Source: an uncultured Succinivibrio sp.
GTDB lineage: Bacteria > Pseudomonadota > Gammaproteobacteria > Enterobacterales > Succinivibrionaceae
DNA length: 64,000 nt
Assembly: GCA_934218695.1 (NCBI GenBank)
Contig: CAKQDA010000004.1
Span: 51,312 to 115,311 of the forward strand
Reading direction: 5' to 3'
Shown here: positions 1 to 64,000 of the stretch, piece after piece
Layout: the number at the start of each line of letters is the position of its first letter
How positions within the stretch are numbered: the first letter of the stretch is position 1
Program-made: the position numbers and the translations under genes
The notes under the pieces: model-generated
What the model saw: the letters and a program-made list of their open reading frames with translations, nothing else
What the model was told of the DNA's origin: nothing
Databases searched by the model: none

Positions 1-873
1 ATGACAGTAGTAACAAATATAGAGCCTGACCATTTAGATACATACGGCGGTGATTTTAACTGTCTTAAGAAGACCTTTGTGGAGTTTCTGCACAATCTTC
101 CATTCTACGGTGTAGCGGTTGTCTGTGTGGATGATCCTAATGTAAGAGACATCATTCCTCAAATTGGCAGAACAGTTATCACCTATGGAGTAAGCGAAGA
201 TGCTGATTTTAGAGTTACAGACTTTAAGGAATCAGGCCCTAAGTGCACCTTTACACTGGTAAGAAAAGATGCAGCACCTTTAAAAATTGAACTTCCTATA
301 CCCGGCCTTCATATGGCAAAGAATGCGGCAGCTGCAATTGCGGTGGCACTTGAAGAAGGAATTGCTGATGATGTTATTGTTCAGTCTTTAAAGAATTTTA
401 AAGGTGTAGGCAGACGTTTTCAGAATTATGGTGATTTTAAAACTAGGAAGGGATGTACCTTAACTTTAGTTGATGACTACGGTCATCATCCAACAGAGGT
501 AGATGCTACTATCAAGGCAGCAAGACAGGCTTATCCTGATAAAAAACTGGTAATGGTGTTCCAGCCTCACCGTTATACTCGTACCCGTGACTGCTATGAG
601 GACTTTGTAAGAGTATTACAGCAGGTAGACAAGTTAATTCTTGTTGATGTATATCCTGCAGGAGAAACACCGATCCCTGGAGCTGATGGCAGACATCTGT
701 GCATGTCTATAAGACTGCAGGGAAAGATTGAACCTCATTTTGTACAGACTGTTGATGAAGTTCCAGCTCTTTTAGAGGAACTTGTAGAGGATAACTCACT
801 GGTTCTGACACAGGGCGCAGGCAACGTGGTACAGGTTGCAAGAAAATTAAGTGAAATCTTTGAGAAAATCTAG
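1..873 (+). CDS. murC: UDP-N-acetylmuramate--L-alanine ligase, C-terminal part (cut by window)
   Basis: This is the last 290 residues or so of MurC, the cytoplasmic ligase that adds L-alanine to UDP-MurNAc in peptidoglycan synthesis. The ATG at base 1 is an internal methionine, because the reading frame is still inside the Mur ligase central domain and the P-loop lies upstream of the window. Visible signatures are [11 protein letters not shown] near the start and [10 protein letters not shown] at about 158-167, followed by [11 protein letters not shown] in the C-terminal domain. ftsQ follows after 16 bases, with no ddlB between them as would be usual in gammaproteobacteria. Confidence 0.96.
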
Positions 874-889
874 TTAGGTCCTAAAGACT

Positions 890-1663
890 ATGGCAGGCAG
901 CAGACAGACAAGAGGATATTTTATAGCAGGTATTCTGTTCCTGCTGTTCCTGCTTATTGTCATAGTAAAAGGTGACTATATAATTCAGAATACACTTTCA
1001 AAAACTGGAGCTTTACCTGTAAAAGCTGTGAAAATCGACGGTGTGTTCAGACAGCTGACAAGAAAAAGTATTGCTGATGTTACCGGCAGGGTTTGTGCCG
1101 GACAGAATATAGCTACATTAGATACAAATATTCTAAAAGATGAGCTGATGAAAAATCCCTGGGTGGCACAGGTGGCTGTAAAGAAAAAAATGCCGGATAC
1201 AATAGTTCTGTCTGTAATTGAGCATGTACCTGCAGCCTACTGGAATGACAACGGTATTTATGATGCCAGGACAAAATCGATTTTTTATCCGGATCTGTCA
1301 CAATTTAGCCAACCATTAGTGAAACTTGGTGCATTTAGGGATAATCTGTGTAATGAAGTTTACGACAGTGCCGTTTTGTTCATTAGAGCAATGAATGACA
1401 GTCCCTATCAGATGGTTGCTTTATATCTGGATAAAGTAAGGTGCTATACCATTACTTTGGATAATGGAACCAGATTAATACTTGGTAGAGGTCAGGAAAA
1501 GGCTCTAAACAGACTGAAGAGATTTATAAGATCATTCAGTCATTCAGGACTGAGCATTGATGATGTCGATTATGTGGATTTAAGGTATGATGTGGGGTTT
1601 GCTGTAGGCAAGAGAGATGCCAGTTCAAACAATGCAGTTCAGACCGACAGTGCAAACTATTAA
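890..1663 (+). CDS. ftsQ: Cell division protein FtsQ
   Basis: FtsQ is a bitopic inner-membrane divisome protein that links early cytoplasmic and late periplasmic division proteins (FtsB/FtsL). The 257-residue product has a short basic cytoplasmic tail, one membrane segment at about 11-27, and a POTRA-like domain from about 43 to 113, then a periplasmic beta domain. Length matches the family. It lies between murC and ftsA, the canonical place, so the assignment rests on both position and architecture. The sequence itself is poorly conserved, as is normal for FtsQ. Confidence 0.9.
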   Translation: MAGSRQTRGYFIAGILFLLFLLIVIVKGDYIIQNTLSKTGALPVKAVKIDGVFRQLTRKSIADVTGRVCAGQNIATLDTNILKDELMKNPWVAQVAVKKKMPDTIVLSVIEHVPAAYWNDNGIYDARTKSIFYPDLSQFSQPLVKLGAFRDNLCNEVYDSAVLFIRAMNDSPYQMVALYLDKVRCYTITLDNGTRLILGRGQEKALNRLKRFIRSFSHSGLSIDDVDYVDLRYDVGFAVGKRDASSNNAVQTDSANY

Positions 1664-1719
1664 ACTCAATAAAAGTGTTAAGCCCCTACAAGGGAGTTTT
1701 ATTAACGGATTTGTTCATA

Positions 1720-3135
1720 ATGTTAAATATGAAAAAGAAAAGCAACTATGCTGTTGCAAAGAGTGATAAGGAAGAACTAATCACCGCACTTGATATTGGA
1801 AGTAGTTATCTGCGACTGCTGGCAGGCTATGTTTCTTCTGATAAACAGATCAGGGTAAGAGGCTATAAGGAAATAAAGAGTGTCGGCTATTCTAATGGAG
1901 AAATTAACGACATTGGAAAACTGGCAGGCTCAATCGCTTCAATTGTACAGCAGTTCCAGAATGAATACGGAATTGAGGTAAAGGATGTTGTAACTGGTGT
2001 TCCAGGACATGTGATCCTGGGAGAAAATCAGCAGGGAAATATCACTGTAAGTTCTGGTCAGGTAACAGAATCAGACCGAAACAGAGCCATTGAGAATGCT
2101 GCTACAGGTTTGCAGCAGTTAAATCGTAACGACTTTGTGTTGATCCATAAAAACCCTCAGAACTACTCAACTGAGTCATCAGAGAATATTGTCAACCCAA
2201 TTGGTTTTTATGCAAAAAGACTTGATGTGAATGTGCATTTTATTGGCTGTAAAGGGTTATATAAAAAGAATATTGAACAGGCAATCAGTATGATTAGTTC
2301 CAATATTCACACCAAGAATGTAATTTACGTGGGCAATGCTGTTTCTGCAGCGGCGATTACTGAAAATGAGAAGGAAATAGGTGTTATTCAGGCGGACATA
2401 GGTGGTGGAACTATTTCCTTTACCGTGTATGACGCAGGAAAACAGCTGATCTCTCAGGGAATTTCTGATGGTGGTGACTATATAACCAATCAGATTGCAA
2501 GAGAATTTGCAATTCCAAAAAGTATAGCTGAGCAGCTGAAACTTGTTTACGGAACTGCATCACCTGATTTAATTCCTGAAGATCAGAAAGACTTTCAGAT
2601 AAAGGTTGAAGTTCCTGCACAGTTCTCAAATAAGACAGAAGAAATTACCATAACTTTAGCTGAGCTGTCTGCGGTCATCTACAGATGTCTTGGAAGCATG
2701 TTTGATCTGTTGTTTCAGAGAATTGCAAGTTATGCCAGGGCAAACTTAAATTCACTGGATATTGGGGCTGGTGTAGTCCTGACCGGTGGAACAGCAAAAC
2801 TGCACAACATTGACAGAGTTCTTTCAGACTATATAAGCTTTTATACTCAGAATCCTGCCAATGAGTTTTTACACTGCAACAACAAGGTTCGTATCGGAAT
2901 TCCAATGGGTATAAGAATGAGCGATGATGTGCAGATACCTAAAGAACTTAGAGATGAGAGAGTTCCAGGAGTCATCACAAGACCTGATCAGGCAACTGTA
3001 TTCGGCCTGCTCAGAGTCGCAAAGTTTGAAAATCTGGAGCAATACTCTAATTCAAAAATAAGGGAAGACGATTATGATGAAAACGCAAAAGGTTTCATCC
3101 CCACTTTCAGAAGATGGATTAAACGAGAGTTATAG
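1720..3135 (+). CDS. ftsA: Cell division protein FtsA
   Basis: FtsA is the actin-like ATPase that tethers FtsZ filaments to the membrane. The phosphate-1 motif ALDIGSSY is at about 23-30 and the phosphate-2 region has ADIGGGTISFTVYD. The last residues, GFIPTFRRWIKREL, form the amphipathic membrane-targeting helix. The open frame begins at a GTG at 1675, but I prefer the ATG at 1720 (or 1729) because the extra residues have no counterpart in the family and no ribosome site precedes the GTG. About 110 bases separate it from ftsZ. Confidence 0.94.
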   Translation: MLNMKKKSNYAVAKSDKEELITALDIGSSYLRLLAGYVSSDKQIRVRGYKEIKSVGYSNGEINDIGKLAGSIASIVQQFQNEYGIEVKDVVTGVPGHVILGENQQGNITVSSGQVTESDRNRAIENAATGLQQLNRNDFVLIHKNPQNYSTESSENIVNPIGFYAKRLDVNVHFIGCKGLYKKNIEQAISMISSNIHTKNVIYVGNAVSAAAITENEKEIGVIQADIGGGTISFTVYDAGKQLISQGISDGGDYITNQIAREFAIPKSIAEQLKLVYGTASPDLIPEDQKDFQIKVEVPAQFSNKTEEITITLAELSAVIYRCLGSMFDLLFQRIASYARANLNSLDIGAGVVLTGGTAKLHNIDRVLSDYISFYTQNPANEFLHCNNKVRIGIPMGIRMSDDVQIPKELRDERVPGVITRPDQATVFGLLRVAKFENLEQYSNSKIREDDYDENAKGFIPTFRRWIKREL

Positions 3136-3173
3136 ATGATTCATGCCACTTTGACGTGAGCTATGACAAAAAT

Positions 3174-3194
3174 TTATGCTAAATTTGAGCATAA
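3174..3194. repeat. Perfect inverted repeat between ftsA and ftsZ
   Basis: TTATGCT at 3174-3180 is repeated inverted as AGCATAA at 3188-3194 with a 7-base centre. It overlaps the candidate promoter elements ahead of the first ftsZ, so it could be a protein-binding site or a small RNA hairpin. Nothing here tells which. Confidence 0.4.
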
Positions 3195-3215
3195 TGTCTC
3201 AAATATTGGTATGAT
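3185..3215 (+). promoter_or_regulatory. Candidate extended -10 promoter for the first ftsZ
   Basis: TGGTATGAT at 3207-3215 is an extended -10 element. TTGAGC at 3185-3190 is a weak -35 with a 19-base gap. A second possible pair lies upstream, TTGACG at 3151 and TATGCT at 3175, with an 18-base gap. It would let ftsZ be transcribed apart from ftsQA. Confidence 0.4.
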
Positions 3216-3244
3216 TTAGAAAAGATTTTTAAGAGAGTATAAAA

Positions 3245-4597
3245 ATGAGCGATTTTCGTGTTGAATCAGTGTCAAATTCAAATGCCGGGAGCACTATAAC
3301 TCCTTCAGGAAAGTGTGTTATCAGAGTATTAGGCATCGGTGGTGGTGGCGGTAACTCACTGCAGCACATGATTAATGACAGTCTTTCAGGTGTTGAGTTT
3401 ATTGCAGTAAACACCGACTCTCAGGCTCTATCCAAGTCAACCTCACCATTAAAGGTTCAGATTGGTGTCAAGTTAACTAACGGTCTGGGGGCAGGTTGTG
3501 ATCCTAACAAGGGTCGTAAGGCAGCTGAGGAAAGTAAAGAAGATATCAAGAAATTGATTCAAGGATCTGACATGGTATTTATCACTGCCGGTATGGGCGG
3601 TGGTACCGGTACCGGTGCGGCTCCTATTATTGCTGAGATCGCTAAAGAAACTGGTGCTCTTACAGTTGCAGTAGTAACCAAGCCATTTAAATTTGAAGGC
3701 AAAAGACACATGGTAAATGCCGAGTCTGGTATTACCGAGCTTTCAAAGCATGTTGACTCTTTAATTGTCATCGACAATGACAAGCTGTTAAAGAATCTTG
3801 GTGCAAACATTTCTATCTTAAATGCATTCCATGCAGCAAATGATGTTCTGTTAAATGCTGTTAAGGGAATTACTGAGGCTATTACAAGTCCAGGTTATAT
3901 TAACCTTGACTTTGCTGACGTGGTTACTGTAATGCGTGGTCGCGGACATGCCATGATTGGTAATGGTGTAGGACAGGGTGCAAACTTTGTTGAGGATGCA
4001 GTGGACAGAGCAATCCATTCTCCTTTAATAGAGCAGGTTGATATCAAGTCAGCAGCAGGCCTGCTTGCAAATGTTCGTGTCAACCCTAACTTCCCAATTG
4101 CAAAATGGGAAGAGATCTGTAATGCAATTCAGTCCTATGCTGATGAAGAGGCAGACTGCAAGTTTGGTATGAGCTTTGATGATTCAATTGCCGAAGATCA
4201 GGTTGCAATCACTATTCTCATCACTGGTATCAGTGCAACAGACAATGCTTTAGTAGCAAACAAGCCTCGTCCTAATGCAGATGTTGGTTTGAACCGTCCT
4301 GCAATGCCAGGTACCAGACCTGTTGCCAGAGGGTTCTTCACTCAGGCAAGAACTGATGCTGTACAGCAGCCTCAGCAGCCACAGAATCAGCCTCAGACTG
4401 CTAACACTCAGACTAATGATCTGTTTGTTCAGCCAAAATACAATGGAAGTTTTGGTGCTGCAGCTCCTCAGGAACCAACATTCACCGGTTTAAAGGGGGC
4501 TTCTGAGGTTCCTGTTGACAGTTTTGGTAAGAGTCCTGCTGAAGACAACAGCAACATGTGGGAGTTACCTCCAATCTTACGTTCAAAGTCTGAATAA
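3245..4597 (+). CDS. ftsZ: Cell division protein FtsZ, full-length copy (FtsZ-1)
   Basis: This is the tubulin-like GTPase that forms the division ring. The GTP-binding signature GGGTGTG is at 118-124 and the catalytic T7-loop motif NLDFAD at 220-225. After the folded core (to about 330) comes a Pro/Gln/Asn-rich linker, then a recognisable conserved C-terminal peptide, NMWELPPILRSKSE at 437-450, the part that normally binds FtsA, ZipA and ZapD. This copy therefore looks like the canonical FtsZ. It is followed by a terminator and a second ftsZ. Confidence 0.97.
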   Translation: MSDFRVESVSNSNAGSTITPSGKCVIRVLGIGGGGGNSLQHMINDSLSGVEFIAVNTDSQALSKSTSPLKVQIGVKLTNGLGAGCDPNKGRKAAEESKEDIKKLIQGSDMVFITAGMGGGTGTGAAPIIAEIAKETGALTVAVVTKPFKFEGKRHMVNAESGITELSKHVDSLIVIDNDKLLKNLGANISILNAFHAANDVLLNAVKGITEAITSPGYINLDFADVVTVMRGRGHAMIGNGVGQGANFVEDAVDRAIHSPLIEQVDIKSAAGLLANVRVNPNFPIAKWEEICNAIQSYADEEADCKFGMSFDDSIAEDQVAITILITGISATDNALVANKPRPNADVGLNRPAMPGTRPVARGFFTQARTDAVQQPQQPQNQPQTANTQTNDLFVQPKYNGSFGAAAPQEPTFTGLKGASEVPVDSFGKSPAEDNSNMWELPPILRSKSE

Positions 4598-4621
4598 TGT
4601 AAGTTTGTAATCAAATCATAG

Positions 4622-4650
4622 AAAACGGAGCTGAGGCTCCGTTTTTTTTT
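4622..4650 (+). terminator. Rho-independent terminator after ftsZ-1
   Basis: ACGGAGC at 4625-4631 pairs with GCTCCGT at 4636-4642 around a 4-base loop and runs into nine T residues. It separates the two ftsZ transcripts. Confidence 0.85.
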
Positions 4651-4734
4651 GACTATAAATGATGACATAAATTATGTCCTATTTTTATTATTTATAACTC
4701 AATTGAGTGCAAGAAGCAGAAATAACTGTACGAG

Positions 4735-4763
4735 GTTGCAAAATAAAACCTATTTTTTATAAT
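4735..4763 (+). promoter_or_regulatory. Promoter for the second ftsZ
   Basis: TTGCAA at 4735-4740 and TATAAT at 4758-4763 are 17 bases apart, a near-consensus sigma-70 promoter. It gives a leader of about 28 bases before the ATG at 4798. With the terminators on either side it defines ftsZ-2 as an independent transcription unit. Confidence 0.65.
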
Positions 4764-4797
4764 GTCATTCAGTATAAACTTGCGGAGCAAGAGATAA

Positions 4798-5844
4798 ATG
4801 AGTGATGTTAAGGTAGAAAACGATATTAACATGCAGGGAGACACCATAACTCCTGCATGTGGCTGTGTCATTAGAGTCATCGGCGTCGGTGGTGGTGGAA
4901 ACAACGCACTGCAGTACATGATGGATAAAAATTTAGACGGTGTTGAGTGCATGGCTGTCAATACTGATCCTCAGACTCTTGAGAGAACCGATGCTAAATT
5001 AAAAGTCCAGATTGGTGTTAGAACAACCAATGGATTAGGTGCCGGATGTGACCCTAATAAAGGCAGAAAAGCTGCTGAAGAGAGTTATGAGGATATTAAA
5101 AAGTTACTCTCTGGCTCTGATATGGTATTTATTACCGCTGGTATGGGCGGTGGCACTGGTACAGGAGCATCACCAATAGTTGCTAAGATTGCAAGAGAAG
5201 TTGGCGCTTTAACTGTTGCCATTGTAACTCAGCCATTTTCTTTTGAAGGTAAGCGCCATCGTATAAATGCAATGGCTGGTATAAGTGAGCTTGCCAAGAA
5301 CGTAGATTCAATTATTTTAGTTGACAATGATAAGTTGTTGAAGAATCTTGGGCCAAATGTATCCTTAAAGACAGCGTTTGAAAAAACAAATGATGTGTTA
5401 TATCAGGCTGTACTGGGTATTACTTCTGCCATTACCAATACAGGTTTCATCAACCTTGATTTTGCAGATATTGTAACTGTAATGAAAAACAGTGGTCTTG
5501 CAATGATTGGTTCATCAGAAGGTCAGGGTCCAAACCTTGTGGAAGATACTGTCAGAAAGGCAATTAATTCTCCTCTTGTTGACAATGTAAACCTGGGGTC
5601 AGCTTCAGGTCTTATTGCCAACATCAGAGTAAGCCCTAACATTCCAGTAAATCTGCTCTCAGAGGTCTGTGATGCTATTCAGGCTTACGCCCGTGAGGAC
5701 GCAACATGCAAATTTGGTCTTTACTATGATGATAAGCTCGATGACGGCAAGATTGCAGCAACTGTTTTAGTAACAGGTATTACTTCAACCAATATTGATC
5801 TTCCGTCAAATCAGGCAATAAACAGATTAAATCCTATGAATTAA
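4798..5844 (+). CDS. Second FtsZ paralog lacking linker and C-terminal tail (FtsZ-2)
   Basis: A 348-residue FtsZ homolog closely similar to its upstream neighbour, probably the product of a tandem duplication. GGGTGTG is at 117-123 and NLDFAD at 219-224, so GTP binding and hydrolysis residues look intact. The protein stops about 20 residues after the globular core, with no long linker and no tail peptide of the PPxLR type. It should polymerise or co-polymerise but should not bind FtsA, ZipA or ZapD through the tail. It has its own promoter and terminator. Its cellular role is not known to me. Confidence 0.93.
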   Translation: MSDVKVENDINMQGDTITPACGCVIRVIGVGGGGNNALQYMMDKNLDGVECMAVNTDPQTLERTDAKLKVQIGVRTTNGLGAGCDPNKGRKAAEESYEDIKKLLSGSDMVFITAGMGGGTGTGASPIVAKIAREVGALTVAIVTQPFSFEGKRHRINAMAGISELAKNVDSIILVDNDKLLKNLGPNVSLKTAFEKTNDVLYQAVLGITSAITNTGFINLDFADIVTVMKNSGLAMIGSSEGQGPNLVEDTVRKAINSPLVDNVNLGSASGLIANIRVSPNIPVNLLSEVCDAIQAYAREDATCKFGLYYDDKLDDGKIAATVLVTGITSTNIDLPSNQAINRLNPMN

Positions 5845-5893
5845 ATCTAATCACTGTCTGTTAAACCGAAAAAATCAGTTTTACATACAAAAG

Positions 5894-5930
5894 AAGCGTA
5901 ATTGCACTAGACTTGTAATTACGCTTTTTT
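5894..5930 (+). terminator. Rho-independent terminator after ftsZ-2
   Basis: AAGCGTAATT at 5894-5903 pairs with AATTACGCTT at 5917-5926, followed by a T run. The next gene, lpxC, has its own promoter. Confidence 0.8.
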
Positions 5931-6064
5931 CTAGAATTGACTCACCTAATATAAAAAATTAATTTTGTCGTGAAATGCTAATTTTCAACTAAGAAAAAGC
6001 GACTAATATCACATGCAGCAAATAAGTGATCTGTAAATATTTGTTTAACTTAATGTTAAAAATG

Positions 6065-6093
6065 TTCGATGGATCTCAAAAAAGTTATATAAT
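6065..6093 (+). promoter_or_regulatory. Candidate promoter for lpxC
   Basis: TTCGAT at 6065-6070 and TATAAT at 6088-6093 are 17 bases apart, about 37 bases before the lpxC ATG. The rest of the 286-base gap after ftsZ-2 shows only the terminator. Confidence 0.5.
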
Positions 6094-6130
6094 ATGTGCA
6101 GTATGCACCAAATTGGCGTGAGGTATTCAG

Positions 6131-7069
6131 ATGATTAAGCAGAGAACAATCCAAAAACCTGTATCAATGACAGGTGTCGGTCTTCATTCTGGAGCTAAAG
6201 TTGAAGTGGCTTTCAGACCTGCTCCTGCTAATACTGGCCTTGTATACACCCGCACAGATTTAAATCCAGCCGTTACTATCAGGTGTACTGCTGACAGTGT
6301 AAGAGATACACAGCTGTGTACAGCTTTAGTCAACGATAATGGTGTAAGAATTTCAACTGTTGAGCACCTTACAGCAGCATTGAGTTCTTTAGGAATTGAC
6401 AACCTTTTCATTGACGTCAACGCTCCTGAAGTTCCTGTGATGGATGGTTCTGCTCAGCCATTTATTTATCTGTTTGGTACCACCGGAATTAAAGAGCTGT
6501 CAGCTCCAAAGAGGTTTTTAAGGGTTGCCCGTAAGGTTCGTGTGGAAAATGAGGGCAAGTGGGCTGAATTGACACCATCAGAAAGCGGTTTCCATTTAGA
6601 TCTTCAGATTGATTTTAATCATCCTGCAATGGATAGAGACAAGCAGCATTATGCAATGGATTTTACAGGTCAGAATTTTGCTCATGACGTGTCCAGAGCT
6701 CGTACATTCTGCTTTATGCGTGATGTTGAGTTTATGCATGCTCATAATCTGGCATTGGGAGGTTCATTGGAAAACGCTGTTGTTTTGGATGACAATAGGG
6801 TTATCAATCCAGAAGGTCTGCGTTACGAAGATGAATTCGTAAAGCATAAGCTGCTAGATGCAATCGGCGACCTGTACATGGATGGTCACAGCATTTTAGG
6901 TAATTTCAAAGCCTACAAAACAGGTCATGATTTAAATAACCGCCTTTTAAGAGCCTTTTTGGCCGATCCTAAGAATTATGAAGTTATCGAGTTTACTGAT
7001 GAAGTATCTCAATGCACTGAGCATGCTATCGATTTTCTTGATAGCAAGAAAGCTTTAAGGGTATTCTAA
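6131..7069 (+). CDS. lpxC: UDP-3-O-acyl-N-acetylglucosamine deacetylase
   Basis: LpxC is the zinc-dependent cytoplasmic deacetylase that commits UDP-acyl-GlcNAc to lipid A synthesis. Zinc ligands are visible: His79 in STVEHL, and His239 and Asp243 in [10 protein letters not shown]. The catalytic His266 lies in TGHDLNN. The length of 312 residues is close to the E. coli enzyme. Its place after ftsZ is conserved in gammaproteobacteria, though here ampD rather than secA follows. Confidence 0.97.
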
Positions 7070-7078
7070 GGATATTAG

Positions 7079-7609
7079 ATGCTCTCAATTAAGTCCGGTT
7101 GGCTTGAAGGTGTTCGTCAGGTACCGGTAAAAAGATTCGGACCACGTCCTAGTGGATTTGAAATCTCTCTAATTGTCATCCACTGTATCGCACTTCCTCC
7201 GAAACATTATGGAGATCATTACGTGGATGATATCTTTACAGGATGTCTTGATCCTGATGCTCATCCCTACTTTAAAGAAGTCTATGCACTTGAAGTATCA
7301 TCTCATCTGTTTATAAACAGGCAGGGGCACATTACACAATACGTTTCTTTCCTTGATAGAGCTTGGCATGCTGGTCGTTCTTCCTATAATGGGCACAAAG
7401 AGTGCAATGACTACTCAATTGGAATCGAACTTGAGGGAAGCGATGATAGTGAATACACTATAGATCAGTATAAGAGTTTAAAAGAAGTTGTAGCTCTTAT
7501 TAAGCAAACCTATCCTGCTGTCGGAAATAACGTTGCAGCTCATAGTGAAGTCGCTCCTGAAAGAAAGACCGATCCTGGTCCATATTTTGACTGGAGCGGA
7601 CTAAGATAA
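7079..7609 (+). CDS. ampD: 1,6-anhydro-N-acetylmuramyl-L-alanine amidase AmpD
   Basis: AmpD is the cytoplasmic zinc amidase that removes the peptide from anhydromuropeptides during wall recycling. Zinc ligands His35 (VIHCIALPP), His155 and Asp165 (HSEVAPERKTDPGP) match the family. The central GIELEG motif is also present. The 176 residues match the usual length. It starts 9 bases after lpxC, so co-transcription is likely. Confidence 0.95.
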   Translation: MLSIKSGWLEGVRQVPVKRFGPRPSGFEISLIVIHCIALPPKHYGDHYVDDIFTGCLDPDAHPYFKEVYALEVSSHLFINRQGHITQYVSFLDRAWHAGRSSYNGHKECNDYSIGIELEGSDDSEYTIDQYKSLKEVVALIKQTYPAVGNNVAAHSEVAPERKTDPGPYFDWSGLR

Positions 7610-7650
7610 AAATAAAGATAACCTAGAGACAAAGAGGTGTACCAAAACTT

Positions 7651-10206
7651 ATGGCTAACTATCTTACTTCCTACTTTGAACAAGCAAAAGAGCGCAAAGC
7701 TGCTGGTGTCGAGCCTCTGGCACTGAGCGCTGAGTTTACAAAAGAACTAGTTTCACTTCTAAAAACGCCTCCAGTAGGTTCAGAAAATGAACTTTTACAT
7801 CTCTTAAAGGACAGAATCAATCCTGGTGTAGATGAGTCCTCAAAAATTAAAGCTGACTTTTTATATGAAGTCGCAACCGGAAAAACAGTAAGTCCAATTG
7901 TAGACAAAAAGCTCGCTGTTGCTCTTTTAGGTAATATGAAGGGAGGCTTTAACGTAGGTTATCTTGTATCCCTGTTATCAGACAAGGAACTTTCATCTGA
8001 TGCTGAGGAAGCCTTAGAGCAGACTCTGTTAATTTATAATGCTTTTGATGATGTTGCCGCATTAGCTTCAAATGGAAACAGCAATGCCCAGTCTTTAATT
8101 CAGAAATGGGCTGATGCAACCTGGTTTACAAAGAAAAAAGAGTATCCAAAGAAAGTAACTCTAACTGTATTTAAGGTGGCAGGTGAGACAAATACTGATG
8201 ATTTCTCTCCTGCTCCAGATGCCTGGTCACGTCCGGATATTCCTCTTCACGCTCTTGCAATGTACAAGATTTCCCGTGATGACTTAAAAGCTGACATTGA
8301 GGGAGTGAAGGGACCTGTTTCAACAATTGAAAAATTGAAGTCAAAGGGAAATCCTCTTTTGTTCGTAGGTGACGTTGTTGGTACCGGATCATCAAGAAAG
8401 TCTGCTGCAAACTCACTTATCTGGCACATTGGACATGATATTGACGGCGTACCTAACAAGAGAGCAGGCGGTGTAGTTGTAGGTGGTAAGATTGCTCCTA
8501 TTTTCTATACAACATTAGAAGATTCAGGTGCACTTCCTATTGAAGCTGATGTTTCAAAGTTAAGTTCTGGTGATGTTGTTGACTTAAACGTCTATGACGG
8601 TACTATTACCAGCCATGATTCTGGTGTGGTTTTAACAGAGTTCAGTCTAAAGACCAATACCTTGCTGGACGAGGTAAGAGCCGGTGGTCGTATTCCACTT
8701 ATCATTGGTAAGGATTTGACAGCCAAGGCCAGAAAGTTTTTAAAGCTAGGTGAGTCAGATGTGTTTGCAAAACCTGCAAAAGTTGAAGGCAATGGCGGTT
8801 ACACAAGAGCTCAAAAGATTGTAGGTAAGGCTTGCGGTCTTGAAGGTGTACGCCCAGGTCAGTACTGCCAGCCGGTAATTACAACCGTTGGCTCACAGGA
8901 TACAACAGGTCCTATGACAAGAGACGAGCTGATAGATCTTGCCTGTCTGAAGTTTTCTGCTCCAGTTGTAATGCAGTCATTCTGTCATACAGCAGCTTAT
9001 CCTAAGCCAGTTGACGTCAAGACTCACCACACCCTGCCACAGTTTATCCAAAACAGAGGTGGTATTGCACTTCACCCTGGTGACGGTGTAATTCATTCAT
9101 GGCTTAACAGAATGTGTCTGCCTGATACAGTAGGAACCGGTGGTGACTCACACACAAGAATGCCTCTGGGAATTTCTTTTGCTGCAGGTTCAGGCCTTGT
9201 AGCCTTTGCAGCTGCAACCGGTATCATGCCGCTTGATATGCCAGAGTCTGTACTGGTTCGTTTTACCGGAAAAAGAAAACCTGGCATCACATTACGTGAT
9301 TTGGTTCATGCTATTCCATATTTTGCAATTCAGAAAGGTCTGTTAACGGTAGAGAAGAAAGGTAAAAAGAATATCTTCTCAGGCAAGATCATCGAAATTG
9401 AAGGTCTTGAGGATTTAAGTGTTGAGCATGCTTTTGAATTGGCAGATGCCTCAGCTGAAAGATCTGCTGCAGCCTGTGCTATTTCTTTATCAAAAGAATC
9501 TGTGTGCAAGTACTTAAAGTCAAACATTGCTCTTTTGCGTCAGATGGCAGAAGACGGTTATGAGACCAGGGATGCTCTGCTGGCAAGAGCAAACTCCATG
9601 CAGGAGTGGATTGACAATCCAGAACTTATTGAAGCAGATAAGAACTGCTCATATGCGGCTGTGCTGGAGATCAATTGCGATGACATAAAAGAACCTATCC
9701 TGTGTGCTCCTAATGATCCTGATGATGCCCGTTTATTATCAGAGGTGGCCGGTACCAAGATTGATGAGGTTTTTGTAGGTTCATGCATGACTAACATTGG
9801 TCATTACAGAGCAGCAGCTGAGATCTTAAAGGGGCAGAGTCATGAGGTTCCTGTAAGATTATGGATGACACCTCCTACACGAATGGACAGACAGGAGTTA
9901 TCAGATGAAGGTCTGTTCTCAGTATTAGGAAAGGCTGGTGCTAGAATTGAAATCCCTGGCTGCTCATTGTGTATGGGTAATCAGGCTAGAGTTGCTGATA
10001 ACGCAACAGTAATTTCAACTTCTACAAGAAACTTCCCTAACCGTTTAGGCAATGGAGCAAATGTGTTCTTGGGAAGTGCAGAATTAGCAGCTGTTACAGC
10101 TAAATTAGGTAAGTTGCCTTCAGTAGAAGAATACTTTGAAAATACTAGATGCCTAGAAGGAAAAGAAAACGAAATATACTCGCTGTTAGATTTTACAAAG
10201 CAGTAG
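7651..10206 (+). CDS. acnB: Aconitate hydratase B
   Basis: AcnB interconverts citrate and isocitrate using a [4Fe-4S] cluster. The 851-residue protein has the B-type order, with the HEAT-like N-terminal domain and swivel domain before the catalytic domains. The cluster cysteines are Cys712 (GSCMTNIGH), Cys771 and Cys774 (CSLCMGNQ). A purine-rich ribosome site, AAAGAGG, lies a little far upstream of the ATG. The gene ends in a strong terminator. Together with mdh it forms part of a TCA branch. Confidence 0.97.
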   Translation: MANYLTSYFEQAKERKAAGVEPLALSAEFTKELVSLLKTPPVGSENELLHLLKDRINPGVDESSKIKADFLYEVATGKTVSPIVDKKLAVALLGNMKGGFNVGYLVSLLSDKELSSDAEEALEQTLLIYNAFDDVAALASNGNSNAQSLIQKWADATWFTKKKEYPKKVTLTVFKVAGETNTDDFSPAPDAWSRPDIPLHALAMYKISRDDLKADIEGVKGPVSTIEKLKSKGNPLLFVGDVVGTGSSRKSAANSLIWHIGHDIDGVPNKRAGGVVVGGKIAPIFYTTLEDSGALPIEADVSKLSSGDVVDLNVYDGTITSHDSGVVLTEFSLKTNTLLDEVRAGGRIPLIIGKDLTAKARKFLKLGESDVFAKPAKVEGNGGYTRAQKIVGKACGLEGVRPGQYCQPVITTVGSQDTTGPMTRDELIDLACLKFSAPVVMQSFCHTAAYPKPVDVKTHHTLPQFIQNRGGIALHPGDGVIHSWLNRMCLPDTVGTGGDSHTRMPLGISFAAGSGLVAFAAATGIMPLDMPESVLVRFTGKRKPGITLRDLVHAIPYFAIQKGLLTVEKKGKKNIFSGKIIEIEGLEDLSVEHAFELADASAERSAAACAISLSKESVCKYLKSNIALLRQMAEDGYETRDALLARANSMQEWIDNPELIEADKNCSYAAVLEINCDDIKEPILCAPNDPDDARLLSEVAGTKIDEVFVGSCMTNIGHYRAAAEILKGQSHEVPVRLWMTPPTRMDRQELSDEGLFSVLGKAGARIEIPGCSLCMGNQARVADNATVISTSTRNFPNRLGNGANVFLGSAELAAVTAKLGKLPSVEEYFENTRCLEGKENEIYSLLDFTKQ

Positions 10207-10237
10207 TAACGTTTTACTAAAATTCAACCTATACTAT

Positions 10238-10271
10238 AAAAGCAGAGTGAGAAATATACTCTGCTTTTTTT
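10238..10271 (+). terminator. Rho-independent terminator after acnB
   Basis: AAAAGCAGAGT at 10238-10248 pairs with ACTCTGCTTTT at 10258-10268 and runs into a T tract. Confidence 0.88.
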
Positions 10272-10313
10272 ATATGATCTCATTTTTGAGAGTTGTATAC
10301 TATTCACATTGCA

Positions 10314-10339
10314 CAAGCGATGTAATCGTTTGCTATAAT
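10314..10339 (+). promoter_or_regulatory. mdh promoter with overlapping palindrome
   Basis: TGCTATAAT at 10331-10339 is an extended -10 element. Just upstream, CAAGCGAT at 10314-10321 and ATCGTTTG at 10325-10332 form a near-perfect palindrome (7 of 8 pairs) around GTA. The palindrome covers the spacer of the promoter, the usual position for a repressor operator. The regulator is not identifiable from the sequence. Confidence 0.5.
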
Positions 10340-10443
10340 ATGAAAAGCTAAAAGTTTTAAAAAAGTTTTAACAAAAGATTTTTTTCAAAATGAAGTTCTG
10401 AACAGCAGAGCTTTGTAAGTATAGTTATTGTTAGGAGTAACAC

Positions 10444-11403
10444 ATGAAAGTTGCAGTTTTAGGTGCAGCAGGCGGTATTGGCCAGCCATTATCAATGATT
10501 TTAAAGAACAATTTACCAGCTGGTTCTTCTCTGAGTCTGTTCGACGTAGCTCCATTCACACCTGGTGTTGCAAAGGACTTAAGCCACATTCCTACAGACG
10601 TAACAGTTGACGGCTTCACAGGTGACGACCTAACTAAGGCTTTAGAAGGTGCTGACGTTGTAGTAATTCCTGCTGGCATTGCTCGTAAACCTGGCATGAC
10701 TCGTGACGATTTATTCAATATCAATGCAGGCATCATTGCAAATCTGGTTCGCAATATTGCCAAGACCTGTCCTAAGGCATGCATCTGTATTATTACCAAC
10801 CCTGTAAACTCAACTGTTCCTTTAGCAGCTGAGGTATTAAAGGAAGAGGGTGTATACGACAAGCACCGTTTATTTGGTATTTCTGTTCTGGATGTACTGC
10901 GTTCAGAGACATTCCTTGCTGAAGAGCTTGGCATTTCAAATCAGCGTATCCTGGTTCCAGTTGTTGGTGGTCACTCAGGTACTACAATTGTTCCTTTAAT
11001 CTCTAAGGTTATCGGTCACGAGAAGATCTCACAGAAGAGAATCGAAGAGTTGACAAACCGTATTCAGAATGCAGGTACCGAGGTTGTTGAGGCTAAGGCC
11101 GGTGCAGGTTCTGCTACACTTTCAATGGCTACTGCAGGTGCCCGTTTTGCTCTTAAGGTTGTTAAGGGACTGTTAGGTGAGCCTGGTGTTAACGAGTACT
11201 CATACGTTGAAGGTGGTTCTAAGTATGCTCCATTCTTTGCTCAGTGCGTACGCTTTGGCAAGAACGGCTGGAATGAGACCTTCGATTTAGGCACTGTTTC
11301 AGAGTATGAGCAGAAGTTAATCGATGAGGCAGCTCCTCAGTTACAGAAGAACATCGAAAAGGGTGTAAACTTCGCAAAAGACTGGCTTGCAAAGAACAAG
11401 TAA
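10444..11403 (+). CDS. mdh: Malate dehydrogenase (NAD)
   Basis: Mdh reduces oxaloacetate to malate with NADH. In succinate-forming fermenters it works in the reductive direction. The Rossmann motif GAAGGIG is at 7-13, the substrate loop has [10 protein letters not shown], and the catalytic His177 lies in GGHSG. The 319 residues align throughout with the enterobacterial type. It stands alone between terminators with its own promoter. Confidence 0.97.
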
Positions 11404-11440
11404 TCTCAAAAAATCGTAAGTTATAAAAATTTATTCTTGG

Positions 11441-11474
11441 AAAGGCAGTTTTCGTCTAAAGACTGCCTTTTTTG
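11441..11474 (+). terminator. Rho-independent terminator after mdh
   Basis: AAAGGCAGT at 11441-11449 pairs with ACTGCCTTT at 11462-11470, followed by T residues. Confidence 0.85.
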
Positions 11475-11720
11475 TTACTACTAGTTTTCTTCCACACCGA
11501 GCCTTCATTACTTATTTTTTTTCTCTTTTAGAACTGATTTCTCACATTGGAAAATAACATTAAACTTTATTTAATTTTGACCGAAATATAAGTATTAGAG
11601 AAAATTGCCGAATCAAAGTTTCTTGAAAAATTATGATTATATTTGGCATTTTTTCATTCAAACAATTCATGTCAACTATACTTAGTGATATGAGATAGAT
11701 TAATTTAGGAGGAACGTACG
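11475..11720 (+). other. Leader region of the motX-like gene
   Basis: AT-rich, no open frame of note. TAAG at 11589 and GCCGAATC at 11607, 14 bases apart, loosely resemble a flagellar sigma-28 promoter (TAAA and GCCGATAA). A good ribosome site, AGGAGG, precedes the ATG at 11721. The sigma-28 reading is weak. Confidence 0.3.
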
Positions 11721-12452
11721 ATGAGGTTAAACTGTAAAATCAGTCTCATTGCTCTTGCTGTAAGCTTGATGTGCGTATCAGCTCCTATCTCATCGTATGC
11801 AGCCAAATATGAGGTGGTAACAAGTACAAAGGCAATGGTCGCCAGAGATACTTTGCAGGGCATTGATATGAGTTCACTTTCTAAATCAGAAGGTGCAAGT
11901 ACAGAAATGTATTCTGCTGACAGAATGAACGCCATTGTAGAAAATACTGATCTTGTAAGTATTGTAAGAGATCAGGATAAATGTCAGTTTACCTCTGATA
12001 TTGAAGACAGGGCAAGACTTGTAAAGAGTCCGGTATTCATGTACGCATGGGGAGTAATGCTGCTCAACGGAACATGTGTGACCCAGGATCGTGATCTTGC
12101 AATAGGGTATATAAGAAAAGCAGCTGATAACGGTTATGCTCCCGCAATGGTAAGAATGTCACAGTTCTTTGAGAGAGGGCTGTACATGGGCAAGAATATG
12201 AATATGTCAGAACAGTATATGCATACTGCAGCTGCATTAGGATCAAAAACTGCAAGACTTGGTTGGGCTGATATGCTAGTGCGAGGTTATGGAACACCTG
12301 CTCTGTACGAAGAAGCTTACGGCTGGCTGTATCACTCTGAATATGAGGATAAATACTCTAAGGCAAAAAAAGCATATCTTGAGAGCCAGTTAAAAAAGCA
12401 TCTGCCCCCTAATGTAATTGCACGCAATGAGGCCTTTGAACCTGATTACTAG
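11721..12452 (+). CDS. motX: MotX-like flagellar motor protein with Sel1 repeats
   Basis: The 243-residue protein begins with a signal peptide (cleavage near SSYA, about 27), so it is periplasmic. Its second half holds Sel1/TPR-like repeats. It resembles MotX of sodium-driven polar flagella: a cysteine segment DKCQFTSDIEDRA, a YGTPALYEEAYGWLYHS segment, and the ending NVIAR all have close counterparts there. MotX with MotY forms the T-ring that holds PomA/PomB stators. No other flagellar gene is in the window. A generic Sel1-repeat protein is the alternative. Confidence 0.75.
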   Translation: MRLNCKISLIALAVSLMCVSAPISSYAAKYEVVTSTKAMVARDTLQGIDMSSLSKSEGASTEMYSADRMNAIVENTDLVSIVRDQDKCQFTSDIEDRARLVKSPVFMYAWGVMLLNGTCVTQDRDLAIGYIRKAADNGYAPAMVRMSQFFERGLYMGKNMNMSEQYMHTAAALGSKTARLGWADMLVRGYGTPALYEEAYGWLYHSEYEDKYSKAKKAYLESQLKKHLPPNVIARNEAFEPDY

Positions 12453-12457
12453 TGAAT

Positions 12458-12482
12458 AAGGACGGCAATGCCGTCCTTTTGT
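12458..12482 (+). terminator. Rho-independent terminator after the motX-like gene
   Basis: AAGGACGGC at 12458-12466 pairs with GCCGTCCTT at 12470-12478 around a 3-base loop, then TT. Confidence 0.8.
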
Positions 12483-12725
12483 TAAGATCAGTATTCTGAA
12501 GGCATCCTGTCACTGTAATCGGTATATCATTTCAATATCTGATATAATCTCCAAAGTTTAGAATTATTTCATTCCGATTTGTGGTTAAACGGATAACTTT
12601 TAGTGAAGTTATTTAAGTCTTACTGCATTTTTCAACTGTTTTAGGTTTGCTGTAAGTGATATCTAGATAACATGTTTAGAACCACGTTCAGACAACCGTG
12701 TAGCAAATTTTTATGAGCCTTCAAG

Positions 12726-14120
12726 ATGTTTGATAATCTTACCCAAAGACTTAACCGTACTTTAAAGAATATTAGCGGTAAAGGTCGCATTACCGAAGAT
12801 AACATTAAAGATACTTTACGTGATGTCAGAACTGCTCTGCTAGAGGCTGATGTTGCGCTTCCCGTTGTAAAATCATTTACTGCAAGAGTAAAGGAAAGAG
12901 CTTTAGGTCAGGAAGTTGCCATGAGTTTAACTCCTGGTCAGGAGTTTATAAAGGCTGTACATGCTGAACTTGTTGCAACCATGGGAGGTGAAAATGCTGA
13001 GATCAATTTAGCTCATCAGCCTCCAGCCGTAATTCTGCTTGCAGGTCTGCAGGGTGCAGGTAAAACAACATCTGCCGCTAAATTAGCTCTCTACCTGAAA
13101 GAGAGAATGAATAAAAAGGTTTTGCTTGTATCAGTTGACACATACAGACCTGCGGCAATGGATCAGTTGAAGACATTAGCTTTGGAAATTTCTGTTGACT
13201 GCTATCCTTCTGATCCTAAGGAAAAGCCTGAGAATATAGCTCAGGCAGCCTTAAAGGAGGCAAAACTTCGTGCCTACGATGTCATGATCTTAGATACAGC
13301 CGGCCGTTTAGCTGTTGATGAAGAAATGATGAATGAGGTAAAACGTCTGCATGATTTGACTGATCCTGTAGAAACCTATTTTGTTGTTGATGCAATGACC
13401 GGTCAGGATGCAGCAAATACAGCAAAGGCATTTAATGACGCCTTAGAGCTAACAGGTGTGATCCTAACCAAAGCTGATGGTGATGCCAGAGGCGGTGCAG
13501 CCTTATCTGTAAGAGAAATTACAGGCAAACCAATTAAGTTTATCGGCATGGGAGAGAAGATCGTTGCTCTAGAGCCGTTCCATCCTGACAGAATAGCATC
13601 ACGTATTCTGGATATGGGTGACATCCTGTCTTTAATTGAAGATCTGCAGCGTAATACTGATCTTGATAAAGCCAAGAAGATGGCTGAAAAAATTAAGTCA
13701 GGAGCTGGCTTTACCTTTGAAGACTTTAGAGATCAGATTGCTCAGATGAAGAAAATGGGTGGTATGACAGGTCTTCTTGATAAATTACCTGGTATGGGTA
13801 ATCTTTCAGATAAAATTAAAGATAAGGTTAATGACAAACAAATCGACCATATGGAAGCCATTATCAATTCCATGACAAAAAAAGAGCGTGCCCACCCTGA
13901 AATCATTAAAGGCTCCCGCAAAAAGAGAATTGCTATGGGTGCAGGTGTTGAAATCCACGAAGTAAATGTTCTTTTACGCCAGTTTGACATGATGCAGAAG
14001 ATGATGAAAAAAATGGGTAAAGGTGGCGTTCGAAAGATGGCAGGAGCCATGCGTGGCATGATGGGGGCTATGGGTGGCATGGGCGGAATGGGAGGTATGG
14101 GAAACTTCTTCCGCCGCTAA
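12726..14120 (+). CDS. ffh: Signal recognition particle protein Ffh
   Basis: Ffh binds 4.5S RNA and signal sequences of nascent chains and delivers ribosomes to FtsY at the membrane. The N domain is followed by the G domain with GLQGAGKTT at about 107-115, DTAGR and TKADGDARGG. The C-terminal M domain is rich in methionine and glycine and ends MGGMGNFFRR. The 464 residues are normal. rpsP follows, as in many gammaproteobacteria, but here with its own promoter. Confidence 0.97.
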   Translation: MFDNLTQRLNRTLKNISGKGRITEDNIKDTLRDVRTALLEADVALPVVKSFTARVKERALGQEVAMSLTPGQEFIKAVHAELVATMGGENAEINLAHQPPAVILLAGLQGAGKTTSAAKLALYLKERMNKKVLLVSVDTYRPAAMDQLKTLALEISVDCYPSDPKEKPENIAQAALKEAKLRAYDVMILDTAGRLAVDEEMMNEVKRLHDLTDPVETYFVVDAMTGQDAANTAKAFNDALELTGVILTKADGDARGGAALSVREITGKPIKFIGMGEKIVALEPFHPDRIASRILDMGDILSLIEDLQRNTDLDKAKKMAEKIKSGAGFTFEDFRDQIAQMKKMGGMTGLLDKLPGMGNLSDKIKDKVNDKQIDHMEAIINSMTKKERAHPEIIKGSRKKRIAMGAGVEIHEVNVLLRQFDMMQKMMKKMGKGGVRKMAGAMRGMMGAMGGMGGMGGMGNFFRR

Positions 14121-14212
14121 AATGAATTTTATTGAACAGGAAGGCTATTAGATTAAACGACAGCCTTAATTGTTTGATAACATTAGTTAACAGTTGTGTA
14201 AATTTTTTGCTC

Positions 14213-14240
14213 TTGATTTTTTGAAATATAAGTGTAAAAT
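14213..14240 (+). promoter_or_regulatory. Candidate promoter of the rpsP-rimM-trmD-rplS operon
   Basis: TTGATT at 14213-14218 and TAAAAT at 14235-14240 are 16 bases apart, about 70 bases before the rpsP ATG. Confidence 0.5.
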
Positions 14241-14313
14241 AATGCAACTGTTTTTGTATGTTGACAATTTTTTTAATTGTCAGATTTTTTTAATTAATAT
14301 AGGTACTAGCGAA

Positions 14314-14685
14314 ATGGTAGTCATTCGTTTACGTCGTTTAGGCGCAAAAAAACGTCCTTTCTATCACGTTATTGTTGCAGACAAGCGTTTTGCTGCATCA
14401 GGCCGTTTCATTGAGCAGGTTGGTATTTACAACCCTATCGCTCAGGGCAAAGAAATCCGTCTACGTTTAGATTTAGAAAGCATCAATGCATGGATTGCAA
14501 AGGGTGCACAGCCATCAGATCGTGTAAAGCGTCTTTTATGGGAAGCTGAGCAGGGTGAAGATGCTGTTTTAAAGGCTAAGGCTGATAAGCACGAGAAAGC
14601 TGTTGCTGCTCGTAAAGCTGCTGCTGAAGCTAAGGCTAAGGCTGAAGCTGAGGCTGCTGAGTCTTCAGAGGCTGCAGAGGCTTAA
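14314..14685 (+). CDS. rpsP: 30S ribosomal protein bS16, with extended acidic/alanine tail
   Basis: bS16 is a small-subunit assembly protein. The family starts [18 protein letters not shown], so the ATG at 14314 is the start. An open frame extends further upstream to 14194 but adds unrelated residues. The core is about 80 residues. A further 40 or so, made of Ala, Glu and Lys, form a low-complexity tail absent from the E. coli protein. It leads the conserved operon with rimM, trmD and rplS. Confidence 0.96.
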
Positions 14686-14694
14686 TAGCTGCTT

Positions 14695-15225
14695 ATGGCA
14701 GATACACCGCGTCCAATGGGAGCTTTAGGCTCATCATTTGGAGTAAAGGGATGGATGAAGGTCCGTTCTTTTGCGAGCCAACCTGAGAACCTTTTTGACT
14801 ACTCGCCATGGTTTATACGTCAGCGCGGGGCGGAATGGCGCGAGGTTCAGGTTGAAGAATACAGACCACATGGTAACGACTTTGTCGTTAAGTTAAATGT
14901 GGCCTCAACTCCTGAGGAAGCAAAAGCTTATGCAGGAGCTGAGATTGGGATCAGGCGCTCAAGCCTGCCTCCTGTACCTGAAGGTACATATTATTTGTGC
15001 GATCTTGAAGGTTGTACAGTAATTGGACTTGAAGGTGTAATGCTCGGCAAAGTGTCGAGAATTAGGGATTATGGAGCCACTCCTATTTTAGAGGTGTCTC
15101 CCTCTGACCACCTGGCTAAGGAACGTACAGAAGATTTTCTTATTCCTTATGTCGTGGGCCCAATTGTTAAAGCAGTTGATCTCGAAGCTAAGACAATTGA
15201 GGTTGAGTGGGGCGTAGATTATTAA
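14695..15225 (+). CDS. rimM: Ribosome maturation factor RimM
   Basis: RimM helps assemble the 30S head and binds uS19. The 176 residues cover the RimM N-terminal domain (from [15 protein letters not shown] near residue 12) and a PRC-barrel-like second half. It sits 9 bases after rpsP in the standard operon order and ends just before the trmD ATG. Confidence 0.95.
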
Positions 15226-15227
15226 CC

Positions 15228-15971
15228 ATGTACTTTGGTGTTGTTACGCTCTTTCCTGAGATGTTTGATGCTGTGACCAAATCTGGGGTTACAAGAAGAG
15301 CCTGTGAAAACGGGCTGATTAAAGTAGAATGCTTTAATCCTCGGACTTATACCTTAGATAAGTTTCACAACGTGGATGACAAGCCATACGGTGGCGGTCC
15401 AGGTATGTTGATGCAGGTTCAGCCATTGCGTGATGCAATTCATGCAGCAAAAGAAGCAGCACCTCAAGGAACAAAAGTAGTCTGTTTATCTCCACAAGGT
15501 AAGCAGCTAGATCACTCTCTGGTCACCAAATTCCACAGCTGGGGCTCAATGATTCTTGTAGCAGGTCGCTATGAGGGTATTGACGAGCGTGTCCTTCAGA
15601 CTGAAGTCGATCTGGAGGTTTCAATCGGTGACTACGTCCTGTCAGGGGGTGAACTTCCTGCCATGTGTATCATCGACGCAGTTTCCAGAATGGTGCCGGG
15701 TGTTTTAGGCAACATTCAGAACGCACAAGAAGATACTTTCGCAAAAGGTCTCTTACATTTTCCTCAGTACACACGTCCTGAGGTCATCGATGGACTTAAG
15801 GTTCCTGAGATTTTAATGAGTGGCAATCACGAAAAGATCCGAGCTTGGCGTTTAAAGCAGTGTCTTGGTCGTACTTATGAACGTCGTCCTGATTTACTGC
15901 AGAACCGTGAACTGACTAAAGAAGAGAGTAAATTACTTTCTGAGTACTTAGAAGAACACGGCTTGAACTAA
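15228..15971 (+). CDS. trmD: tRNA (guanine37-N1)-methyltransferase TrmD
   Basis: TrmD makes m1G37 in tRNAs and prevents frameshifting. It has the SPOUT trefoil-knot fold, with [11 protein letters not shown] and GDYVLSGGE as the SAM-binding knot motifs. The ATG at 15228 gives the family start [13 protein letters not shown]. The longer frame from 15207 would overlap the rimM stop. The product is 247 residues. Confidence 0.97.
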
Positions 15972-16007
15972 GATTTTTTGTTTTTACTTAATGGTAGGTA
16001 CATTAAA

Positions 16008-16361
16008 ATGGCTAGCAACCCAATTATTGATCAGCTAGAGAAAGAGCAAATCCGTACTGACATCCCTGAGTTCAACCCAGGTGATACTGTACGTGTTGAG
16101 GTTAAGGTTGTTGAAGGCGACAAGAGCCGTTTACAGGCTTTTGAGGGCAACGTTATCGCTAAGCGTAACCGTGGCTTAAACTCATCATTCACCGTTCGTA
16201 AGATTTCTTCAGGTGAAGGTGTTGAGCGTGTATTCCAGACCAACTCACCACTTATTGCTTCAGTTAAAGTAACTCGTCGTGGTGACGTTCGTCGTGCTAA
16301 GCTTTACTACTTACGTGACCGTGCTGGTAAGTCAGCTCGTATTCGTGAGAAGATCAACTAA
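16008..16361 (+). CDS. rplS: 50S ribosomal protein bL19
   Basis: bL19 sits at the subunit interface. The start [14 protein letters not shown] at 16008 is the family start. The product is 117 residues with the usual [13 protein letters not shown] segment. It is the last gene of the rpsP operon. Confidence 0.97.
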
Positions 16362-16384
16362 TCAGTACTCTGCTGATAAGTTAA

Positions 16385-16408
16385 AACGCCCAGTCTATGC
16401 TGGGCGTT
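16385..16408 (+). terminator. Terminator-like hairpin after rplS
   Basis: AACGCCCAG at 16385-16393 pairs with CTGGGCGTT at 16400-16408. There is only a short T stretch after it, so termination may be weak or partly Rho-dependent. Confidence 0.6.
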
Positions 16409-16439
16409 ATCGTATGAATTCTAATTTATAGCAACATAG

Positions 16440-16786
16440 CTATTCAGAGTTTGAGTTAGAATCATCATCTACATAATACTTCTCACCCCATTTACTTATC
16501 ATCTCAAAATTTGGAATAATCGATCTGCCTTTTTCTCAGACAGCGTATATTCGACTTTTGGCGGAATTTCATCATAAGATTGACGAACAATCATTTGACT
16601 TGAAATTAGCTTCTTCAGTGAGGCAACTAATACTGCATCAGTAATGTTGTCTATTCTGCTTTTTATCTCGCCTTACCTTAGATTATCAGCGTTTTCTAAT
16701 ACTGACAGTATGCGTAATTTCCATTTTCCACTGAACAAATCGAGGCTATAATCAAGTGGATTACAAATAATCCACTTGTAACTCAA
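16440..16786 (-). pseudogene. Broken HxlR-family transcriptional regulator
   Basis: Read on the minus strand, the sequence gives the HxlR winged-helix pattern: LDYSLDLFSGKWKLRILSVL, then DAVLVASLKKLISS, then PPKVEYTLSEKG and WGEKYY. Two lesions break it. One is an in-frame TAA at 16673-16675, where the family has an aromatic before GEI. The other is a one-base expansion in the T run at 16530-16534, after which the frame must shift to give the WGEKYY end. No intact ATG start is visible; a TTG at 16786 is possible. It is an old decaying gene. Confidence 0.75.
16753..16778. repeat. Perfect 11-bp inverted repeat
   Basis: CAAGTGGATTA at 16753-16763 and TAATCCACTTG at 16768-16778 flank CAAA. The repeat overlaps the first codons of the broken HxlR gene, so it may be a decayed autoregulatory operator or the footprint of an insertion. 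Confidence 0.6.
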
Positions 16787-16793
16787 TAACTAC

Positions 16794-17006
16794 ATAGTAA
16801 CTAATAATTTATAAAATTTCTTACGAAAATTATCCAAAGTTTATTGAATAAGCATACCAAAATTTGAAAATATTTTATTGATGTAAAACATGTTTGTGTA
16901 CGCGTACTCGTCAAACGGTGTAACGATCATGACGAGATCATCAATAGTCCTCTTTCAATTTTTTTTCGCCAGCTGTATGTTTGCAGTTGGCATTTTCTTA
17001 ACAGGG
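16794..17006. other. Non-coding gap, nothing recognised
   Basis: AT-rich sequence with no supported gene. A minus-strand run ATGCCAACTGCAAAC near 16,990 could be the edge of a lost mobile element but is too short to call. Confidence 0.3.
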
Positions 17007-17095
17007 AGATCTTGTAATTAAGTAGCAACGATCTTCTATTTAGGTTTGCACAGATCTTAAAATTGTTTTTCACCGATCTTTTTTTTAGTTTGCAC
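17007..17095. repeat. Four tandem 22-23 bp units with GATCTT
   Basis: (A/C)GATCTT recurs at 17007, 17029, 17052 and 17074, spaced 22, 23 and 22 bases. Two units end in TTTGCAC and one in TTTTTCAC. Alternating AGATCTT and CGATCTT starts suggest two nested pairs. Regular two-helical-turn spacing fits a protein-binding array. Multiple terminal repeats of an IS21-type element, or iterons, are possible explanations. No transposase lies beside it. Confidence 0.55.
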
Positions 17096-17285
17096 TTTTT
17101 CATTACTCAAATCTCATCTTACTTTTAGCCCATCAGTTATTTTTTTTCTACAGTGTTTTTATCAAGTTAATACGGATTGCAGACGTCAAAAACGTGTTAT
17201 AAATAAAGTTTTACGAACAATAAGGAATAAATTTGTAGAGGAATAAGAGAAATTTAGATTAGGAGCGGAATTGAAGCTTGTTTTA

Positions 17286-17334
17286 CAAAATAAAAGGCCA
17301 CAACCCTATGCTTCGACCTGTAAGTTGCGGCCTT
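17286..17334 (-). terminator. Terminator of the unknown minus-strand gene
   Basis: The 11-base arms at 17294-17304 and 17324-17334 pair with one mismatch. On the minus strand the hairpin runs into TTTTATTTTG. Confidence 0.7.
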
Positions 17335-17357
17335 AAACTCCTGATCATCATGCTTAG

Positions 17358-17807
17358 TTATTTCTGCGCCTCAGGAAAGAGGTGTTTATAGATCTGATCA
17401 CAGCACATTCCCATTAAAGTTATGGGAGAATGAGCATACATGCTGTCTAAAAGAAGTTTTGATCCTTTGATGTGGATCCTTTTCTCTTTAATTGGATTTA
17501 ATTGTCTGCAACCAAAATAGGCAATGATTTTCTGAATACCATCTTTTTGCTCATCAGTAAATTTAGCATTGTTATGATTCTGCAACAGGATGGCGTCTGT
17601 TGAACTGCCGTATTTAATTTCACTGATATCAAAACGCAGAATGTAAAGGCATTCAATAAAGTATTTTGGATACTTACCTTCTTTAGGATAAGTAATTACC
17701 ATGAACTCCTGATCATCGTGTTTTTTAATGCAGTTATTCCAAACAAAAGAAACAGGATCTTGCTTAATCTTCTTTAGCTCCCGTGCGTATATTTCATCAA
17801 AAGTCAT
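17358..17807 (-). CDS. Hypothetical protein, no family recognised
   Basis: A 149-residue soluble protein, without signal peptide or membrane segment, with scattered Cys and Tyr and a KEKRIHIKGSKLLLDSM stretch in its second half. The open frame begins at 17834, but GGAG lies 6 bases before the ATG at 17807 (MTFDEIYARELKK), so I place the start there; the ATG at 17819 is possible. It is a single gene with its own terminator, between the rplS operon and tRNA-fMet. I cannot assign a function. Confidence 0.6.
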   Translation of the reverse strand: MTFDEIYARELKKIKQDPVSFVWNNCIKKHDDQEFMVITYPKEGKYPKYFIECLYILRFDISEIKYGSSTDAILLQNHNNAKFTDEQKDGIQKIIAYFGCRQLNPIKEKRIHIKGSKLLLDSMYAHSPITLMGMCCDQIYKHLFPEAQK

Positions 17808-17819
17808 TTGATTCTCCAT

Positions 17820-18227
17820 GTATATTATTTTCAAATCTCATGAACATAAGCAGCAGATGCGCAGTTCAAGAGTTTTGTCAGGTGATATAAAGCTAAGAGC
17901 AAACAGTCACCATTAAGGCGACATTCACCTATATATATCTGGCTACTTACAGCCAAAAAAGACTTGGACAGGAAATTCAAGATTAAGTGCCTAGCATTAT
18001 GATTTTTGAGTTGATCATTTAGGTATTAACTAGGTACATTTTCATTATAGAATTGAATTTAAAAAATTCAATAAATAGGGGATTAATATTTTTTAAAATA
18101 ATATTAAGTGTTTAATTCTTAAATACATTAAGAGACAAAAGATAAAAAGAATCTGTAGTGCCTATAATCTTAATTTTTGCAACTAACAAGCTGAGATGAG
18201 AATTGACAACAAAAAAAAGACTCTAAA
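17820..18227. other. Non-coding gap
   Basis: AT-rich. I see no gene, RNA or strong promoter here apart from the presumed promoter of the 17,358 gene, which I could not locate. Confidence 0.3.
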
Positions 18228-18256
18228 AAAGGAAAAAGTTCACTTTTTGTGAACTT
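18228..18256 (-). terminator. Terminator of tRNA-fMet
   Basis: AAGTTCAC at 18237-18244 and GTGAACTT at 18249-18256 form a hairpin that on the minus strand is followed by a T-rich run, 9 bases past the tRNA end. Confidence 0.8.
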
Positions 18257-18264
18257 CTTGAATC

Positions 18265-18341
<77 letters not shown>

Positions 18342-18356
18342 TCAAATTGTGTGTGT

Positions 18357-18385
18357 ATGATATAGTGTGAACGCACCAATGTCAA
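18357..18385 (-). promoter_or_regulatory. Promoter of tRNA-fMet
   Basis: On the minus strand TTGACA (18380-18385) and TATCAT (18357-18362) are exactly 17 bases apart, ending about 16 bases before the tRNA. It is the best sigma-70 match in the window. Confidence 0.75.
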
Positions 18386-18629
18386 GCATTTTGTGAGCCA
18401 AATTCTATAATTTTAAAAATAAATTGTTTAGTCAATTCTTGTTAGTGCAGTAAACGTGATTTATATGCTGTTTGTATAATTTATTAAAAAAGATAAATTT
18501 CATATTGCTGTATTCGTTGCAGGGAATATCTTTTACTGTTGTAAATTTTAGAAGACAGATAATCTTAGAAAGTAAGAAAAGATCTTGAGCGTGTTTAAGA
18601 CAATGAAAGAGTTGAGATTTTGACAAAAA
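18386..18629. other. Non-coding gap
   Basis: AT-rich spacer between tRNA-fMet and the small glycogen-binding protein. A 64-codon minus-strand frame here has no ribosome site or protein-like composition and I do not call it. Confidence 0.3.
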
Positions 18630-18651
18630 TAAAGCGGAACTTAATCCGCTT
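18630..18651 (-). terminator. Terminator of the glycogen-binding-domain gene
   Basis: AAGCGGA at 18632-18638 pairs with TCCGCTT at 18645-18651. On the minus strand it runs into TTATTTTTG. Confidence 0.75.
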
Positions 18652-18673
18652 CATTCTTCATAAATAGTGAGTA

Positions 18674-18997
18674 TTAGTCACGAACTGCTGAAAATACAGA
18701 GTTATCGCCACCAAATGGGTTAGCTACATAACGCTCAGCATCCCAGTCGTTATCGTACTTAACGCTGTTGTCTTCAAAGGTGTATTTGAATCTATACTGA
18801 TATGAAGGCTGCTCGCCAACTTTTACAGTGATTGAACCTTTGAAAGTGCCATTCTTCTGAGGCTTCATAGCAACTGGCTGCCAGCCATTGTGCTCGCATA
18901 GAAGATCTATCTTCTTAGCGTTCTGTGCAGCAGTCTTTTTTATTGTGAAGGTTACAGTTACCTTATTGTCTTTGGTAAACCTTTTTGAAACACTCAT
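18674..18997 (-). CDS. Stand-alone glycogen-binding (CBM48/isoamylase early-set) domain protein
   Basis: The 107-residue protein is a single immunoglobulin-like early-set domain: VTFTIKKTAAQNAKKIDLLCEHNGWQ, then KPQKNGTFKGSITV and YQYRFKYTFEDNSVKYDNDW. This is the pattern of the carbohydrate-binding domain in branching and debranching enzymes and AMPK beta. There is no signal peptide and no catalytic domain, so it probably binds glycogen in the cytoplasm. AGGAG lies 6 bases before the ATG. glgA and glgC are 15 kb away. Its partner is unknown. Confidence 0.75.
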   Translation of the reverse strand: MSVSKRFTKDNKVTVTFTIKKTAAQNAKKIDLLCEHNGWQPVAMKPQKNGTFKGSITVKVGEQPSYQYRFKYTFEDNSVKYDNDWDAERYVANPFGGDNSVFSAVRD

Positions 18998-19069
18998 CGC
19001 ATTCTCCTTTAGTTACAAAGCACCGGCTTTGAAAACTTATCACAACTTTCGACTCCAGACGGTACTTTA

Positions 19070-19097
19070 ATTATAATTTTACACTGCCTTATTGTAA
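19070..19097 (-). promoter_or_regulatory. Promoter of the glycogen-binding-domain gene
   Basis: On the minus strand TTACAA (19092-19097) and TATAAT (19070-19075) are 16 bases apart, about 70 bases upstream of the start codon. Confidence 0.5.
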
Positions 19098-19452
19098 GCC
19101 TTTTTTAGTGCGATTTTCTATTTTTTAACAGTAAATAGATAATATACATATTCAATGTGTGAGCTGTGATAAATTTTTTAGAATTGATAAAATGAAAATT
19201 ATTTTACATATCATTATTTAACATACTGAAATAAAAAGATAATTTTAAAATAATCAGCAAATTTGCATCGTAAACGTTTACGAAAAGATAAATGAGAAAC
19301 AAGATGTTAAATCTATATAAAACAGCATGTTAATAAATATTAAAATGAATATATAAAATATATGTATAAATTCAATATGACACTCAGTTTACATAAAAAT
19401 GCAAATTTTTATCGTATGACTTATTTTAGCCATCTGCACTTTTATTGACTGT
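19098..19452. other. Non-coding gap
   Basis: Very AT-rich spacer of about 350 bases between the glycogen-binding gene and the mutH stop. CGTAAACGTTTACG near 19,270 is a 14-base perfect palindrome of operator type with no obvious target promoter. Nothing else is recognised. Confidence 0.35.
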
Positions 19453-20175
19453 TTATACCGTTTTGGAGTCTGTTGCCTGCTGTTGTTTCAGCTTTTTTTC
19501 AATAAGACTCTTGGTGAAGTTTCTGCGCATATAAAAGCCCCTGGGTCTTGTTTTTATAAACTCTCCGTCAGGTCCGATACAGTCTGTAAGTGCTCTGCCG
19601 TTGGCACACTTTGGGCGCAACTGAATTATTTGTCCTATACGTGCGCTGATTTTTTCCACATTTCCTGTTTTGATCATCTCATAGAGCTCGTTATAATCTC
19701 TTTTAATTTGACTGTACTGAAATTTGTCAGGGGTAAAAAAGAAGTATCCGGCAATAATTCTGTCTTCAAAATCCATATCTCTTTGGGCTGTTACAACAAC
19801 AAAAAGAACTCTTTTTATCTTTGAATATAAAGTGGAGTTCTCAAATGTAAGGTGTCTTATTCCTGTTAAAGGTGCATGACAGAGAAAAGTAGACTCAAGC
19901 GGTACCAGATTACTATCAACAGGAAGTGTTTTCAGTTCCAGACCAAGTTTTGGAAAGTCAGGAATTGGACGATTTTCAGCTGAAGCTCCAAGTAGAATTT
20001 CCAGAAGTTCACCTGTGAATCCTTTCCCATGTGTTGTAGAAATTGGAAGTGGAATGCCTGCAGATCTGGCAAGTTCGCTTACGCTTTTCCCTACGATTGA
20101 ATTTAAAGAGTTGATGAGTTCCTCAAAGGTTTCAGGAGTTTTTGCTCTGTTGATTATCTTGCTGTTTATCATCAT
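19453..20175 (-). CDS. mutH: DNA mismatch repair endonuclease MutH
   Basis: MutH nicks the unmethylated strand at hemimethylated GATC sites after MutS/MutL activation. The catalytic triad region is DFPKLGLELKTLP, equivalent to Asp70-Glu77-Lys79 of E. coli. KGFTGELLEILLGASA and the RIGQIIQLRPK segment also match. The frame can begin with TTG at 20178, but AAAGGA lies 6 bases before the ATG at 20175. Presence of MutH implies a Dam-directed repair system, limited to gammaproteobacteria. It is divergent from rppH. Confidence 0.95.
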   Translation of the reverse strand: MMINSKIINRAKTPETFEELINSLNSIVGKSVSELARSAGIPLPISTTHGKGFTGELLEILLGASAENRPIPDFPKLGLELKTLPVDSNLVPLESTFLCHAPLTGIRHLTFENSTLYSKIKRVLFVVVTAQRDMDFEDRIIAGYFFFTPDKFQYSQIKRDYNELYEMIKTGNVEKISARIGQIIQLRPKCANGRALTDCIGPDGEFIKTRPRGFYMRRNFTKSLIEKKLKQQQATDSKTV

Positions 20176-20236
20176 CAAAAATCCTTTAAAAATAAGCGAA
20201 AACGAGATCTTGTCTGACTTTGAAATAAGTGTTCTC

Positions 20237-20245
20237 TGCTATAAT
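20237..20245 (+). promoter_or_regulatory. Extended -10 promoter of rppH-ptsP
   Basis: TGCTATAAT at 20237-20245 is an extended -10 element about 85 bases before the rppH GTG. No good -35 is present, as is usual for this promoter type. Confidence 0.5.
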
Positions 20246-20330
20246 ACATCACAGTTGTAATTTGTGTTTAAACATAGGATTTAGTTTAAAGCAAAGGTCT
20301 TAAAAAGTTAAATAGACTAGGCGGTTTTCA

Positions 20331-20873
20331 GTGATAGACAAGGATGGATACAGACCTAATGTAGGTATTGTAATCTGCAACCGCAAAGGTCAGGTCTTAT
20401 GGGCAAGACGCATCAGACAGAACTCATGGCAATTTCCTCAGGGTGGAGTTGACTATGGAGAGTCTCCTGAAGATGCCATGTACCGTGAGCTTTATGAAGA
20501 ACTTGGTTTACAAAAAAGTGATGTCAGACTTCTGGCTTCAACACGTTTTTGGCTTAAATACAGACTTCCAAAAAGACTTGTCCGCTGGAATGAAAAACCA
20601 GTGTGCATTGGTCAGAAACAAAAGTGGTATCTGTTAACTTTACGCTCAGATAAATCAAGTAACATAGAGTTTTCCCGTGAAGGTCATCCCGAGTTTGATG
20701 ATTGGAGATGGGTAAGCTACTGGTATCCAGTAAGACAAGTGGTTGCTTTTAAAAGGGATGTATACAGAAAAGTGCTGACATTCTTTTCTCTTGAAGCTCT
20801 GTTTGAGCGCAATTCTATCGACAGATGCGACAGGCATGAGAAAAAATTCAGCAAAAACAGGAGAGGAAGCTGA
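20331..20873 (+). CDS. rppH: RNA pyrophosphohydrolase RppH
   Basis: RppH removes pyrophosphate from mRNA 5' ends and so triggers RNase E decay. The Nudix box runs from 38 to 60 ([16 protein letters not shown]). The start is GTG, giving the family N-terminus [18 protein letters not shown]. The 180 residues match E. coli. ptsP follows 2 bases after the stop, as in enterobacteria. Confidence 0.97.
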
Positions 20874-20875
20874 AA

Positions 20876-23164
20876 GTGGAAGAAAATCAAAATTCAATCC
20901 TTCTAGCTTTACGCCAGATTATTCAGGAAGTATCTACAAAGAGTTCTTTAGAAGATACTGTAACAACTCTAGTGGACAGGATCCGCAGTACAACACATGC
21001 TGATTGCTGCTCTCTGTATCTGTTAAATTCAAGGAAGTCTTTATTGCGTCTTGTTGCAACCGATGGTCTTCAAAAAGATTCTGTCGGAAAGGCAACTCTG
21101 CAGGTTGGCGAAGGTCTGGTGGGTTTAGTTGCTAAAAAACAGGAACTGCTCAACCTTGCAGATGCACCCTCTCACCCAAATTTCAAATACCTTCCTGATG
21201 TGGGAGAGGATGAATTTTTGTCTTTTCTTGGTGTACCGGTAATCAACCAGGGAGAACTTCTGGGGGTTCTGGTTATCCAGTGCAAGCAAAACAGACAGTT
21301 TACAGAACAGGAAGAAACCTTTCTGATTACTCTGTCAGCTCAGATAGCTTCCGTTATCTCTGTAAATAAATCAGAAAAGGAAACCAGTTCTGATTTTTAT
21401 AATGGAAAACGATACAAGGGAAAGATTGGCACTGGTTCAATTGCTATTGCACAGGCCGTAGTGTGGAAACCTCCTGTTAACTTTGAAACCATGCAGATTA
21501 TGTACTCTGATGATAAGGATATTCAGTCAGAATTATTCCATCAGACCATTTTTCAGTTACAGACAGAAATGGATTTGGCAAATCTGCATCTGCAGGAAGC
21601 ATCCCATAATGAGGCTTCTTCAGGTTTTATGTCTGGTTATGGCAGTATGCTCGATGATCAGTCATTTGAGGATGAAGTTGACAATGAGATTTTCTCTCAG
21701 GGCTACGTTGCGGCTTCAGCTATCAAAATTGTAGCTCAGAGACGTATGGATGAAGCCTCAGAACAGGAGCAGACCGATAAAGTTCGAGATATCCGTGATT
21801 TTGCATCAATCCTGATTACAAGACTGGTTCATCTTGCTCCAAAAGAAACGGATGTAACTTCTCCTTTTGTTCTTGTCGTCAAGAGTATGCCAGCAGCTCT
21901 GGTAGCACAGATGCCTCAGGATAAGGTTGCAGGTTTCGTCTGTGTGGATAATGCTACATCTGCCCATACTGCAATACTGGCCCGTGATCTGGGGATCCCT
22001 GCAGTTATCGATGTTAATCTTGATTTAAATGACGTCGATGGCAGAACTATTATTGTTGACGGTCAGAACGCAGAAGTTCTCGTTGATCCATCCTCAAGTG
22101 TGGTTGATGAGTACATGCAGTTAATCTCCCAGTCTCGACAGCTGCATGATCTCTTTGAAAGCGTGAAGTTTGAAAAGGGTATAACCATGGATGGCCAGAG
22201 GATTTCCATTCAGTTAAATGCTGGTCTAAATCACGAGGATGATGATCTTGCTCTTCAGACTGACGGTATCGGTCTGTACAGAACAGAAATTTCTTTCATG
22301 TTAAGTCCTTCACTGCCATCTGAAGAACAGCAGATCTCCTGGTATAAGGCATTGTTGTCACAGTTCAAGGGCCTCCCTGTATGTATGAGAACTCTGGATA
22401 TCGGAGGAGACAAGAGCCTGCCTTATCTTCCAATTGAGGAGGATCAGAACTCTGCTTTAGGCTGGAGAGGAATCAGAGTTTGTATCGATCAGCCTAATAT
22501 TTTAAAAACTCAGCTTCGGGCAATGATTATTGCCAATCAGGAATTTGGAAATCTTGAAATCATGCTACCAATGGTCTCAAGACTGGAAGAGGTTCTGATC
22601 GTAAAACGGATCTTAAATGAAGCCTTAAAAGAGGTGTCTGAACAGACAGGAAAGGATGCCGTTCGCCCACGTTTTGGAGTCATGATCGAAGTTCCTTGTG
22701 TTGCTTTCATCCTAAATGAACTGGCTGCTGAATGTGACTTCTTCTCCATAGGCTCAAATGATTTACTTCAGTACCTGTTTGCAGCTGACAGATCAAATCC
22801 AAAGGTGTCAAAGATTTTTGATCCGTTCAATCCTGCAGCTGTAAGGTGCCTTAAGTATCTGATTGACAGAACCTCAGAAGTGGGTAAGCCTCTGTCAGTC
22901 TGTGGCGAGCTGGCAGGATCACCTGTGGGTTCTCTGCTTTTGATGTCATTAGGGTACAGCAATTTTTCTATGAATTATTCTCAGATTGCTAGGGTTAAGT
23001 ACATTACCCGTCATGTTAATCTGCAGGATCTGCAAAGCATAGGTAAGATGGCTCTGACTTTAAATTCAAGTGTGAAGATTAAGAGCTTATATATTGAATA
23101 TGCAAAATCTCAGGGGCTGTTGTCAGTTATAGACCCTAAGAACTACAACCAGGATAGGAGTTAA
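20876..23164 (+). CDS. ptsP: Phosphoenolpyruvate-protein phosphotransferase PtsP (EI-Ntr)
   Basis: PtsP is the first enzyme of the nitrogen PTS, passing phosphate from PEP to NPr. An N-terminal GAF domain (to about 165) is followed by the phosphohistidine domain with His364 in [10 protein letters not shown]. The PEP-binding barrel has [17 protein letters not shown] and the active cysteine in LSVCGELAG. The GTG start has GGAGAGGAAG-like purines upstream. In E. coli lgt and thyA follow; here thyA follows directly. Confidence 0.95.
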
Positions 23165-23166
23165 GT

Positions 23167-23961
23167 GTGCAAGTTTATTTGGATTTATTAAAGAAGATCA
23201 TGGAAGAAGGCACCGACAGAAGCGATAGAACAGGTACTGGTACCCGCTCCATTTTCGGCACTCAGATGAGATTCAACCTTGAAGAAGGTTTCCCTTTAGT
23301 AACAACTAAAAAGTGCCACCTAAAGTCCATTATCCATGAGCTGTTATGGTTTATCTCCGGTTCAACCAACATTAAATATTTACAGGAAAACGGCGTACGT
23401 ATCTGGAATGAATGGGCAGATGAGAACGGTGATTTAGGCCCAGTATACGGAAAACAGTGGCGTGATTTTGAAACTCCTGATGGACGTCATATCGATCAGT
23501 TATCAAATGCAATTGACTTAATTAAAAACCATCCTGAGTCAAGGCGAATTATCGTCTGTGCCTGGAATCCGTCTGATGTTGATAAGATGGCACTGCCTCC
23601 TTGTCACACTTTATATCAGTTCTATGTAGCCAATGGCAAGTTATCATGCCAGCTCTATCAGAGAAGTGCAGACATGTTTCTGGGAGTACCATTCAACATT
23701 GCAAGCTATGCTCTTTTGACTATGATGGTTGCCAAAGAATGTGATTTAGGTCTGGGTGACTTTGTATGGTCTGGTGGCGACACCCATATATATAAGAACC
23801 ATTTTGAGCAGGTGAAATTACAGTTGTCGCGTACTCCTAGATCGCTACCAACCATGAATATTCTGCGCAAGGCTCCATCAATTTTTGAATATAAATATGA
23901 GGACTTTGAACTTTCAGGATATGATCCATATCCTGCCATCAGGGCTCAGGTATCTGTTTAA
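23167..23961 (+). CDS. thyA: Thymidylate synthase
   Basis: ThyA methylates dUMP to dTMP with methylenetetrahydrofolate. The catalytic Cys146 lies in [11 protein letters not shown], and RTGTGT near the N-terminus and the ASYALL folate-binding segment are present. The start is GTG, 2 bases after the ptsP stop, so translation is probably coupled. The 264 residues equal the E. coli length. Confidence 0.97.
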
Positions 23962-24005
23962 TAAATGGTAGCGCATAAATATCAGAGTAAGTAAAGAGTA
24001 TTACC

Positions 24006-24272
24006 ATGATAGAAGTTTCAGGAAAGGTAAAATGGCAGTCAAGACGCGGTATGCGCGAACTTGATCTTATGTTACTGCCATTTGTTGATATTGACTTACC
24101 AAAGTGTGATGAAAAGATGCTAAATGATTATATTGATCTTTTAGAGGCATCTGATCTTGAGCTGGTACGCTGGTTTAACGGTACCGAACAGGCAAATACC
24201 GAAACCCGTCGCAATGTTATTGAATTTATAAAAAAGTGCCATGCAACACGCATGGGTAAAGAGGGCGTTTAA
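24006..24272 (+). CDS. sdhE: FAD assembly factor SdhE
   Basis: SdhE promotes covalent FAD attachment to succinate dehydrogenase or fumarate reductase flavoproteins. The conserved RRGMREL motif is at 13-19 of 88 residues, and the acidic helical bundle pattern fits the family. Its stop overlaps the ATG of the next helicase gene by one base (TAATG). Confidence 0.92.
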   Translation: MIEVSGKVKWQSRRGMRELDLMLLPFVDIDLPKCDEKMLNDYIDLLEASDLELVRWFNGTEQANTETRRNVIEFIKKCHATRMGKEGV

Positions 24273-25630
24273 TGCTGTTTTCAGAATTTGGTCTTCCAGA
24301 TTTTTTAGTTAAAAATATTGAAAAATTAGGCTGGGACAAGCCTACACCTATCCAGACATTAGTAATTCCTAAAGCTCTGGAAGGCGCCGACATTTTAGGA
24401 GGAGCTCCTACAGGAACAGGCAAAAGTGCTGCTTTTCTACTGCCTGTAATTGCAAGGTTATCTCTGGAGAAAAAGCCAGGTGTCAGAGCTATTATTCTGG
24501 AACCGACAAGAGAGCTCGCTCTGCAGGTTGAGAACGTATGTCAGGCATTAATTGAAGGGTATAACGATCTGAGTGCCGGAACCATCATCGGTGGTGGAAG
24601 CAGAGAAATTGAACGTGAAAATCCAAGTTCCATTATTGCGGCGACACCAGGTCGACTCATAGAGTATATTGAAAAAGGATGGCTTGATACCTCAACTGTT
24701 CAGATGTATGTTATCGATGAGGCAGACAGAATGCTGGATATGGGGTTTAGAGATGATGTGGCGAAGATCACCCGAGAACTTTACAACCGCTATCAGACTC
24801 TGCTGTTTTCAGCAACTCTTGAAGGTTCTGGTATTGAGGATTTTGCATCATCCGTGCTCAATGATCCTCTGGAAGTAAGAATTGGTGCCGGTGGTGAAGA
24901 GGACGAGGTTCTCCCTGAAGAATTACAGTCTCGAGCCTACTATGCTGCAGGAGATCCTCAGAAGTTAAAGATTTTAGTTCACCTTCTTACAACCATCAGA
25001 GGCAAGTCCATTGTTTTTGTAAAAACCAAAGACAGACTGCAGCGTTTAGAGGCATCACTACGCAGAAACGGATTTAAATGTGCCAGCCTGCAGGGGTCTA
25101 TTTCCATGACTGAAAGAAAGGCTGCTCTGCGCAAGTTCAATGAAGGTGAGTGCGATGTGCTGATTGCAACAGATGTTGCTTCACGAGGCCTAGATCTTCC
25201 TGATGTAACTCATGTCTACAATTTTGATATTCCTGCCAATGCTGCTATCTATGTTCATAGGGCAGGTCGTACTGCCAGAGCCGGAGCTCAGGGTGTAGTA
25301 ACCACACTGGTTATGGCAAATGAAATCGGGTTCTTAGAGAAACTTGAGCGTTATACCGGTAAAGAAATTGAAAAGAGAGCAATAAAAAATGTCTGTGCTG
25401 TTTTCCCGGTAAGAGATCCAAATGCACCTCGACAGTCTGAAAAGAAACGTTCTCGAGCAAGTATCGGCGGTAATGGTGGTTTTGACAAAAAGATTAAGGA
25501 TGAGGAAAAGAAGACTCACAAAAAGAACAGACTTCGAGATAAAAAGAATAAGGGAAAGCCTGATTTTGCAGCTAAAAGAGCTAAAAAGGCTCTGAGGGCT
25601 AAAGCAAAAGAAGAAGCTTCTGCACAATAA
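24272..25630 (+). CDS. srmB: DEAD-box RNA helicase, SrmB-like
   Basis: An ATP-dependent RNA helicase, probably for large-subunit ribosome assembly. It has the Q motif PTPIQ near 25-28, Walker A APTGTGKS at 45-52, the DEAD box at 149-152, LLFSATLEG (motif III) and HRAGRTARAG (motif VI). The last 70 residues are a lysine-rich basic tail with RDKKNKGK, as in SrmB. RhlE-type helicases are the alternative, but the SATLEG motif and the tail favour SrmB. It is translationally coupled to sdhE. Confidence 0.8.
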   Translation: MLFSEFGLPDFLVKNIEKLGWDKPTPIQTLVIPKALEGADILGGAPTGTGKSAAFLLPVIARLSLEKKPGVRAIILEPTRELALQVENVCQALIEGYNDLSAGTIIGGGSREIERENPSSIIAATPGRLIEYIEKGWLDTSTVQMYVIDEADRMLDMGFRDDVAKITRELYNRYQTLLFSATLEGSGIEDFASSVLNDPLEVRIGAGGEEDEVLPEELQSRAYYAAGDPQKLKILVHLLTTIRGKSIVFVKTKDRLQRLEASLRRNGFKCASLQGSISMTERKAALRKFNEGECDVLIATDVASRGLDLPDVTHVYNFDIPANAAIYVHRAGRTARAGAQGVVTTLVMANEIGFLEKLERYTGKEIEKRAIKNVCAVFPVRDPNAPRQSEKKRSRASIGGNGGFDKKIKDEEKKTHKKNRLRDKKNKGKPDFAAKRAKKALRAKAKEEASAQ

Positions 25631-25672
25631 CGGACATAAAATCTGTAAAGAGAGTATGAATGAGGACGCATC

Positions 25673-26833
25673 ATGGCAGTAACCATTATTAAAAATGCCA
25701 AACTCCATGTAACTTCAGAGGAGTTTGTTGACGCAACATCACTGGCTATCATGGATCACAGGATTGTTCCTATGGAGCCTGGTCTTTTAGAAGATGGAAC
25801 TGCTGAAGAAATTGATGTTAAAGGTATGCATGTCTGTCCAGGATTTATTGACCTTTTAGTCAATGGCTGTGCCGGAGTTTCATTTGGTCAGACACCATCG
25901 ATTGAAGCTCTGGAGCAGATGCGCCGTTACCTAACCCAGCACGGTACCACCACATTTGTGCCTACTCTTATCTCAGGTCCAAGAGAGAACTTTACCAAGG
26001 CATTGGCTGCCGTTGCCGAGTTTAAGGAAAAGCATCCTTCTATATGTCCTGGAATTCATCTGGAGGGGCCTTTTATTTCCCAGTTACATAAAGGTTTTCA
26101 TCCATCAGGATATATCAGACCGTTTGGACAGACTGATCTTGATTCATTAAGAGCACAAAAGGATGTTATTGCCTACATGACGATTGCACCAGAGGTAGTT
26201 AAGGCAAAGAACATCATAGAGTTACTGCAAAGCAAGATCCCTCTTTCACTGGGGCATACTGCCACCAGTTACTTTGAAGCAATGCAGTCTTTCAAAGCAG
26301 GTGTTTTCAATGTAACACATCTGTTCAACGGAATGCGCCCTCCGGTAGGGAGAGAGCCTGGCCTTGTTGGTGCTACACTGCAAAGTGAAAAGGTCTTTGC
26401 AAGCGTTATTGCCGATGGAAAGCATGTTCACCCTTCACTGGTAAAATTGGCTCATAAAGTCTTAGGAGACAGACTGTATATAGTATCTGACTCCCAACCT
26501 GTAGCCGGTATGCCTAAGACTCCTCAGTCTTTCATTGTCGGAGCAACAGAAGTCTTTGTTGATAAACGTGGTCTAATCGACGCAAAGGGAGCTTATGTAG
26601 GTACCAGCATCTGTATGATGGATGGTGTGAAGTTCCTTATTCAAAGCTGTGGTTTCAGCCTTGATGAGGCACTGCTTGCAGCCACCTATACACCTGCAAG
26701 AGCCATCGGAATTCAGGATATGGGAAGAATTGAAGGTGGCTTCATAGCTGATCTTGTTATCTTTGATGATGACTTCAGAATTCAGTATGTAGTTCAAAAC
26801 GGTTTTGTTAAAACTATTGCCGAGTTAGTTTAA
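25673..26833 (+). CDS. nagA: N-acetylglucosamine-6-phosphate deacetylase
   Basis: NagA deacetylates GlcNAc-6-P in amino-sugar use and wall recycling. The metal ligand Glu131 is in HLEGPF and the catalytic Asp273 in VSDSQP. GHTATSYFEAM and the NVTHLFNGM histidine motif complete the amidohydrolase site. The 386 residues are normal. It is followed after one base by an RpiR-type regulator, suggesting local control. nagB is not adjacent. Confidence 0.94.
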   Translation: MAVTIIKNAKLHVTSEEFVDATSLAIMDHRIVPMEPGLLEDGTAEEIDVKGMHVCPGFIDLLVNGCAGVSFGQTPSIEALEQMRRYLTQHGTTTFVPTLISGPRENFTKALAAVAEFKEKHPSICPGIHLEGPFISQLHKGFHPSGYIRPFGQTDLDSLRAQKDVIAYMTIAPEVVKAKNIIELLQSKIPLSLGHTATSYFEAMQSFKAGVFNVTHLFNGMRPPVGREPGLVGATLQSEKVFASVIADGKHVHPSLVKLAHKVLGDRLYIVSDSQPVAGMPKTPQSFIVGATEVFVDKRGLIDAKGAYVGTSICMMDGVKFLIQSCGFSLDEALLAATYTPARAIGIQDMGRIEGGFIADLVIFDDDFRIQYVVQNGFVKTIAELV

Positions 26834-26834
26834 T

Positions 26835-27776
26835 ATGGATAACATTTTAGACAGAATTGCTGCTGAAACAGATCTTACAAAGTCAGAGAGAAAAGTTGCT
26901 GCAACTATTCTTAAAAATCCAGCTCTCGTTGTAAACGAGAATATAGCTCAGTTAGCCAAAAGATCTGGAGTCTCAGAGCCTTCAATCTGCAGATTCTGCA
27001 GGCGCTTTGGGGCAGAGGGTTTTCCTGCCTTCAAACTCATTCTGAGTGCAACGGTTTCTTCGGAGAATTTAAAAAAGGTAGAGTCTGTAAAGCAAGGTGA
27101 TACGGTCGAAGATGTTATCTCAAAGGTAATAGGTGCAGCTAAAAATTCTGTATCAAGCACAGAACGTGCTGCAGATGAGGGTACTATTGCAAGGGCTATT
27201 GATGTAGTAAGTCAGTCCCGCCGTATTGTTGTCCTTTCACAGGGACTAACCTCTTTCATTGGTGTCGATTTTGTAAACAGAATGCTGAATTTAGGCTTCT
27301 TTTGCCAGTCTTATACAGACAGACAGTCAATGATGCTTGCTGTATCTTCATTACGGTCAGGAGATGTTGCTCTGGCAATTTCGGCAACAGGCAACAATAA
27401 GGATGTACTCGATGCAGTGCTTGAAGCAAAGTCCACAGGATGCTGTGTGTTGGCCATCTGTCCTGAACAGTCGCCTATCAGCGAAAGTGCCACTGTTCAC
27501 TTAAAATCAGCTGAAAGTGTAAGTCCTGAGGATGACAGTATCTTTGCTAACAGATTATCTTTAATGCTGTGTTCTCAGATCATAATCGGAGGCGTTGTTC
27601 TCAGAAGGGGAATAGCAATTTCTGATCTTAAGCCACAGTTAAGAGAAACAAGGCTTAAATCCTACGTTGGAATAGCAAGAGAAGCACCTGTAACAGCAGA
27701 ATCTGAAGATGAAAAAGACGACGGGTCATTAAAACCTGGAGCACCAATAACTACATTGGACTGGCACCCATACTGA
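26835..27776 (+). CDS. RpiR-family (HexR-like) transcriptional regulator
   Basis: A DNA-binding regulator with an N-terminal RpiR helix-turn-helix (about 1-77, TKSERKVAATIL and SVSEPSICRFCRRFG-like) and a C-terminal SIS sugar-phosphate-binding domain (about 125-255). It resembles HexR. The gene starts one base after the nagA stop, so it is probably co-transcribed and may sense an amino-sugar phosphate. The exact orthology to HexR is uncertain. It is the last ordinary gene before the mobile island. Confidence 0.85.
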   Translation: MDNILDRIAAETDLTKSERKVAATILKNPALVVNENIAQLAKRSGVSEPSICRFCRRFGAEGFPAFKLILSATVSSENLKKVESVKQGDTVEDVISKVIGAAKNSVSSTERAADEGTIARAIDVVSQSRRIVVLSQGLTSFIGVDFVNRMLNLGFFCQSYTDRQSMMLAVSSLRSGDVALAISATGNNKDVLDAVLEAKSTGCCVLAICPEQSPISESATVHLKSAESVSPEDDSIFANRLSLMLCSQIIIGGVVLRRGIAISDLKPQLRETRLKSYVGIAREAPVTAESEDEKDDGSLKPGAPITTLDWHPY

Positions 27777-27814
27777 GAATCAGATAGTTCTATCTCTGAC
27801 TGTATAACTTTTTA

Positions 27815-27822
27815 TAAAAAAT
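27815..27822. repeat. Left candidate target-site duplication
   Basis: TAAAAAAT next to the left inverted end. The copy at 31045-31052 is TAAAAATT, 7 of 8 identical. Eight bases is the length made by IS1595-family elements, but AT-rich matches of this kind can arise by chance. Confidence 0.45.
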
Positions 27823-27851
27823 CGCTCTGTTGTCCAACAAAGTTGATCTAA
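27823..27851 (+). repeat. Left terminal inverted repeat
   Basis: Starts CGCTCTGTTGT and matches the reverse complement of 31016-31044 at 24 of 29 positions. Confidence 0.75.
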
Positions 27852-27986
27852 ATCTTTAACTCATTGAAAAACCATCAAAAGCTTTCTAATTCATCAATAT
27901 TTATACATAAACAGAAAATTAGATTACTTCTTCAATCGGCATATTTTGAAAAGTAATAATACAAACATCTTCACAATTCAAAAGTA

Positions 27987-28021
27987 ATGTGACTTATAAT
28001 CCGTGGATATATAGTCAACAT
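27987..28021 (+). promoter_or_regulatory. C-box operator of the restriction-modification system
   Basis: The site begins ATGTGACTTATAATCCGTG and ends TATAGTCAACAT. It has two half-operators around GTG, as in C-boxes bound by controller proteins of the C.Esp1396I/C.AhdI type, which it matches closely from memory. It ends 35 bases before the controller ATG. By analogy, one dimer activates and a second represses controller-endonuclease transcription. Confidence 0.75.
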
Positions 28022-28056
28022 AAATTCAGTATTAACTTGATTTATGGAGTATTTAT

Positions 28057-28302
28057 ATGTCCATCAAAATTCAAGTTGGTCAACGAATTAGACAATTACG
28101 CATTTCAAAAGGAATATCTCAAGAAAAACTAGCTTTAGAAGTTGGTTTAGATCGCACATACATAACATCTGTTGAAAATGGAAAACGTAATATCTCAGTT
28201 GTCAATTTAGAGAAAATTTGGACTTTCTTTGAACTTACTCCATCTCAATTTTTTGATTCGGAGTTATTTAAAGAAAATGGAGAAAAAAGAGTCACCTTAT
28301 GA
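28057..28302 (+). CDS. Restriction-modification controller protein (XRE HTH)
   Basis: An 81-residue protein made of one XRE-type helix-turn-helix domain: GQRIRQLRISKGISQEKLA, then LDRTYITSVENGKRNISVVNLEKI. Size and sequence match C proteins that time endonuclease expression so that methylation comes first. GGAG precedes the ATG. Its 3' end overlaps the endonuclease start, as in other C-R operons, and the C-box lies just upstream. Confidence 0.88.
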   Translation: MSIKIQVGQRIRQLRISKGISQEKLALEVGLDRTYITSVENGKRNISVVNLEKIWTFFELTPSQFFDSELFKENGEKRVTL

Positions 28303-29032
28303 TGGAGTAGATTTACATGAATACTCTGCAATAACAAATAAACTTATAGATTCTCATCCTCTAAGGTCTGATGAGATTGTAGAGTTGTGTGAGCAAGCGT
28401 GGTCTCTAGTATGGTCAACAAAAATAGGTACTAATCATATTTGTCTGTCATTAAGAGATATTAACCCCCCAGCAACTATCATAGGATATTTCTTTGAGAA
28501 GATATTTTGTAAATTATTAAATAGCAAATACCCTAATACTTGGAGAAATGGGAAACAACTTGACGAAAAAGATGTTGTTAATATTAAATTCCAAGAATAC
28601 TCTTTTGAAATTAAGACATCAGGTCAGTTTTCCACAAAAATATATGGAAATCGATCATATGGAAAAAAAATTGAAGGGAACAATAAAAAAGATAAGTCAG
28701 GGTACTATTTAACGATTAATTTTTTTAAAGATAAATTAGAACTAATAAGATTTGGATGGATAGATCATTCAGACTGGGCTTCTCAAAAAAGTGAATCAGG
28801 TCAGCAATCACATTTGAATCAAACTGTTTACGATTATAAATTAAAGATATTAAAAGGAGATTATTTAAAACAAACTGACAATGAGTTGCTTTTTGGAAAG
28901 TCCAAAAAGATAAACCTAGAATTAAAGAAACTAGGTTTAACTTGTTTTGATATTGTTGAGTGTTGCAATTTTGATTTTAGCAACAGCTTGAAAAATAAAA
29001 TAAATTACATAAAAACGCTTATTCACAACTGA
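28277..29032 (+). CDS. Type II restriction endonuclease, probably ScaI-like
   Basis: The 251-residue product follows and overlaps the controller gene. A PD-(D/E)XK-type site is likely, with Asp99 (EKDVVNI), then Glu111 and Lys113 in SFEIKTSG. NRSYGKK, KSGYYLTINF and RFGWIDHSDW resemble the ScaI endonuclease family as I recall it; ScaI cuts AGTACT. The start is uncertain: the open frame reaches back to 28229, but the ATG at 28277 gives the natural N-terminus. Its place beside a controller and a methyltransferase supports the endonuclease role even if the specificity is wrong. Confidence 0.75.
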   Translation: MEKKESPYDGVDLHEYSAITNKLIDSHPLRSDEIVELCEQAWSLVWSTKIGTNHICLSLRDINPPATIIGYFFEKIFCKLLNSKYPNTWRNGKQLDEKDVVNIKFQEYSFEIKTSGQFSTKIYGNRSYGKKIEGNNKKDKSGYYLTINFFKDKLELIRFGWIDHSDWASQKSESGQQSHLNQTVYDYKLKILKGDYLKQTDNELLFGKSKKINLELKKLGLTCFDIVECCNFDFSNSLKNKINYIKTLIHN

Positions 29033-29061
29033 TTTTTTTTAATTCATCGAATTGTGAATAA
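29019..29061. terminator. Convergent hairpin between endonuclease and methyltransferase
   Basis: TTATTCACAA at 29019-29028 and TTGTGAATAA at 29052-29061 are perfect inverted copies around a 23-base T-rich loop, placed where the two convergent transcripts meet. Confidence 0.6.
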
Positions 29062-29073
29062 TCTCAATTGCTA

Positions 29074-29904
29074 TCATTCAGAGATAACGTTGTCGTATGT
29101 TTTTACTCTGTCATATGACATTTCACAATATTCTTGTTTTATTTCAAATCCTATTGCATATCGATTATTTTTTAAGGCACATTCCATAGACGAACCAGAG
29201 CCTAAAAAAGGATCTAAAACAATTTCATTTATGTTTGAAAATCCTTTTATTACTCTTTCACATAAATCTAACGGAAACTGAGCCGGATGGTTGCATCTTT
29301 CCTTTGAAGCTCTATTAGTTCCTGATGTAACTTTAGCAATTTGCCAAACATCAGAAGGATTTTTACCTATTGTATTATTTCTCAATTTTCCTTTTTTCTT
29401 TTGATTTGGGTACAAGACATTAGGATCTCTGATATCATCTAAATTAAATGTATAGTTTTTGCTTGATTTTACGTACCACAAAACCTTTTCATTTCTAGGA
29501 GACAAATAGTTTTTACATGCAACTCCCGCACCGTAATTCCAAACTATTTCCTGTTGAAGGTAGAAAGGAATTTTATCCCATATCAAATATGGTATAGGTA
29601 TCGCTCTAGCTTTATTATCTAAACTTACATATCCTACGTTTAGCAAAAAAGCTCCATCTAAACTTATGGATTCATATGATGATTTTATCCATTGTTCAGT
29701 CCATTTTAGGTATTCTTGTATGGGCATTACTTTTTCGTAACTTTTTCCTATATTGTAAGGCGGAGATGTAAATAAAAGATTAATAGAGTTCTTAGGTATT
29801 CTTTTTAATAATTCAAGTGAATCTGAGTTAAAGATCGCAAAACGTTCTCCTTTAAATAAAGGAGAACCAATTTTTTTTATTATATTTTCAAACTGTTCAT
29901 TCAT
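29074..29904 (-). CDS. Type II DNA methyltransferase (N4-cytosine type, beta class)
   Basis: A 276-residue SAM-dependent methyltransferase. The catalytic motif IV TSPPYN is at 46-51 and the SAM-binding motif I DPFLGSG at 231-237, the beta-class order. Ser-Pro-Pro-Tyr rather than Asp/Asn-Pro-Pro-Tyr points to N4-cytosine modification. It faces the endonuclease gene tail to tail, and starts 15 bases after the end of the transposase remnant, in the same direction. It should protect the host from the neighbouring enzyme. Confidence 0.9.
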   Translation of the reverse strand: MNEQFENIIKKIGSPLFKGERFAIFNSDSLELLKRIPKNSINLLFTSPPYNIGKSYEKVMPIQEYLKWTEQWIKSSYESISLDGAFLLNVGYVSLDNKARAIPIPYLIWDKIPFYLQQEIVWNYGAGVACKNYLSPRNEKVLWYVKSSKNYTFNLDDIRDPNVLYPNQKKKGKLRNNTIGKNPSDVWQIAKVTSGTNRASKERCNHPAQFPLDLCERVIKGFSNINEIVLDPFLGSGSSMECALKNNRYAIGFEIKQEYCEMSYDRVKTYDNVISE

Positions 29905-29919
29905 TTTTATTTTTTCTTT

Positions 29920-30974
29920 TTAAACAGGAATAGCAGATCTAAATTTTATCATAGATCCTCTAGTCAAACATTTCGTGCTAAACACGAAATCCTCTAATAT
30001 ATTTAGCTTATTTATATCAGAATCTTTGTAAAAGTTAACAAAGTTATTGTACACAATATAATTGTTAAGATATTTAGTAGCAACACCTTTGAAATAATGA
30101 TAGGTAAGTCTTTTCAGTTCTGAATGATAACTGTTTACAGTCTGAATATTAAAAGCACCTGACTTATGTTTTCCTCTAGGGATTCTTACATGAGTTCACT
30201 CATTCTTAAATGCTATCTTTTGATAGCCTTTTAGAGAATCAGTTACAAAGACTGATCCTTGCTCAATTCTACCATCAGTAACTTTTTCTAAATCTTGAAC
30301 TTTAGGTTTTCCTAAATTAGATATTTTACCATTGACATTCCATCATGATTTACCATAGATGGTACACATACCTGTTCACAGGAAAAAACTCGTATAGAGT
30401 TGGAATGTCCTCTATGTCTACTCTCACGAGGGATCTCAAAATTTGACCTTTTAGAACCTTTAAAACTTATAGGATAGAAAGTTTCATCACTCTCTACTAT
30501 ACTCTTTAGGGTAACATCTGACTGCATATTTTGAAGAGCATCTAAGATTTTATGTCTCCAATTAAATGCAGTATGCAGATTTATATTACATATCTCAGCG
30601 CATTTTCTTAGAGAAAACTTATTGATCATACATTCACAGAACAGTTTCCAAGTTTCCAAATCTTTTTTTGTTGAAAACAGTATGGTATTGGTTGAAATAC
30701 TGAAGATTTTTCCACAATCCTTACACTTAAACTTTTGAACATTGCCATTTCTGCCATATTTAACTACGTTATGACTTTGGCAATGAGGGCAATCTGGACT
30801 ATCAGGTAATGGATTTTTAGAATGTTTTAGAACTATTTCATTCTGATTATCTGATGATTTAATCTTTTGATTAGGTTTATCAGCTTTGAGGTATTTGAGG
30901 AACTCAGATTTTTCATGGTCTGATAAGTTTTCAAACATCTGAGTAATGATTGATATTTGATCCATAATAATCAA
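29920..30974 (-). pseudogene. IS1595-like transposase, frameshifted and with a stop
   Basis: The first 220 codons (from 30974) hold a zinc ribbon (CPHC, CKDCG), the SLRKCAEICNINLHTAFNWR helix-turn-helix and the first catalytic Asp in ESDET. The frame is lost near 30,341. In the next frame the protein continues with VTDSLKGYQ (second Asp) and VNSYHSELKR, then FKGVATKYLNNYI, and ends at 29920. A TGA at 30196-30198 breaks this part too. Two lesions mean it is inactive. It belongs to the transposon that carries the restriction system. Confidence 0.8.
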
Positions 30975-31015
30975 CCTCTCTATCTTTCTATAAATATTAT
31001 AATCTGTTAGAAAGG

Positions 31016-31044
31016 TTATATCAACTATTTTCTACAACAGAGCG
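31016..31044 (-). repeat. Right terminal inverted repeat
   Basis: Reverse-complement partner of 27823-27851, ending in ACAACAGAGCG on the plus strand. Confidence 0.75.
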
Positions 31045-31052
31045 TAAAAATT
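31045..31052. repeat. Right candidate target-site duplication
   Basis: TAAAAATT, 7 of 8 bases equal to the left flank at 27815-27822. Confidence 0.45.
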
Positions 31053-32804
31053 AAACTATAAAAAATTAAATTTAAGCTTATACAGAATACCGCTAGTTTT
31101 AATACATTTTTTTATGAAAGCCTGAAAGTAGCTCAGATCCAATAAGACAAATAAAGATCCGACCTTCCTTAGAAAGTCTAAAAAAGCACTAAGACTCAAG
31201 CAGTTATAAAATAGCTATGTTTGCAACGAAGCAGATCTTTTTCGCTTATTAGTACCAAAGATCTTCGTAACATAGCCATTAGAACTGTCCTGAATTTCAA
31301 TATCATCACAGATGTAGCCAACGTCTCTAAGACCAGCAACAGCTTGTACAGCTTTGCAGAACCTATGTTCTTTCAAGACGGGCCTGTACTGTTCCTGATA
31401 TGCAGTTCCATGAGTCAGAATGCTAAAAATGATGCGACACATTTTATGGGCTAGTGCAACATTCGCCTTCTTTGTGCCACGTCTTTCTTTGAACCTCTGG
31501 TGAACCTCATGAAGGAAACCTTTCTTCATAAGAGCGATGCCTGAAGCATCTTCAACCAGAAGAACCTTAAGGTACTTATTGCCAGGAGTAGTTCTGCCAG
31601 AGTATTTTTTACCGGCAGACTCATTATTACCAGGAGCAAGACCAATCCATTTACAAAAGCGTCTTATGGACGTGAATTGGGAAAGATCATCTCCAAGTTC
31701 ACAGGTAATCCCCATAGCAGTAATGTCTTTGATACCAGGAATTGAACAAAGCAACTTCATAGGATGAGTATAAGGTTTAAGCTTATCTCTCAGATTGGCT
31801 TCAGCCTCTGCTATCTGTGCATCAAGGAATTTAATGTGTTCCATATTTTGTCTGATTGCAAACCAGACGTCGCTCTCCATATCAGCCTGCAGGGCATCAA
31901 AGATTTGCTGAGGTTTAGCCTTGAGTTTACCTCGAGAACTGGAGATTATATCAACGATATGATCGTAAAGAATCTTCCCATGTTCACCACTGATTAGGCA
32001 TTCAATGATTTTAGTAGCTTTCTTACCGCGGATATCGCAGAATACACTTGAAGCTCTACAGCCAACCTGACACAACTGCTTGTGCATGATGTTAATGAAC
32101 TTCTTTCTGGACATCTTCAGTGTAAAGAAAGATCGCCATAAACATCGAAGCTGTCTTATTTCTTTTGCTGGGACAAATGAAGCCCTATAGGTTCCCTGTC
32201 TTGCATCCTCAGCCAAATGAATGGCATCAGCCAAATCTGTTTTACTACCTCTCTTGTTTTTAACGTCACGGGCATTTACAACTACAAGCTCTTTATTGGT
32301 AAAACCAACGTTTTCCAATGATTCATATAAGGATTGCCAGTAAACACCTGTTGATTCCATGATAAGAACCTCAGCACCTTTTTCCTTACACCAGACTGCA
32401 AAAGCCTCAAGTTCAGGTTTTGATGCTCCAGACGACTAGGTCTCAGTAACTAAATTGTTACTACCGTACTCACAGTTCTGATAAACTGTAACAATCAGAT
32501 TGGAATGCACGTCTATTCCTATGGCACTTTTGTGGAGTGCGTGAAATGTTGCAAGGTTTTCACGCTTCTTATGTGCTACACTCATAGAGCCTCCTATATT
32601 TAGGAAGGTTGATGACAATTGATGATCTTTCTCTGAATGGGTCCATAAGGAAACGTGAATTACATATTTGCCAAAAACAAATCTGTATTCTGTTTTTTTA
32701 TGCGAAATCGTTGATAGGTTTACAACGTCATCATGCTGTTGTACAGCGATAGCACCCGCCATAATTTTTTTACGGAGACGGAAGCTCTCAAAAAAAAACC
32801 ACAT
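31053..32804 (-). mobile_element. IS110-family insertion sequence (ends not defined)
   Basis: A transposase of the IS110 type fills 31215-32585 on the minus strand. IS110 elements have no inverted ends, so I cannot fix the borders; the given ones are approximate. About 200 bases of non-coding sequence precede the transposase (32586-32790), where IS110-group elements encode their bridge RNA. A short hairpin, ACAAC and GTTGT at 32722-32742, lies there. Confidence 0.6.
31215..32585 (-). pseudogene. IS110-family transposase with one amber stop
   Basis: Starting at the ATG at 32585 (AGGAGG upstream), the protein has the RuvC-like N-terminal domain (SAIGIDVHSN, then IMESTGVYWQSLYE and GSKTDLADAIHLAE) and the C-terminal Transposase_20 domain (LLCSIPGIKDITAM, then FCKWIGLAPGNNESAG with the catalytic serine region). 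One TAG at 32436-32438 interrupts the same frame after about 50 codons. All else is intact, so the change is recent, or the stop is suppressed. Confidence 0.85.
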
Positions 32805-33000
32805 GGACCGAGAAGGATCATCATTTTAAGAATAGATGATTTTTATAAGAAGTGTAGTTGAGCGAAGAATGCCTCGCTTTCATTAGCTGTTGTGAACGAA
32901 CTCTCCGCTCATGTTATTTTTTTTCAAATGCAGCAACGAAGTAGACATCACGTAACGTAAAAACTTTTCTATACAATCTGTACGCGCTGCAGGAGATTAG

Positions 33001-33150
33001 GAGTTTGAAAAGACAGCAAATGCAGGTTCCTTTGAAAATTTCTGTACAAGAAAGCTGATTTATATTGATAAAACGGAAGATATATATATTCTACTTGATA
33101 CTGAAGAAAGAGTTTTTACTTCACGAGAAGCAGTTCTGGTAAATTATTAA
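33001..33150 (+). pseudogene. Fragment of an AAA-ATPase/PD-(D/E)XK family gene
   Basis: Fifty codons match the N-terminus of the family seen intact at 38,317: SFENFCTRKLIYIDKTEDIY then LLDTEERVFTSR. The P-loop that should follow (RPRRFGK) is missing and the frame ends soon after. It is a remnant left at the edge of the mobile island. Confidence 0.65.
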
Positions 33151-33184
33151 ATTCAGATACTATAGCCTACTTATTTGAAACGTG

Positions 33185-33223
33185 AAATTAAAAAGCTCTG
33201 CAGTTTTGATACCTACAGAGCTT
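33185..33223 (-). terminator. Terminator of glgCA
   Basis: AAGCTCTG at 33193-33200 pairs with CAGAGCTT at 33216-33223. On the minus strand TTTTTAATTT follows. Confidence 0.75.
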
Positions 33224-33256
33224 AAAATTTTAAGGAATAAACTGTTTATGAGAGTA

Positions 33257-34723
33257 TTACCATTTTGGCTTTTTTAAGGCACTCTTATAAAGTTCTATGT
33301 ACTTCTTGCAGGAATCAGACCAGTTGAACCGTATTCTCATCGCATTCTGTTTAATGCGTTTCATTTCTGCAGGATCTTCAAGGTAAAGTATTAAAGTACG
33401 ACGCAAGCAGGAGAGCAATTCTTCAGAACTTGGATCAAAGAACATAAAACCGTTGCCGTTTACTCTATCCTGATCATAGTCTATTACGGTGTCTTTCAGT
33501 CCACCAACAGCTCTTACAATAGGTAGTGTTCCATAGGCCAGTGAGTAGATCTGGTTCAGTCCGCATGGTTCAAAAATAGATGGCATCAGGAAGAAGTCAG
33601 ATCCAGCCTCAATCTGATGTGCCAGCATATTGTCATATACAGGCTGAAAAATCATTTTCCCAGGATGTCTGTTGGCGATTTCAGTCATCTGTTGCTGTAA
33701 GTAAGGATCACCTGTTCCTTCAATTACAATCTGAACTTTGTGCTGTAGGAATCGGTCCAGGATAGGGATTAAAAGGCCAATGCCCTTCTGATCGGTAAGT
33801 CTTGCAACCATACCGTACATTGGGGTATCTCCCATTTCCAGACCCAATTTTCTTTGTAGCAGGTACTTTCCAAGAACCTTCTGATCAAGATCTTTTACAT
33901 CATATCTGATGCGCAGTAGCTGATCTGTAGCAGGATCCCAGTCAGAATAGTCACAGCCGTTAACAATACCAGAAAGATCCTGCTGTCTGTCAAGATAGTT
34001 CTGAGTCATTCCATGTCCACCCAAATAGGTGGTAAGTTCGCTTGCATAACCTGGGCTTACGGTGTTGATTTTATCGGCGTAGAAAACACCGCATTTTAGA
34101 AAATTGATATACGAACCCTGTGTGATTTTGTCATTATATATGCGGGCAATTTCAGGCAGAATAGAAATCTGTGATCTGTCAAATGCTCCCTGGAAGGCTC
34201 CGTTATGAATGGTAAGAACAGAACGGGCTCTGGAGAGGTAAGGATCGTTAGCATATTTAATGCGCATCAGCATTGGAGCAATACCTGTGTGCCAGTCATT
34301 GCAGTGCAGAATATCAAACCAGTAGTTTAAGTGCTTGCATGCATCAAGTACAGCTGCAGAGAAAAAAGCAAATCTTTCTCCGTTGTCTGCGTAAGCCTGA
34401 TTGTTGTCTCCATACATTGATGTTCTGTCAAAATATTTAGGACAGTCAACAAGCCAAACTTCAACTAACTTATTAAGGTATGTTTTTCTGATTGAATAGG
34501 GGATGCGAAGCTTTTCATCTGGATTATTTTCATTTAAAACACCACGTGCTATGACCTCAAGTTTGTCATAATCCTTGATAGTGGTATAGCATGGCATGGC
34601 AACCCTGACATCATGACCTTCTGCCTGCAGCTGTAAAGGCAATGCCTTTGCAACATCTGCAAGACCGCCAGATTTCATGATGCCTGCAACTTCTGATGAT
34701 AGTAATAAGATGTTCACAGGCAA
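33257..34723 (-). CDS. glgA: Glycogen synthase
   Basis: GlgA extends alpha-1,4-glucan from ADP-glucose (GT5, GT-B fold). The N-terminal ADP-glucose motif is KSGGLADVAKALP from Lys17. The C-terminal half has MPSIFEPCGLNQIYSLAYG, the retaining-transferase motif. The 488 residues are normal. It lies 17 bases after glgC in one operon. Confidence 0.96.
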   Translation of the reverse strand: MPVNILLLSSEVAGIMKSGGLADVAKALPLQLQAEGHDVRVAMPCYTTIKDYDKLEVIARGVLNENNPDEKLRIPYSIRKTYLNKLVEVWLVDCPKYFDRTSMYGDNNQAYADNGERFAFFSAAVLDACKHLNYWFDILHCNDWHTGIAPMLMRIKYANDPYLSRARSVLTIHNGAFQGAFDRSQISILPEIARIYNDKITQGSYINFLKCGVFYADKINTVSPGYASELTTYLGGHGMTQNYLDRQQDLSGIVNGCDYSDWDPATDQLLRIRYDVKDLDQKVLGKYLLQRKLGLEMGDTPMYGMVARLTDQKGIGLLIPILDRFLQHKVQIVIEGTGDPYLQQQMTEIANRHPGKMIFQPVYDNMLAHQIEAGSDFFLMPSIFEPCGLNQIYSLAYGTLPIVRAVGGLKDTVIDYDQDRVNGNGFMFFDPSSEELLSCLRRTLILYLEDPAEMKRIKQNAMRIRFNWSDSCKKYIELYKSALKKPKW

Positions 34724-34740
34724 CCCCTTATTTATTGTAT

Positions 34741-35985
34741 TTAGTCAAAACCTAAGCGCATAGCCTTAGGTACTACTATTATGCCATTTTTAGAAATAGT
34801 GATCATTGAATTCTTCTCTTTTTCAAGAAGCTCCAGATCCTTTTTTCTATCGTATCCAATCTCGAAGCCAGGAGCAATCTCTACATGTCTGTCAAGGATC
34901 ACATTCCTGATCTTTGCTCCATTGCCTATGATATTATCACCGATTAGAACACTCCCCTCTACAATAGCACCGTCACCTGCTGTACACCTGAAGCCAAGAA
35001 CTGATTTATTGATGGTGGCTCCGTTAATTTTGCATCCTGCTGAAATTAATGACATGGAAACGTGAGACTCGTTATCATCTGTATCGGTGAAGTCTGCAGG
35101 AGGCAGTGGAGGATAGAAGGTGTGCAAAGGCCATTTTGGATTCTGCAGATTGAACTTGGGCTTATTGCCTAAAAGGTCCATATGGGCTTCCCAATAACTG
35201 TCGATACTTCCAACATCACGCCAGTAGGCAAAGTCCTTCTCTCCTTCAATTTCAATTTCACTAAAGTCGTACACATAAACATTTCCGCGAGGAAACATTT
35301 TAGGGATGATGTCTTTACCAAAATCGTGGCTGGAGTTTTTATCTTTTTCATCCTCAATCAGTTCATTACACAGAACATCAGCTTTAAAGATGTAGTTTCC
35401 CATGGATACAAGCGAATAGCCAGGATGGTTAGGCAATTCCTTAGGATGAGCTGGTTTCTCTTCAAAGCCTATCATTTTGTTGTTTTCATCTACTTGTATA
35501 ACACCAAATTTACCGGCGCACTCGCTTGATTTCATTCTGATGGCAGCTACGGTCAAATCGGCATCGATGTTTTTATGGTAGGTCAGCATTTCGCGTACAT
35601 TCATCTTATAGATGTGATCTGAACCGAAGATACATACATTATCAGGGAACTGTTCTTTAATGAAGGTCAAATTCTGGTAGATAGCGTCAGCAGTACCCTG
35701 ATACCACTCTTTTGACACACGCATCTGTGCAGGTAGTGAATCGATAAATGCTCCGTAAATACCGCTTACCTGCCAGCCTTTCTTTAAATGCATCATCAGT
35801 GATTGTGATTTGTACTGGGTGATAACAAAGATCTTAATTATGCCTGAGTTAACAAAGTTATTGAGCACGAAGTCGATAAGCCTGTAACTTCCTCCAAAAG
35901 GAACTGCAGGTTTACTTCTGCATGAAGTGAGTGGCATAAGACGTGTTCCTTCACCACCGGCTAAGATCATAGCTAATGCTGCCAT
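34741..35985 (-). CDS. glgC: Glucose-1-phosphate adenylyltransferase
   Basis: GlgC makes ADP-glucose, the committed step of bacterial glycogen synthesis. The nucleotide-binding motif GGEGTRLMPLT is at about 9-19, then PAVPFGGSYRLIDF. A catalytic/glucose-phosphate segment GTADAIYQN follows, and the C-terminus is a left-handed beta-helix of hexapeptide repeats. glgB and glgP are not in the window. Confidence 0.96.
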   Translation of the reverse strand: MAALAMILAGGEGTRLMPLTSCRSKPAVPFGGSYRLIDFVLNNFVNSGIIKIFVITQYKSQSLMMHLKKGWQVSGIYGAFIDSLPAQMRVSKEWYQGTADAIYQNLTFIKEQFPDNVCIFGSDHIYKMNVREMLTYHKNIDADLTVAAIRMKSSECAGKFGVIQVDENNKMIGFEEKPAHPKELPNHPGYSLVSMGNYIFKADVLCNELIEDEKDKNSSHDFGKDIIPKMFPRGNVYVYDFSEIEIEGEKDFAYWRDVGSIDSYWEAHMDLLGNKPKFNLQNPKWPLHTFYPPLPPADFTDTDDNESHVSMSLISAGCKINGATINKSVLGFRCTAGDGAIVEGSVLIGDNIIGNGAKIRNVILDRHVEIAPGFEIGYDRKKDLELLEKEKNSMITISKNGIIVVPKAMRLGFD

Positions 35986-36398
35986 TTGAGAGACTCCTTA
36001 TGAGATGTATTGATTTTTTATTCTTGAGACATTAAGTCATGTCATATACCTATGCTCTGAGTATAGATCATGATTTTTTTCTAATAGAAGAAAATGAGCA
36101 CTGTATAATTAAATAAACAAAAAAAATTAGACTTCTTATGAAATAAGCCGAAAAAAGTGAGCCTCGTAATAAGTTTTTTTGCCGTAGCCAGAAAATAGAA
36201 AATAAACAAAGTCAAAAAAGCAAAAAATTATGTGGAAATTTTTGAGGAAGATATAATTTTTAAAATTATTACTTAACAGTAATAATTACTGTTAATTTTA
36301 TGCAACTTATTGATTTTTGCATAATTTATTCTTAAATTACAACGGGCCTCTTTATTGGATATTTTGTAAATAGACACAAATTGTGCACATAATAAAAT
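35986..36398. other. glgC/ldhA intergenic region, glgC side
   Basis: More than 400 very AT-rich bases between divergent genes. The glgC promoter must lie here, but I see no clear match. TGTGCACA at about 36,383 is a small palindrome upstream of the FNR-type site. Confidence 0.3.
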
Positions 36399-36416
36399 AT
36401 TTGATAAAGATCAAAT
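36399..36416 (+). promoter_or_regulatory. FNR-type binding site before ldhA
   Basis: The core TTGATAAAGATCAA (36401-36414) matches the FNR consensus TTGAT-N4-ATCAA exactly, and the symmetry extends two more bases each side. Its centre is about 40 bases before the predicted start of transcription, the class II activator position. This predicts anaerobic induction of ldhA. Confidence 0.8.
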
Positions 36417-36434
36417 TTTGAGTTAGAAATAGTG

Positions 36435-36440
36435 TATCTT
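36435..36440 (+). promoter_or_regulatory. -10 element of the ldhA promoter
   Basis: TATCTT sits where a class II FNR-dependent promoter needs its -10, 18 bases after the FNR site, with no -35 consensus. Confidence 0.6.
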
Positions 36441-36458
36441 ATTGAACAGGCAAGATAG

Positions 36459-36478
36459 TCAGTAATCGCGATAACTGA
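36459..36478. repeat. 20-bp palindrome in the ldhA leader
   Basis: TCAGTAATCGCGATAACTGA is self-complementary at all but one pair. It lies about 10-30 bases downstream of the predicted transcription start, as an operator for a repressor would. The cognate protein is unknown. Confidence 0.6.
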
Positions 36479-36527
36479 TTCTGACATACATATTTATAAA
36501 TCAGAGAATTTCATCTGAGGATAAAAA

Positions 36528-37541
36528 ATGGAAAACAATAAAATCGTTTTTTTTGGTACTCACAGCTACGACAGACATGCATTTACAGATATGAATGCTG
36601 ATAAAAACTTCGGTTTTCAGCTGATTTATCATAGAAGTTTCCTTGATATTAACAATGCAGATGAAACTCACGGTGCTAAGGCAGTATGTATTTTTGTCAA
36701 TGACAGGGCCGACAGAGCTGTTCTACAGAAGTTAAAGGATAACGGTGTTGAGCTTTTAGCTCTGCGCTGTGCCGGATTCAACAACGTAGACTTACAGGCT
36801 GCAAAGGATTTGGGGATAAGAGTTGTAAGAGTACCAGCCTACTCTCCACATGCTATTGCAGAACATGTAATGGCTTTAATCCTAACCTTAAACAGAAAGA
36901 CTCACAGAGCATATTCACGTACCCGTGACGGCAACTTTGCTCTTCACGGTTTAATGGGCTTTGACCTGTACGGCAAGACTGCTGGTGTTGTTGGTACTGG
37001 TAAGATTGCCCGTGTCCTAATCGGTATCTTAAAGGGCTTTGGTATGAATGTGGTAGCTTATGATATTTTCGAAGATCATGAGTATGAAAAGGCTGCCGGC
37101 ATTAAGTATGTAACTATGGATGAGTTATATGCACAGTCAGATATCATCTCTTTGAACTGTCCTTTAACTCCGCAGAACAGATACCTAATCAACAGGGACT
37201 CTATTTCTAAGATGAAGAAAGGCGTAATGATCATTAACACCGGTCGTGGACCTCTAATCAATTCTGAAGATCTTGTTGAAGGTTTAAAATCAGGACAGAT
37301 AGGCGCTGCAGGTCTTGATGTGTATGAAGAAGAACATGACTACTTCTATCAGGACAGATCAGATCACATCATCACTGATGACAATCTGAGCCGTCTGATG
37401 AGCCTGAACAATGTTCTGATTACTTCTCATCAGGCATTCTTTACTAAAGAAGCAATGAATAATATCGTTAACACAACCCTGAAGAATGTAACTGATTACT
37501 TTGCCGGCAATGAACTTGTTAACGAAGTAAAACCTCAGTAA
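36528..37541 (+). CDS. ldhA: D-lactate dehydrogenase (fermentative)
   Basis: LdhA reduces pyruvate to D-lactate with NADH. It is a 2-hydroxyacid dehydrogenase with AVCIFVNDRADR and LALRCAGFNNVDL in the substrate domain. The NAD motif is VVGTGKIA, and the catalytic residues lie in NTGRGPLI (Arg), DVYEEEH (Glu) and TSHQAFFT (His). The 337 residues align along the whole length with E. coli LdhA. An FNR-type site and a palindrome lie upstream. Confidence 0.94.
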   Translation: MENNKIVFFGTHSYDRHAFTDMNADKNFGFQLIYHRSFLDINNADETHGAKAVCIFVNDRADRAVLQKLKDNGVELLALRCAGFNNVDLQAAKDLGIRVVRVPAYSPHAIAEHVMALILTLNRKTHRAYSRTRDGNFALHGLMGFDLYGKTAGVVGTGKIARVLIGILKGFGMNVVAYDIFEDHEYEKAAGIKYVTMDELYAQSDIISLNCPLTPQNRYLINRDSISKMKKGVMIINTGRGPLINSEDLVEGLKSGQIGAAGLDVYEEEHDYFYQDRSDHIITDDNLSRLMSLNNVLITSHQAFFTKEAMNNIVNTTLKNVTDYFAGNELVNEVKPQ

Positions 37542-37557
37542 TCTACAATCACTCCTA

Positions 37558-37587
37558 AAGAAGGTGCTGTTAACAGCACCTTCTTGT
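37558..37587 (+). terminator. Terminator after ldhA
   Basis: A perfect 28-base palindrome (37558-37585, arms AAGAAGGTGCTGTT) ends in TTCTTGT. It can act in both directions. Confidence 0.75.
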
Positions 37588-37691
37588 GAAAATTTCACAA
37601 AATTTACTTTTACAGCAAAAGAAATCTTCCTTCAGGCAAAACTTGCACACAATCCTGAGAAATTCATAATCATTAAAAAAGTAGAGGATCC

Positions 37692-38135
37692 ATGAATAAA
37701 AAAGATTATCTGCTTCTTACCATTACTTTTATTGCAATAGCAACTGTATCGGTATTTGCAACAGTAAAAATTATCAATGAGAATAAAACTGTATTTCCTG
37801 AGGTGGTGAAGGTATCGGAGGTAAAACAGTTGCCATCTCGTTCGCGGAGCAATAATGTTTGTAGCGTTTTTATATTCAATGCGGCAGCCGACTGTGCTGT
37901 AGGCAGTAAGATTGTTTTTACTCCTTTACGCTTGGGAAATGAACAGTTGCCTATTTATTTTGCAGGTCAGTACTGTGATCTTAACTATGCAGTAGTTTCA
38001 AATAATGGAGGTGTTACCTGTATTAAAGCTGCTCCATATGAAGATCCAGTAACTGAGGCTAATAAGCAAGATAAATGTGAAAATAACAATATTGAAGAGA
38101 ATAGTTCGCAAGATAACAATCAAAACAGCAATTAA
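37692..38135 (+). CDS. Small membrane-anchored hypothetical protein
   Basis: A 147-residue protein with one N-terminal hydrophobic segment (about 7-26) and no lipobox, so it is probably anchored in the inner membrane with a periplasmic body. Five cysteines (CSVF, DCAV, YCDL, TCIK, KCEN) suggest disulfides. The tail is rich in Asn, Glu and Gln and looks disordered. AGAGG precedes the ATG. It is monocistronic between ldhA and an AAA-ATPase gene. I recognise no family. Confidence 0.6.
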   Translation: MNKKDYLLLTITFIAIATVSVFATVKIINENKTVFPEVVKVSEVKQLPSRSRSNNVCSVFIFNAAADCAVGSKIVFTPLRLGNEQLPIYFAGQYCDLNYAVVSNNGGVTCIKAAPYEDPVTEANKQDKCENNNIEENSSQDNNQNSN

Positions 38136-38316
38136 ACAAAACCTTTTTCAAAAAAATCACATTCTAAAAGAATATAGAGTCAGAATTTCTGTTCTTGTTA
38201 TTTTGACTTTTTCTTGATAAAAATCTTTTTTCTTCAATAAATGCCACTGATAAAGGCTCTGTCTGAATTTCTTCTATATAATAAGTAAAGAAAACGATAT
38301 AAACAGGATAGAACAA

Positions 38317-40158
38317 ATGAGCGATAAGATGTTTCTGCCATTACCATATGGGTATAACAGTTATGAGGAAATAAGGAATGATAACTGTTACTTTGTGGAT
38401 AAGACCTCATACCTGAAAAATGTTCTTGAAGGCAGTGGCAAGGTACTTCTGTTTACAAGACCAAGACGCTTTGGTAAAACAGTCTTTATGAGTACGCTCA
38501 ACTCATTTTTAAAGATAAACAAAGAAAATCCAACTGACACCTCAGAACAGCTAAGACTTTTTGAAGGAACACAAATATTAAAAGACACAGAGTTCTGTGA
38601 AAAGTACATGGGTAAATATCCTGTTATCTTTATCACTTTAAAGAGTGTGGATGGAGATAACTTTGAAGATGCCTATAAGATGTTTGCCATTGTCGTATCA
38701 AAAGTTGCTTCTGAATATAAATACCTTTTGGAAAGCTCTAAATTAGATGCTGAAGATAAGGATAAATTAAAAAGAATCACAGATGAAAGCTTTTTAATGA
38801 AACTTGAAAACTCAGCAATACTTAAGACTTCATTAAATACTCTGTCAGCTCTTTTTTATAAGGAATACGGTAAACTCCCAGTTCTGCTCATAGATGAATA
38901 TGATGTACCATTAGCCAAGGCCTCATATCACGATTTACTCAAATATAAGACATTTGACGGAAAAATTGATGCTAACAATACCTACCATGCAAGAATGGTA
39001 ACTCTAATGTCAGGCTTCTTAGGTATTCTAAAAGATGAGAACACTCTTACCAAGACAGTTATGACTGGATGTTTAAAGGTAGCTAAAAACAGTATCTTTA
39101 CAGGAGTAAACAATCTTTATGTAAATACTGTAACTGCAACAGAAAAAGACTATACAGGCTTAATCGGTTTTACCAAGGATGAAACAAACAGGTTTCTTGA
39201 TGACTATGACCTGTCAGAATACTCTTACCTTGTAAAGGACAACTATGACGGATACAGGTTCTATGACAAGGAAATGTTCTGTCCATGGGATGTGGTAAAT
39301 TTCATTCGTAACAATTACAAACTGAAAATAGATGGTGAATTACAGCAGATACATGCAGACAACTACTGGACAGGCACCACCTCAAGCTCTTCTATCTATG
39401 AATATTTAGGATATCTTACAGATAAAGACACTCAGAAGATGCAGGACCTCATAGATGGTAAGTCAATAAGTTTCAGTCTCAATGATTCCATGAACTATGA
39501 CAGTCTGTCAGAACACAATCCTGATGACTTCTGGTCACTTCTCCTGCATACAGGTTATTTAACCTTAGACTGGGATAAGACAACAGAAGAGCTCAAGAAA
39601 AACAGTAACCTTAATAAAGTAGTCTTTGCAAAAATTCCTAACCAGGAAATCTTAAAATGTTTTATCAGCAATATTCAGAAGAGATTTAATACAGAGATTG
39701 TTACAGACTCTATAGCTGACTCTCTTGCAAACAGTCTTTTTAAAGGTGATGCTGATACAGCATCTGACACTATCTTTGAGCTTTTACAGAACTATATTTC
39801 AATTAGAGACAGTGCTACAAAGGCTCCTCATGAGAACTACTATCATGGTTTTCTAAACGGTATTTTTGCAAACTGCAAATCATCCATAAGTGAGTACCAC
39901 TCTAATGTAGAGTCAGGAGACGGTTATGCTGATATTATCTTTAAGAGTAAAAGAGAAGATAAACTCGTAATCATCGAAATTAAATCTGCTGGTGTTGGTT
40001 CTGACTTAATCACCTTAAGTGAGGATGCTGTAGCTCAGATAGAAAATAAGAATTACGCCTCTCCTTTTATGCAAGACAGAATGACAAAATGTATCTATGC
40101 TTATGGAATTGCCTTTTCAGGTAAGAACTGTGCTGTTGAAGTCTTGAAAATCAAATAA
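38317..40158 (+). CDS. AAA-ATPase-like protein with C-terminal PD-(D/E)XK nuclease domain
   Basis: The 613-residue protein starts with the AAA-ATPase-like domain: YFVDKTSYLKNVLE, the P-loop FTRPRRFGKTVF near 45-56, and Walker B LLIDEYDVP. The C-terminus carries the PDDEXK_9 (DUF1703) nuclease-like pattern, with YADIIF then LVIIEIKSAG giving D...E-x-K. The family is expanded in gut anaerobes; its function is not established. It is intact and has TATAAT at 38277. Two decayed relatives lie at 33,001 and 52,000. Confidence 0.85.
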   Translation: MSDKMFLPLPYGYNSYEEIRNDNCYFVDKTSYLKNVLEGSGKVLLFTRPRRFGKTVFMSTLNSFLKINKENPTDTSEQLRLFEGTQILKDTEFCEKYMGKYPVIFITLKSVDGDNFEDAYKMFAIVVSKVASEYKYLLESSKLDAEDKDKLKRITDESFLMKLENSAILKTSLNTLSALFYKEYGKLPVLLIDEYDVPLAKASYHDLLKYKTFDGKIDANNTYHARMVTLMSGFLGILKDENTLTKTVMTGCLKVAKNSIFTGVNNLYVNTVTATEKDYTGLIGFTKDETNRFLDDYDLSEYSYLVKDNYDGYRFYDKEMFCPWDVVNFIRNNYKLKIDGELQQIHADNYWTGTTSSSSIYEYLGYLTDKDTQKMQDLIDGKSISFSLNDSMNYDSLSEHNPDDFWSLLLHTGYLTLDWDKTTEELKKNSNLNKVVFAKIPNQEILKCFISNIQKRFNTEIVTDSIADSLANSLFKGDADTASDTIFELLQNYISIRDSATKAPHENYYHGFLNGIFANCKSSISEYHSNVESGDGYADIIFKSKREDKLVIIEIKSAGVGSDLITLSEDAVAQIENKNYASPFMQDRMTKCIYAYGIAFSGKNCAVEVLKIK

Positions 40159-40165
40159 ACATAAT

Positions 40166-40204
40166 AAAGCAGGATCATCCTTGCATTGTATGAACCTGCT
40201 TTTA
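40166..40204. terminator. Bidirectional terminator between convergent genes
   Basis: AAAGCAGG at 40166-40173 pairs with CCTGCTTT at 40195-40202, with a T run on the plus strand. Confidence 0.65.
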
Positions 40205-40219
40205 GATCTTTAGTGGCTT

Positions 40220-41299
40220 TTATTTTTCTTCCATTCTAGCCTTATACACAATAAAGGTTGTGCTTGATGAAACGATCTGCACATAGTCAAAGTTTTCTAA
40301 AAGGACTTTTTCATAACCTAAATGTGCGTTGGCAACCAGATACATAACACCGTTTTGGGTTAAGTGATTTTTAGCTTCGATGATCATGTTAACAGTAGGT
40401 GCGGTAGTTGTGGCTACACCTACATGAAATGGTGGATTTACTGCTATAAGGTCAAATCTCTCAAGTCCAGACAACATATCAGAAGCTTTAACTCTGATAG
40501 ACTCACAGTTATTGTCTTTTGCATTTTGTCTGGTAAGTTCAATAGCAGCCGCACTGACATCAGTTGAGGTAACATTCTTGTAACCTAATTTTGAGAGAAC
40601 AAGTCCTACAACGCCACAGCCACATCCAAGATCCAGTGCGCTTCCAAATGGTGTTAAATCTTTTAAACTCTCAATAAGCATCTCTGTACCCTTATCAAGT
40701 TTTCCCTGTGAGAAAACCGCACTGTCCTGATGAAGATTAAGAGGTATCTTAATAGGGGCAACTTTTATGTCAGTTGCAACTTTGTAAGTGTTAAAGTCAT
40801 TTTCGTAAACTGCTTTAAAGAGTGTACATTTTCTTGCAATATCAAGCTTTCTGACAAAGCCCAGAGGTTTTAGAAGAGAGTCTGCACTCTTTGCTCCACC
40901 GTCATTTGATCCTGCTGTATAGACAAGAGCTTCTTTTTTTAGTTTTGCTTTTAAAGTATTTAATAACTTTAAGGTCTGCTGTTTGTTCTTTGAGAGCAAA
41001 AGCAGCAGAGTATCGGCTTCTTTTGTATGAGACAGAGCAGTTTTAACATCAGCAAAGATTAGCTTTACATGTTTATATTCAATTACCTGAGGACATGAAT
41101 CATCCATGCTCTTACCTACCATAGCCGCCATCTTTTTGCAGACAATGTAGTTGTCTACAATGACTGTAGCGCTATGTGCTCTTTTAACTAGAGAGAACAA
41201 CATAGGATCAAGAATGTCACCTGCGATAATGAGATCACGACCTGCAAACTCATCTTCATTTCTCTGTAAAAGTTCAAATACTGGTGAATTAGTTGCCAT
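40220..41299 (-). CDS. rsmC: 16S rRNA (guanine1207-N2)-methyltransferase RsmC
   Basis: RsmC methylates G1207 of 16S rRNA in the 30S subunit. It has a degenerate N-terminal methyltransferase-like domain followed by an active one, with ALDLGCGCGVVGL (SAM site) and NPPFHVG (catalytic NPPF). The length of 359 is slightly above the E. coli protein. Its ATG overlaps the rsmA stop by one base, replacing the apaG-apaH genes usually found there. Confidence 0.93.
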   Translation of the reverse strand: MATNSPVFELLQRNEDEFAGRDLIIAGDILDPMLFSLVKRAHSATVIVDNYIVCKKMAAMVGKSMDDSCPQVIEYKHVKLIFADVKTALSHTKEADTLLLLLSKNKQQTLKLLNTLKAKLKKEALVYTAGSNDGGAKSADSLLKPLGFVRKLDIARKCTLFKAVYENDFNTYKVATDIKVAPIKIPLNLHQDSAVFSQGKLDKGTEMLIESLKDLTPFGSALDLGCGCGVVGLVLSKLGYKNVTSTDVSAAAIELTRQNAKDNNCESIRVKASDMLSGLERFDLIAVNPPFHVGVATTTAPTVNMIIEAKNHLTQNGVMYLVANAHLGYEKVLLENFDYVQIVSSSTTFIVYKARMEEK

Positions 41300-42096
41300 T
41301 AGACTTTATTCCTGTATTTTAAAGCGCGGGCTAGTTCTACATATTTCTCTACACTGATGTTTTCAGCTCTTAAGATTGGATCAAGTCCAAATCCGTTTAA
41401 CTCCTCTTCTGTAAAGAATTTGGATAAAGAGTTACGTATGGTCTTACGGCGTGCAGAGAAAGCTGTTGTAGTGATGTTATTCAGATAAGGCACAAGAGCT
41501 CTTTCCTCATCAGTCAAAGCTTTAGGTTTTAGGCGTACAACAGCAGAGGTAACCTTTGGAGCAGGTCTGAATGCTGAAGGTGGAACTACAAGCATGGGAA
41601 TAACCTGAGCGTGGAACTGAGTCATAACAGTCAGACGTCCGTAATCCTTGGTGCTAGGACCTGCAGCCAGTCTCTCTACAACTTCCTTCTGCAGCATAAA
41701 GTGCATATCAGTTATGCCTTTTTGTGACAGCAGGTGGAAGATAATAGGAGATGTGATGTTGTAAGGCAGGTTGCCGAATACTCGTAAACTGCCAGCTCCT
41801 TCAAGTTCTTCAAAGTTGACCTTTAGAGCATCTCCCTCAATAATGGTCAGTCCTTTTAAGAAAGGATCATGCTTTAATATTTCAACCAGATCGCGGTCGA
41901 GCTCAATAGCGGTTAAGGCTTTTGCTCTTTCTAAAACCGGTCTTGTAAGAGCGGCATGGCCTGGTCCTATTTCAACCAGATGTTCTCCTTCTTTGGGATT
42001 GATAGCATCAACAATCTGTGAAATGATGTGATCGTTAACCAGAAAGTTCTGACCAAAGCGTTTTCTTGCTTTCATATGTACTGGTGGTAAAGCCAT
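41299..42096 (-). CDS. rsmA: 16S rRNA adenine dimethyltransferase RsmA (KsgA)
   Basis: RsmA dimethylates A1518 and A1519 of 16S r[13 protein letters not shown], then [11 protein letters not shown] (SAM motif I) and [11 protein letters not shown] (motif IV) are typical. The frame reaches back to 42147 inside pdxA, but GGAG lies 6 bases before the ATG at 42096 ([12 protein letters not shown]), giving 265 residues. It lies in the lptD-surA-pdxA-rsmA order of gammaproteobacteria. Confidence 0.96.
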
Positions 42097-42097
42097 A

Positions 42098-43102
42098 TTA
42101 TCTCCTGCTTCGTAGTGCCATTGTATGAGCCAGTTCCACTGCCGCAAACAGTGAACCAGGATCTGCCTTGGTTGTACCTGCCAAATCTAAAGCCGTTCCA
42201 TGATCTACAGAAGTTCTGATGTAAGGCAAGCCTAAAGTTGTGTTATATCCGCAGTCAAAACCTGCATATTTTAAAACAGGCAGTCCCTGATCATGGTACA
42301 TGGTTAAAAAGGCATCAGCTTTATCAATATACTTCTGCTGGAACATGGTATCAGCAGGAAGCGGACCTATGATATTGATACCTTCTGCTCTTAATTTTTC
42401 AAAAGCAGGAATAACAGTATCAATCTCTTCCATACCCAAATGACCATCCTCACCTGCATGCGGATTTAAACCGGCACTGATGATGCATGGTTTGTCTATT
42501 CCGAACTTGGTTATAAGATCGTGGTTTAAAATTGTTACGATCTCAATCAGGAGTTCTTCTGTGATCGCCTCTGAAACGTCTTTTAAGGGAAGGTGAGTTG
42601 TTGCCAGAGCCACATTAAACTTTTTACAGCCGAGCATCATCACTACTTTTCTGGTATGAGTTCTTTCCTGAAAATACTCAGTATGACCAGTAAAGTTAAG
42701 ACCAGTATCTGCAATTACAGCCTTGCTGATAGGGCCTGTAATGATACCTGAGAACTCACCACTCTCTGATCTGTCTGAGGCAATGTCAAGACAGTCCAAA
42801 ACGTATTTGGCATTTCTTTTATCAAGTTTGCCAGGAACAGAGGGTACAGAAAGTGGTACATCAAGAACGCACAGTGAACCTTTTGTTTGGGGAACAAAAT
42901 CATCCTTTGAGTAGTCGATGATCCTGATGTTCTGTGTTTTTATGCTGTCTGAATTAAAAAGAGCTATACGCTGTGCGATAAGCTCTTTTGATGCAACGAT
43001 AACCAGCTGTGTATCTTTCAAGTCCAGTTTAGACAGATGATACATCAGCTCCGGACCGACACCTGAAGGCTCTCCAGGTGTCACTGCTAAACGATATGTC
43101 AT
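42098..43102 (-). CDS. pdxA: 4-hydroxythreonine-4-phosphate dehydrogenase
   Basis: PdxA works in the DXP-independent-entry branch of pyridoxal phosphate synthesis. The N-terminal [12 protein letters not shown] motif and the three metal-binding histidine regions are visible: [18 protein letters not shown] and TMYHDQGLP. The 334 residues match the family. It lies between surA and rsmA in the expected operon. Confidence 0.96.
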
Positions 43103-43138
43103 TTAACCTCTTTAGTAAGACCGCTTATTAAAACGGAA

Positions 43139-44542
43139 TCAGTTTAAAAAACGGCTGTTTTCTGAATATTGCTGACTGTCCTGATCGTCATTTGTAGGCT
43201 TTAGTGTATTTTTGCCTTTACTGTCCTGATCAAGTTGAATTCCTGAATTTACCAGTTCAGGATCGATAACATGGATGTAAGCCATCTCTCGCAGTGATCT
43301 TTCCCATGAAACTACAGCCTCACTGAATTCACGATCAAAGATAATAGAGGAGGCTTTATCTTTGAAAACTTCCAGTGAATCTCTGTCAACTTTTGTACCC
43401 TTCAACAGGATCAGGTGCCAGCCGAAAGCTGATTTTACAGGCTGACTCATCTGACCTACATGCAGCTGGGTTAAAGCTCTTGCAAAATTTGGATCATAGA
43501 TATCAGCAACAGCATAACCTAAATCACCACCTTTAATGGCAGAACCAGGATCTTCAGAGTACTGTTTTGCTGCCTGAGCAAAGGTCATTGTCCCTTTGTT
43601 TATCTCTGCAGCTATATCCTTTAATTTTGCAACAGCCGCCTCATCTGAATAGATGATTGAAGTCTTGATTAAGATATGAGCTGCATCATAAGTTCTGATA
43701 GGCGTTACTGCTGAATGTGAAACATCGTAAAGTTTGATGATGTGCATACCGATTGATGATCTGAAAGGTCCGATTACATCACCAGGCTTTGCATTTAGGA
43801 TAGCAGGCAGGAATGGCAGCGGAATAGATGTTTCTGGAAGGTATCCCATATCAGCACTCTGTTCTGAGGTTGCGTATTTTGCGGCAATTTCCGATACATT
43901 TGCCCCATTTCTGACGGCATTTAAGGCCTGTCGAGCCTCATTCTGTACGCGGTTGTACTCAGCTTCGTTTGGTTCTGATGACAGAGGAATTACAACCTGT
44001 GCAATATGGTACATAGGCTCAACGCTACCACGATGTTTTAAGGCTTTTGCCAGAGTGTTAATTTCAACTGGAGAAATGTGAATTCGCTGACGAACACTTG
44101 AACGGCGAATTTCGTTGATTAGGTAATCCTCTTTGAATTTTTCACGGGCCTGAGCTTCGGTGAGGTTAGGACCATAGCTTTTTAGAATCCTGTCGGTTGA
44201 AGTATTGTTTCGTAAAGCTGCTGATTCTAAGGTTGAGTCTAACTGCATATCAGTTACCTCAGCGCCGTTATTTTTAGCTATCTGTAAAATCAGCTCGCGG
44301 GTGATAAGAGACTGCAGTGCCTGACGGCGGGCGGTTATCTCATCTACTTTTGCTCCGGTTGCAGCGTACTGACTGAGCAGCTTTTGAGTACGAGCATTGA
44401 GCTCGCTCTCTAGAATGATTCCGTTGTTCACGACAGCTGCAGTAGAATCTAAAACCTGTTCTTCTGCGTGGGCATTGCCAAATAAGGCTAGCAAAACAGC
44501 ACTAAGAGAGGCAAATCTGCCTAATTTGTTATGTAATTTCAT
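43139..44542 (-). CDS. surA: Periplasmic chaperone/prolyl isomerase SurA
   Basis: SurA escorts unfolded outer-membrane proteins, including LptD, through the periplasm. A signal peptide (cleavage after GNAHA, about 26) precedes the SurA N-terminal domain, two parvulin domains (MYHIAQVVIPL and DAAHILIKTS) and a C-terminal helix. The last 40 residues are hydrophilic and family-atypical. The 467 residues exceed the E. coli length by about 40. The neighbour lptD encodes one of its clients. Confidence 0.94.
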   Translation of the reverse strand: MKLHNKLGRFASLSAVLLALFGNAHAEEQVLDSTAAVVNNGIILESELNARTQKLLSQYAATGAKVDEITARRQALQSLITRELILQIAKNNGAEVTDMQLDSTLESAALRNNTSTDRILKSYGPNLTEAQAREKFKEDYLINEIRRSSVRQRIHISPVEINTLAKALKHRGSVEPMYHIAQVVIPLSSEPNEAEYNRVQNEARQALNAVRNGANVSEIAAKYATSEQSADMGYLPETSIPLPFLPAILNAKPGDVIGPFRSSIGMHIIKLYDVSHSAVTPIRTYDAAHILIKTSIIYSDEAAVAKLKDIAAEINKGTMTFAQAAKQYSEDPGSAIKGGDLGYAVADIYDPNFARALTQLHVGQMSQPVKSAFGWHLILLKGTKVDRDSLEVFKDKASSIIFDREFSEAVVSWERSLREMAYIHVIDPELVNSGIQLDQDSKGKNTLKPTNDDQDSQQYSENSRFLN

Positions 44543-44720
44543 TTAATTTACCTTATTCTGTCTGTGTTAATTTTTGTTAAATTTGTAACCTTTTTTAACG
44601 TCTTATACACTAATAGTGTATCTGTAACAGTTACTCTGTAAAAATTGCATTTAATTTTTCTGGTTTATTTTAAAACAGCACGCATTCATTTAGATTCAGA
44701 GCCTTACATAAAGTTCAAAT

Positions 44721-47369
44721 TTATCTGTTCAGGTTGGTAGGATCCAGAGAAGGCAGATAATGTGTGCCTGTACCATTAGGATCCGTTATACCTCTTACAT
44801 TGATTGCAAAGAGATCTTTTAGCTCAAACTGAACTCCAATAAGTTTTTCTGGAGTGTGCTGCATGTTTTTCCAGTCCATGTTCATATAGTTTTCATAGAG
44901 CAGTGTAACAGCATAACAGCAATCGTCATACTTTATGCCTAATTTTGTATCAATATTGTAGGATTGCTCAACATCTTTATAGGAAGCGGCAAATGCTGTC
45001 CATGAAGATGATATTGGCAGCTTGACTTCCAGCCCCAACTGTCTTAAATCGACCTGTTTATAGTTTTCTAAATAATAGTTACCGTTCTTATAAAAACGGT
45101 ATGAAACACCAAGCATATATCCGGTTGCAGGATCTGTATAACGGGCCGATCCACTATAGGTATAAAATTCATCTCCATCAGGATTATACTGAGCCTGGGC
45201 GTGGATAGACATGCCTGCAAAAGGCACAACATCAATCAAAGCCTCAAGAGGAGTTCTCGGGTTGGTGCTCAGAGTATCAGTCTGGCGCAGTTTTACTTTG
45301 TTATCTGAAAAGTTATAACCCTGAGCTACTGCTACACGAAAAACCTCGCGATCATGAACATCAAGCAGACGTGAGCTTAAACCGAAAGTCGCCATATTGA
45401 TGTTGGATATTCTGTCAATACCAGCGTAGTGGTGTGGAGAGAACAGTGTATAGTAGTCATCATAACGGTTTGTTGTGTCGTACAGTGCGATGTTGCTCTG
45501 ATCTCTGTAAGGAATATACTGGTACTTGAACTCAGGTTCTAGAGTCTGAGTATGGTTCATGTCCAGAACTTTCTTTTCAAAGGTTGATTTGGCATGGATG
45601 TCAGCTAAGAACAGAGCTCGGTTGACAGAATCTTTATACTCTCTGACGCCCAAACGGTTCTTGTATGATGAGGTTAGATACTCAAGATCAGACTGACCGT
45701 AGTGAGTCAGAAAGCCAGTAAGTCCCATATCAACAGTGGTACCGTATCCCTCATATGCAAGATAACGGGCAGAAGGTTCTGCATGCAGTCTGTTCATGGT
45801 CAGAGTCATATTGTCTTTCATTTTATCAAGAGAAAAACGCGTAATTTCAGTCTTTAACTTAAAGTAGAACGGACCGTATGAGTCGTAGGTATTAGCTTTA
45901 AGCTGAGGCATCATGGCAAAAGGTCTGTAGGTGGAAATATTAGAAGTAGAGAACATGTTCTGGTACTTTCTTAATTCCAAAGACAGATCATATTTGTCCT
46001 GATCATATGAGGCTTTAAAGCTCTGTAGCAGACTTGAATCGGTAATTGCGGCATTTTTCTGACTTACATCGGACAGATAGGTATAGTCATCGTTGCGGAC
46101 TTTACTGTAATCCAGTCTGAAGTTCAAATCATTGTCAAGAAATGATAGGTTCTGATAAATGTTAATAAACCAGCGACTGTAGTCATCATCTTTAGGAGAC
46201 CAGTAAGGATCATTAGGCAGATAGGTTGCGTTAATTTCTCCTGAAAGGTTTTTGAAAGGCAGATATCTGAACTGAACATCATAGATATTACCTCTTTTTG
46301 CATCATGTCCTAGAGTTGCTGTAGCATCATAGTTTGAAGCTAGATTCAGATAAATAGGAGCACTGTAGGAAAACCCTTCACCGGTTTTATATTCTAGGGC
46401 GACAGGCAGTAAACCTGAATGACGTTTCTTTGTTAAAGGTATCTGTGCATAAGGAGTGTAGAATACAGGTACCTTACCTAAAAAGAGTACATCATTCCAA
46501 GCATCACCAAAGTAGGCATCCTTTTCAGTCTTGAAAGTGGTTGTATAAAAATGCCATGATCTCTTATCCACAGGACATCCTGAGATGGTGGCTCCCTTGT
46601 AGGTTTTGGAGCCTTTTTTATTGTCTATATCCATCTTGTCTGCGGTGCCTGACATTACAGAACCGTTTAAGATGAACGAAGCGTTTGTAAGGTTCATCTT
46701 TTTGGTATCAAGATTGTTAACCATTTCTTCATCAGAACTGATGGTGTACTCAGGTTCGTGAATTACGGCACTTCCTTTTGTGGTTAAGGTTCTTGCCTTA
46801 CCGTCATAGACGACTTTATCTGAATTTAAAATTTTATCGCCCTGCGTAACTTCAACGTTGCCGGTATAGGTCAGAATATGAGCCTTTTTGTCGTTCAGCT
46901 TACCGGAAACCCTGTCAGCTGTTACTACCACAGGCGTTTTGTCTGAATCAAACTTCTGAGGGTATCTGTATGAAGGAACACCATAGAAGCAGGCCATATC
47001 CTTACTGCGGATAGGGAAGGATGGTGAATTTATCCATGGTTTTTCATTTAGCCTGTTGATAAGCCTCATAGGGAATGTGGCAGTGTCGGCGACACGGGGA
47101 TTCTGCAGATATTTTGAAGATGCCTCAGAACTCATGATTTCCAGAGTGCGTTCTGAGAAAGATCCTACAATGTTTGCTCTTGGTTTGATGTCAGGAGCTA
47201 TTCTTGTAGTGGTTACAGAAAATTCAGAAACTGAATTTTCTTTATCAGCTTTTTCATTTTGACCGTTATGTTTTTCGTTATCAAGTGCAAAAGCGTTAGA
47301 GACAACAGCCATGCTTACAGCTATTGCCAGTGTTGCCAAAGTAAACTGTTTCTTCCCTTCGTTTTTCAA
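44721..47369 (-). CDS. lptD: LPS-assembly protein LptD
   Basis: LptD is the outer-membrane beta-barrel that inserts lipopolysaccharide with LptE. A signal peptide (to about 28) is followed by the periplasmic beta-jellyroll LptA-like domain (VTADRVSGKLNDKKAHILTY) and a large barrel (PLTKKRHSGLLP onwards). Two cysteines follow the signal region (ACFYG and SGCPVD) and a CC pair is near the end, the disulfide pattern of the family. The 882 residues are somewhat longer than usual. Confidence 0.93.
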   Translation of the reverse strand: MKNEGKKQFTLATLAIAVSMAVVSNAFALDNEKHNGQNEKADKENSVSEFSVTTTRIAPDIKPRANIVGSFSERTLEIMSSEASSKYLQNPRVADTATFPMRLINRLNEKPWINSPSFPIRSKDMACFYGVPSYRYPQKFDSDKTPVVVTADRVSGKLNDKKAHILTYTGNVEVTQGDKILNSDKVVYDGKARTLTTKGSAVIHEPEYTISSDEEMVNNLDTKKMNLTNASFILNGSVMSGTADKMDIDNKKGSKTYKGATISGCPVDKRSWHFYTTTFKTEKDAYFGDAWNDVLFLGKVPVFYTPYAQIPLTKKRHSGLLPVALEYKTGEGFSYSAPIYLNLASNYDATATLGHDAKRGNIYDVQFRYLPFKNLSGEINATYLPNDPYWSPKDDDYSRWFINIYQNLSFLDNDLNFRLDYSKVRNDDYTYLSDVSQKNAAITDSSLLQSFKASYDQDKYDLSLELRKYQNMFSTSNISTYRPFAMMPQLKANTYDSYGPFYFKLKTEITRFSLDKMKDNMTLTMNRLHAEPSARYLAYEGYGTTVDMGLTGFLTHYGQSDLEYLTSSYKNRLGVREYKDSVNRALFLADIHAKSTFEKKVLDMNHTQTLEPEFKYQYIPYRDQSNIALYDTTNRYDDYYTLFSPHHYAGIDRISNINMATFGLSSRLLDVHDREVFRVAVAQGYNFSDNKVKLRQTDTLSTNPRTPLEALIDVVPFAGMSIHAQAQYNPDGDEFYTYSGSARYTDPATGYMLGVSYRFYKNGNYYLENYKQVDLRQLGLEVKLPISSSWTAFAASYKDVEQSYNIDTKLGIKYDDCCYAVTLLYENYMNMDWKNMQHTPEKLIGVQFELKDLFAINVRGITDPNGTGTHYLPSLDPTNLNR

Positions 47370-47451
47370 AATCTTATCCTGTAAGTTCAGTCTGTTCTGT
47401 CTGTTTTAATCAGATATCTGCATTTTAAGAGAGTTTTGTCTTTTTTGACGG

Positions 47452-47763
47452 TTATTCTTTTGGAAAGTTGTACTTTCTAAGATTAGGAGCATTTAAAAGT
47501 TCGCCGTCCTCATCTTCATTCACAGGTCTGCCTTTAATCACACGCTCATCGCTTGCCCAAGCTCCAAGATCAATCAGTCTGCATTTTTCAGAGCAGAACG
47601 GTCTGTACGGATTGGACTTGTCATATACAGTTTCTTTTTTGCAGATAGGACATTTTACCTTCAGAGGCTGTCCTTCAATTTTTTCAATTTTTTCACCTAA
47701 ATCATGAGCATCATGGATAACCTCATTATAAAGTTCTGGTGAAAGCAAATCTTTCAGACTCAT
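47452..47763 (-). CDS. yacG: DNA gyrase inhibitor YacG, with N-terminal extension
   Basis: YacG is a small zinc protein that binds GyrB and inhibits gyrase. The zinc ligands CPIC and FCSEKC are present, followed by RLIDLGAWASDE. The protein has 103 residues, about 35 more than E. coli at the N-terminus. Whether that extension is translated depends on the start; the ATG at 47763 overlaps the zapD stop, supporting it. Confidence 0.9.
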   Translation of the reverse strand: MSLKDLLSPELYNEVIHDAHDLGEKIEKIEGQPLKVKCPICKKETVYDKSNPYRPFCSEKCRLIDLGAWASDERVIKGRPVNEDEDGELLNAPNLRKYNFPKE

Positions 47764-48509
47764 TGCTGTAAGTTACTCTTGATATAAGCAATCTTAAATG
47801 GAATATCACCTACTTTTGACTCTTTGTCAAAAGGTAAAAATCTGATGTTCACACGTGACTGGAAACCACTGACCACAGGGTAGCCTGCCACATTCTCATC
47901 ATACTGAATGTTGATTAGGTCACAGGTATCGGCACTTTCCTGCATGAAACCTGACTTTGCCACTCTGTCAGAGAAGTTAGCACACAGTCGCCACAGGTAG
48001 AGAATGGTGTAAACAGGGATCCTGATGCAGTCGAACTCGTGCAACCACTTGTCGACACTCTGTTTTTTCTTTTCGACGCTCTGAGAAAACCAGTAGGTAA
48101 AAAGAGGGGTATCAAAGCAGTTGATGCCGCTTGGAGTTAAAAATCTTGGTTTAATAAGTTCGATAATAGGATCGTCCTTTAGGACTGTTCTCTGTCTTGT
48201 AAAGGAGTCTAAAGCGGTTTTCGCTTCGGCGATCTTCTGACGTAATACGGATACAAAATCCCTGTCGCATTCAGGATCTGTAAGCCAGCCTTTTAATCTG
48301 CTGTCACATTTTTCAAGATCTTTTAATAATTCTATTTTGATGGAACTTGATCCATCTACAAGATCGATGAAATCAACTACTGAGCGTAAAAGAAACATCA
48401 CGTTCTGGATAGAATCGAGATCTGTACTTTGCTCAGCATTTTTAAAAACCTGTTCTAATTTTAGGTATGTTCTAGCTTTTGGGCTTAAAGGAAATTCGTA
48501 ATTAAACAT
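47760..48509 (-). CDS. zapD: Cell division protein ZapD
   Basis: ZapD cross-links FtsZ protofilaments through the FtsZ C-terminal peptide. The 249-residue helical protein begins with the family pattern YEFPLSPKARTYLKLE and ends with a beta-rich domain having VNIRFLPFDKE. It is placed between coaE and yacG as in E. coli. Its presence matters for the two FtsZ proteins, since only the first carries the tail that ZapD binds. Confidence 0.92.
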   Translation of the reverse strand: MFNYEFPLSPKARTYLKLEQVFKNAEQSTDLDSIQNVMFLLRSVVDFIDLVDGSSSIKIELLKDLEKCDSRLKGWLTDPECDRDFVSVLRQKIAEAKTALDSFTRQRTVLKDDPIIELIKPRFLTPSGINCFDTPLFTYWFSQSVEKKKQSVDKWLHEFDCIRIPVYTILYLWRLCANFSDRVAKSGFMQESADTCDLINIQYDENVAGYPVVSGFQSRVNIRFLPFDKESKVGDIPFKIAYIKSNLQQ

Positions 48510-48533
48510 AACCTTATAAAGTACTCTAATGCA

Positions 48534-49199
48534 TTAAATTCTGCTGTTTGCCAGCTGTTGGTATAGATTATGTAATTTTAACACGAGATCGGTCTTTTTA
48601 TCTAAAGGAGAGCTATCAGATTTAATTAAATCATCAGCTTTTTTTATTCTTGTTTTTCTGTCAACCTGTGAGGCTATCATAGAGAGGGCAAGTTCTCTGT
48701 CTATGCTGTCCCGTAGCATAAGTCTTTTAAGCTGTAAGGATGGTTCCACATCAACCACTAAAATTCTGTCTACCATAAACTCAAGGTGGTGCTCAAAGAG
48801 CAGGGGAATACATACAATTACATACGGAGAGGTCTTTTCCATGACCTGACGGACAGTTTCATTTTCGATGGCAGGTGCCATAAGTGCGTTTAAATCCTTT
48901 AGGTTTTCAGGATGACAGTTATCAAAAGCGATCTTCCTTAGCAGACGTCTGTCTAAACAGCCGTCATCTTTGATGATGTTCTGGCCGAACCGTTCAGCTA
49001 GTTTTCCTAACAGAGCGGTACCCGGCATAACAACTTCTCTTGCAACAACATCAGTATCAACAACAGGAACATTAAGTTTTGAAAACAGGGATGCTATGCC
49101 AGATTTTCCGCAGGCAATACCCCCTGTAAGACCGACTCTAAAAGGAGATTTTAGAGTGGGATTTAAAGTAGCTAAATTTGAAGATAATTTACAGGACAT
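48534..49199 (-). CDS. coaE: Dephospho-CoA kinase
   Basis: CoaE phosphorylates dephospho-CoA, the last step of coenzyme A synthesis. The P-loop is GLTGGIACGKS at about 23-33, with DTDVVAREVV and PLLFEHH as further family motifs. The frame extends to a TTG at 49211, but the ATG at 49199 is the likely start. It is the first gene of the coaE-zapD-yacG set. Confidence 0.94.
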   Translation of the reverse strand: MSCKLSSNLATLNPTLKSPFRVGLTGGIACGKSGIASLFSKLNVPVVDTDVVAREVVMPGTALLGKLAERFGQNIIKDDGCLDRRLLRKIAFDNCHPENLKDLNALMAPAIENETVRQVMEKTSPYVIVCIPLLFEHHLEFMVDRILVVDVEPSLQLKRLMLRDSIDRELALSMIASQVDRKTRIKKADDLIKSDSSPLDKKTDLVLKLHNLYQQLANSRI

Positions 49200-49324
49200 A
49201 AATAAAATCAAAAAATTCAGTAGAATACAGATGAATACTGATATTTTAAGGTATTTTTTGTTGAAATTTGTGTAGAATAGATCAATTAGCGGAAAATTTA
49301 TAAAAATATATTATTGGGTAAACT

Positions 49325-49837
49325 GTGAAAAATATAAAAAAAAGCCTGAGTGCACTATTTGTATGTGCACTTGTAGCAGGCTGTTCTTCAGATGATGGAA
49401 ATGCAGTAAAGTCACTGCTGCCGGGCGGACTTAGCATTAATGACAGGGCTATCTATTTAAGAGGTGAGATGAATGACTATGAGGCATCCGAGACTTACCG
49501 TTTAAGAAAGGATGGTCACGGTTACTGCACTCTGGCTACATTACGCTCCGACTGGGCTCCATACAAGTTTAAGTTTGCCGATGAGAACTGGACAAAGGGA
49601 ACAAACTTCGGATTTTTAACACCTCCTGGAGTATTAAGAGACGGTGCCCGTTCAGTTGAATTAAATCCAAATTCAAAGTTTGAAGAGATAAGCTACTATC
49701 CAAAGACAGACGGTGTATACCGATTCTGCCTCATTCCAAAGAATGACAGATACTATGTAACTGTAACAAAAAGCTCTAAAAAAGAGCTTCCTTCAATGGC
49801 ACAGCTGATTGATATGTCACGAAGCGACTTTGAATAA
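49325..49837 (+). CDS. Lipoprotein with carbohydrate-binding-like fold
   Basis: The GTG-started 170-residue product has a signal peptide ending in the lipobox VAGC (Cys20), so it is a lipoprotein. After a short spacer, IYLRGEMNDYEASETYRLRK and APYKFKFADENW resemble the early-set or starch-binding-like domain found at the N-terminus of pullulanases. No catalytic domain follows. It may bind glucan at the cell surface, or only share the fold. Confidence 0.65.
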   Translation: MKNIKKSLSALFVCALVAGCSSDDGNAVKSLLPGGLSINDRAIYLRGEMNDYEASETYRLRKDGHGYCTLATLRSDWAPYKFKFADENWTKGTNFGFLTPPGVLRDGARSVELNPNSKFEEISYYPKTDGVYRFCLIPKNDRYYVTVTKSSKKELPSMAQLIDMSRSDFE

Positions 49838-50007
49838 CCGATATTTAGATAATCTGTTAAAAAAACTTTCTTAAAGATAAAGTAAAGATACAAATCAACA
49901 TATAACTGGTGTTAGGTTATATGTTGATTCAGAATGAGCACACCACAATTTCTTTTCTTCAATCAAAGATCTATTCAATCAGAAACTCCAAAATTTCAGG
50001 ACGCATT

Positions 50008-50904
50008 ATGGGCTCAAGAATATCAGAACTAATGGTCAACTTTAACGATTATCTGTTACTGGAGAATGGTCTTTCTGCGCTTACAATCAAAGCTTACTGT
50101 GCTGATGTGGAGAGGTTTTTCAACTTTTTGGAAAAGACTTCTGGGGTGAAGGATGAGCATTTTACACAGGAGCATATAGAAGCATTCCTAAAAGAGAATA
50201 TTGATCATGAGACAAGTTCGAATGCCAGGTTTCTCTGTTCATTAAGAGCCTTTACAGGATTTTTAAAAAAAGAAAAACTCATTGATACTGATCCCTGTGT
50301 GCGTATTGAGAATCCAAAACTTATAAGAAACATACCTCACGTAATGTCTGAAGGTTGTGTAAGTGCTTTTTTAGATGCACCTGATCTTTCAACACATACA
50401 GGATTAAGAGACAAGGCAATGCTTGAGACTGTCTATGCTACAGGTCTTAGAATCAGTGAACTTATCTCATTAAAGTTTGACAATGTGAATTTTACTGACG
50501 GCTTTGTCATCGTAAGAGGTAAGGGTGATAAGGAAAGACTGGTGCCTCTGTGTGAAGATGCTGTTTACTGGATAGAGCAGTATGTAAATACTTTGAGAAA
50601 AGAAAAAGATCCTGACAGAAGGTGTCCGTATATATTTTTATCCGGCAAGGGGGTTGCACCCATCACAAGAATTGCCTTCTGGTACCGTATTAAAGCTTAT
50701 GGAAAACAGCTGGGGTTAACTGACAGTTTTTCACCGCACTCATTTCGTCATGCCTTTGCGACACATCTTTTAAATCATGATGCGGATTTGCGTTCTGTGC
50801 AGATGCTACTGGGCCATTCATCACTTACAACAACACAGATTTATACCCATGTGGCCACTGAGCGTATGCATCAGGTTTACAGCAAGGCTCATCCTAGATC
50901 CTAG
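50008..50904 (+). CDS. xerD: Site-specific tyrosine recombinase XerD
   Basis: XerD with XerC resolves chromosome dimers at dif. From the ATG at 50008 (AGGA 6 bases upstream) the protein has 298 residues, the E. coli length, and the catalytic residues fall at the canonical numbers: Arg148, His244, Arg247, His270 and Tyr279. The longer frame from 49909 is therefore rejected. No dif site is evident in the window. Confidence 0.95.
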   Translation: MGSRISELMVNFNDYLLLENGLSALTIKAYCADVERFFNFLEKTSGVKDEHFTQEHIEAFLKENIDHETSSNARFLCSLRAFTGFLKKEKLIDTDPCVRIENPKLIRNIPHVMSEGCVSAFLDAPDLSTHTGLRDKAMLETVYATGLRISELISLKFDNVNFTDGFVIVRGKGDKERLVPLCEDAVYWIEQYVNTLRKEKDPDRRCPYIFLSGKGVAPITRIAFWYRIKAYGKQLGLTDSFSPHSFRHAFATHLLNHDADLRSVQMLLGHSSLTTTQIYTHVATERMHQVYSKAHPRS

Positions 50905-51063
50905 TTTATTTTTTCAAAAGCCAGCAAATCTTAAATGAGACCTGCGTGCATGTCAGTAAATATACTGATGTGTATAATAGAGACAGCAATTGATTTTAGA
51001 AAAACAACTATAAAAAGAATTTTGCTTTTTTGAGCTAATGTTAATTGGAAAAGAATAGGCAGC

Positions 51064-51978
51064 ATGCAACTTTCATACAGAAAACTGTTTTCAGACAGTA
51101 ATAACATTGAATACTCTGTGGTTAAGACTATGAGTACAAGATGTCTGTGTCTGCAGGGGAACAGACAGAGTCTGCCAAGAATTAAAAAGGCTTATAAAAG
51201 CGCTCAGGTTTTTTATAAAGGTGCTCCAGAAAATATCTTTGAGCCCATATCCATCAATGAAAATGCTCAAGGTAATTTAGTAAATGCACTTTTTAGCTAT
51301 CAGGACTCAGGCTTTTTAAAAGATTTTTTAAGTGTAGTCCCTCCTGAGTGGCAGTATGCGGCAGGAAAAAAAATTGGCAGAATTTTAAAAGACCTTCACT
51401 CACTTCCTCTTACACAAGATCAGATGGAAAAAGCTAACAGAAGACACTCCTCATATATGGACAGGATTGCCTCATATGTAGGTGAGTTGCCCCGTCTTAA
51501 AAATGATCGGTATGCGATGGAAGCCATCTCAAGCCGGTATGACTATTTTTCAATTTTCAGACCTGTTATGAGGTACGGTTCACTAAAGTACCAGAAGATC
51601 CTGACTACTCACGACGGTACAATCTTACTGCTTCCTTCATATTCATATGGACCTGGCTGCATGTGTGAGGATTTTGCCTCTTTAGAATTTGAAAATGGCG
51701 GACTTTATCCGGTGCTGTGTGCAGGGGTAATTGATGGATACTTTTCATCAGTGGTTCCTGTAAAATTCTGGATGCACTTTGCTTTGTACAGTGCACTTTA
51801 CTCCCTGTGGAAATGTGCTTTAAAGGGAAAAGAGAGCAAAGAAATGTATATTAGGATGCAGTTGAATTCAGACAGAATAAGAGAGGATTTTGACAACTTT
51901 AAAAGGCCAGTTCCCAACTGGTATTCAGATCCTGAGCTTTTGAAAATCAAGGAAAAGGCGGTAAAGCTGGCTTTGTAA
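51064..51978 (+). CDS. Aminoglycoside-phosphotransferase-fold protein, probable pseudokinase
   Basis: A 304-residue protein with the layout of the APH-type phosphotransferase family: GKKIGRILKDLHSL in the N-lobe/C-lobe link and CAGVIDGYFSSVVPVKFW near the C-terminus, which match the family. The catalytic segment is degenerate. Where HGD is expected the sequence is RYGSLKYQKIL, and the DFN-type metal motif reads LLPSYSYGPG. The frame is open throughout, so loss of catalysis seems selected or tolerated. It stands alone after xerD. The family match is from pattern memory. Confidence 0.55.
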   Translation: MQLSYRKLFSDSNNIEYSVVKTMSTRCLCLQGNRQSLPRIKKAYKSAQVFYKGAPENIFEPISINENAQGNLVNALFSYQDSGFLKDFLSVVPPEWQYAAGKKIGRILKDLHSLPLTQDQMEKANRRHSSYMDRIASYVGELPRLKNDRYAMEAISSRYDYFSIFRPVMRYGSLKYQKILTTHDGTILLLPSYSYGPGCMCEDFASLEFENGGLYPVLCAGVIDGYFSSVVPVKFWMHFALYSALYSLWKCALKGKESKEMYIRMQLNSDRIREDFDNFKRPVPNWYSDPELLKIKEKAVKLAL

Positions 51979-51999
51979 CCTGTCCTGTAAAAAAACAGT

Positions 52000-52585
52000 T
52001 TATTTGGCAAGATCCTCTATCACACATGAATGCTGTTTGCAGTAACTGATTCCGCTTAAAAGAATGTTGTCTGTGTATTCTTTTGCTCTAGTTTTGTATT
52101 GTCAGGATACTGTCTGAAGACAAAATCCCATTCATCTATGATAAAGATAAATCTCTTTTTTAAGGTTGCTATGGTTTTTGATAACGACTAGTTTCTGTTT
52201 TCTTCAAATCTGTCCTTATAGGTTTCCTTTAATTCTTTGACAACCTTTGAGTTAAGATTTTCAAGATATCTGTTTCCATTATGTTTATCATCGAAAGTCA
52301 TCATATCAAGACAGATGACTCATGCTGATTCAGATGCTTTTCAAAATCAGATGATGCGGCAATTTTCAGATCAGAGAAGAGTTCTTTTGAGTCACAACAT
52401 TTCTAATAATGCGCATTGAGAGTTTTTACGGTAACACTTTTTCCAAAACGTCTTGGCCGTGTCACACAGATAAACCTGTTTTCTGTATCAATAGTTTGAT
52501 TCGTTAATGAGAGCAGATCACTCTTATCTATGTATTCAGAATTTCAAACAATTTTAAAAGTTAGGTAGTTAACATTAACATACAT
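52000..52585 (-). pseudogene. Decayed AAA-ATPase/PD-(D/E)XK family gene
   Basis: From the minus-strand ATG at 52585 the sequence reads MYVNVNYLTFKIV, a TGA, then NSEYIDKSDLLSLTNQTI and the P-loop VTRPRRFGKSV, after which stops and frameshifts accumulate. Family-like pieces such as KELFSDLKIA and HSCVIEDLAK continue down to the TAA at 52000. The C-terminal nuclease part is gone. It belongs to the same broad family as the gene at 38,317. Confidence 0.7.
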
Positions 52586-52879
52586 AAAGTTCTCTCTTGA
52601 ATTAACAAGTTTATTCATGAATAGCATTTCAATATATCAGTAAAACAATTTAGGAAAATTTAAGTTATCACGACTTTTATAAGAACAAACCTTGCACTGA
52701 TAGAAAGTGCAATATTAAAGAATGAGACTTAGCAGAATTGTATCTGAAGGCTTATATAGGAGATGTGTTTAAAAAAATAGATTTGGATCAATTTATTGAA
52801 TTTTGATATTTAATAAGTCAAAATCTGACTTATTAAATGACTATAATTGACTTGAATTTGATTAAGTAATGAGGTGCCC

Positions 52880-53458
52880 ATGAGTAAGAAAACAGACACA
52901 GAAAAGTCTAATATTGTGATTGACAGTGGCTGCTTTAATGAACCTCGGCAGCCATTGATTCAGAGCACAAATGAAAAGAAATACAACGTCAAATTTGATA
53001 ATGACGATTTGAATCTTTTGAATGCTCTGCAGGAGCATTATGGCATTAAGAATAAATCTGATCTTATAGAACTTATCTTATGTACTTATCTAAAAAAATC
53101 TCTTCACGAAGATGGCGTGGCTGCGGATGTGGCACTGGCAATTGGCCTTGTTGCTGATGCCTATGCAGGAAGAGGAGAACTGTCATCAGATGTATCATCA
53201 TGGACAGATGAGGTGGCATCTGTTCCTTACTATGTTTCCTCAGTATTAACCTATGGGCCTACAGGCAAAAAAACAGGATTTTTACACGACGGTGTTGCTC
53301 ATTCAGACAGCTATCTGCAGGTTGGTGTAAAACTGCTGCAGTTTTGTGAGCGCGAAGATCTTATTTCTTCACCACAGTACAAGAAGCTCTTTAAGAGCCT
53401 GGAAAAATGGAATCTTCTGACAAAGTATCAGAGAAAGAATGACGGTAAATCTCAATAG
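52880..53458 (+). CDS. Hypothetical protein with ribbon-helix-helix-like segment
   Basis: A 192-residue protein. Residues 38-75 or so, KYNVKFDNDDLNLLNALQEH then KSDLIELILCTYL, have the strand-helix-helix pattern of CopG/MetJ-type DNA-binding proteins. GAGG lies 6 bases before the ATG at 52880; the GTG at 52874 is less likely. The rest is soluble and unrecognised. It is followed after about 65 bases by a second small gene with a similar segment, so the two may act together. Confidence 0.55.
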   Translation: MSKKTDTEKSNIVIDSGCFNEPRQPLIQSTNEKKYNVKFDNDDLNLLNALQEHYGIKNKSDLIELILCTYLKKSLHEDGVAADVALAIGLVADAYAGRGELSSDVSSWTDEVASVPYYVSSVLTYGPTGKKTGFLHDGVAHSDSYLQVGVKLLQFCEREDLISSPQYKKLFKSLEKWNLLTKYQRKNDGKSQ

Positions 53459-53524
53459 TGCAGTTGTGTCTTATGGAAAGGCAATATGATGCAGTCTTAT
53501 AAGAAGGCCTAAGGAATAAAGAAA

Positions 53525-53941
53525 ATGAGTATAATTCAGGACATACAAAACAGAGCTCTTGATGAGGGCAGGATCAAAGCAGAGAACGTAAACAGCTATA
53601 AAGTATTAAGTGTAAGACCTGGTAGTCAATTATCAGCTCTAATTGAGGTTCTGGCGTTTCTGGATGGAAAATCGCCTTCTGAATTTATCTGTTCAAATTT
53701 CTCTAAAGCACTGCATGACTTTACTTTAATGTCAAAGGAACATACTAAACCATTACAAAAAAGTGTGGAACAGAGTCTAAAAAAATCGCCAAAACATGTT
53801 TTTAAAAAGGAAAGCTCTATTGGAATGCTAGAAGAGGAGGGGGTAATTAAGGTACAGTCGAATGATAACAATGATCCTATTGATGGCTCATTAAGACTGT
53901 TAAAACATGGTTTTAATGACAGTGACATGTTAAAAAAGTAA
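53525..53941 (+). CDS. Hypothetical protein, possible second ribbon-helix-helix protein
   Basis: A 138-residue protein with a short strand, YKVLSVRPG, then SQLSALIEVLAFLDG and SPSEFICSNFSKAL as two helices, again like a ribbon-helix-helix fold. The C-terminal half is basic, then acidic, and probably flexible. AAGGAATAAAG precedes the ATG. I recognise no family; the pairing with the upstream gene is the only clue. Confidence 0.5.
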   Translation: MSIIQDIQNRALDEGRIKAENVNSYKVLSVRPGSQLSALIEVLAFLDGKSPSEFICSNFSKALHDFTLMSKEHTKPLQKSVEQSLKKSPKHVFKKESSIGMLEEEGVIKVQSNDNNDPIDGSLRLLKHGFNDSDMLKK

Positions 53942-53982
53942 AAATATCCGCAGATTAAATGACAGAACAGTATACAGAGCTT

Positions 53983-54648
53983 TTAATGAAACAGTCGTTT
54001 GAGTCTGACAGATGCCTGATGTTCAGCTTCAATTAGCTTATCTTTAAAGCTTGCTTTTTCTTTAACTGCGGTTTCACCTAATATCTCATAACGGATGTAA
54101 TGTTCTAATTCCTCGTTGTTGTAGGGAACAGGACAATAATGGTTTGGAGCGTAGTCTACGCACATGTTGAACCTTATGATCCCATCAGAACTGTCAGGCT
54201 CTTTTGAATGGATATGTCCATGGATTACGGTATTGCAGTTATTCTCTTCAAAGATCTCTTTAAACTCAGCTTCTCTTTTTGAATCAGGTTCTGATAATGG
54301 ATAGTGACAGATAAAGATATTCTCAAAAAGAATGTAATCTATGATCTTTTCAAAGCCACAGCTTAAAAAGAACTTATCCGTATTGGTATCGTGGTTTCCT
54401 CTGAGCATGAGCTTTCTGCCTTTAAGCTTTTTGCAGTACTCAGAAATATGAGGTTTAAATTCAGACTTTAAGAAAGCTATATCACCTAAAAAGACTACGA
54501 TGTCGTCATCGGTGATGACATCATTGTAGTTTTTTAGCATTACATCTTCACACTGCTGTAAGCCTTCATCTGAAAACTCAAACTGAGGACGAGCATACTT
54601 AATTATGTTCTTATGACATAAATGAAGATCTGAGGTGAAATAGAGCAT
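53983..54648 (-). CDS. Calcineurin-like metallophosphoesterase
   Basis: A 221-residue cytoplasmic phosphoesterase with the five dimetal motifs: SDLHLCH near 6-12, GDIAF, GNHD, CHYPL and GHIHS. The last 30 residues are a basic helix not part of the core fold. Proteins of this subgroup are often annotated as putative phosphoesterases; the substrate is unknown. It is monocistronic and convergent with the small gene upstream. Confidence 0.85.
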   Translation of the reverse strand: MLYFTSDLHLCHKNIIKYARPQFEFSDEGLQQCEDVMLKNYNDVITDDDIVVFLGDIAFLKSEFKPHISEYCKKLKGRKLMLRGNHDTNTDKFFLSCGFEKIIDYILFENIFICHYPLSEPDSKREAEFKEIFEENNCNTVIHGHIHSKEPDSSDGIIRFNMCVDYAPNHYCPVPYNNEELEHYIRYEILGETAVKEKASFKDKLIEAEHQASVRLKRLFH

Positions 54649-54907
54649 GGTTGCCTGCCTTAAAACAAAAGTGTTAATACATTAGTTGATGAAAAAACAT
54701 CAGATAATGTAAAAGGTGGTGTAACGTAAACTAAAAGTTAAAGTCTTTCTTTAAAATGAATGAGTAAAACTTCATAACACTCAAATGACAGACTTTGACT
54801 TTTAGCTTTAAAAAGTTGTTAGCTTAAAGCTAAGCTTTAAAACAGCTTAAGTTTCAGCACTTATTGCAAGCAGAAAGTACAAATCAGGGTAACTTACTGA
54901 ACACTAA
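54649..54907. other. Non-coding gap with AGCTTAA-rich stretch
   Basis: About 260 bases without a gene. Around 54,805-54,860 AGCTTTAA and TTAGCTTAAAGCTAA recur as overlapping imperfect palindromes. The promoter of the phosphoesterase gene must lie in the left part. Confidence 0.35.
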
Positions 54908-54932
54908 AACAAAAACGGACCTTAACGGTCCG
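54908..54932 (-). terminator. Terminator of aroQ-accBC
   Basis: CGGACC at 54916-54921 pairs with GGTCCG at 54927-54932. On the minus strand TTTTTGTTTT follows. Confidence 0.82.
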
Positions 54933-54952
54933 CTTTAGTTTAAGAGAAAAGA

Positions 54953-56314
54953 TTATTTCTTTTGCTCTTTAGCAGCTTCGAGTTTCTGCTCAAGGTAGTG
55001 AATGCTTGCACCGCCCTTGATTTCAACAGGATCAGTTAACAGATCCTTGTGTAGAGGAACGTTGGTCTTAATACCGTTAAGTACTAATTCATCTAAAGCC
55101 TCTAAACCGCGCAGACGAGCCAACTCACGGTCATCATCGTAAACAATTAACTTGCCTACTAATGAATCATAGTGAGGTGGAACCTTGTAGCCCTGATATA
55201 CATGGCTGTCCCAACGTACGCCTGGACCACCTGGTACATGCAGATACTTTATCTCACCAGGAGATGGCATAAAGGTAGCAGGATCTTCAGCATTAATACG
55301 GAACTCAAATGCGTGTCCACGTAACTTGATGTCTGACTGCTTGATTGATAATGGGTTGCCAGCGCAAACTGAAATCATTTCACGAACGATATCAACGCCA
55401 GTGATCATTTCAGTAATAGGGTGCTCAACCTGAACACGGGTGTTCATCTCAATGAAGTAGAACTCACCGTTCTCGTACAGGAACTCAAAAGTACCTGCAC
55501 CACGGTAGCCAATATCAACACATGCCTGAGCGCAGCGGGAACCGATGGTTTCACGCTGTTCCTGTGAAATAAATGGAGCAGGAGCTTCCTCTAGAACCTT
55601 CTGGTTTCGACGCTGCATTGAGCAGTCACGTTCACCTAGGTATACAGCATGACCCTGACCGTCAGATAAAACCTGGAACTCAATATGGCGAGGGTTCTCT
55701 AAGAACTTCTCCATATATACGGCAGGGTTGTTGAAGAACATGTCAGCTTCACGGCGTGTTAGAGCGATTGAATCCTCTAACTCAGCGTCAGATCTTACAA
55801 CACGCATACCACGACCACCGCCACCACCAGCTGCTTTGATGATGATAGGGTAGCCAATCTGGTTGGCAAGTTGCCTGTTTTCTTCAAAATCCTCACCTAG
55901 GGCACCAGCTGAACCTGGAACGCATGGAACGCCAGCTTTCTGCATTGCTTTTTTGGCTGAAACCTTATCACCCATTAAACGAATTGTGTCAGCTGTAGGA
56001 CCAATGAAGATAAATCCTGACTTTTCAACCATCTCTGCAAAGTCAGCGTTTTCTGAGAGGAAACCGTAGCCTGGATGAATAGCATTAGCTCCAGTAGCTT
56101 CAGCTGCAGCGATGATTGATGGAATATTCAAATATGAGTCTTTAGGGGCGGCAGGGCCGATGCACACCGCCTCATCAGCTAATTTTACATGCAGTAAATC
56201 GCGGTCAGCAGTTGAATGAACAGCTACGGTCTTCAAACCTAACTGACGGCATGCTCTTAAAATACGCAGAGCAATCTCACCGCGGTTTGCAATCAGAACT
56301 TTTTCAAGTTTCAT
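54953..56314 (-). CDS. accC: Acetyl-CoA carboxylase, biotin carboxylase subunit
   Basis: AccC carboxylates the biotin on AccB with bicarbonate and ATP, the first half of malonyl-CoA synthesis. The ATP-grasp glycine loop [14 protein letters not shown], the [14 protein letters not shown] segment, and [14 protein letters not shown] are all present. The 453 residues are normal. It forms an operon with aroQ and accB and ends in a terminator. Confidence 0.97.
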
Positions 56315-56337
56315 ATTTATGGGTTACCCCTTATATA

Positions 56338-56805
56338 TTATTCAAACTCGAATAATGGCTGATCGAACTCAACAGTAGAACCGTTCTCAACCAAAATCTT
56401 CTTAATAACGCCTGATCTGTCAGCCTGGATCTGGTTCATCATCTTCATAGCTTCAATGATGCACAGAGTGTCGCCTTCCTTAACAGAAGTCCCTTCCTCA
56501 ACGAATGGAGCAGCGGTAGGACTGGCTGAACGATAGAAAGTACCAACCATTGGTGACTTCATAAGTTTTGCTGCATCAGGAGCTGCAGGTGCTGCTGCAG
56601 GGGCAGGAGCTGCAGGTGTTGCAGGAGCTGCTACAGGAGCAGGAGCTGCTACAGGAGCTGCAATTACGGTCTGAACTGACTGGGCTACAGCCTTTTCACG
56701 TGTAATCTTAAGCTCTTCTTCGCCTTGCTTTAAGTTGATCTCAGATACATCTGACTTAGATACAATTTCGATAAGCTTAGCTATCTTATGAATATCAATT
56801 TGCAT
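56338..56805 (-). CDS. accB: Biotin carboxyl carrier protein of acetyl-CoA carboxylase
   Basis: AccB carries the biotin between AccC and AccAD. The biotinyl lysine is Lys121 in [11 protein letters not shown] helical N-terminal part (residues 1-35) is joined to the biotinyl domain by a Pro/Ala-rich linker of about 40 residues. The thumb segment typical of AccB ([12 protein letters not shown]) is present. Confidence 0.96.
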
Positions 56806-56835
56806 GAAAAATATCCTATTTAGTTGATTCTAATC

Positions 56836-57285
56836 TTAATGCCTACGGTCTAAGAAGCGCACTGCACCTCTTAGAGCAAATTCGTAACCATCAAGTCCGA
56901 AACCTACAATGACACCAACGGCCACATCAGACAGGAAAGAATGATGTCTAAATTCCTCTCTTTTGTGAACATTGGAAATATGAATCTCATAGAACGGCAT
57001 ATCAATACCTGCAAGTGCATCGCGAATAGCTACACTTGTATGTGTATAGGCACCTGCATTTAATAGTATGAAATCTACTTTGTTGCGGGAATTTTGGATC
57101 TTGTCGACAATATCGCCTTCATGATTAGATTGGTAGCATTCGATATCAATATTGAGTTCTTCTGCGACCTTCCTGAGCATGTTCTCCAGATCTTTAATGG
57201 TTTCATGACCATAGATCTCTGGCTCACGTGTGCCTAAAAGGTTAAGGTTTGGACCGTTAACAACTAATATTGAATATTTAGCCAA
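56836..57285 (-). CDS. aroQ: 3-dehydroquinate dehydratase, type II
   Basis: AroQ dehydrates 3-dehydroquinate in the shikimate pathway. The N-terminal [17 protein letters not shown] carries the catalytic Tyr and Arg, and [15 protein letters not shown] gives the catalytic His region. The 149 residues are normal. aroQ before accB-accC is a common proteobacterial arrangement. Confidence 0.96.
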
Positions 57286-57597
57286 AATCTAACTCCAAAA
57301 AACTGAATTGTGGCATTTTATCATTTTTACAGTAAAGTGGCGTAAATTTTATTAAAAAGTACCGGTTTTTTATAAAATTAGAAGATATTTGTCTGATTTG
57401 AACCATCAGAATTACAGATAAAACGCTCACTTTATGAATGTAATTTGTGTTTTTTTATTTGGCAAATTTAAGATACGAAAACTTGCAAAAACTATGATGT
57501 GGAACACAAAAAAATGTTAGAATAAGTACACAGTTTTTTCTTTCATTTAGGGTGCCTGTTAAAGGTACCGACCTTAATAACTACTGAGGAACACTTC
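57286..57597. other. Divergent aroQ/glyA intergenic region
   Basis: AT-rich, 312 bases, holding promoters in both directions. TAAAAT on the minus strand near 57,315 could be the aroQ -10. TAGAAT at 57518-57523 is a possible glyA -10, without a good -35. No riboswitch-like structure was recognised. Confidence 0.35.
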
Positions 57598-58860
57598 ATG
57601 AGCTTCATTAACAAAGCCAAGTCAATCGCAGAATATGATCCAGAGTTATGGACCGCAATGAGCGGAGAATGCCAGAGACAGGAAGATCATATTGAACTTA
57701 TCGCATCAGAGAACTATGCCTCCAAGTGTGTAATGGAAGCACAGGGCTCACAGCTAACTAACAAGTATGCTGAAGGTTATCCTGGAAAGCGTTACTACGG
57801 CGGTTGCGAATACGTTGATGTTGTGGAGCAGTTAGCAATCGACAGAGCATGCAAGCTATTCCACTGCGATTATGCTAATGTTCAGCCTCATGCTGGTTCT
57901 CAGGCAAACAATGCTGTATATCAGGCACTGTGCAAACCAGGTGACACCGTAATGGGCTTATCACTAGCTTCAGGCGGTCACTTAACTCACGGCTGCCCTG
58001 TAAACTTCTCAGGTAAAATCTACCACGCTGTAGGTTACGAAGTTAACGAGAAGGGTGAGTTAGATTATGATGCAATCCGCAAGGAAGCATTAGAGTGCAA
58101 GCCAAAGATGATCATCGGCGGTTTCTCAGCTTACTCAGGCATCGTTGACTGGAAGAAACTTCGTGAAATCGCAGACGAAGTTGGTGCTTACTTATTAGTT
58201 GATATGGCTCATGTTGCAGGTCTAGTAGCCGCTGGCGTTTACCCAAGCCCAATTGAGTATGCTCACGTTGTAACCTCAACTGCTCACAAGTCATTAGGTG
58301 GTCCACGTTCAGGCTTTATCTTATCAAACTGCCACGACGAAGCTATCTATAAGAAATTAAATTCAGCCATCTTCCCAGGTACTCAGGGTGGTCCTTTAGA
58401 GCACATCATTGCTGCAAAGGCAATTGTATTCAAAGAGGCTATGGAGCCATGGTATGTTGATTACCAGAAACAGGTTGTAGCTAACGCAAAACTGTTAGCT
58501 GAAGAAGTTATGAAGCGCGGTTACAAGGTTGTAGCCGGAGGCACCCACAACCACCTGTTCCTAATGGACTTCATCGGTCTGGAGATGACCGGTAAAGATG
58601 CTGAGGCAGCTTTAGGAAAGGCTTTCATCACTGTTAACAAGAATACAGTCCCAGGTGAGCCACGTTCTCCATTTATCACCTCTGGTATTCGTGTAGGTAC
58701 TCCAGCTTGTACCCGTCGCGGTTTCAAAGAGGCAGAAATCAAAGAATTAGCTTCAATCATGTGTGATGTTTTAGACAACTATCAGAATGATGAAGTGATC
58801 TTAAAGTGCCGTGAGCGTGTTAAGGCTCTATGCGCTAAATTCCCTGTATACAAAGACTAA
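57598..58860 (+). CDS. glyA: Serine hydroxymethyltransferase
   Basis: GlyA converts serine and tetrahydrofolate into glycine and methylenetetrahydrofolate. The PLP lysine is Lys231 in [14 protein letters not shown], and [13 protein letters not shown] with HSGSQAN-like [11 protein letters not shown] complete the site. The 420 residues are normal. It supplies one-carbon units to thymidylate synthesis (thyA, elsewhere in this window). ribD follows after 29 bases. Confidence 0.97.
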
Positions 58861-58889
58861 CTGAAGTCCCTATAAATAGGAAATTTACT

Positions 58890-60032
58890 TTGAGTCACGT
58901 TTTAGAAACTGACAAAAAATACATGATGCAAGCAATCAGGCTTGCATCATGCGGCTTATATACATCCTACCCAAATCCTGCGGTAGGATGTGTTATTGTC
59001 CGTGATGATAAAATCATCGGCAGGGGATACCATCATAAAGCCGGTTGTCCGCATGCTGAGATTATGGCTTTACAGGATGCTTCCTTTGACGTCGAAGGCG
59101 CCACCGTATATGTAACTTTAGAACCATGCTCTCATTATGGCAGAACTCCTCCTTGTGCCTTGAAGCTCGTAGAGATGAAGGTTAAAAGAGTCGTTGTTGC
59201 TGCAGATGATCCAAATCCAAAAGTAAACGGTCAAGGTTTTAAAATCTTAAGAGATGCAGGTATTGAAGTTACTCAGCATGTGCTTGAGAAAGAAGCTTTG
59301 TTCCAGAACCGTGCTTTCATGAAATCCATAACAGGCCCTATTCCTTACGTATCTGTAAAGGTCGGTATGTCTATGGATGGAAAAACCGCCTTAAAAGACG
59401 GTTCGAGCAAGTGGATCACTAATACTCTTTCCCGTCAGAAAGTTCAGGATATCAGAGCCAAATCAGACTGCATAATCACTGGAGTGAATACTGTCATTGC
59501 AGATGATCCTTCCATGTCTGTCCGTTACAGCGAATTAAAAGAAAAGTATTTAAAAAAGATTGACAGAGAATATCTAAGACAGCCTTTAAAGGTTATCCTT
59601 GATACCAATTCAAGTTTAGATATTACAAGATACCGCATATTTAAAGATGGCAAAGTGCTACTGGTTAATGGTACTACTGATTCTGATCTTGTAGGCACGG
59701 AAAAGGTTGTTGATGAACATGTAACTCGCATTTTTATGCCTTTAAGACATGATCTGATTGATCTTGAATATCTGTTAAAATATTTAGGTGAGTTAAAAAT
59801 TCGCCGTGTGATGGTTGAGGCTGGATCCATTTTAACCTCAGCTTTCATAAACTCAGGTTTCTGTGATGAACTGTACCTGTTTATGTCCGGAAAAGTCCTT
59901 GGCAGTGACGGTCGTAACGCCTTCAATCTTGAGAATGCGCTGTCTTTGGATAAATGTCAGAAATTTACTCTGTATAAGGCTAAAAAGTACGGTTCTGATG
60001 TGCTCTTACATTATCTGAATGGCGGTAGCTGA
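58890..60032 (+). CDS. ribD: Bifunctional riboflavin deaminase/reductase RibD
   Basis: RibD performs the second and third steps of riboflavin synthesis. The N-terminal cytidine-deaminase-like domain has HAEIMAL and PCSHYGRTPPC as zinc ligands. The C-terminal reductase domain starts near VSVKVGMSMDGKTAL. The start is probably TTG at 58890, giving the usual leader before YMMQAIRLA; the ATG at 58923 is the alternative. It overlaps ribE by one base. Confidence 0.94.
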   Translation: MSHVLETDKKYMMQAIRLASCGLYTSYPNPAVGCVIVRDDKIIGRGYHHKAGCPHAEIMALQDASFDVEGATVYVTLEPCSHYGRTPPCALKLVEMKVKRVVVAADDPNPKVNGQGFKILRDAGIEVTQHVLEKEALFQNRAFMKSITGPIPYVSVKVGMSMDGKTALKDGSSKWITNTLSRQKVQDIRAKSDCIITGVNTVIADDPSMSVRYSELKEKYLKKIDREYLRQPLKVILDTNSSLDITRYRIFKDGKVLLVNGTTDSDLVGTEKVVDEHVTRIFMPLRHDLIDLEYLLKYLGELKIRRVMVEAGSILTSAFINSGFCDELYLFMSGKVLGSDGRNAFNLENALSLDKCQKFTLYKAKKYGSDVLLHYLNGGS

Positions 60033-60748
60033 TGTTTACAGGAATAGTTGAGGCTGTAGGCACCCTTAAGGCTCTAAAACAGCATGGTCACGGTTATGAG
60101 ATTTTAGTTGAAACTCCAGATTCTTTTAGATTAAAAGAACGCGTAAAGTTAGGTGATTCCATAGCCAACAATGGTGTCTGCCTGACAGTTACTAGAATGT
60201 CTGGTAATTCCTTTTACGCAGATGTTTCTGCTGAGACTGTAAAGTGCACCTGTTTGGGAAACTATGCCAAAGGGCACAAGTTAAATTTAGAACTGGCCTG
60301 TACTCCGTCTACTCATCTAGGCGGACATATTGTACAGGGACATGTTGACGGTATCGGAACGGTAGTATCAAGACATACACTGGATGATGCCTATGACATC
60401 TGGATCAAAGCTCCAGATGAGCTTTTACGCTATATAGCCACAAAAGGCTCGATTGCAGTAGATGGTGTGTCCCTGACCGTAAATGAAATCAGACAGGACA
60501 AATTCAGACTGACTTTAATACCACATACCCAGAGCAATGTTAACTTTGATAGTTTCAGTGAAGGTAACAGAGTTAATCTGGAGGTGGACGTACTTGCAAG
60601 ATACCTTGAAAGATTGTTGGGGGCGGGTTTTAGCTCTAAAACTGGTACTATTGGTAACGATAATTTAAAAAACGGTTCATCTGACGGCACGAACACAAAG
60701 TCATCAGGCATTACTATGAGCTCACTGCTCAAAAATGGTTTTATATAA
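60032..60748 (+). CDS. ribE: Riboflavin synthase, alpha subunit
   Basis: Riboflavin synthase dismutates two lumazine molecules to riboflavin. MFTGIVEAVGTL starts the first lumazine-binding barrel, and the second starts near HIVQGHVDGIG. After about 195 residues a low-complexity Gly/Ser/Asn/Thr spacer leads to a short SSLLKNGFI end. Length 238 is longer than E. coli (often named ribC there). It lies in order between ribD and ribH. Confidence 0.95.
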   Translation: MFTGIVEAVGTLKALKQHGHGYEILVETPDSFRLKERVKLGDSIANNGVCLTVTRMSGNSFYADVSAETVKCTCLGNYAKGHKLNLELACTPSTHLGGHIVQGHVDGIGTVVSRHTLDDAYDIWIKAPDELLRYIATKGSIAVDGVSLTVNEIRQDKFRLTLIPHTQSNVNFDSFSEGNRVNLEVDVLARYLERLLGAGFSSKTGTIGNDNLKNGSSDGTNTKSSGITMSSLLKNGFI

Positions 60749-60761
60749 TTTTGGAGAACAT

Positions 60762-61232
60762 ATGTCTATCAGAGTAATTGAAGGTAACAAGCCTTGCCGT
60801 GATGGCAAGTTTGCTATTGTAGTATCTCGTTTTAACAGCCTAATCTGTGAGCGTCTGGTTGAAGGCGCTGTCGACGTTTTAAAGCGTGAAGGTGAGGTTT
60901 GTGAGGAGAACATTACTTTAGTACGTGTTCCTGGTGCAATTGAGATCCCTGTCGTATGTGAAAAGATTGCAGAGTCTAAAAAATACGATGCTATCATCGC
61001 ATTAGGTTGTGTGATCCGCGGTTCAACCTATCACTTTGAGGTTGTTGCAAACGAGTGTGCCAAGGGTATTACCCAGGTAACCTTAAAGTATGCCATCCCT
61101 GTATCAAACGGTGTTTTAACGGTTGATACCCTGGAGCAGGCTCTTGAAAGAGCAGGTTCTCATACTGGCAACAAAGGAGCTGAAGCAGCTTCTGCCGCTC
61201 TTGAAATGGTAAATGTTGTAAAACAGTTTTAG
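60762..61232 (+). CDS. ribH: 6,7-dimethyl-8-ribityllumazine synthase
   Basis: RibH condenses the pyrimidine with dihydroxybutanone phosphate. The start at 60762 has GGAG 7 bases upstream; the frame from 60735 overlaps ribE. Motifs VVSRFNSLI, RVPGAIEIPV and ALGCVIRGSTYHFE match the family. The 156 residues equal the E. coli length. Confidence 0.96.
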   Translation: MSIRVIEGNKPCRDGKFAIVVSRFNSLICERLVEGAVDVLKREGEVCEENITLVRVPGAIEIPVVCEKIAESKKYDAIIALGCVIRGSTYHFEVVANECAKGITQVTLKYAIPVSNGVLTVDTLEQALERAGSHTGNKGAEAASAALEMVNVVKQF

Positions 61233-61297
61233 TGGCTCTTTCAACTGAAAGTTAGCAAAATAAATTTTTAACAAAAAATAATAAAGGATTTTTTAAG

Positions 61298-61732
61298 ATG
61301 GATTCAACAGAAGGTGCAGTAACACCGGCTCAGCGTCACAAGGCAAGACACTTTGCGATGCAGGCTATCTATCAGTGGCAGTTGACAGGTCTGAGCCCAA
61401 CCGAGATTGAAAAACAGTTTTTGGAAGATCAGCCTATGAAAGGTACTGATCTTGATTACTTCCATGATCTGGTATCAGGTGTAATTAACAATGTTCGCGA
61501 TATCGATATTGTTTATGCTCCATACTTAAGCCGTCCACTGGATGATCTTGATCAGGTGGATAAGGCTGTACTGCGTTTAGGTACCTTTGAACTGATGTAC
61601 CGTCAGGAAGTTCCATACCGTGTGGTTATCAATGAGGCTATTATCCTTGCAAAGGAATTTGCTGAGCAGGACAGCCACAAGTTTGTAAACGGTGTGTTGG
61701 ACAAGGTTGTCAAGTCTTTTAAGGCTCACTAG
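61298..61732 (+). CDS. nusB: Transcription antitermination factor NusB
   Basis: NusB with NusE (S10) binds boxA in rRNA antitermination. The 144-residue helical protein has RHFAMQAIYQWQ near the N-terminus and RVVINEAIILAKEFAEQDS with FVNGVLDKV at the end. It follows ribH as in E. coli, and its stop overlaps the GTG of thiL. Confidence 0.96.
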   Translation: MDSTEGAVTPAQRHKARHFAMQAIYQWQLTGLSPTEIEKQFLEDQPMKGTDLDYFHDLVSGVINNVRDIDIVYAPYLSRPLDDLDQVDKAVLRLGTFELMYRQEVPYRVVINEAIILAKEFAEQDSHKFVNGVLDKVVKSFKAH

Positions 61733-62721
61733 TGTCACTGGGCGAATTTGAACTAATAAAAAAGTACTTCTGTCAGAACGACAGAGGTACTGGCATTGAA
61801 TTAGGCATAGGCGATGACTGTGCCTTGTTAAACCTTCCAGAAAATAAAACTCTTGCTGTTACAACTGATACTCAGATTGAGGGTATTCATTTCTTTAAAG
61901 ACACTTCTCCATACTATATTGGCTATAAGTCTCTTCTGGTAAACTTGTCAGATCTAGCTGCCATGGGAGCAAAACCATACTGTTTTACATTATCAGTAAC
62001 AATGCCTGATGCTGATGAGAAATTTTTAGAAGAATTTTCAAAAGGTCTGTTTACACTGGCATCGAAAGTAAATATTCCTCTTATAGGAGGGAATACCACT
62101 AAAGGCCAGTTATCAATAACCATAAGTGCATATGGTTTACTTGACAGAGGAAAAAGCTTAAGGCGCGATATGGCCAAAGCAGGGGATGATATATATGTCA
62201 CCGGAACTTTAGGTTTACCAGGACTCGCTGTAGAACTTGGCTACAGGAACCTTATAAATGGCAAAGATATAAGTGACAAACTCATAGATGGCAGAAATGC
62301 CTTTTCTCACTGTTACGAAAAGAGTATGTTAATTGAGAACCGCTGTGAGTTTGCCTCATCCCTTGTAAATTACAGTCGCTGTGCTATAGATATCTCAGAT
62401 GGACTTGCAGGTGATTTAAAACACATCATGGAACGTTCAAAGGTTGGTGCAAGATTGGAAGTTGAAAAACTGCCCAAACCTTATGAGTTTGAGTATTATT
62501 GCCTTAATGAGAAACTGCAGGATAAGTTATGTCTCTACGGAGGCGGTGATTATGAACTGCTCTTTACAGCTCCGGAGAATAATTATGACAAAATTGTGGA
62601 ATTAGCATCTGCATATGCTGTAAAAGTAAGCAAAATTGGCAAAATTAAAAATGGTACATTTGAAATCTTAAAACATGGTAAGATGTACCATCAAAACGAC
62701 AAGTCGTTCGAACATTTTTAA
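61732..62721 (+). CDS. thiL: Thiamine-monophosphate kinase
   Basis: ThiL phosphorylates thiamine monophosphate to the active diphosphate. LGIGDDCALL near the N-terminus, NLSDLAAMGA, and AIDISDGLAGDL bind ATP and magnesium, and YGGGDYELLF is the last motif. Translation starts at a GTG sharing its G with the nusB stop. The 329 residues match the family. Confidence 0.95.
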   Translation: MSLGEFELIKKYFCQNDRGTGIELGIGDDCALLNLPENKTLAVTTDTQIEGIHFFKDTSPYYIGYKSLLVNLSDLAAMGAKPYCFTLSVTMPDADEKFLEEFSKGLFTLASKVNIPLIGGNTTKGQLSITISAYGLLDRGKSLRRDMAKAGDDIYVTGTLGLPGLAVELGYRNLINGKDISDKLIDGRNAFSHCYEKSMLIENRCEFASSLVNYSRCAIDISDGLAGDLKHIMERSKVGARLEVEKLPKPYEFEYYCLNEKLQDKLCLYGGGDYELLFTAPENNYDKIVELASAYAVKVSKIGKIKNGTFEILKHGKMYHQNDKSFEHF

Positions 62722-62753
62722 GTACAAGAATTCAAGGAACACTGGAGATTATC

Positions 62754-63572
62754 TTGAACACATTATTAAAAAAGACTGCCATCGCAACAGTACTGGCAGC
62801 ATCAGTATTTTCATTAAACGCATGCGATCACAAAGTTTCTGTTTCAGAAAATGGTGCTGTAGTTAACGCAAACGCAACAGATAGTGCAGCTTTAAATGAC
62901 AAGAGCTCTTTTGAGGATAAGGCTGCATATGCAATTGGTGCATCTTTAGGTGAATATGTTGCTCAGATGAAGCAGAGTCAGGAGCAGCTAATCGGCCCTA
63001 TTTCAGCAGAAAAGGTTATCAAAGGCTTTACTGATGGCGTAAATAGAGCTTCAGCTCTTGATCGTGCACAGATTGAAAAAGTGTTAAAAGATCTTGATGC
63101 CAAGATCCAGGAAAAGGTAGCTAACGAACAGAAAATGTCTGCTGAAGAAAACCTGAAGGCAGGTGAAGCATTCTTAGCTGCTAACTCAAAGAAAGAGGGT
63201 GTTGTAACTACTACTTCTGGTTTACAGTACAAGGTTGTAAAGCAGGGTGAAGGCGAGACCGCTAAGAAAGGTGACAAGATCACAGTAACCTACAAGGGTA
63301 CTACTATTGATGGTGTAACTTTTGATGAGTCTAAAAAGCCTATTGAGTTCCCATTAGAGAACATGATTGAAGGTTGGATCGAAGGTTTACAGTTAATGAA
63401 CGAAGGTTCAGAGTACATCCTCTACATCCCATCCAAACTAGCTTATGGAGAGAATGGTGCTTCACAGGTTGTAAAACCAAACTCTGTTTTAATCTTTGAT
63501 GTTCAGTTATTAAAGATTGAAAAACCAGCTCCTAAGGCTGAGACTGAGTCAAAAGAAGAAGCTAAGAAGTAG
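62754..63572 (+). CDS. fkpA: FKBP-type peptidyl-prolyl isomerase, FkpA/Mip-like lipoprotein
   Basis: A secreted prolyl isomerase with an N-terminal helical dimerisation domain (FEDKAAYAIGASLGEYVAQM onward) and a C-terminal FKBP domain (GLQYKVVKQGEGETAKKGDK, then GVTFDES). The start is TTG with GGAG 6 bases upstream. The signal peptide ends in LNAC (Cys24), a lipobox, so it is probably a lipoprotein like Mip rather than a soluble periplasmic FkpA. A Lys/Glu tail closes the 272 residues. Confidence 0.88.
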   Translation: MNTLLKKTAIATVLAASVFSLNACDHKVSVSENGAVVNANATDSAALNDKSSFEDKAAYAIGASLGEYVAQMKQSQEQLIGPISAEKVIKGFTDGVNRASALDRAQIEKVLKDLDAKIQEKVANEQKMSAEENLKAGEAFLAANSKKEGVVTTTSGLQYKVVKQGEGETAKKGDKITVTYKGTTIDGVTFDESKKPIEFPLENMIEGWIEGLQLMNEGSEYILYIPSKLAYGENGASQVVKPNSVLIFDVQLLKIEKPAPKAETESKEEAKK

Positions 63573-63631
63573 ACTTAAGCTTTAAAAATATAAAAAAGCT
63601 GTTCTTTCATTTAGTGGAATGACTCGCATCT

Positions 63632-63677
63632 AAAAGCTCTAACCAAATGTACGATCTTTGGTTGGAGCTTTTAATTT
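63632..63677 (+). terminator. Terminator after the FKBP gene
   Basis: Arms of 16 bases at 63632-63647 (AAAAGCTCTAACCAAA) and 63657-63672 pair with one wobble, followed by AATTTT. Confidence 0.75.
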
Positions 63678-63968
63678 TAGAAATACGTAGTAAGAAAAGA
63701 TTCATCAGTTATGTTCCTCATAAATGGAGCCAACCTTTATTGCTAATGGCATCTGTTCTGTTGCTAATCCTCACCTCATTAAGAGAGCATTATGTTTAAG
63801 TAGAAGTTTTGAACTTAATGTTAAACTTTTAGATAGATAAAAGGTCTTATGAGACAGGATATAAGTTGTTTTCTGCACTGTCTTGATCTATCCATAATTT
63901 GTCACTGATAAAAGAAAAAAATTGCTTTTCAATATATAATCTAGAAGAAGGTTTGGAGATAATTACAT
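63678..63968. other. Non-coding gap at window end
   Basis: AT-rich sequence with no open frame of note. TATAAT at 63935-63940 is a likely -10 for the partial gene at 63969. Confidence 0.4.
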
Positions 63969-64000
63969 ATGAAAGATATCAGCTCAACAGGCTCATTTAT
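63969..64000 (+). CDS. Start of a gene cut by the window end
   Basis: GGAG lies 10 bases before an ATG that opens MKDISSTGSF and continues past the window. A -10-like TATAAT is about 29 bases upstream. Too little is visible to name it. Confidence 0.45.
   Translation, partial: MKDISSTGSF

Follow-up and report, generated by a model that had tools for sequence, protein, structure and literature searches.

The window, by which we mean the whole 64,000-nucleotide stretch of DNA that was analysed, contains a 3,222-bp unit (27823-31044) whose G+C content is 30%, versus 39% for the window as a whole. From left to right, the unit consists of an inverted repeat, a candidate operator, the genes for a controller protein (C) and a restriction endonuclease (R), then a DNA methyltransferase (M) gene, a transposase gene, and the right inverted repeat (Table 1). 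With a single transposase gene and a single pair of ends, it is not a composite transposon, in which two IS copies would flank the cargo.

Table 1. Features of the restriction-modification element and its flanks (positions in the window)
Feature	Position	Strand	Evidence
Left flanking octamer TAAAAAAT, presumed target duplication	27815..27822		7/8 vs right octamer
Left (cargo-distal) terminal inverted repeat	27823..27851	+	End comparison
Cargo-distal end in common with L001 (138 bp, 88% identical)	27823..27960	+	DNA alignment
Candidate controller operator, GACT-TAT-AATC CGTG GATA-TAT-AGTC	27991..28016	+	Position and architecture as in the available part of PMC4824078
Controller (C) gene, 81 aa	28057..28302	+	PF01381 HTH_3, 1.2e-13
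Restriction endonuclease (R) gene, 251 aa, ScaI family	28277..29032	+	PF09569 RE_ScaI, 1.5e-61
DNA methyltransferase (M) gene, 276 aa, N6_N4_Mtase	29074..29904	-	PF01555, 5.1e-50
IS1595-family transposase pseudogene	29920..30965	-	Frameshift near 30330, in-frame TGA 30196-30198
Right (transposase-side) terminal inverted repeat	31016..31044	-	End comparison
Right flanking octamer TAAAAATT	31045..31052		7/8 vs left octamer

The C, R, and M reading frames are all open and together form a type II restriction-modification (R-M) gene set of the C-protein kind. The candidate operator fits the C.PvuII-like pattern, with one and two core mismatches; the available part of PMC4824078 describes this pattern as two GACT-tat-AGTC-like repeats with a GT centre. 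The nearest solved relatives are C.AhdI and C.BclI for the C protein and M.RsrI for the M protein. The R gene overlaps the C gene by 26 bp, and its product, in which the RE_ScaI domain scores 207.9 bits against a cutoff of 25, is 98% identical to P0121, a protein encoded on another contig. No relatives of the ScaI-family endonuclease were found among viral contigs, and plasmid records held only two, each 40% identical. ScaI recognizes AGTACT; this sequence occurs at 12 sites in the window (14.6 expected) and nowhere in the element, counts that are uninformative on site avoidance.

The earlier note had recognized an IS1595-type transposase near the right end. The family assignment holds, with the window fragment scoring 80.4 bits against a cutoff of 75 for NF033547, but the gene is not intact: the frameshift and in-frame stop had been missed. 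A possible N-terminal zinc ribbon scores 22.5 bits with PF12760 (cutoff, 25.4) and 45.1 bits with NF050000 (cutoff, 28). Aligned with the transposase P0001 (348 aa), the gene is 93% identical over residues 1 to 214 in one frame and 85% identical over residues 213 to 347 in a second frame, with the TGA within it, and because of these two frames and the inner stop we regard it as a pseudogene. A programmed frameshift was considered and rejected, since P0001 and the transposase of the related element L001 are each encoded in a single frame and the window gene also carries the in-frame stop. The element thus lacks the intact transposase of an autonomous transposon, and, as read from its sequence, the window copy is probably unable to move alone.

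The terminal repeats of the window element match at 24 of 29 bases, and both open with CGCTCTGTTGT, an 11-mer that is present with at most one mismatch at just two places in the 64 kb, namely, the two element ends. The flanking octamers, TAAAAAAT and TAAAAATT, agree at seven of eight bases. The repeat and octamer matches agree with those of the earlier note. Taken by itself, the window is no proof of the ends, because an inverted pair matching at 24 of 29 bases, at any spacing, also arose in 3 of 12 first-order random sequences built from 27001-32000, and because the flanks match at only seven of eight bases, a level that 5 of 671 nearby 8-mers reach or exceed when compared with TAAAAAAT. Proof comes from comparison with L001. 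A scan with the transposase alignment, using one genome per species, matched at least 591 stretches, at least 546 of them relatives. Only the 80 highest-ranking relatives were retained, and first among these was L001, on a contig from an uncultured Succinivibrionaceae MAG. The L001 element (9922-15063; 5,142 bp) has ends with no mismatches to the CGCTCTGTTGT 11-mer, a perfect 8-bp target duplication (AATCTCTT, 8/8), and an intact transposase of 351 aa (PF12762, 42.4 versus a cutoff of 27). Its cargo is a type III methyltransferase and restriction subunit pair (mod and res), unrelated to the R-M genes of the window. The two elements share 1,088 bp on the transposase side at 84.6% identity and 138 bp at the far end at 88.5% identity, with zero DNA similarity between these segments, so that a common chassis holds different cargo. 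Shared ends around different genes are the decisive evidence for the boundaries of the window element. L001 has the same ends with other cargo, for which the earlier note had proposed a search, and that note's view of the C-R-M genes as cargo of an IS1595-family element is borne out by the shared far end. Its claim that the R-M system moved as part of a 3.2-kb unit survives in this respect but not in another: with its transposase broken by a frameshift and a stop, the unit in its present state falls short of a complete mobile element.

We also considered the insertion site. The nearest genome, G046, whose DNA is ~82% identical to that of the window and which belongs to the same family as the genome containing L001, has counterparts of the flanking genes nagA and rpiR at 96% and 90% identity. 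Its rpiR is followed by a different open frame, 489 aa or longer, at which the contig ends. In 3 of 20 genomes of the family (G047, G040, and G026), all more distant from the window than G046, rpiR and glgA are direct neighbours, 36 to 91 bp apart by their aligned ends, while in the window the rpiR-glgA gap is 5.5 kb and contains both the R-M element and an IS110 element. Judged by gene order, the locus is empty in these three genomes, which falls short of an empty site defined to the base. An empty site in the sense of the earlier note, lacking 27823-31044 plus one octamer, was not found at base level in this comparison, the spot in G046 being occupied and its contig ending there.

Relatives of the element were delimited by their inverted repeats and 8-bp flanks, and their cargo was scanned with Pfam and PADLOC. 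R-M genes lay beside or inside the element at 28 loci, or 29 with the window. Both ends, together with flanks matching at 7/8 or 8/8, were found for 23 of these 29 R-M rows, with 8/8 in 20; the duplications of L016 and L147 are runs of eight T's, and that of L135 is nearly a T run. Six rows (L128, L143, L145, L146, L149, and L150) were not cleanly delimited, mostly owing to contig ends, nested copies, or a far end that was not found, and the R-M genes of L008, L014, L137, and L141 are seemingly split or incomplete. In a test for the partner of the near end at 16 loci, the best inverted match was 18 to 24 of 24 bases with flanks at 7 to 8 of 8, compared with 14 to 16 of 24 and 1 to 5 of 8 in a direct-orientation control at 16 loci. 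Between the ends of the 24 distinct elements listed, there is scarcely room for anything beyond the transposase and R-M genes. By kind, the 29 rows comprise 10 with separate R and M genes (R or the far end being unconfirmed in some), 10 IIG-like single chains, 3 IIG-like systems with an S subunit, 4 with M and S, and 2 of type III; these labels are our own and do not separate type I without R from IIG, and PADLOC calls several of the M+S and IIG rows type I methyltransferases. The putative endonucleases of L122 (188 aa) and L125 (207 aa) had no match in PADLOC. A further 78 loci without the R-M label, including 21 tree rows, were checked for R-M-like open frames within 4.5 kb by means of a small home-made library of R-M proteins from the present set, which may miss R-M genes. 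Four were positive: L031, where the frame lies outside its 1.7-kb element, L075, L078, and L148. None of the 14 tree rows labelled "other" was positive; the Pfam cargo scan covered just 6 of these 14.

A quick tree was built from 50 transposase rows, comprising the window and 32 of 89, 1 of 4, and 16 of 27 loci from three locus sets. The tree omits near copies (~36 ISSag10-type loci, repeats of ISCaje5, and all but one of the five elements in genome G284), fragments at the ends of contigs, and loci that were unclear. A clade of 23 rows with 100% SH-aLRT support contains 22 R-M rows, 16 of which are delimited by both ends and a duplication, and its sole other member is L070, which has other cargo and a long branch. 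The window falls in a five-row group (90%) made up of four R-M rows plus L002, which is short and carries no cargo. R-M rows number three (L010, L016, and L079) among the other 22. The R-M label changes six times on the tree, compared with a mean of 16.2 in shuffles, and none of 500 shuffles was as low. Within the R-M rows, the kinds of system are about as scattered as shuffled, both for the type II label (8 changes versus 9.3 shuffled; 68/500) and for the IIG label (9 versus 9.4; 250/500). These results point to a transposon lineage that mostly carries R-M systems and swaps them.

Transposase matches are sparse in the families sampled. Genomes with a transposase match at 1e-40 made up 4/56, 2/140, 11/153, 5/83, and 3/299 of those searched, and 6/121 had a match at 1e-60; most matching genomes carry one to two transposases. 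An order search returned only genomes already known from the other scans. No DNA resembling the transposase region was found in Escherichia coli genomes and no match to the shared end pattern in viral contigs, and phage records held 12 weaker transposase relatives, none above 60% identity.

Cargo exchange is suggested at the DNA level as well. Twenty element pairs were listed with transposase-side identity of at least 75% over 700 bp, one of which is the ISCaje5-like element counted twice; of the remaining 19, 18 had no cargo similarity and one had 29 bp. Similarity in alike pairs ends roughly at the end of the transposase gene, and L004 and L014, which both reside in one Actinobacillus ureae genome, have 88% identical transposase sides and different R-M genes. 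Identity is also uneven along the transposase genes. Between the window and L001, it is 0.90 to 1.00 over the first 540 bp, 0.62 to 0.68 at 600 to 840, and 0.85 to 0.88 at 900 to 1020, and between P0001 and P0006 it is 0.73 to 0.90 in the middle and 0.24 to 0.56 in the first 60 columns. Such seemingly mosaic genes suggest that cargo may be exchanged by recombination between related elements, a reading drawn in both its parts from patterns in the sequences, though uneven protein constraint could produce part of the pattern. The strong clustering of the R-M label on the tree might instead reflect common descent from one ancestral R-M element whose genes diverged or lost domains, with no exchange. 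We consider this very improbable, given that type II, type III, IIG, and M+S systems have different protein architectures, that R-M type needs 16 changes on the 29 rows, and that cargo DNA is dissimilar even where transposase sides are 83 to 91% identical.

Other members of the lineage show signs of recent activity. In G284, a Campylobacteraceae genome, five copies (L130 to L134) of a 3,071-bp element occupy five sites; four are identical and one differs at 1 base, each has its own different 8/8 duplication, and the cargo is annotated as REase_II and MTase_II. ISCaje5-like elements (2,899 bp) occupy three sites, one of them common to two Campylobacter coli plasmids and the rest in two further genomes, with identity of up to 2,898 of 2,899 bases. 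R-M-carrying members have therefore moved recently, even if the window copy has decayed. The plasmid location leaves unsupported the earlier suggestion that type II systems would spread in this way without a plasmid or phage; transposition shifts DNA inside one cell and is by itself no substitute for either. An alternative is that R-M systems moved by their own means or with plasmids or phages, and that IS1595 elements are merely frequent neighbours in defence-rich regions. The ISCaje5-like elements on plasmids would fit this, as would the many kinds of mobile elements with which R-M systems are reported to move (PMC4176335 and PMC3031569, in the parts available). However, the R-M genes lie inside the ends, little else fits there in the distinct elements listed, and whole copies occupy five sites in G284, which makes this alternative very improbable. 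That an IS1595 copy landed beside resident C-R-M genes and that the match of the outer inverted repeat is coincidental, as the random sequences and imperfect flanks of the window might allow, is close to refuted by the far end kept over 138 bp in L001, beyond unrelated genes, and by 20 other R-M elements in the tree set with matching repeats and 8/8 flanks (L016, L135, and L147 being T runs or nearly so).

Among known systems, the ISCaje5-like elements of C. coli plasmids (NZ_CP082875.1 and NZ_CP044176.1) are similar to the window element in their IS1595 transposase (P0001 is 51% identical to theirs), GGCTMTGT-type ends, 8/8 duplication, and order of genes, with tnp, M, a putative R on the other strand, and an HTH regulator (C). 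They differ in that the putative R (188 aa) resembles neither the ScaI-family R nor any PADLOC family, and their M and C proteins are only 24% and 43% identical to those of the window. The name ISCaje5 applies in RefSeq to the transposase only, and our literature search found no paper naming it. On Helicobacter pylori plasmid pY95, an AlwI-family endonuclease adjoins an IS1595 transposase; an end pair was looked for at this locus and was not found.

IS1595 elements with passenger resistance genes have already been described, and tISCpe8 and MTnSag1 likewise combine an IS1595 transposase and a passenger gene between one end pair (PMC5704250, available part). Elements of this kind, represented here by L018, differ from the window element in their cargo, a nucleotidyltransferase matching an aminoglycoside-resistance domain rather than R-M genes, and in their transposase (~48% identical). 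ISApl4 is an IS1595-family element with 8-bp direct repeats, but it is 712 bp long and passenger-free, and resistance genes lie only between two copies, as far as the accessible text describes (PMC12561309). R-M systems have been reported on transposons and beside IS copies (PMC3031569 and PMC4176335, in part). For PaeR7I, joint movement with IS1 or IS5 in E. coli involved a laboratory plasmid that became linked to IS copies of the chromosome and not an R-M system within a single element, according to the portion of PMC3031569 available. Our literature search, which covered openly accessible papers, mostly as listings or excerpts, found no account of R-M systems as recurrent IS1595 cargo. A 2010 survey by Furuta, Abe, and Kobayashi is said to have covered putative mobile R-M forms, transposon-like contexts included. 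R-M systems on transposons and passenger genes in IS1595 elements are therefore known, and the part for which this search found no precedent is a lineage that mostly carries R-M systems.

Altogether, we think it very likely that the window unit represents an IS1595-family transposon with C-R-M cargo and a decayed transposase, from a lineage that carries R-M systems and varies them. In such an element, the R-M cargo, here a ScaI-family C-R-M set, is bounded on one side by the transposase gene and on the other by a short conserved far end. Insertion would have proceeded by cutting of an AT-rich target, 8 bp of which were duplicated in the process, and the transposase would have decayed afterwards, leaving the element to persist as a resident R-M system. 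Assuming that its ends are still functional and that a transposase of the window type drives movement, it could be mobilized only through the action on them of an intact transposase from a related element. Across the lineage, almost all elements sampled carry an R-M system, which differs between close relatives, and the cargo may be exchanged by homologous recombination where two elements have transposase sequence and the far end in common.

More broadly, we lean slightly toward the view that this IS1595 branch is a dedicated R-M vehicle. In this view, a transposase module of 1.1 kb and a short far end would enclose little other than an R-M system, elements residing in the same host would swap such systems whatever their architecture (type II, IIG, M+S, or III) through recombination at the far end and within the transposase gene, and the cargo could guard the element from loss. 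If true, such protection would explain a usually low copy number with long persistence. R-M systems are patchy among close strains, and in many cases their entry into the chromosome is poorly understood. A compact element whose ends can be read offers a concrete and testable route. A swappable R-M slot would make the exact boundaries of each acquisition visible, and the content found between such ends may be a way to discover R-M systems of new types.

Relatives of the IS1595-family transposase were found in several other settings. Six of the more distant elements (loci L013, L059, L062, L063, L067, and L085), each with 8-bp flanking duplications identical at 8/8 bases, carry cargo other than restriction-modification (R-M) genes, for example leucine-rich-repeat proteins in L013. 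An R-M element was also contained in a 4,987-bp contig of a Clostridia MAG (L003), and its transposase side was 83% identical to that of the R-M element of Actinobacillus ureae; this contig may have been wrongly binned, or else it may reflect distant transfer. A contig that IMG/VR assigns to the viruses (L081) contains another R-M element, with a IIG-like chain and a specificity component (S) as cargo; this element may lie either within a phage or within flanking host DNA. On the Helicobacter pylori plasmid pY95, an IS1595 transposase gene is adjoined by a gene for an AlwI-family endonuclease; no pair of element ends was found.

The site of the element in the window is surrounded by nagA, rpiR, and glgA, together with the features listed below.

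Features near the right end of the IS1595-family element
Feature	Window position	Strand	Remark
IS110-family transposase gene	31215-32360	-	Next to right end of the element
Additional open frame	32436-32804	-	Beside the IS110-family transposase gene; may be part of it

In the nearest genome found (G046), the gene after rpiR is an accessory gene different from that in the window; its open frame (locus L117, 4447-5913) encodes 489 aa or more. Since the two genomes carry different accessory genes there, the gap after rpiR may be a recurrent insertion site.
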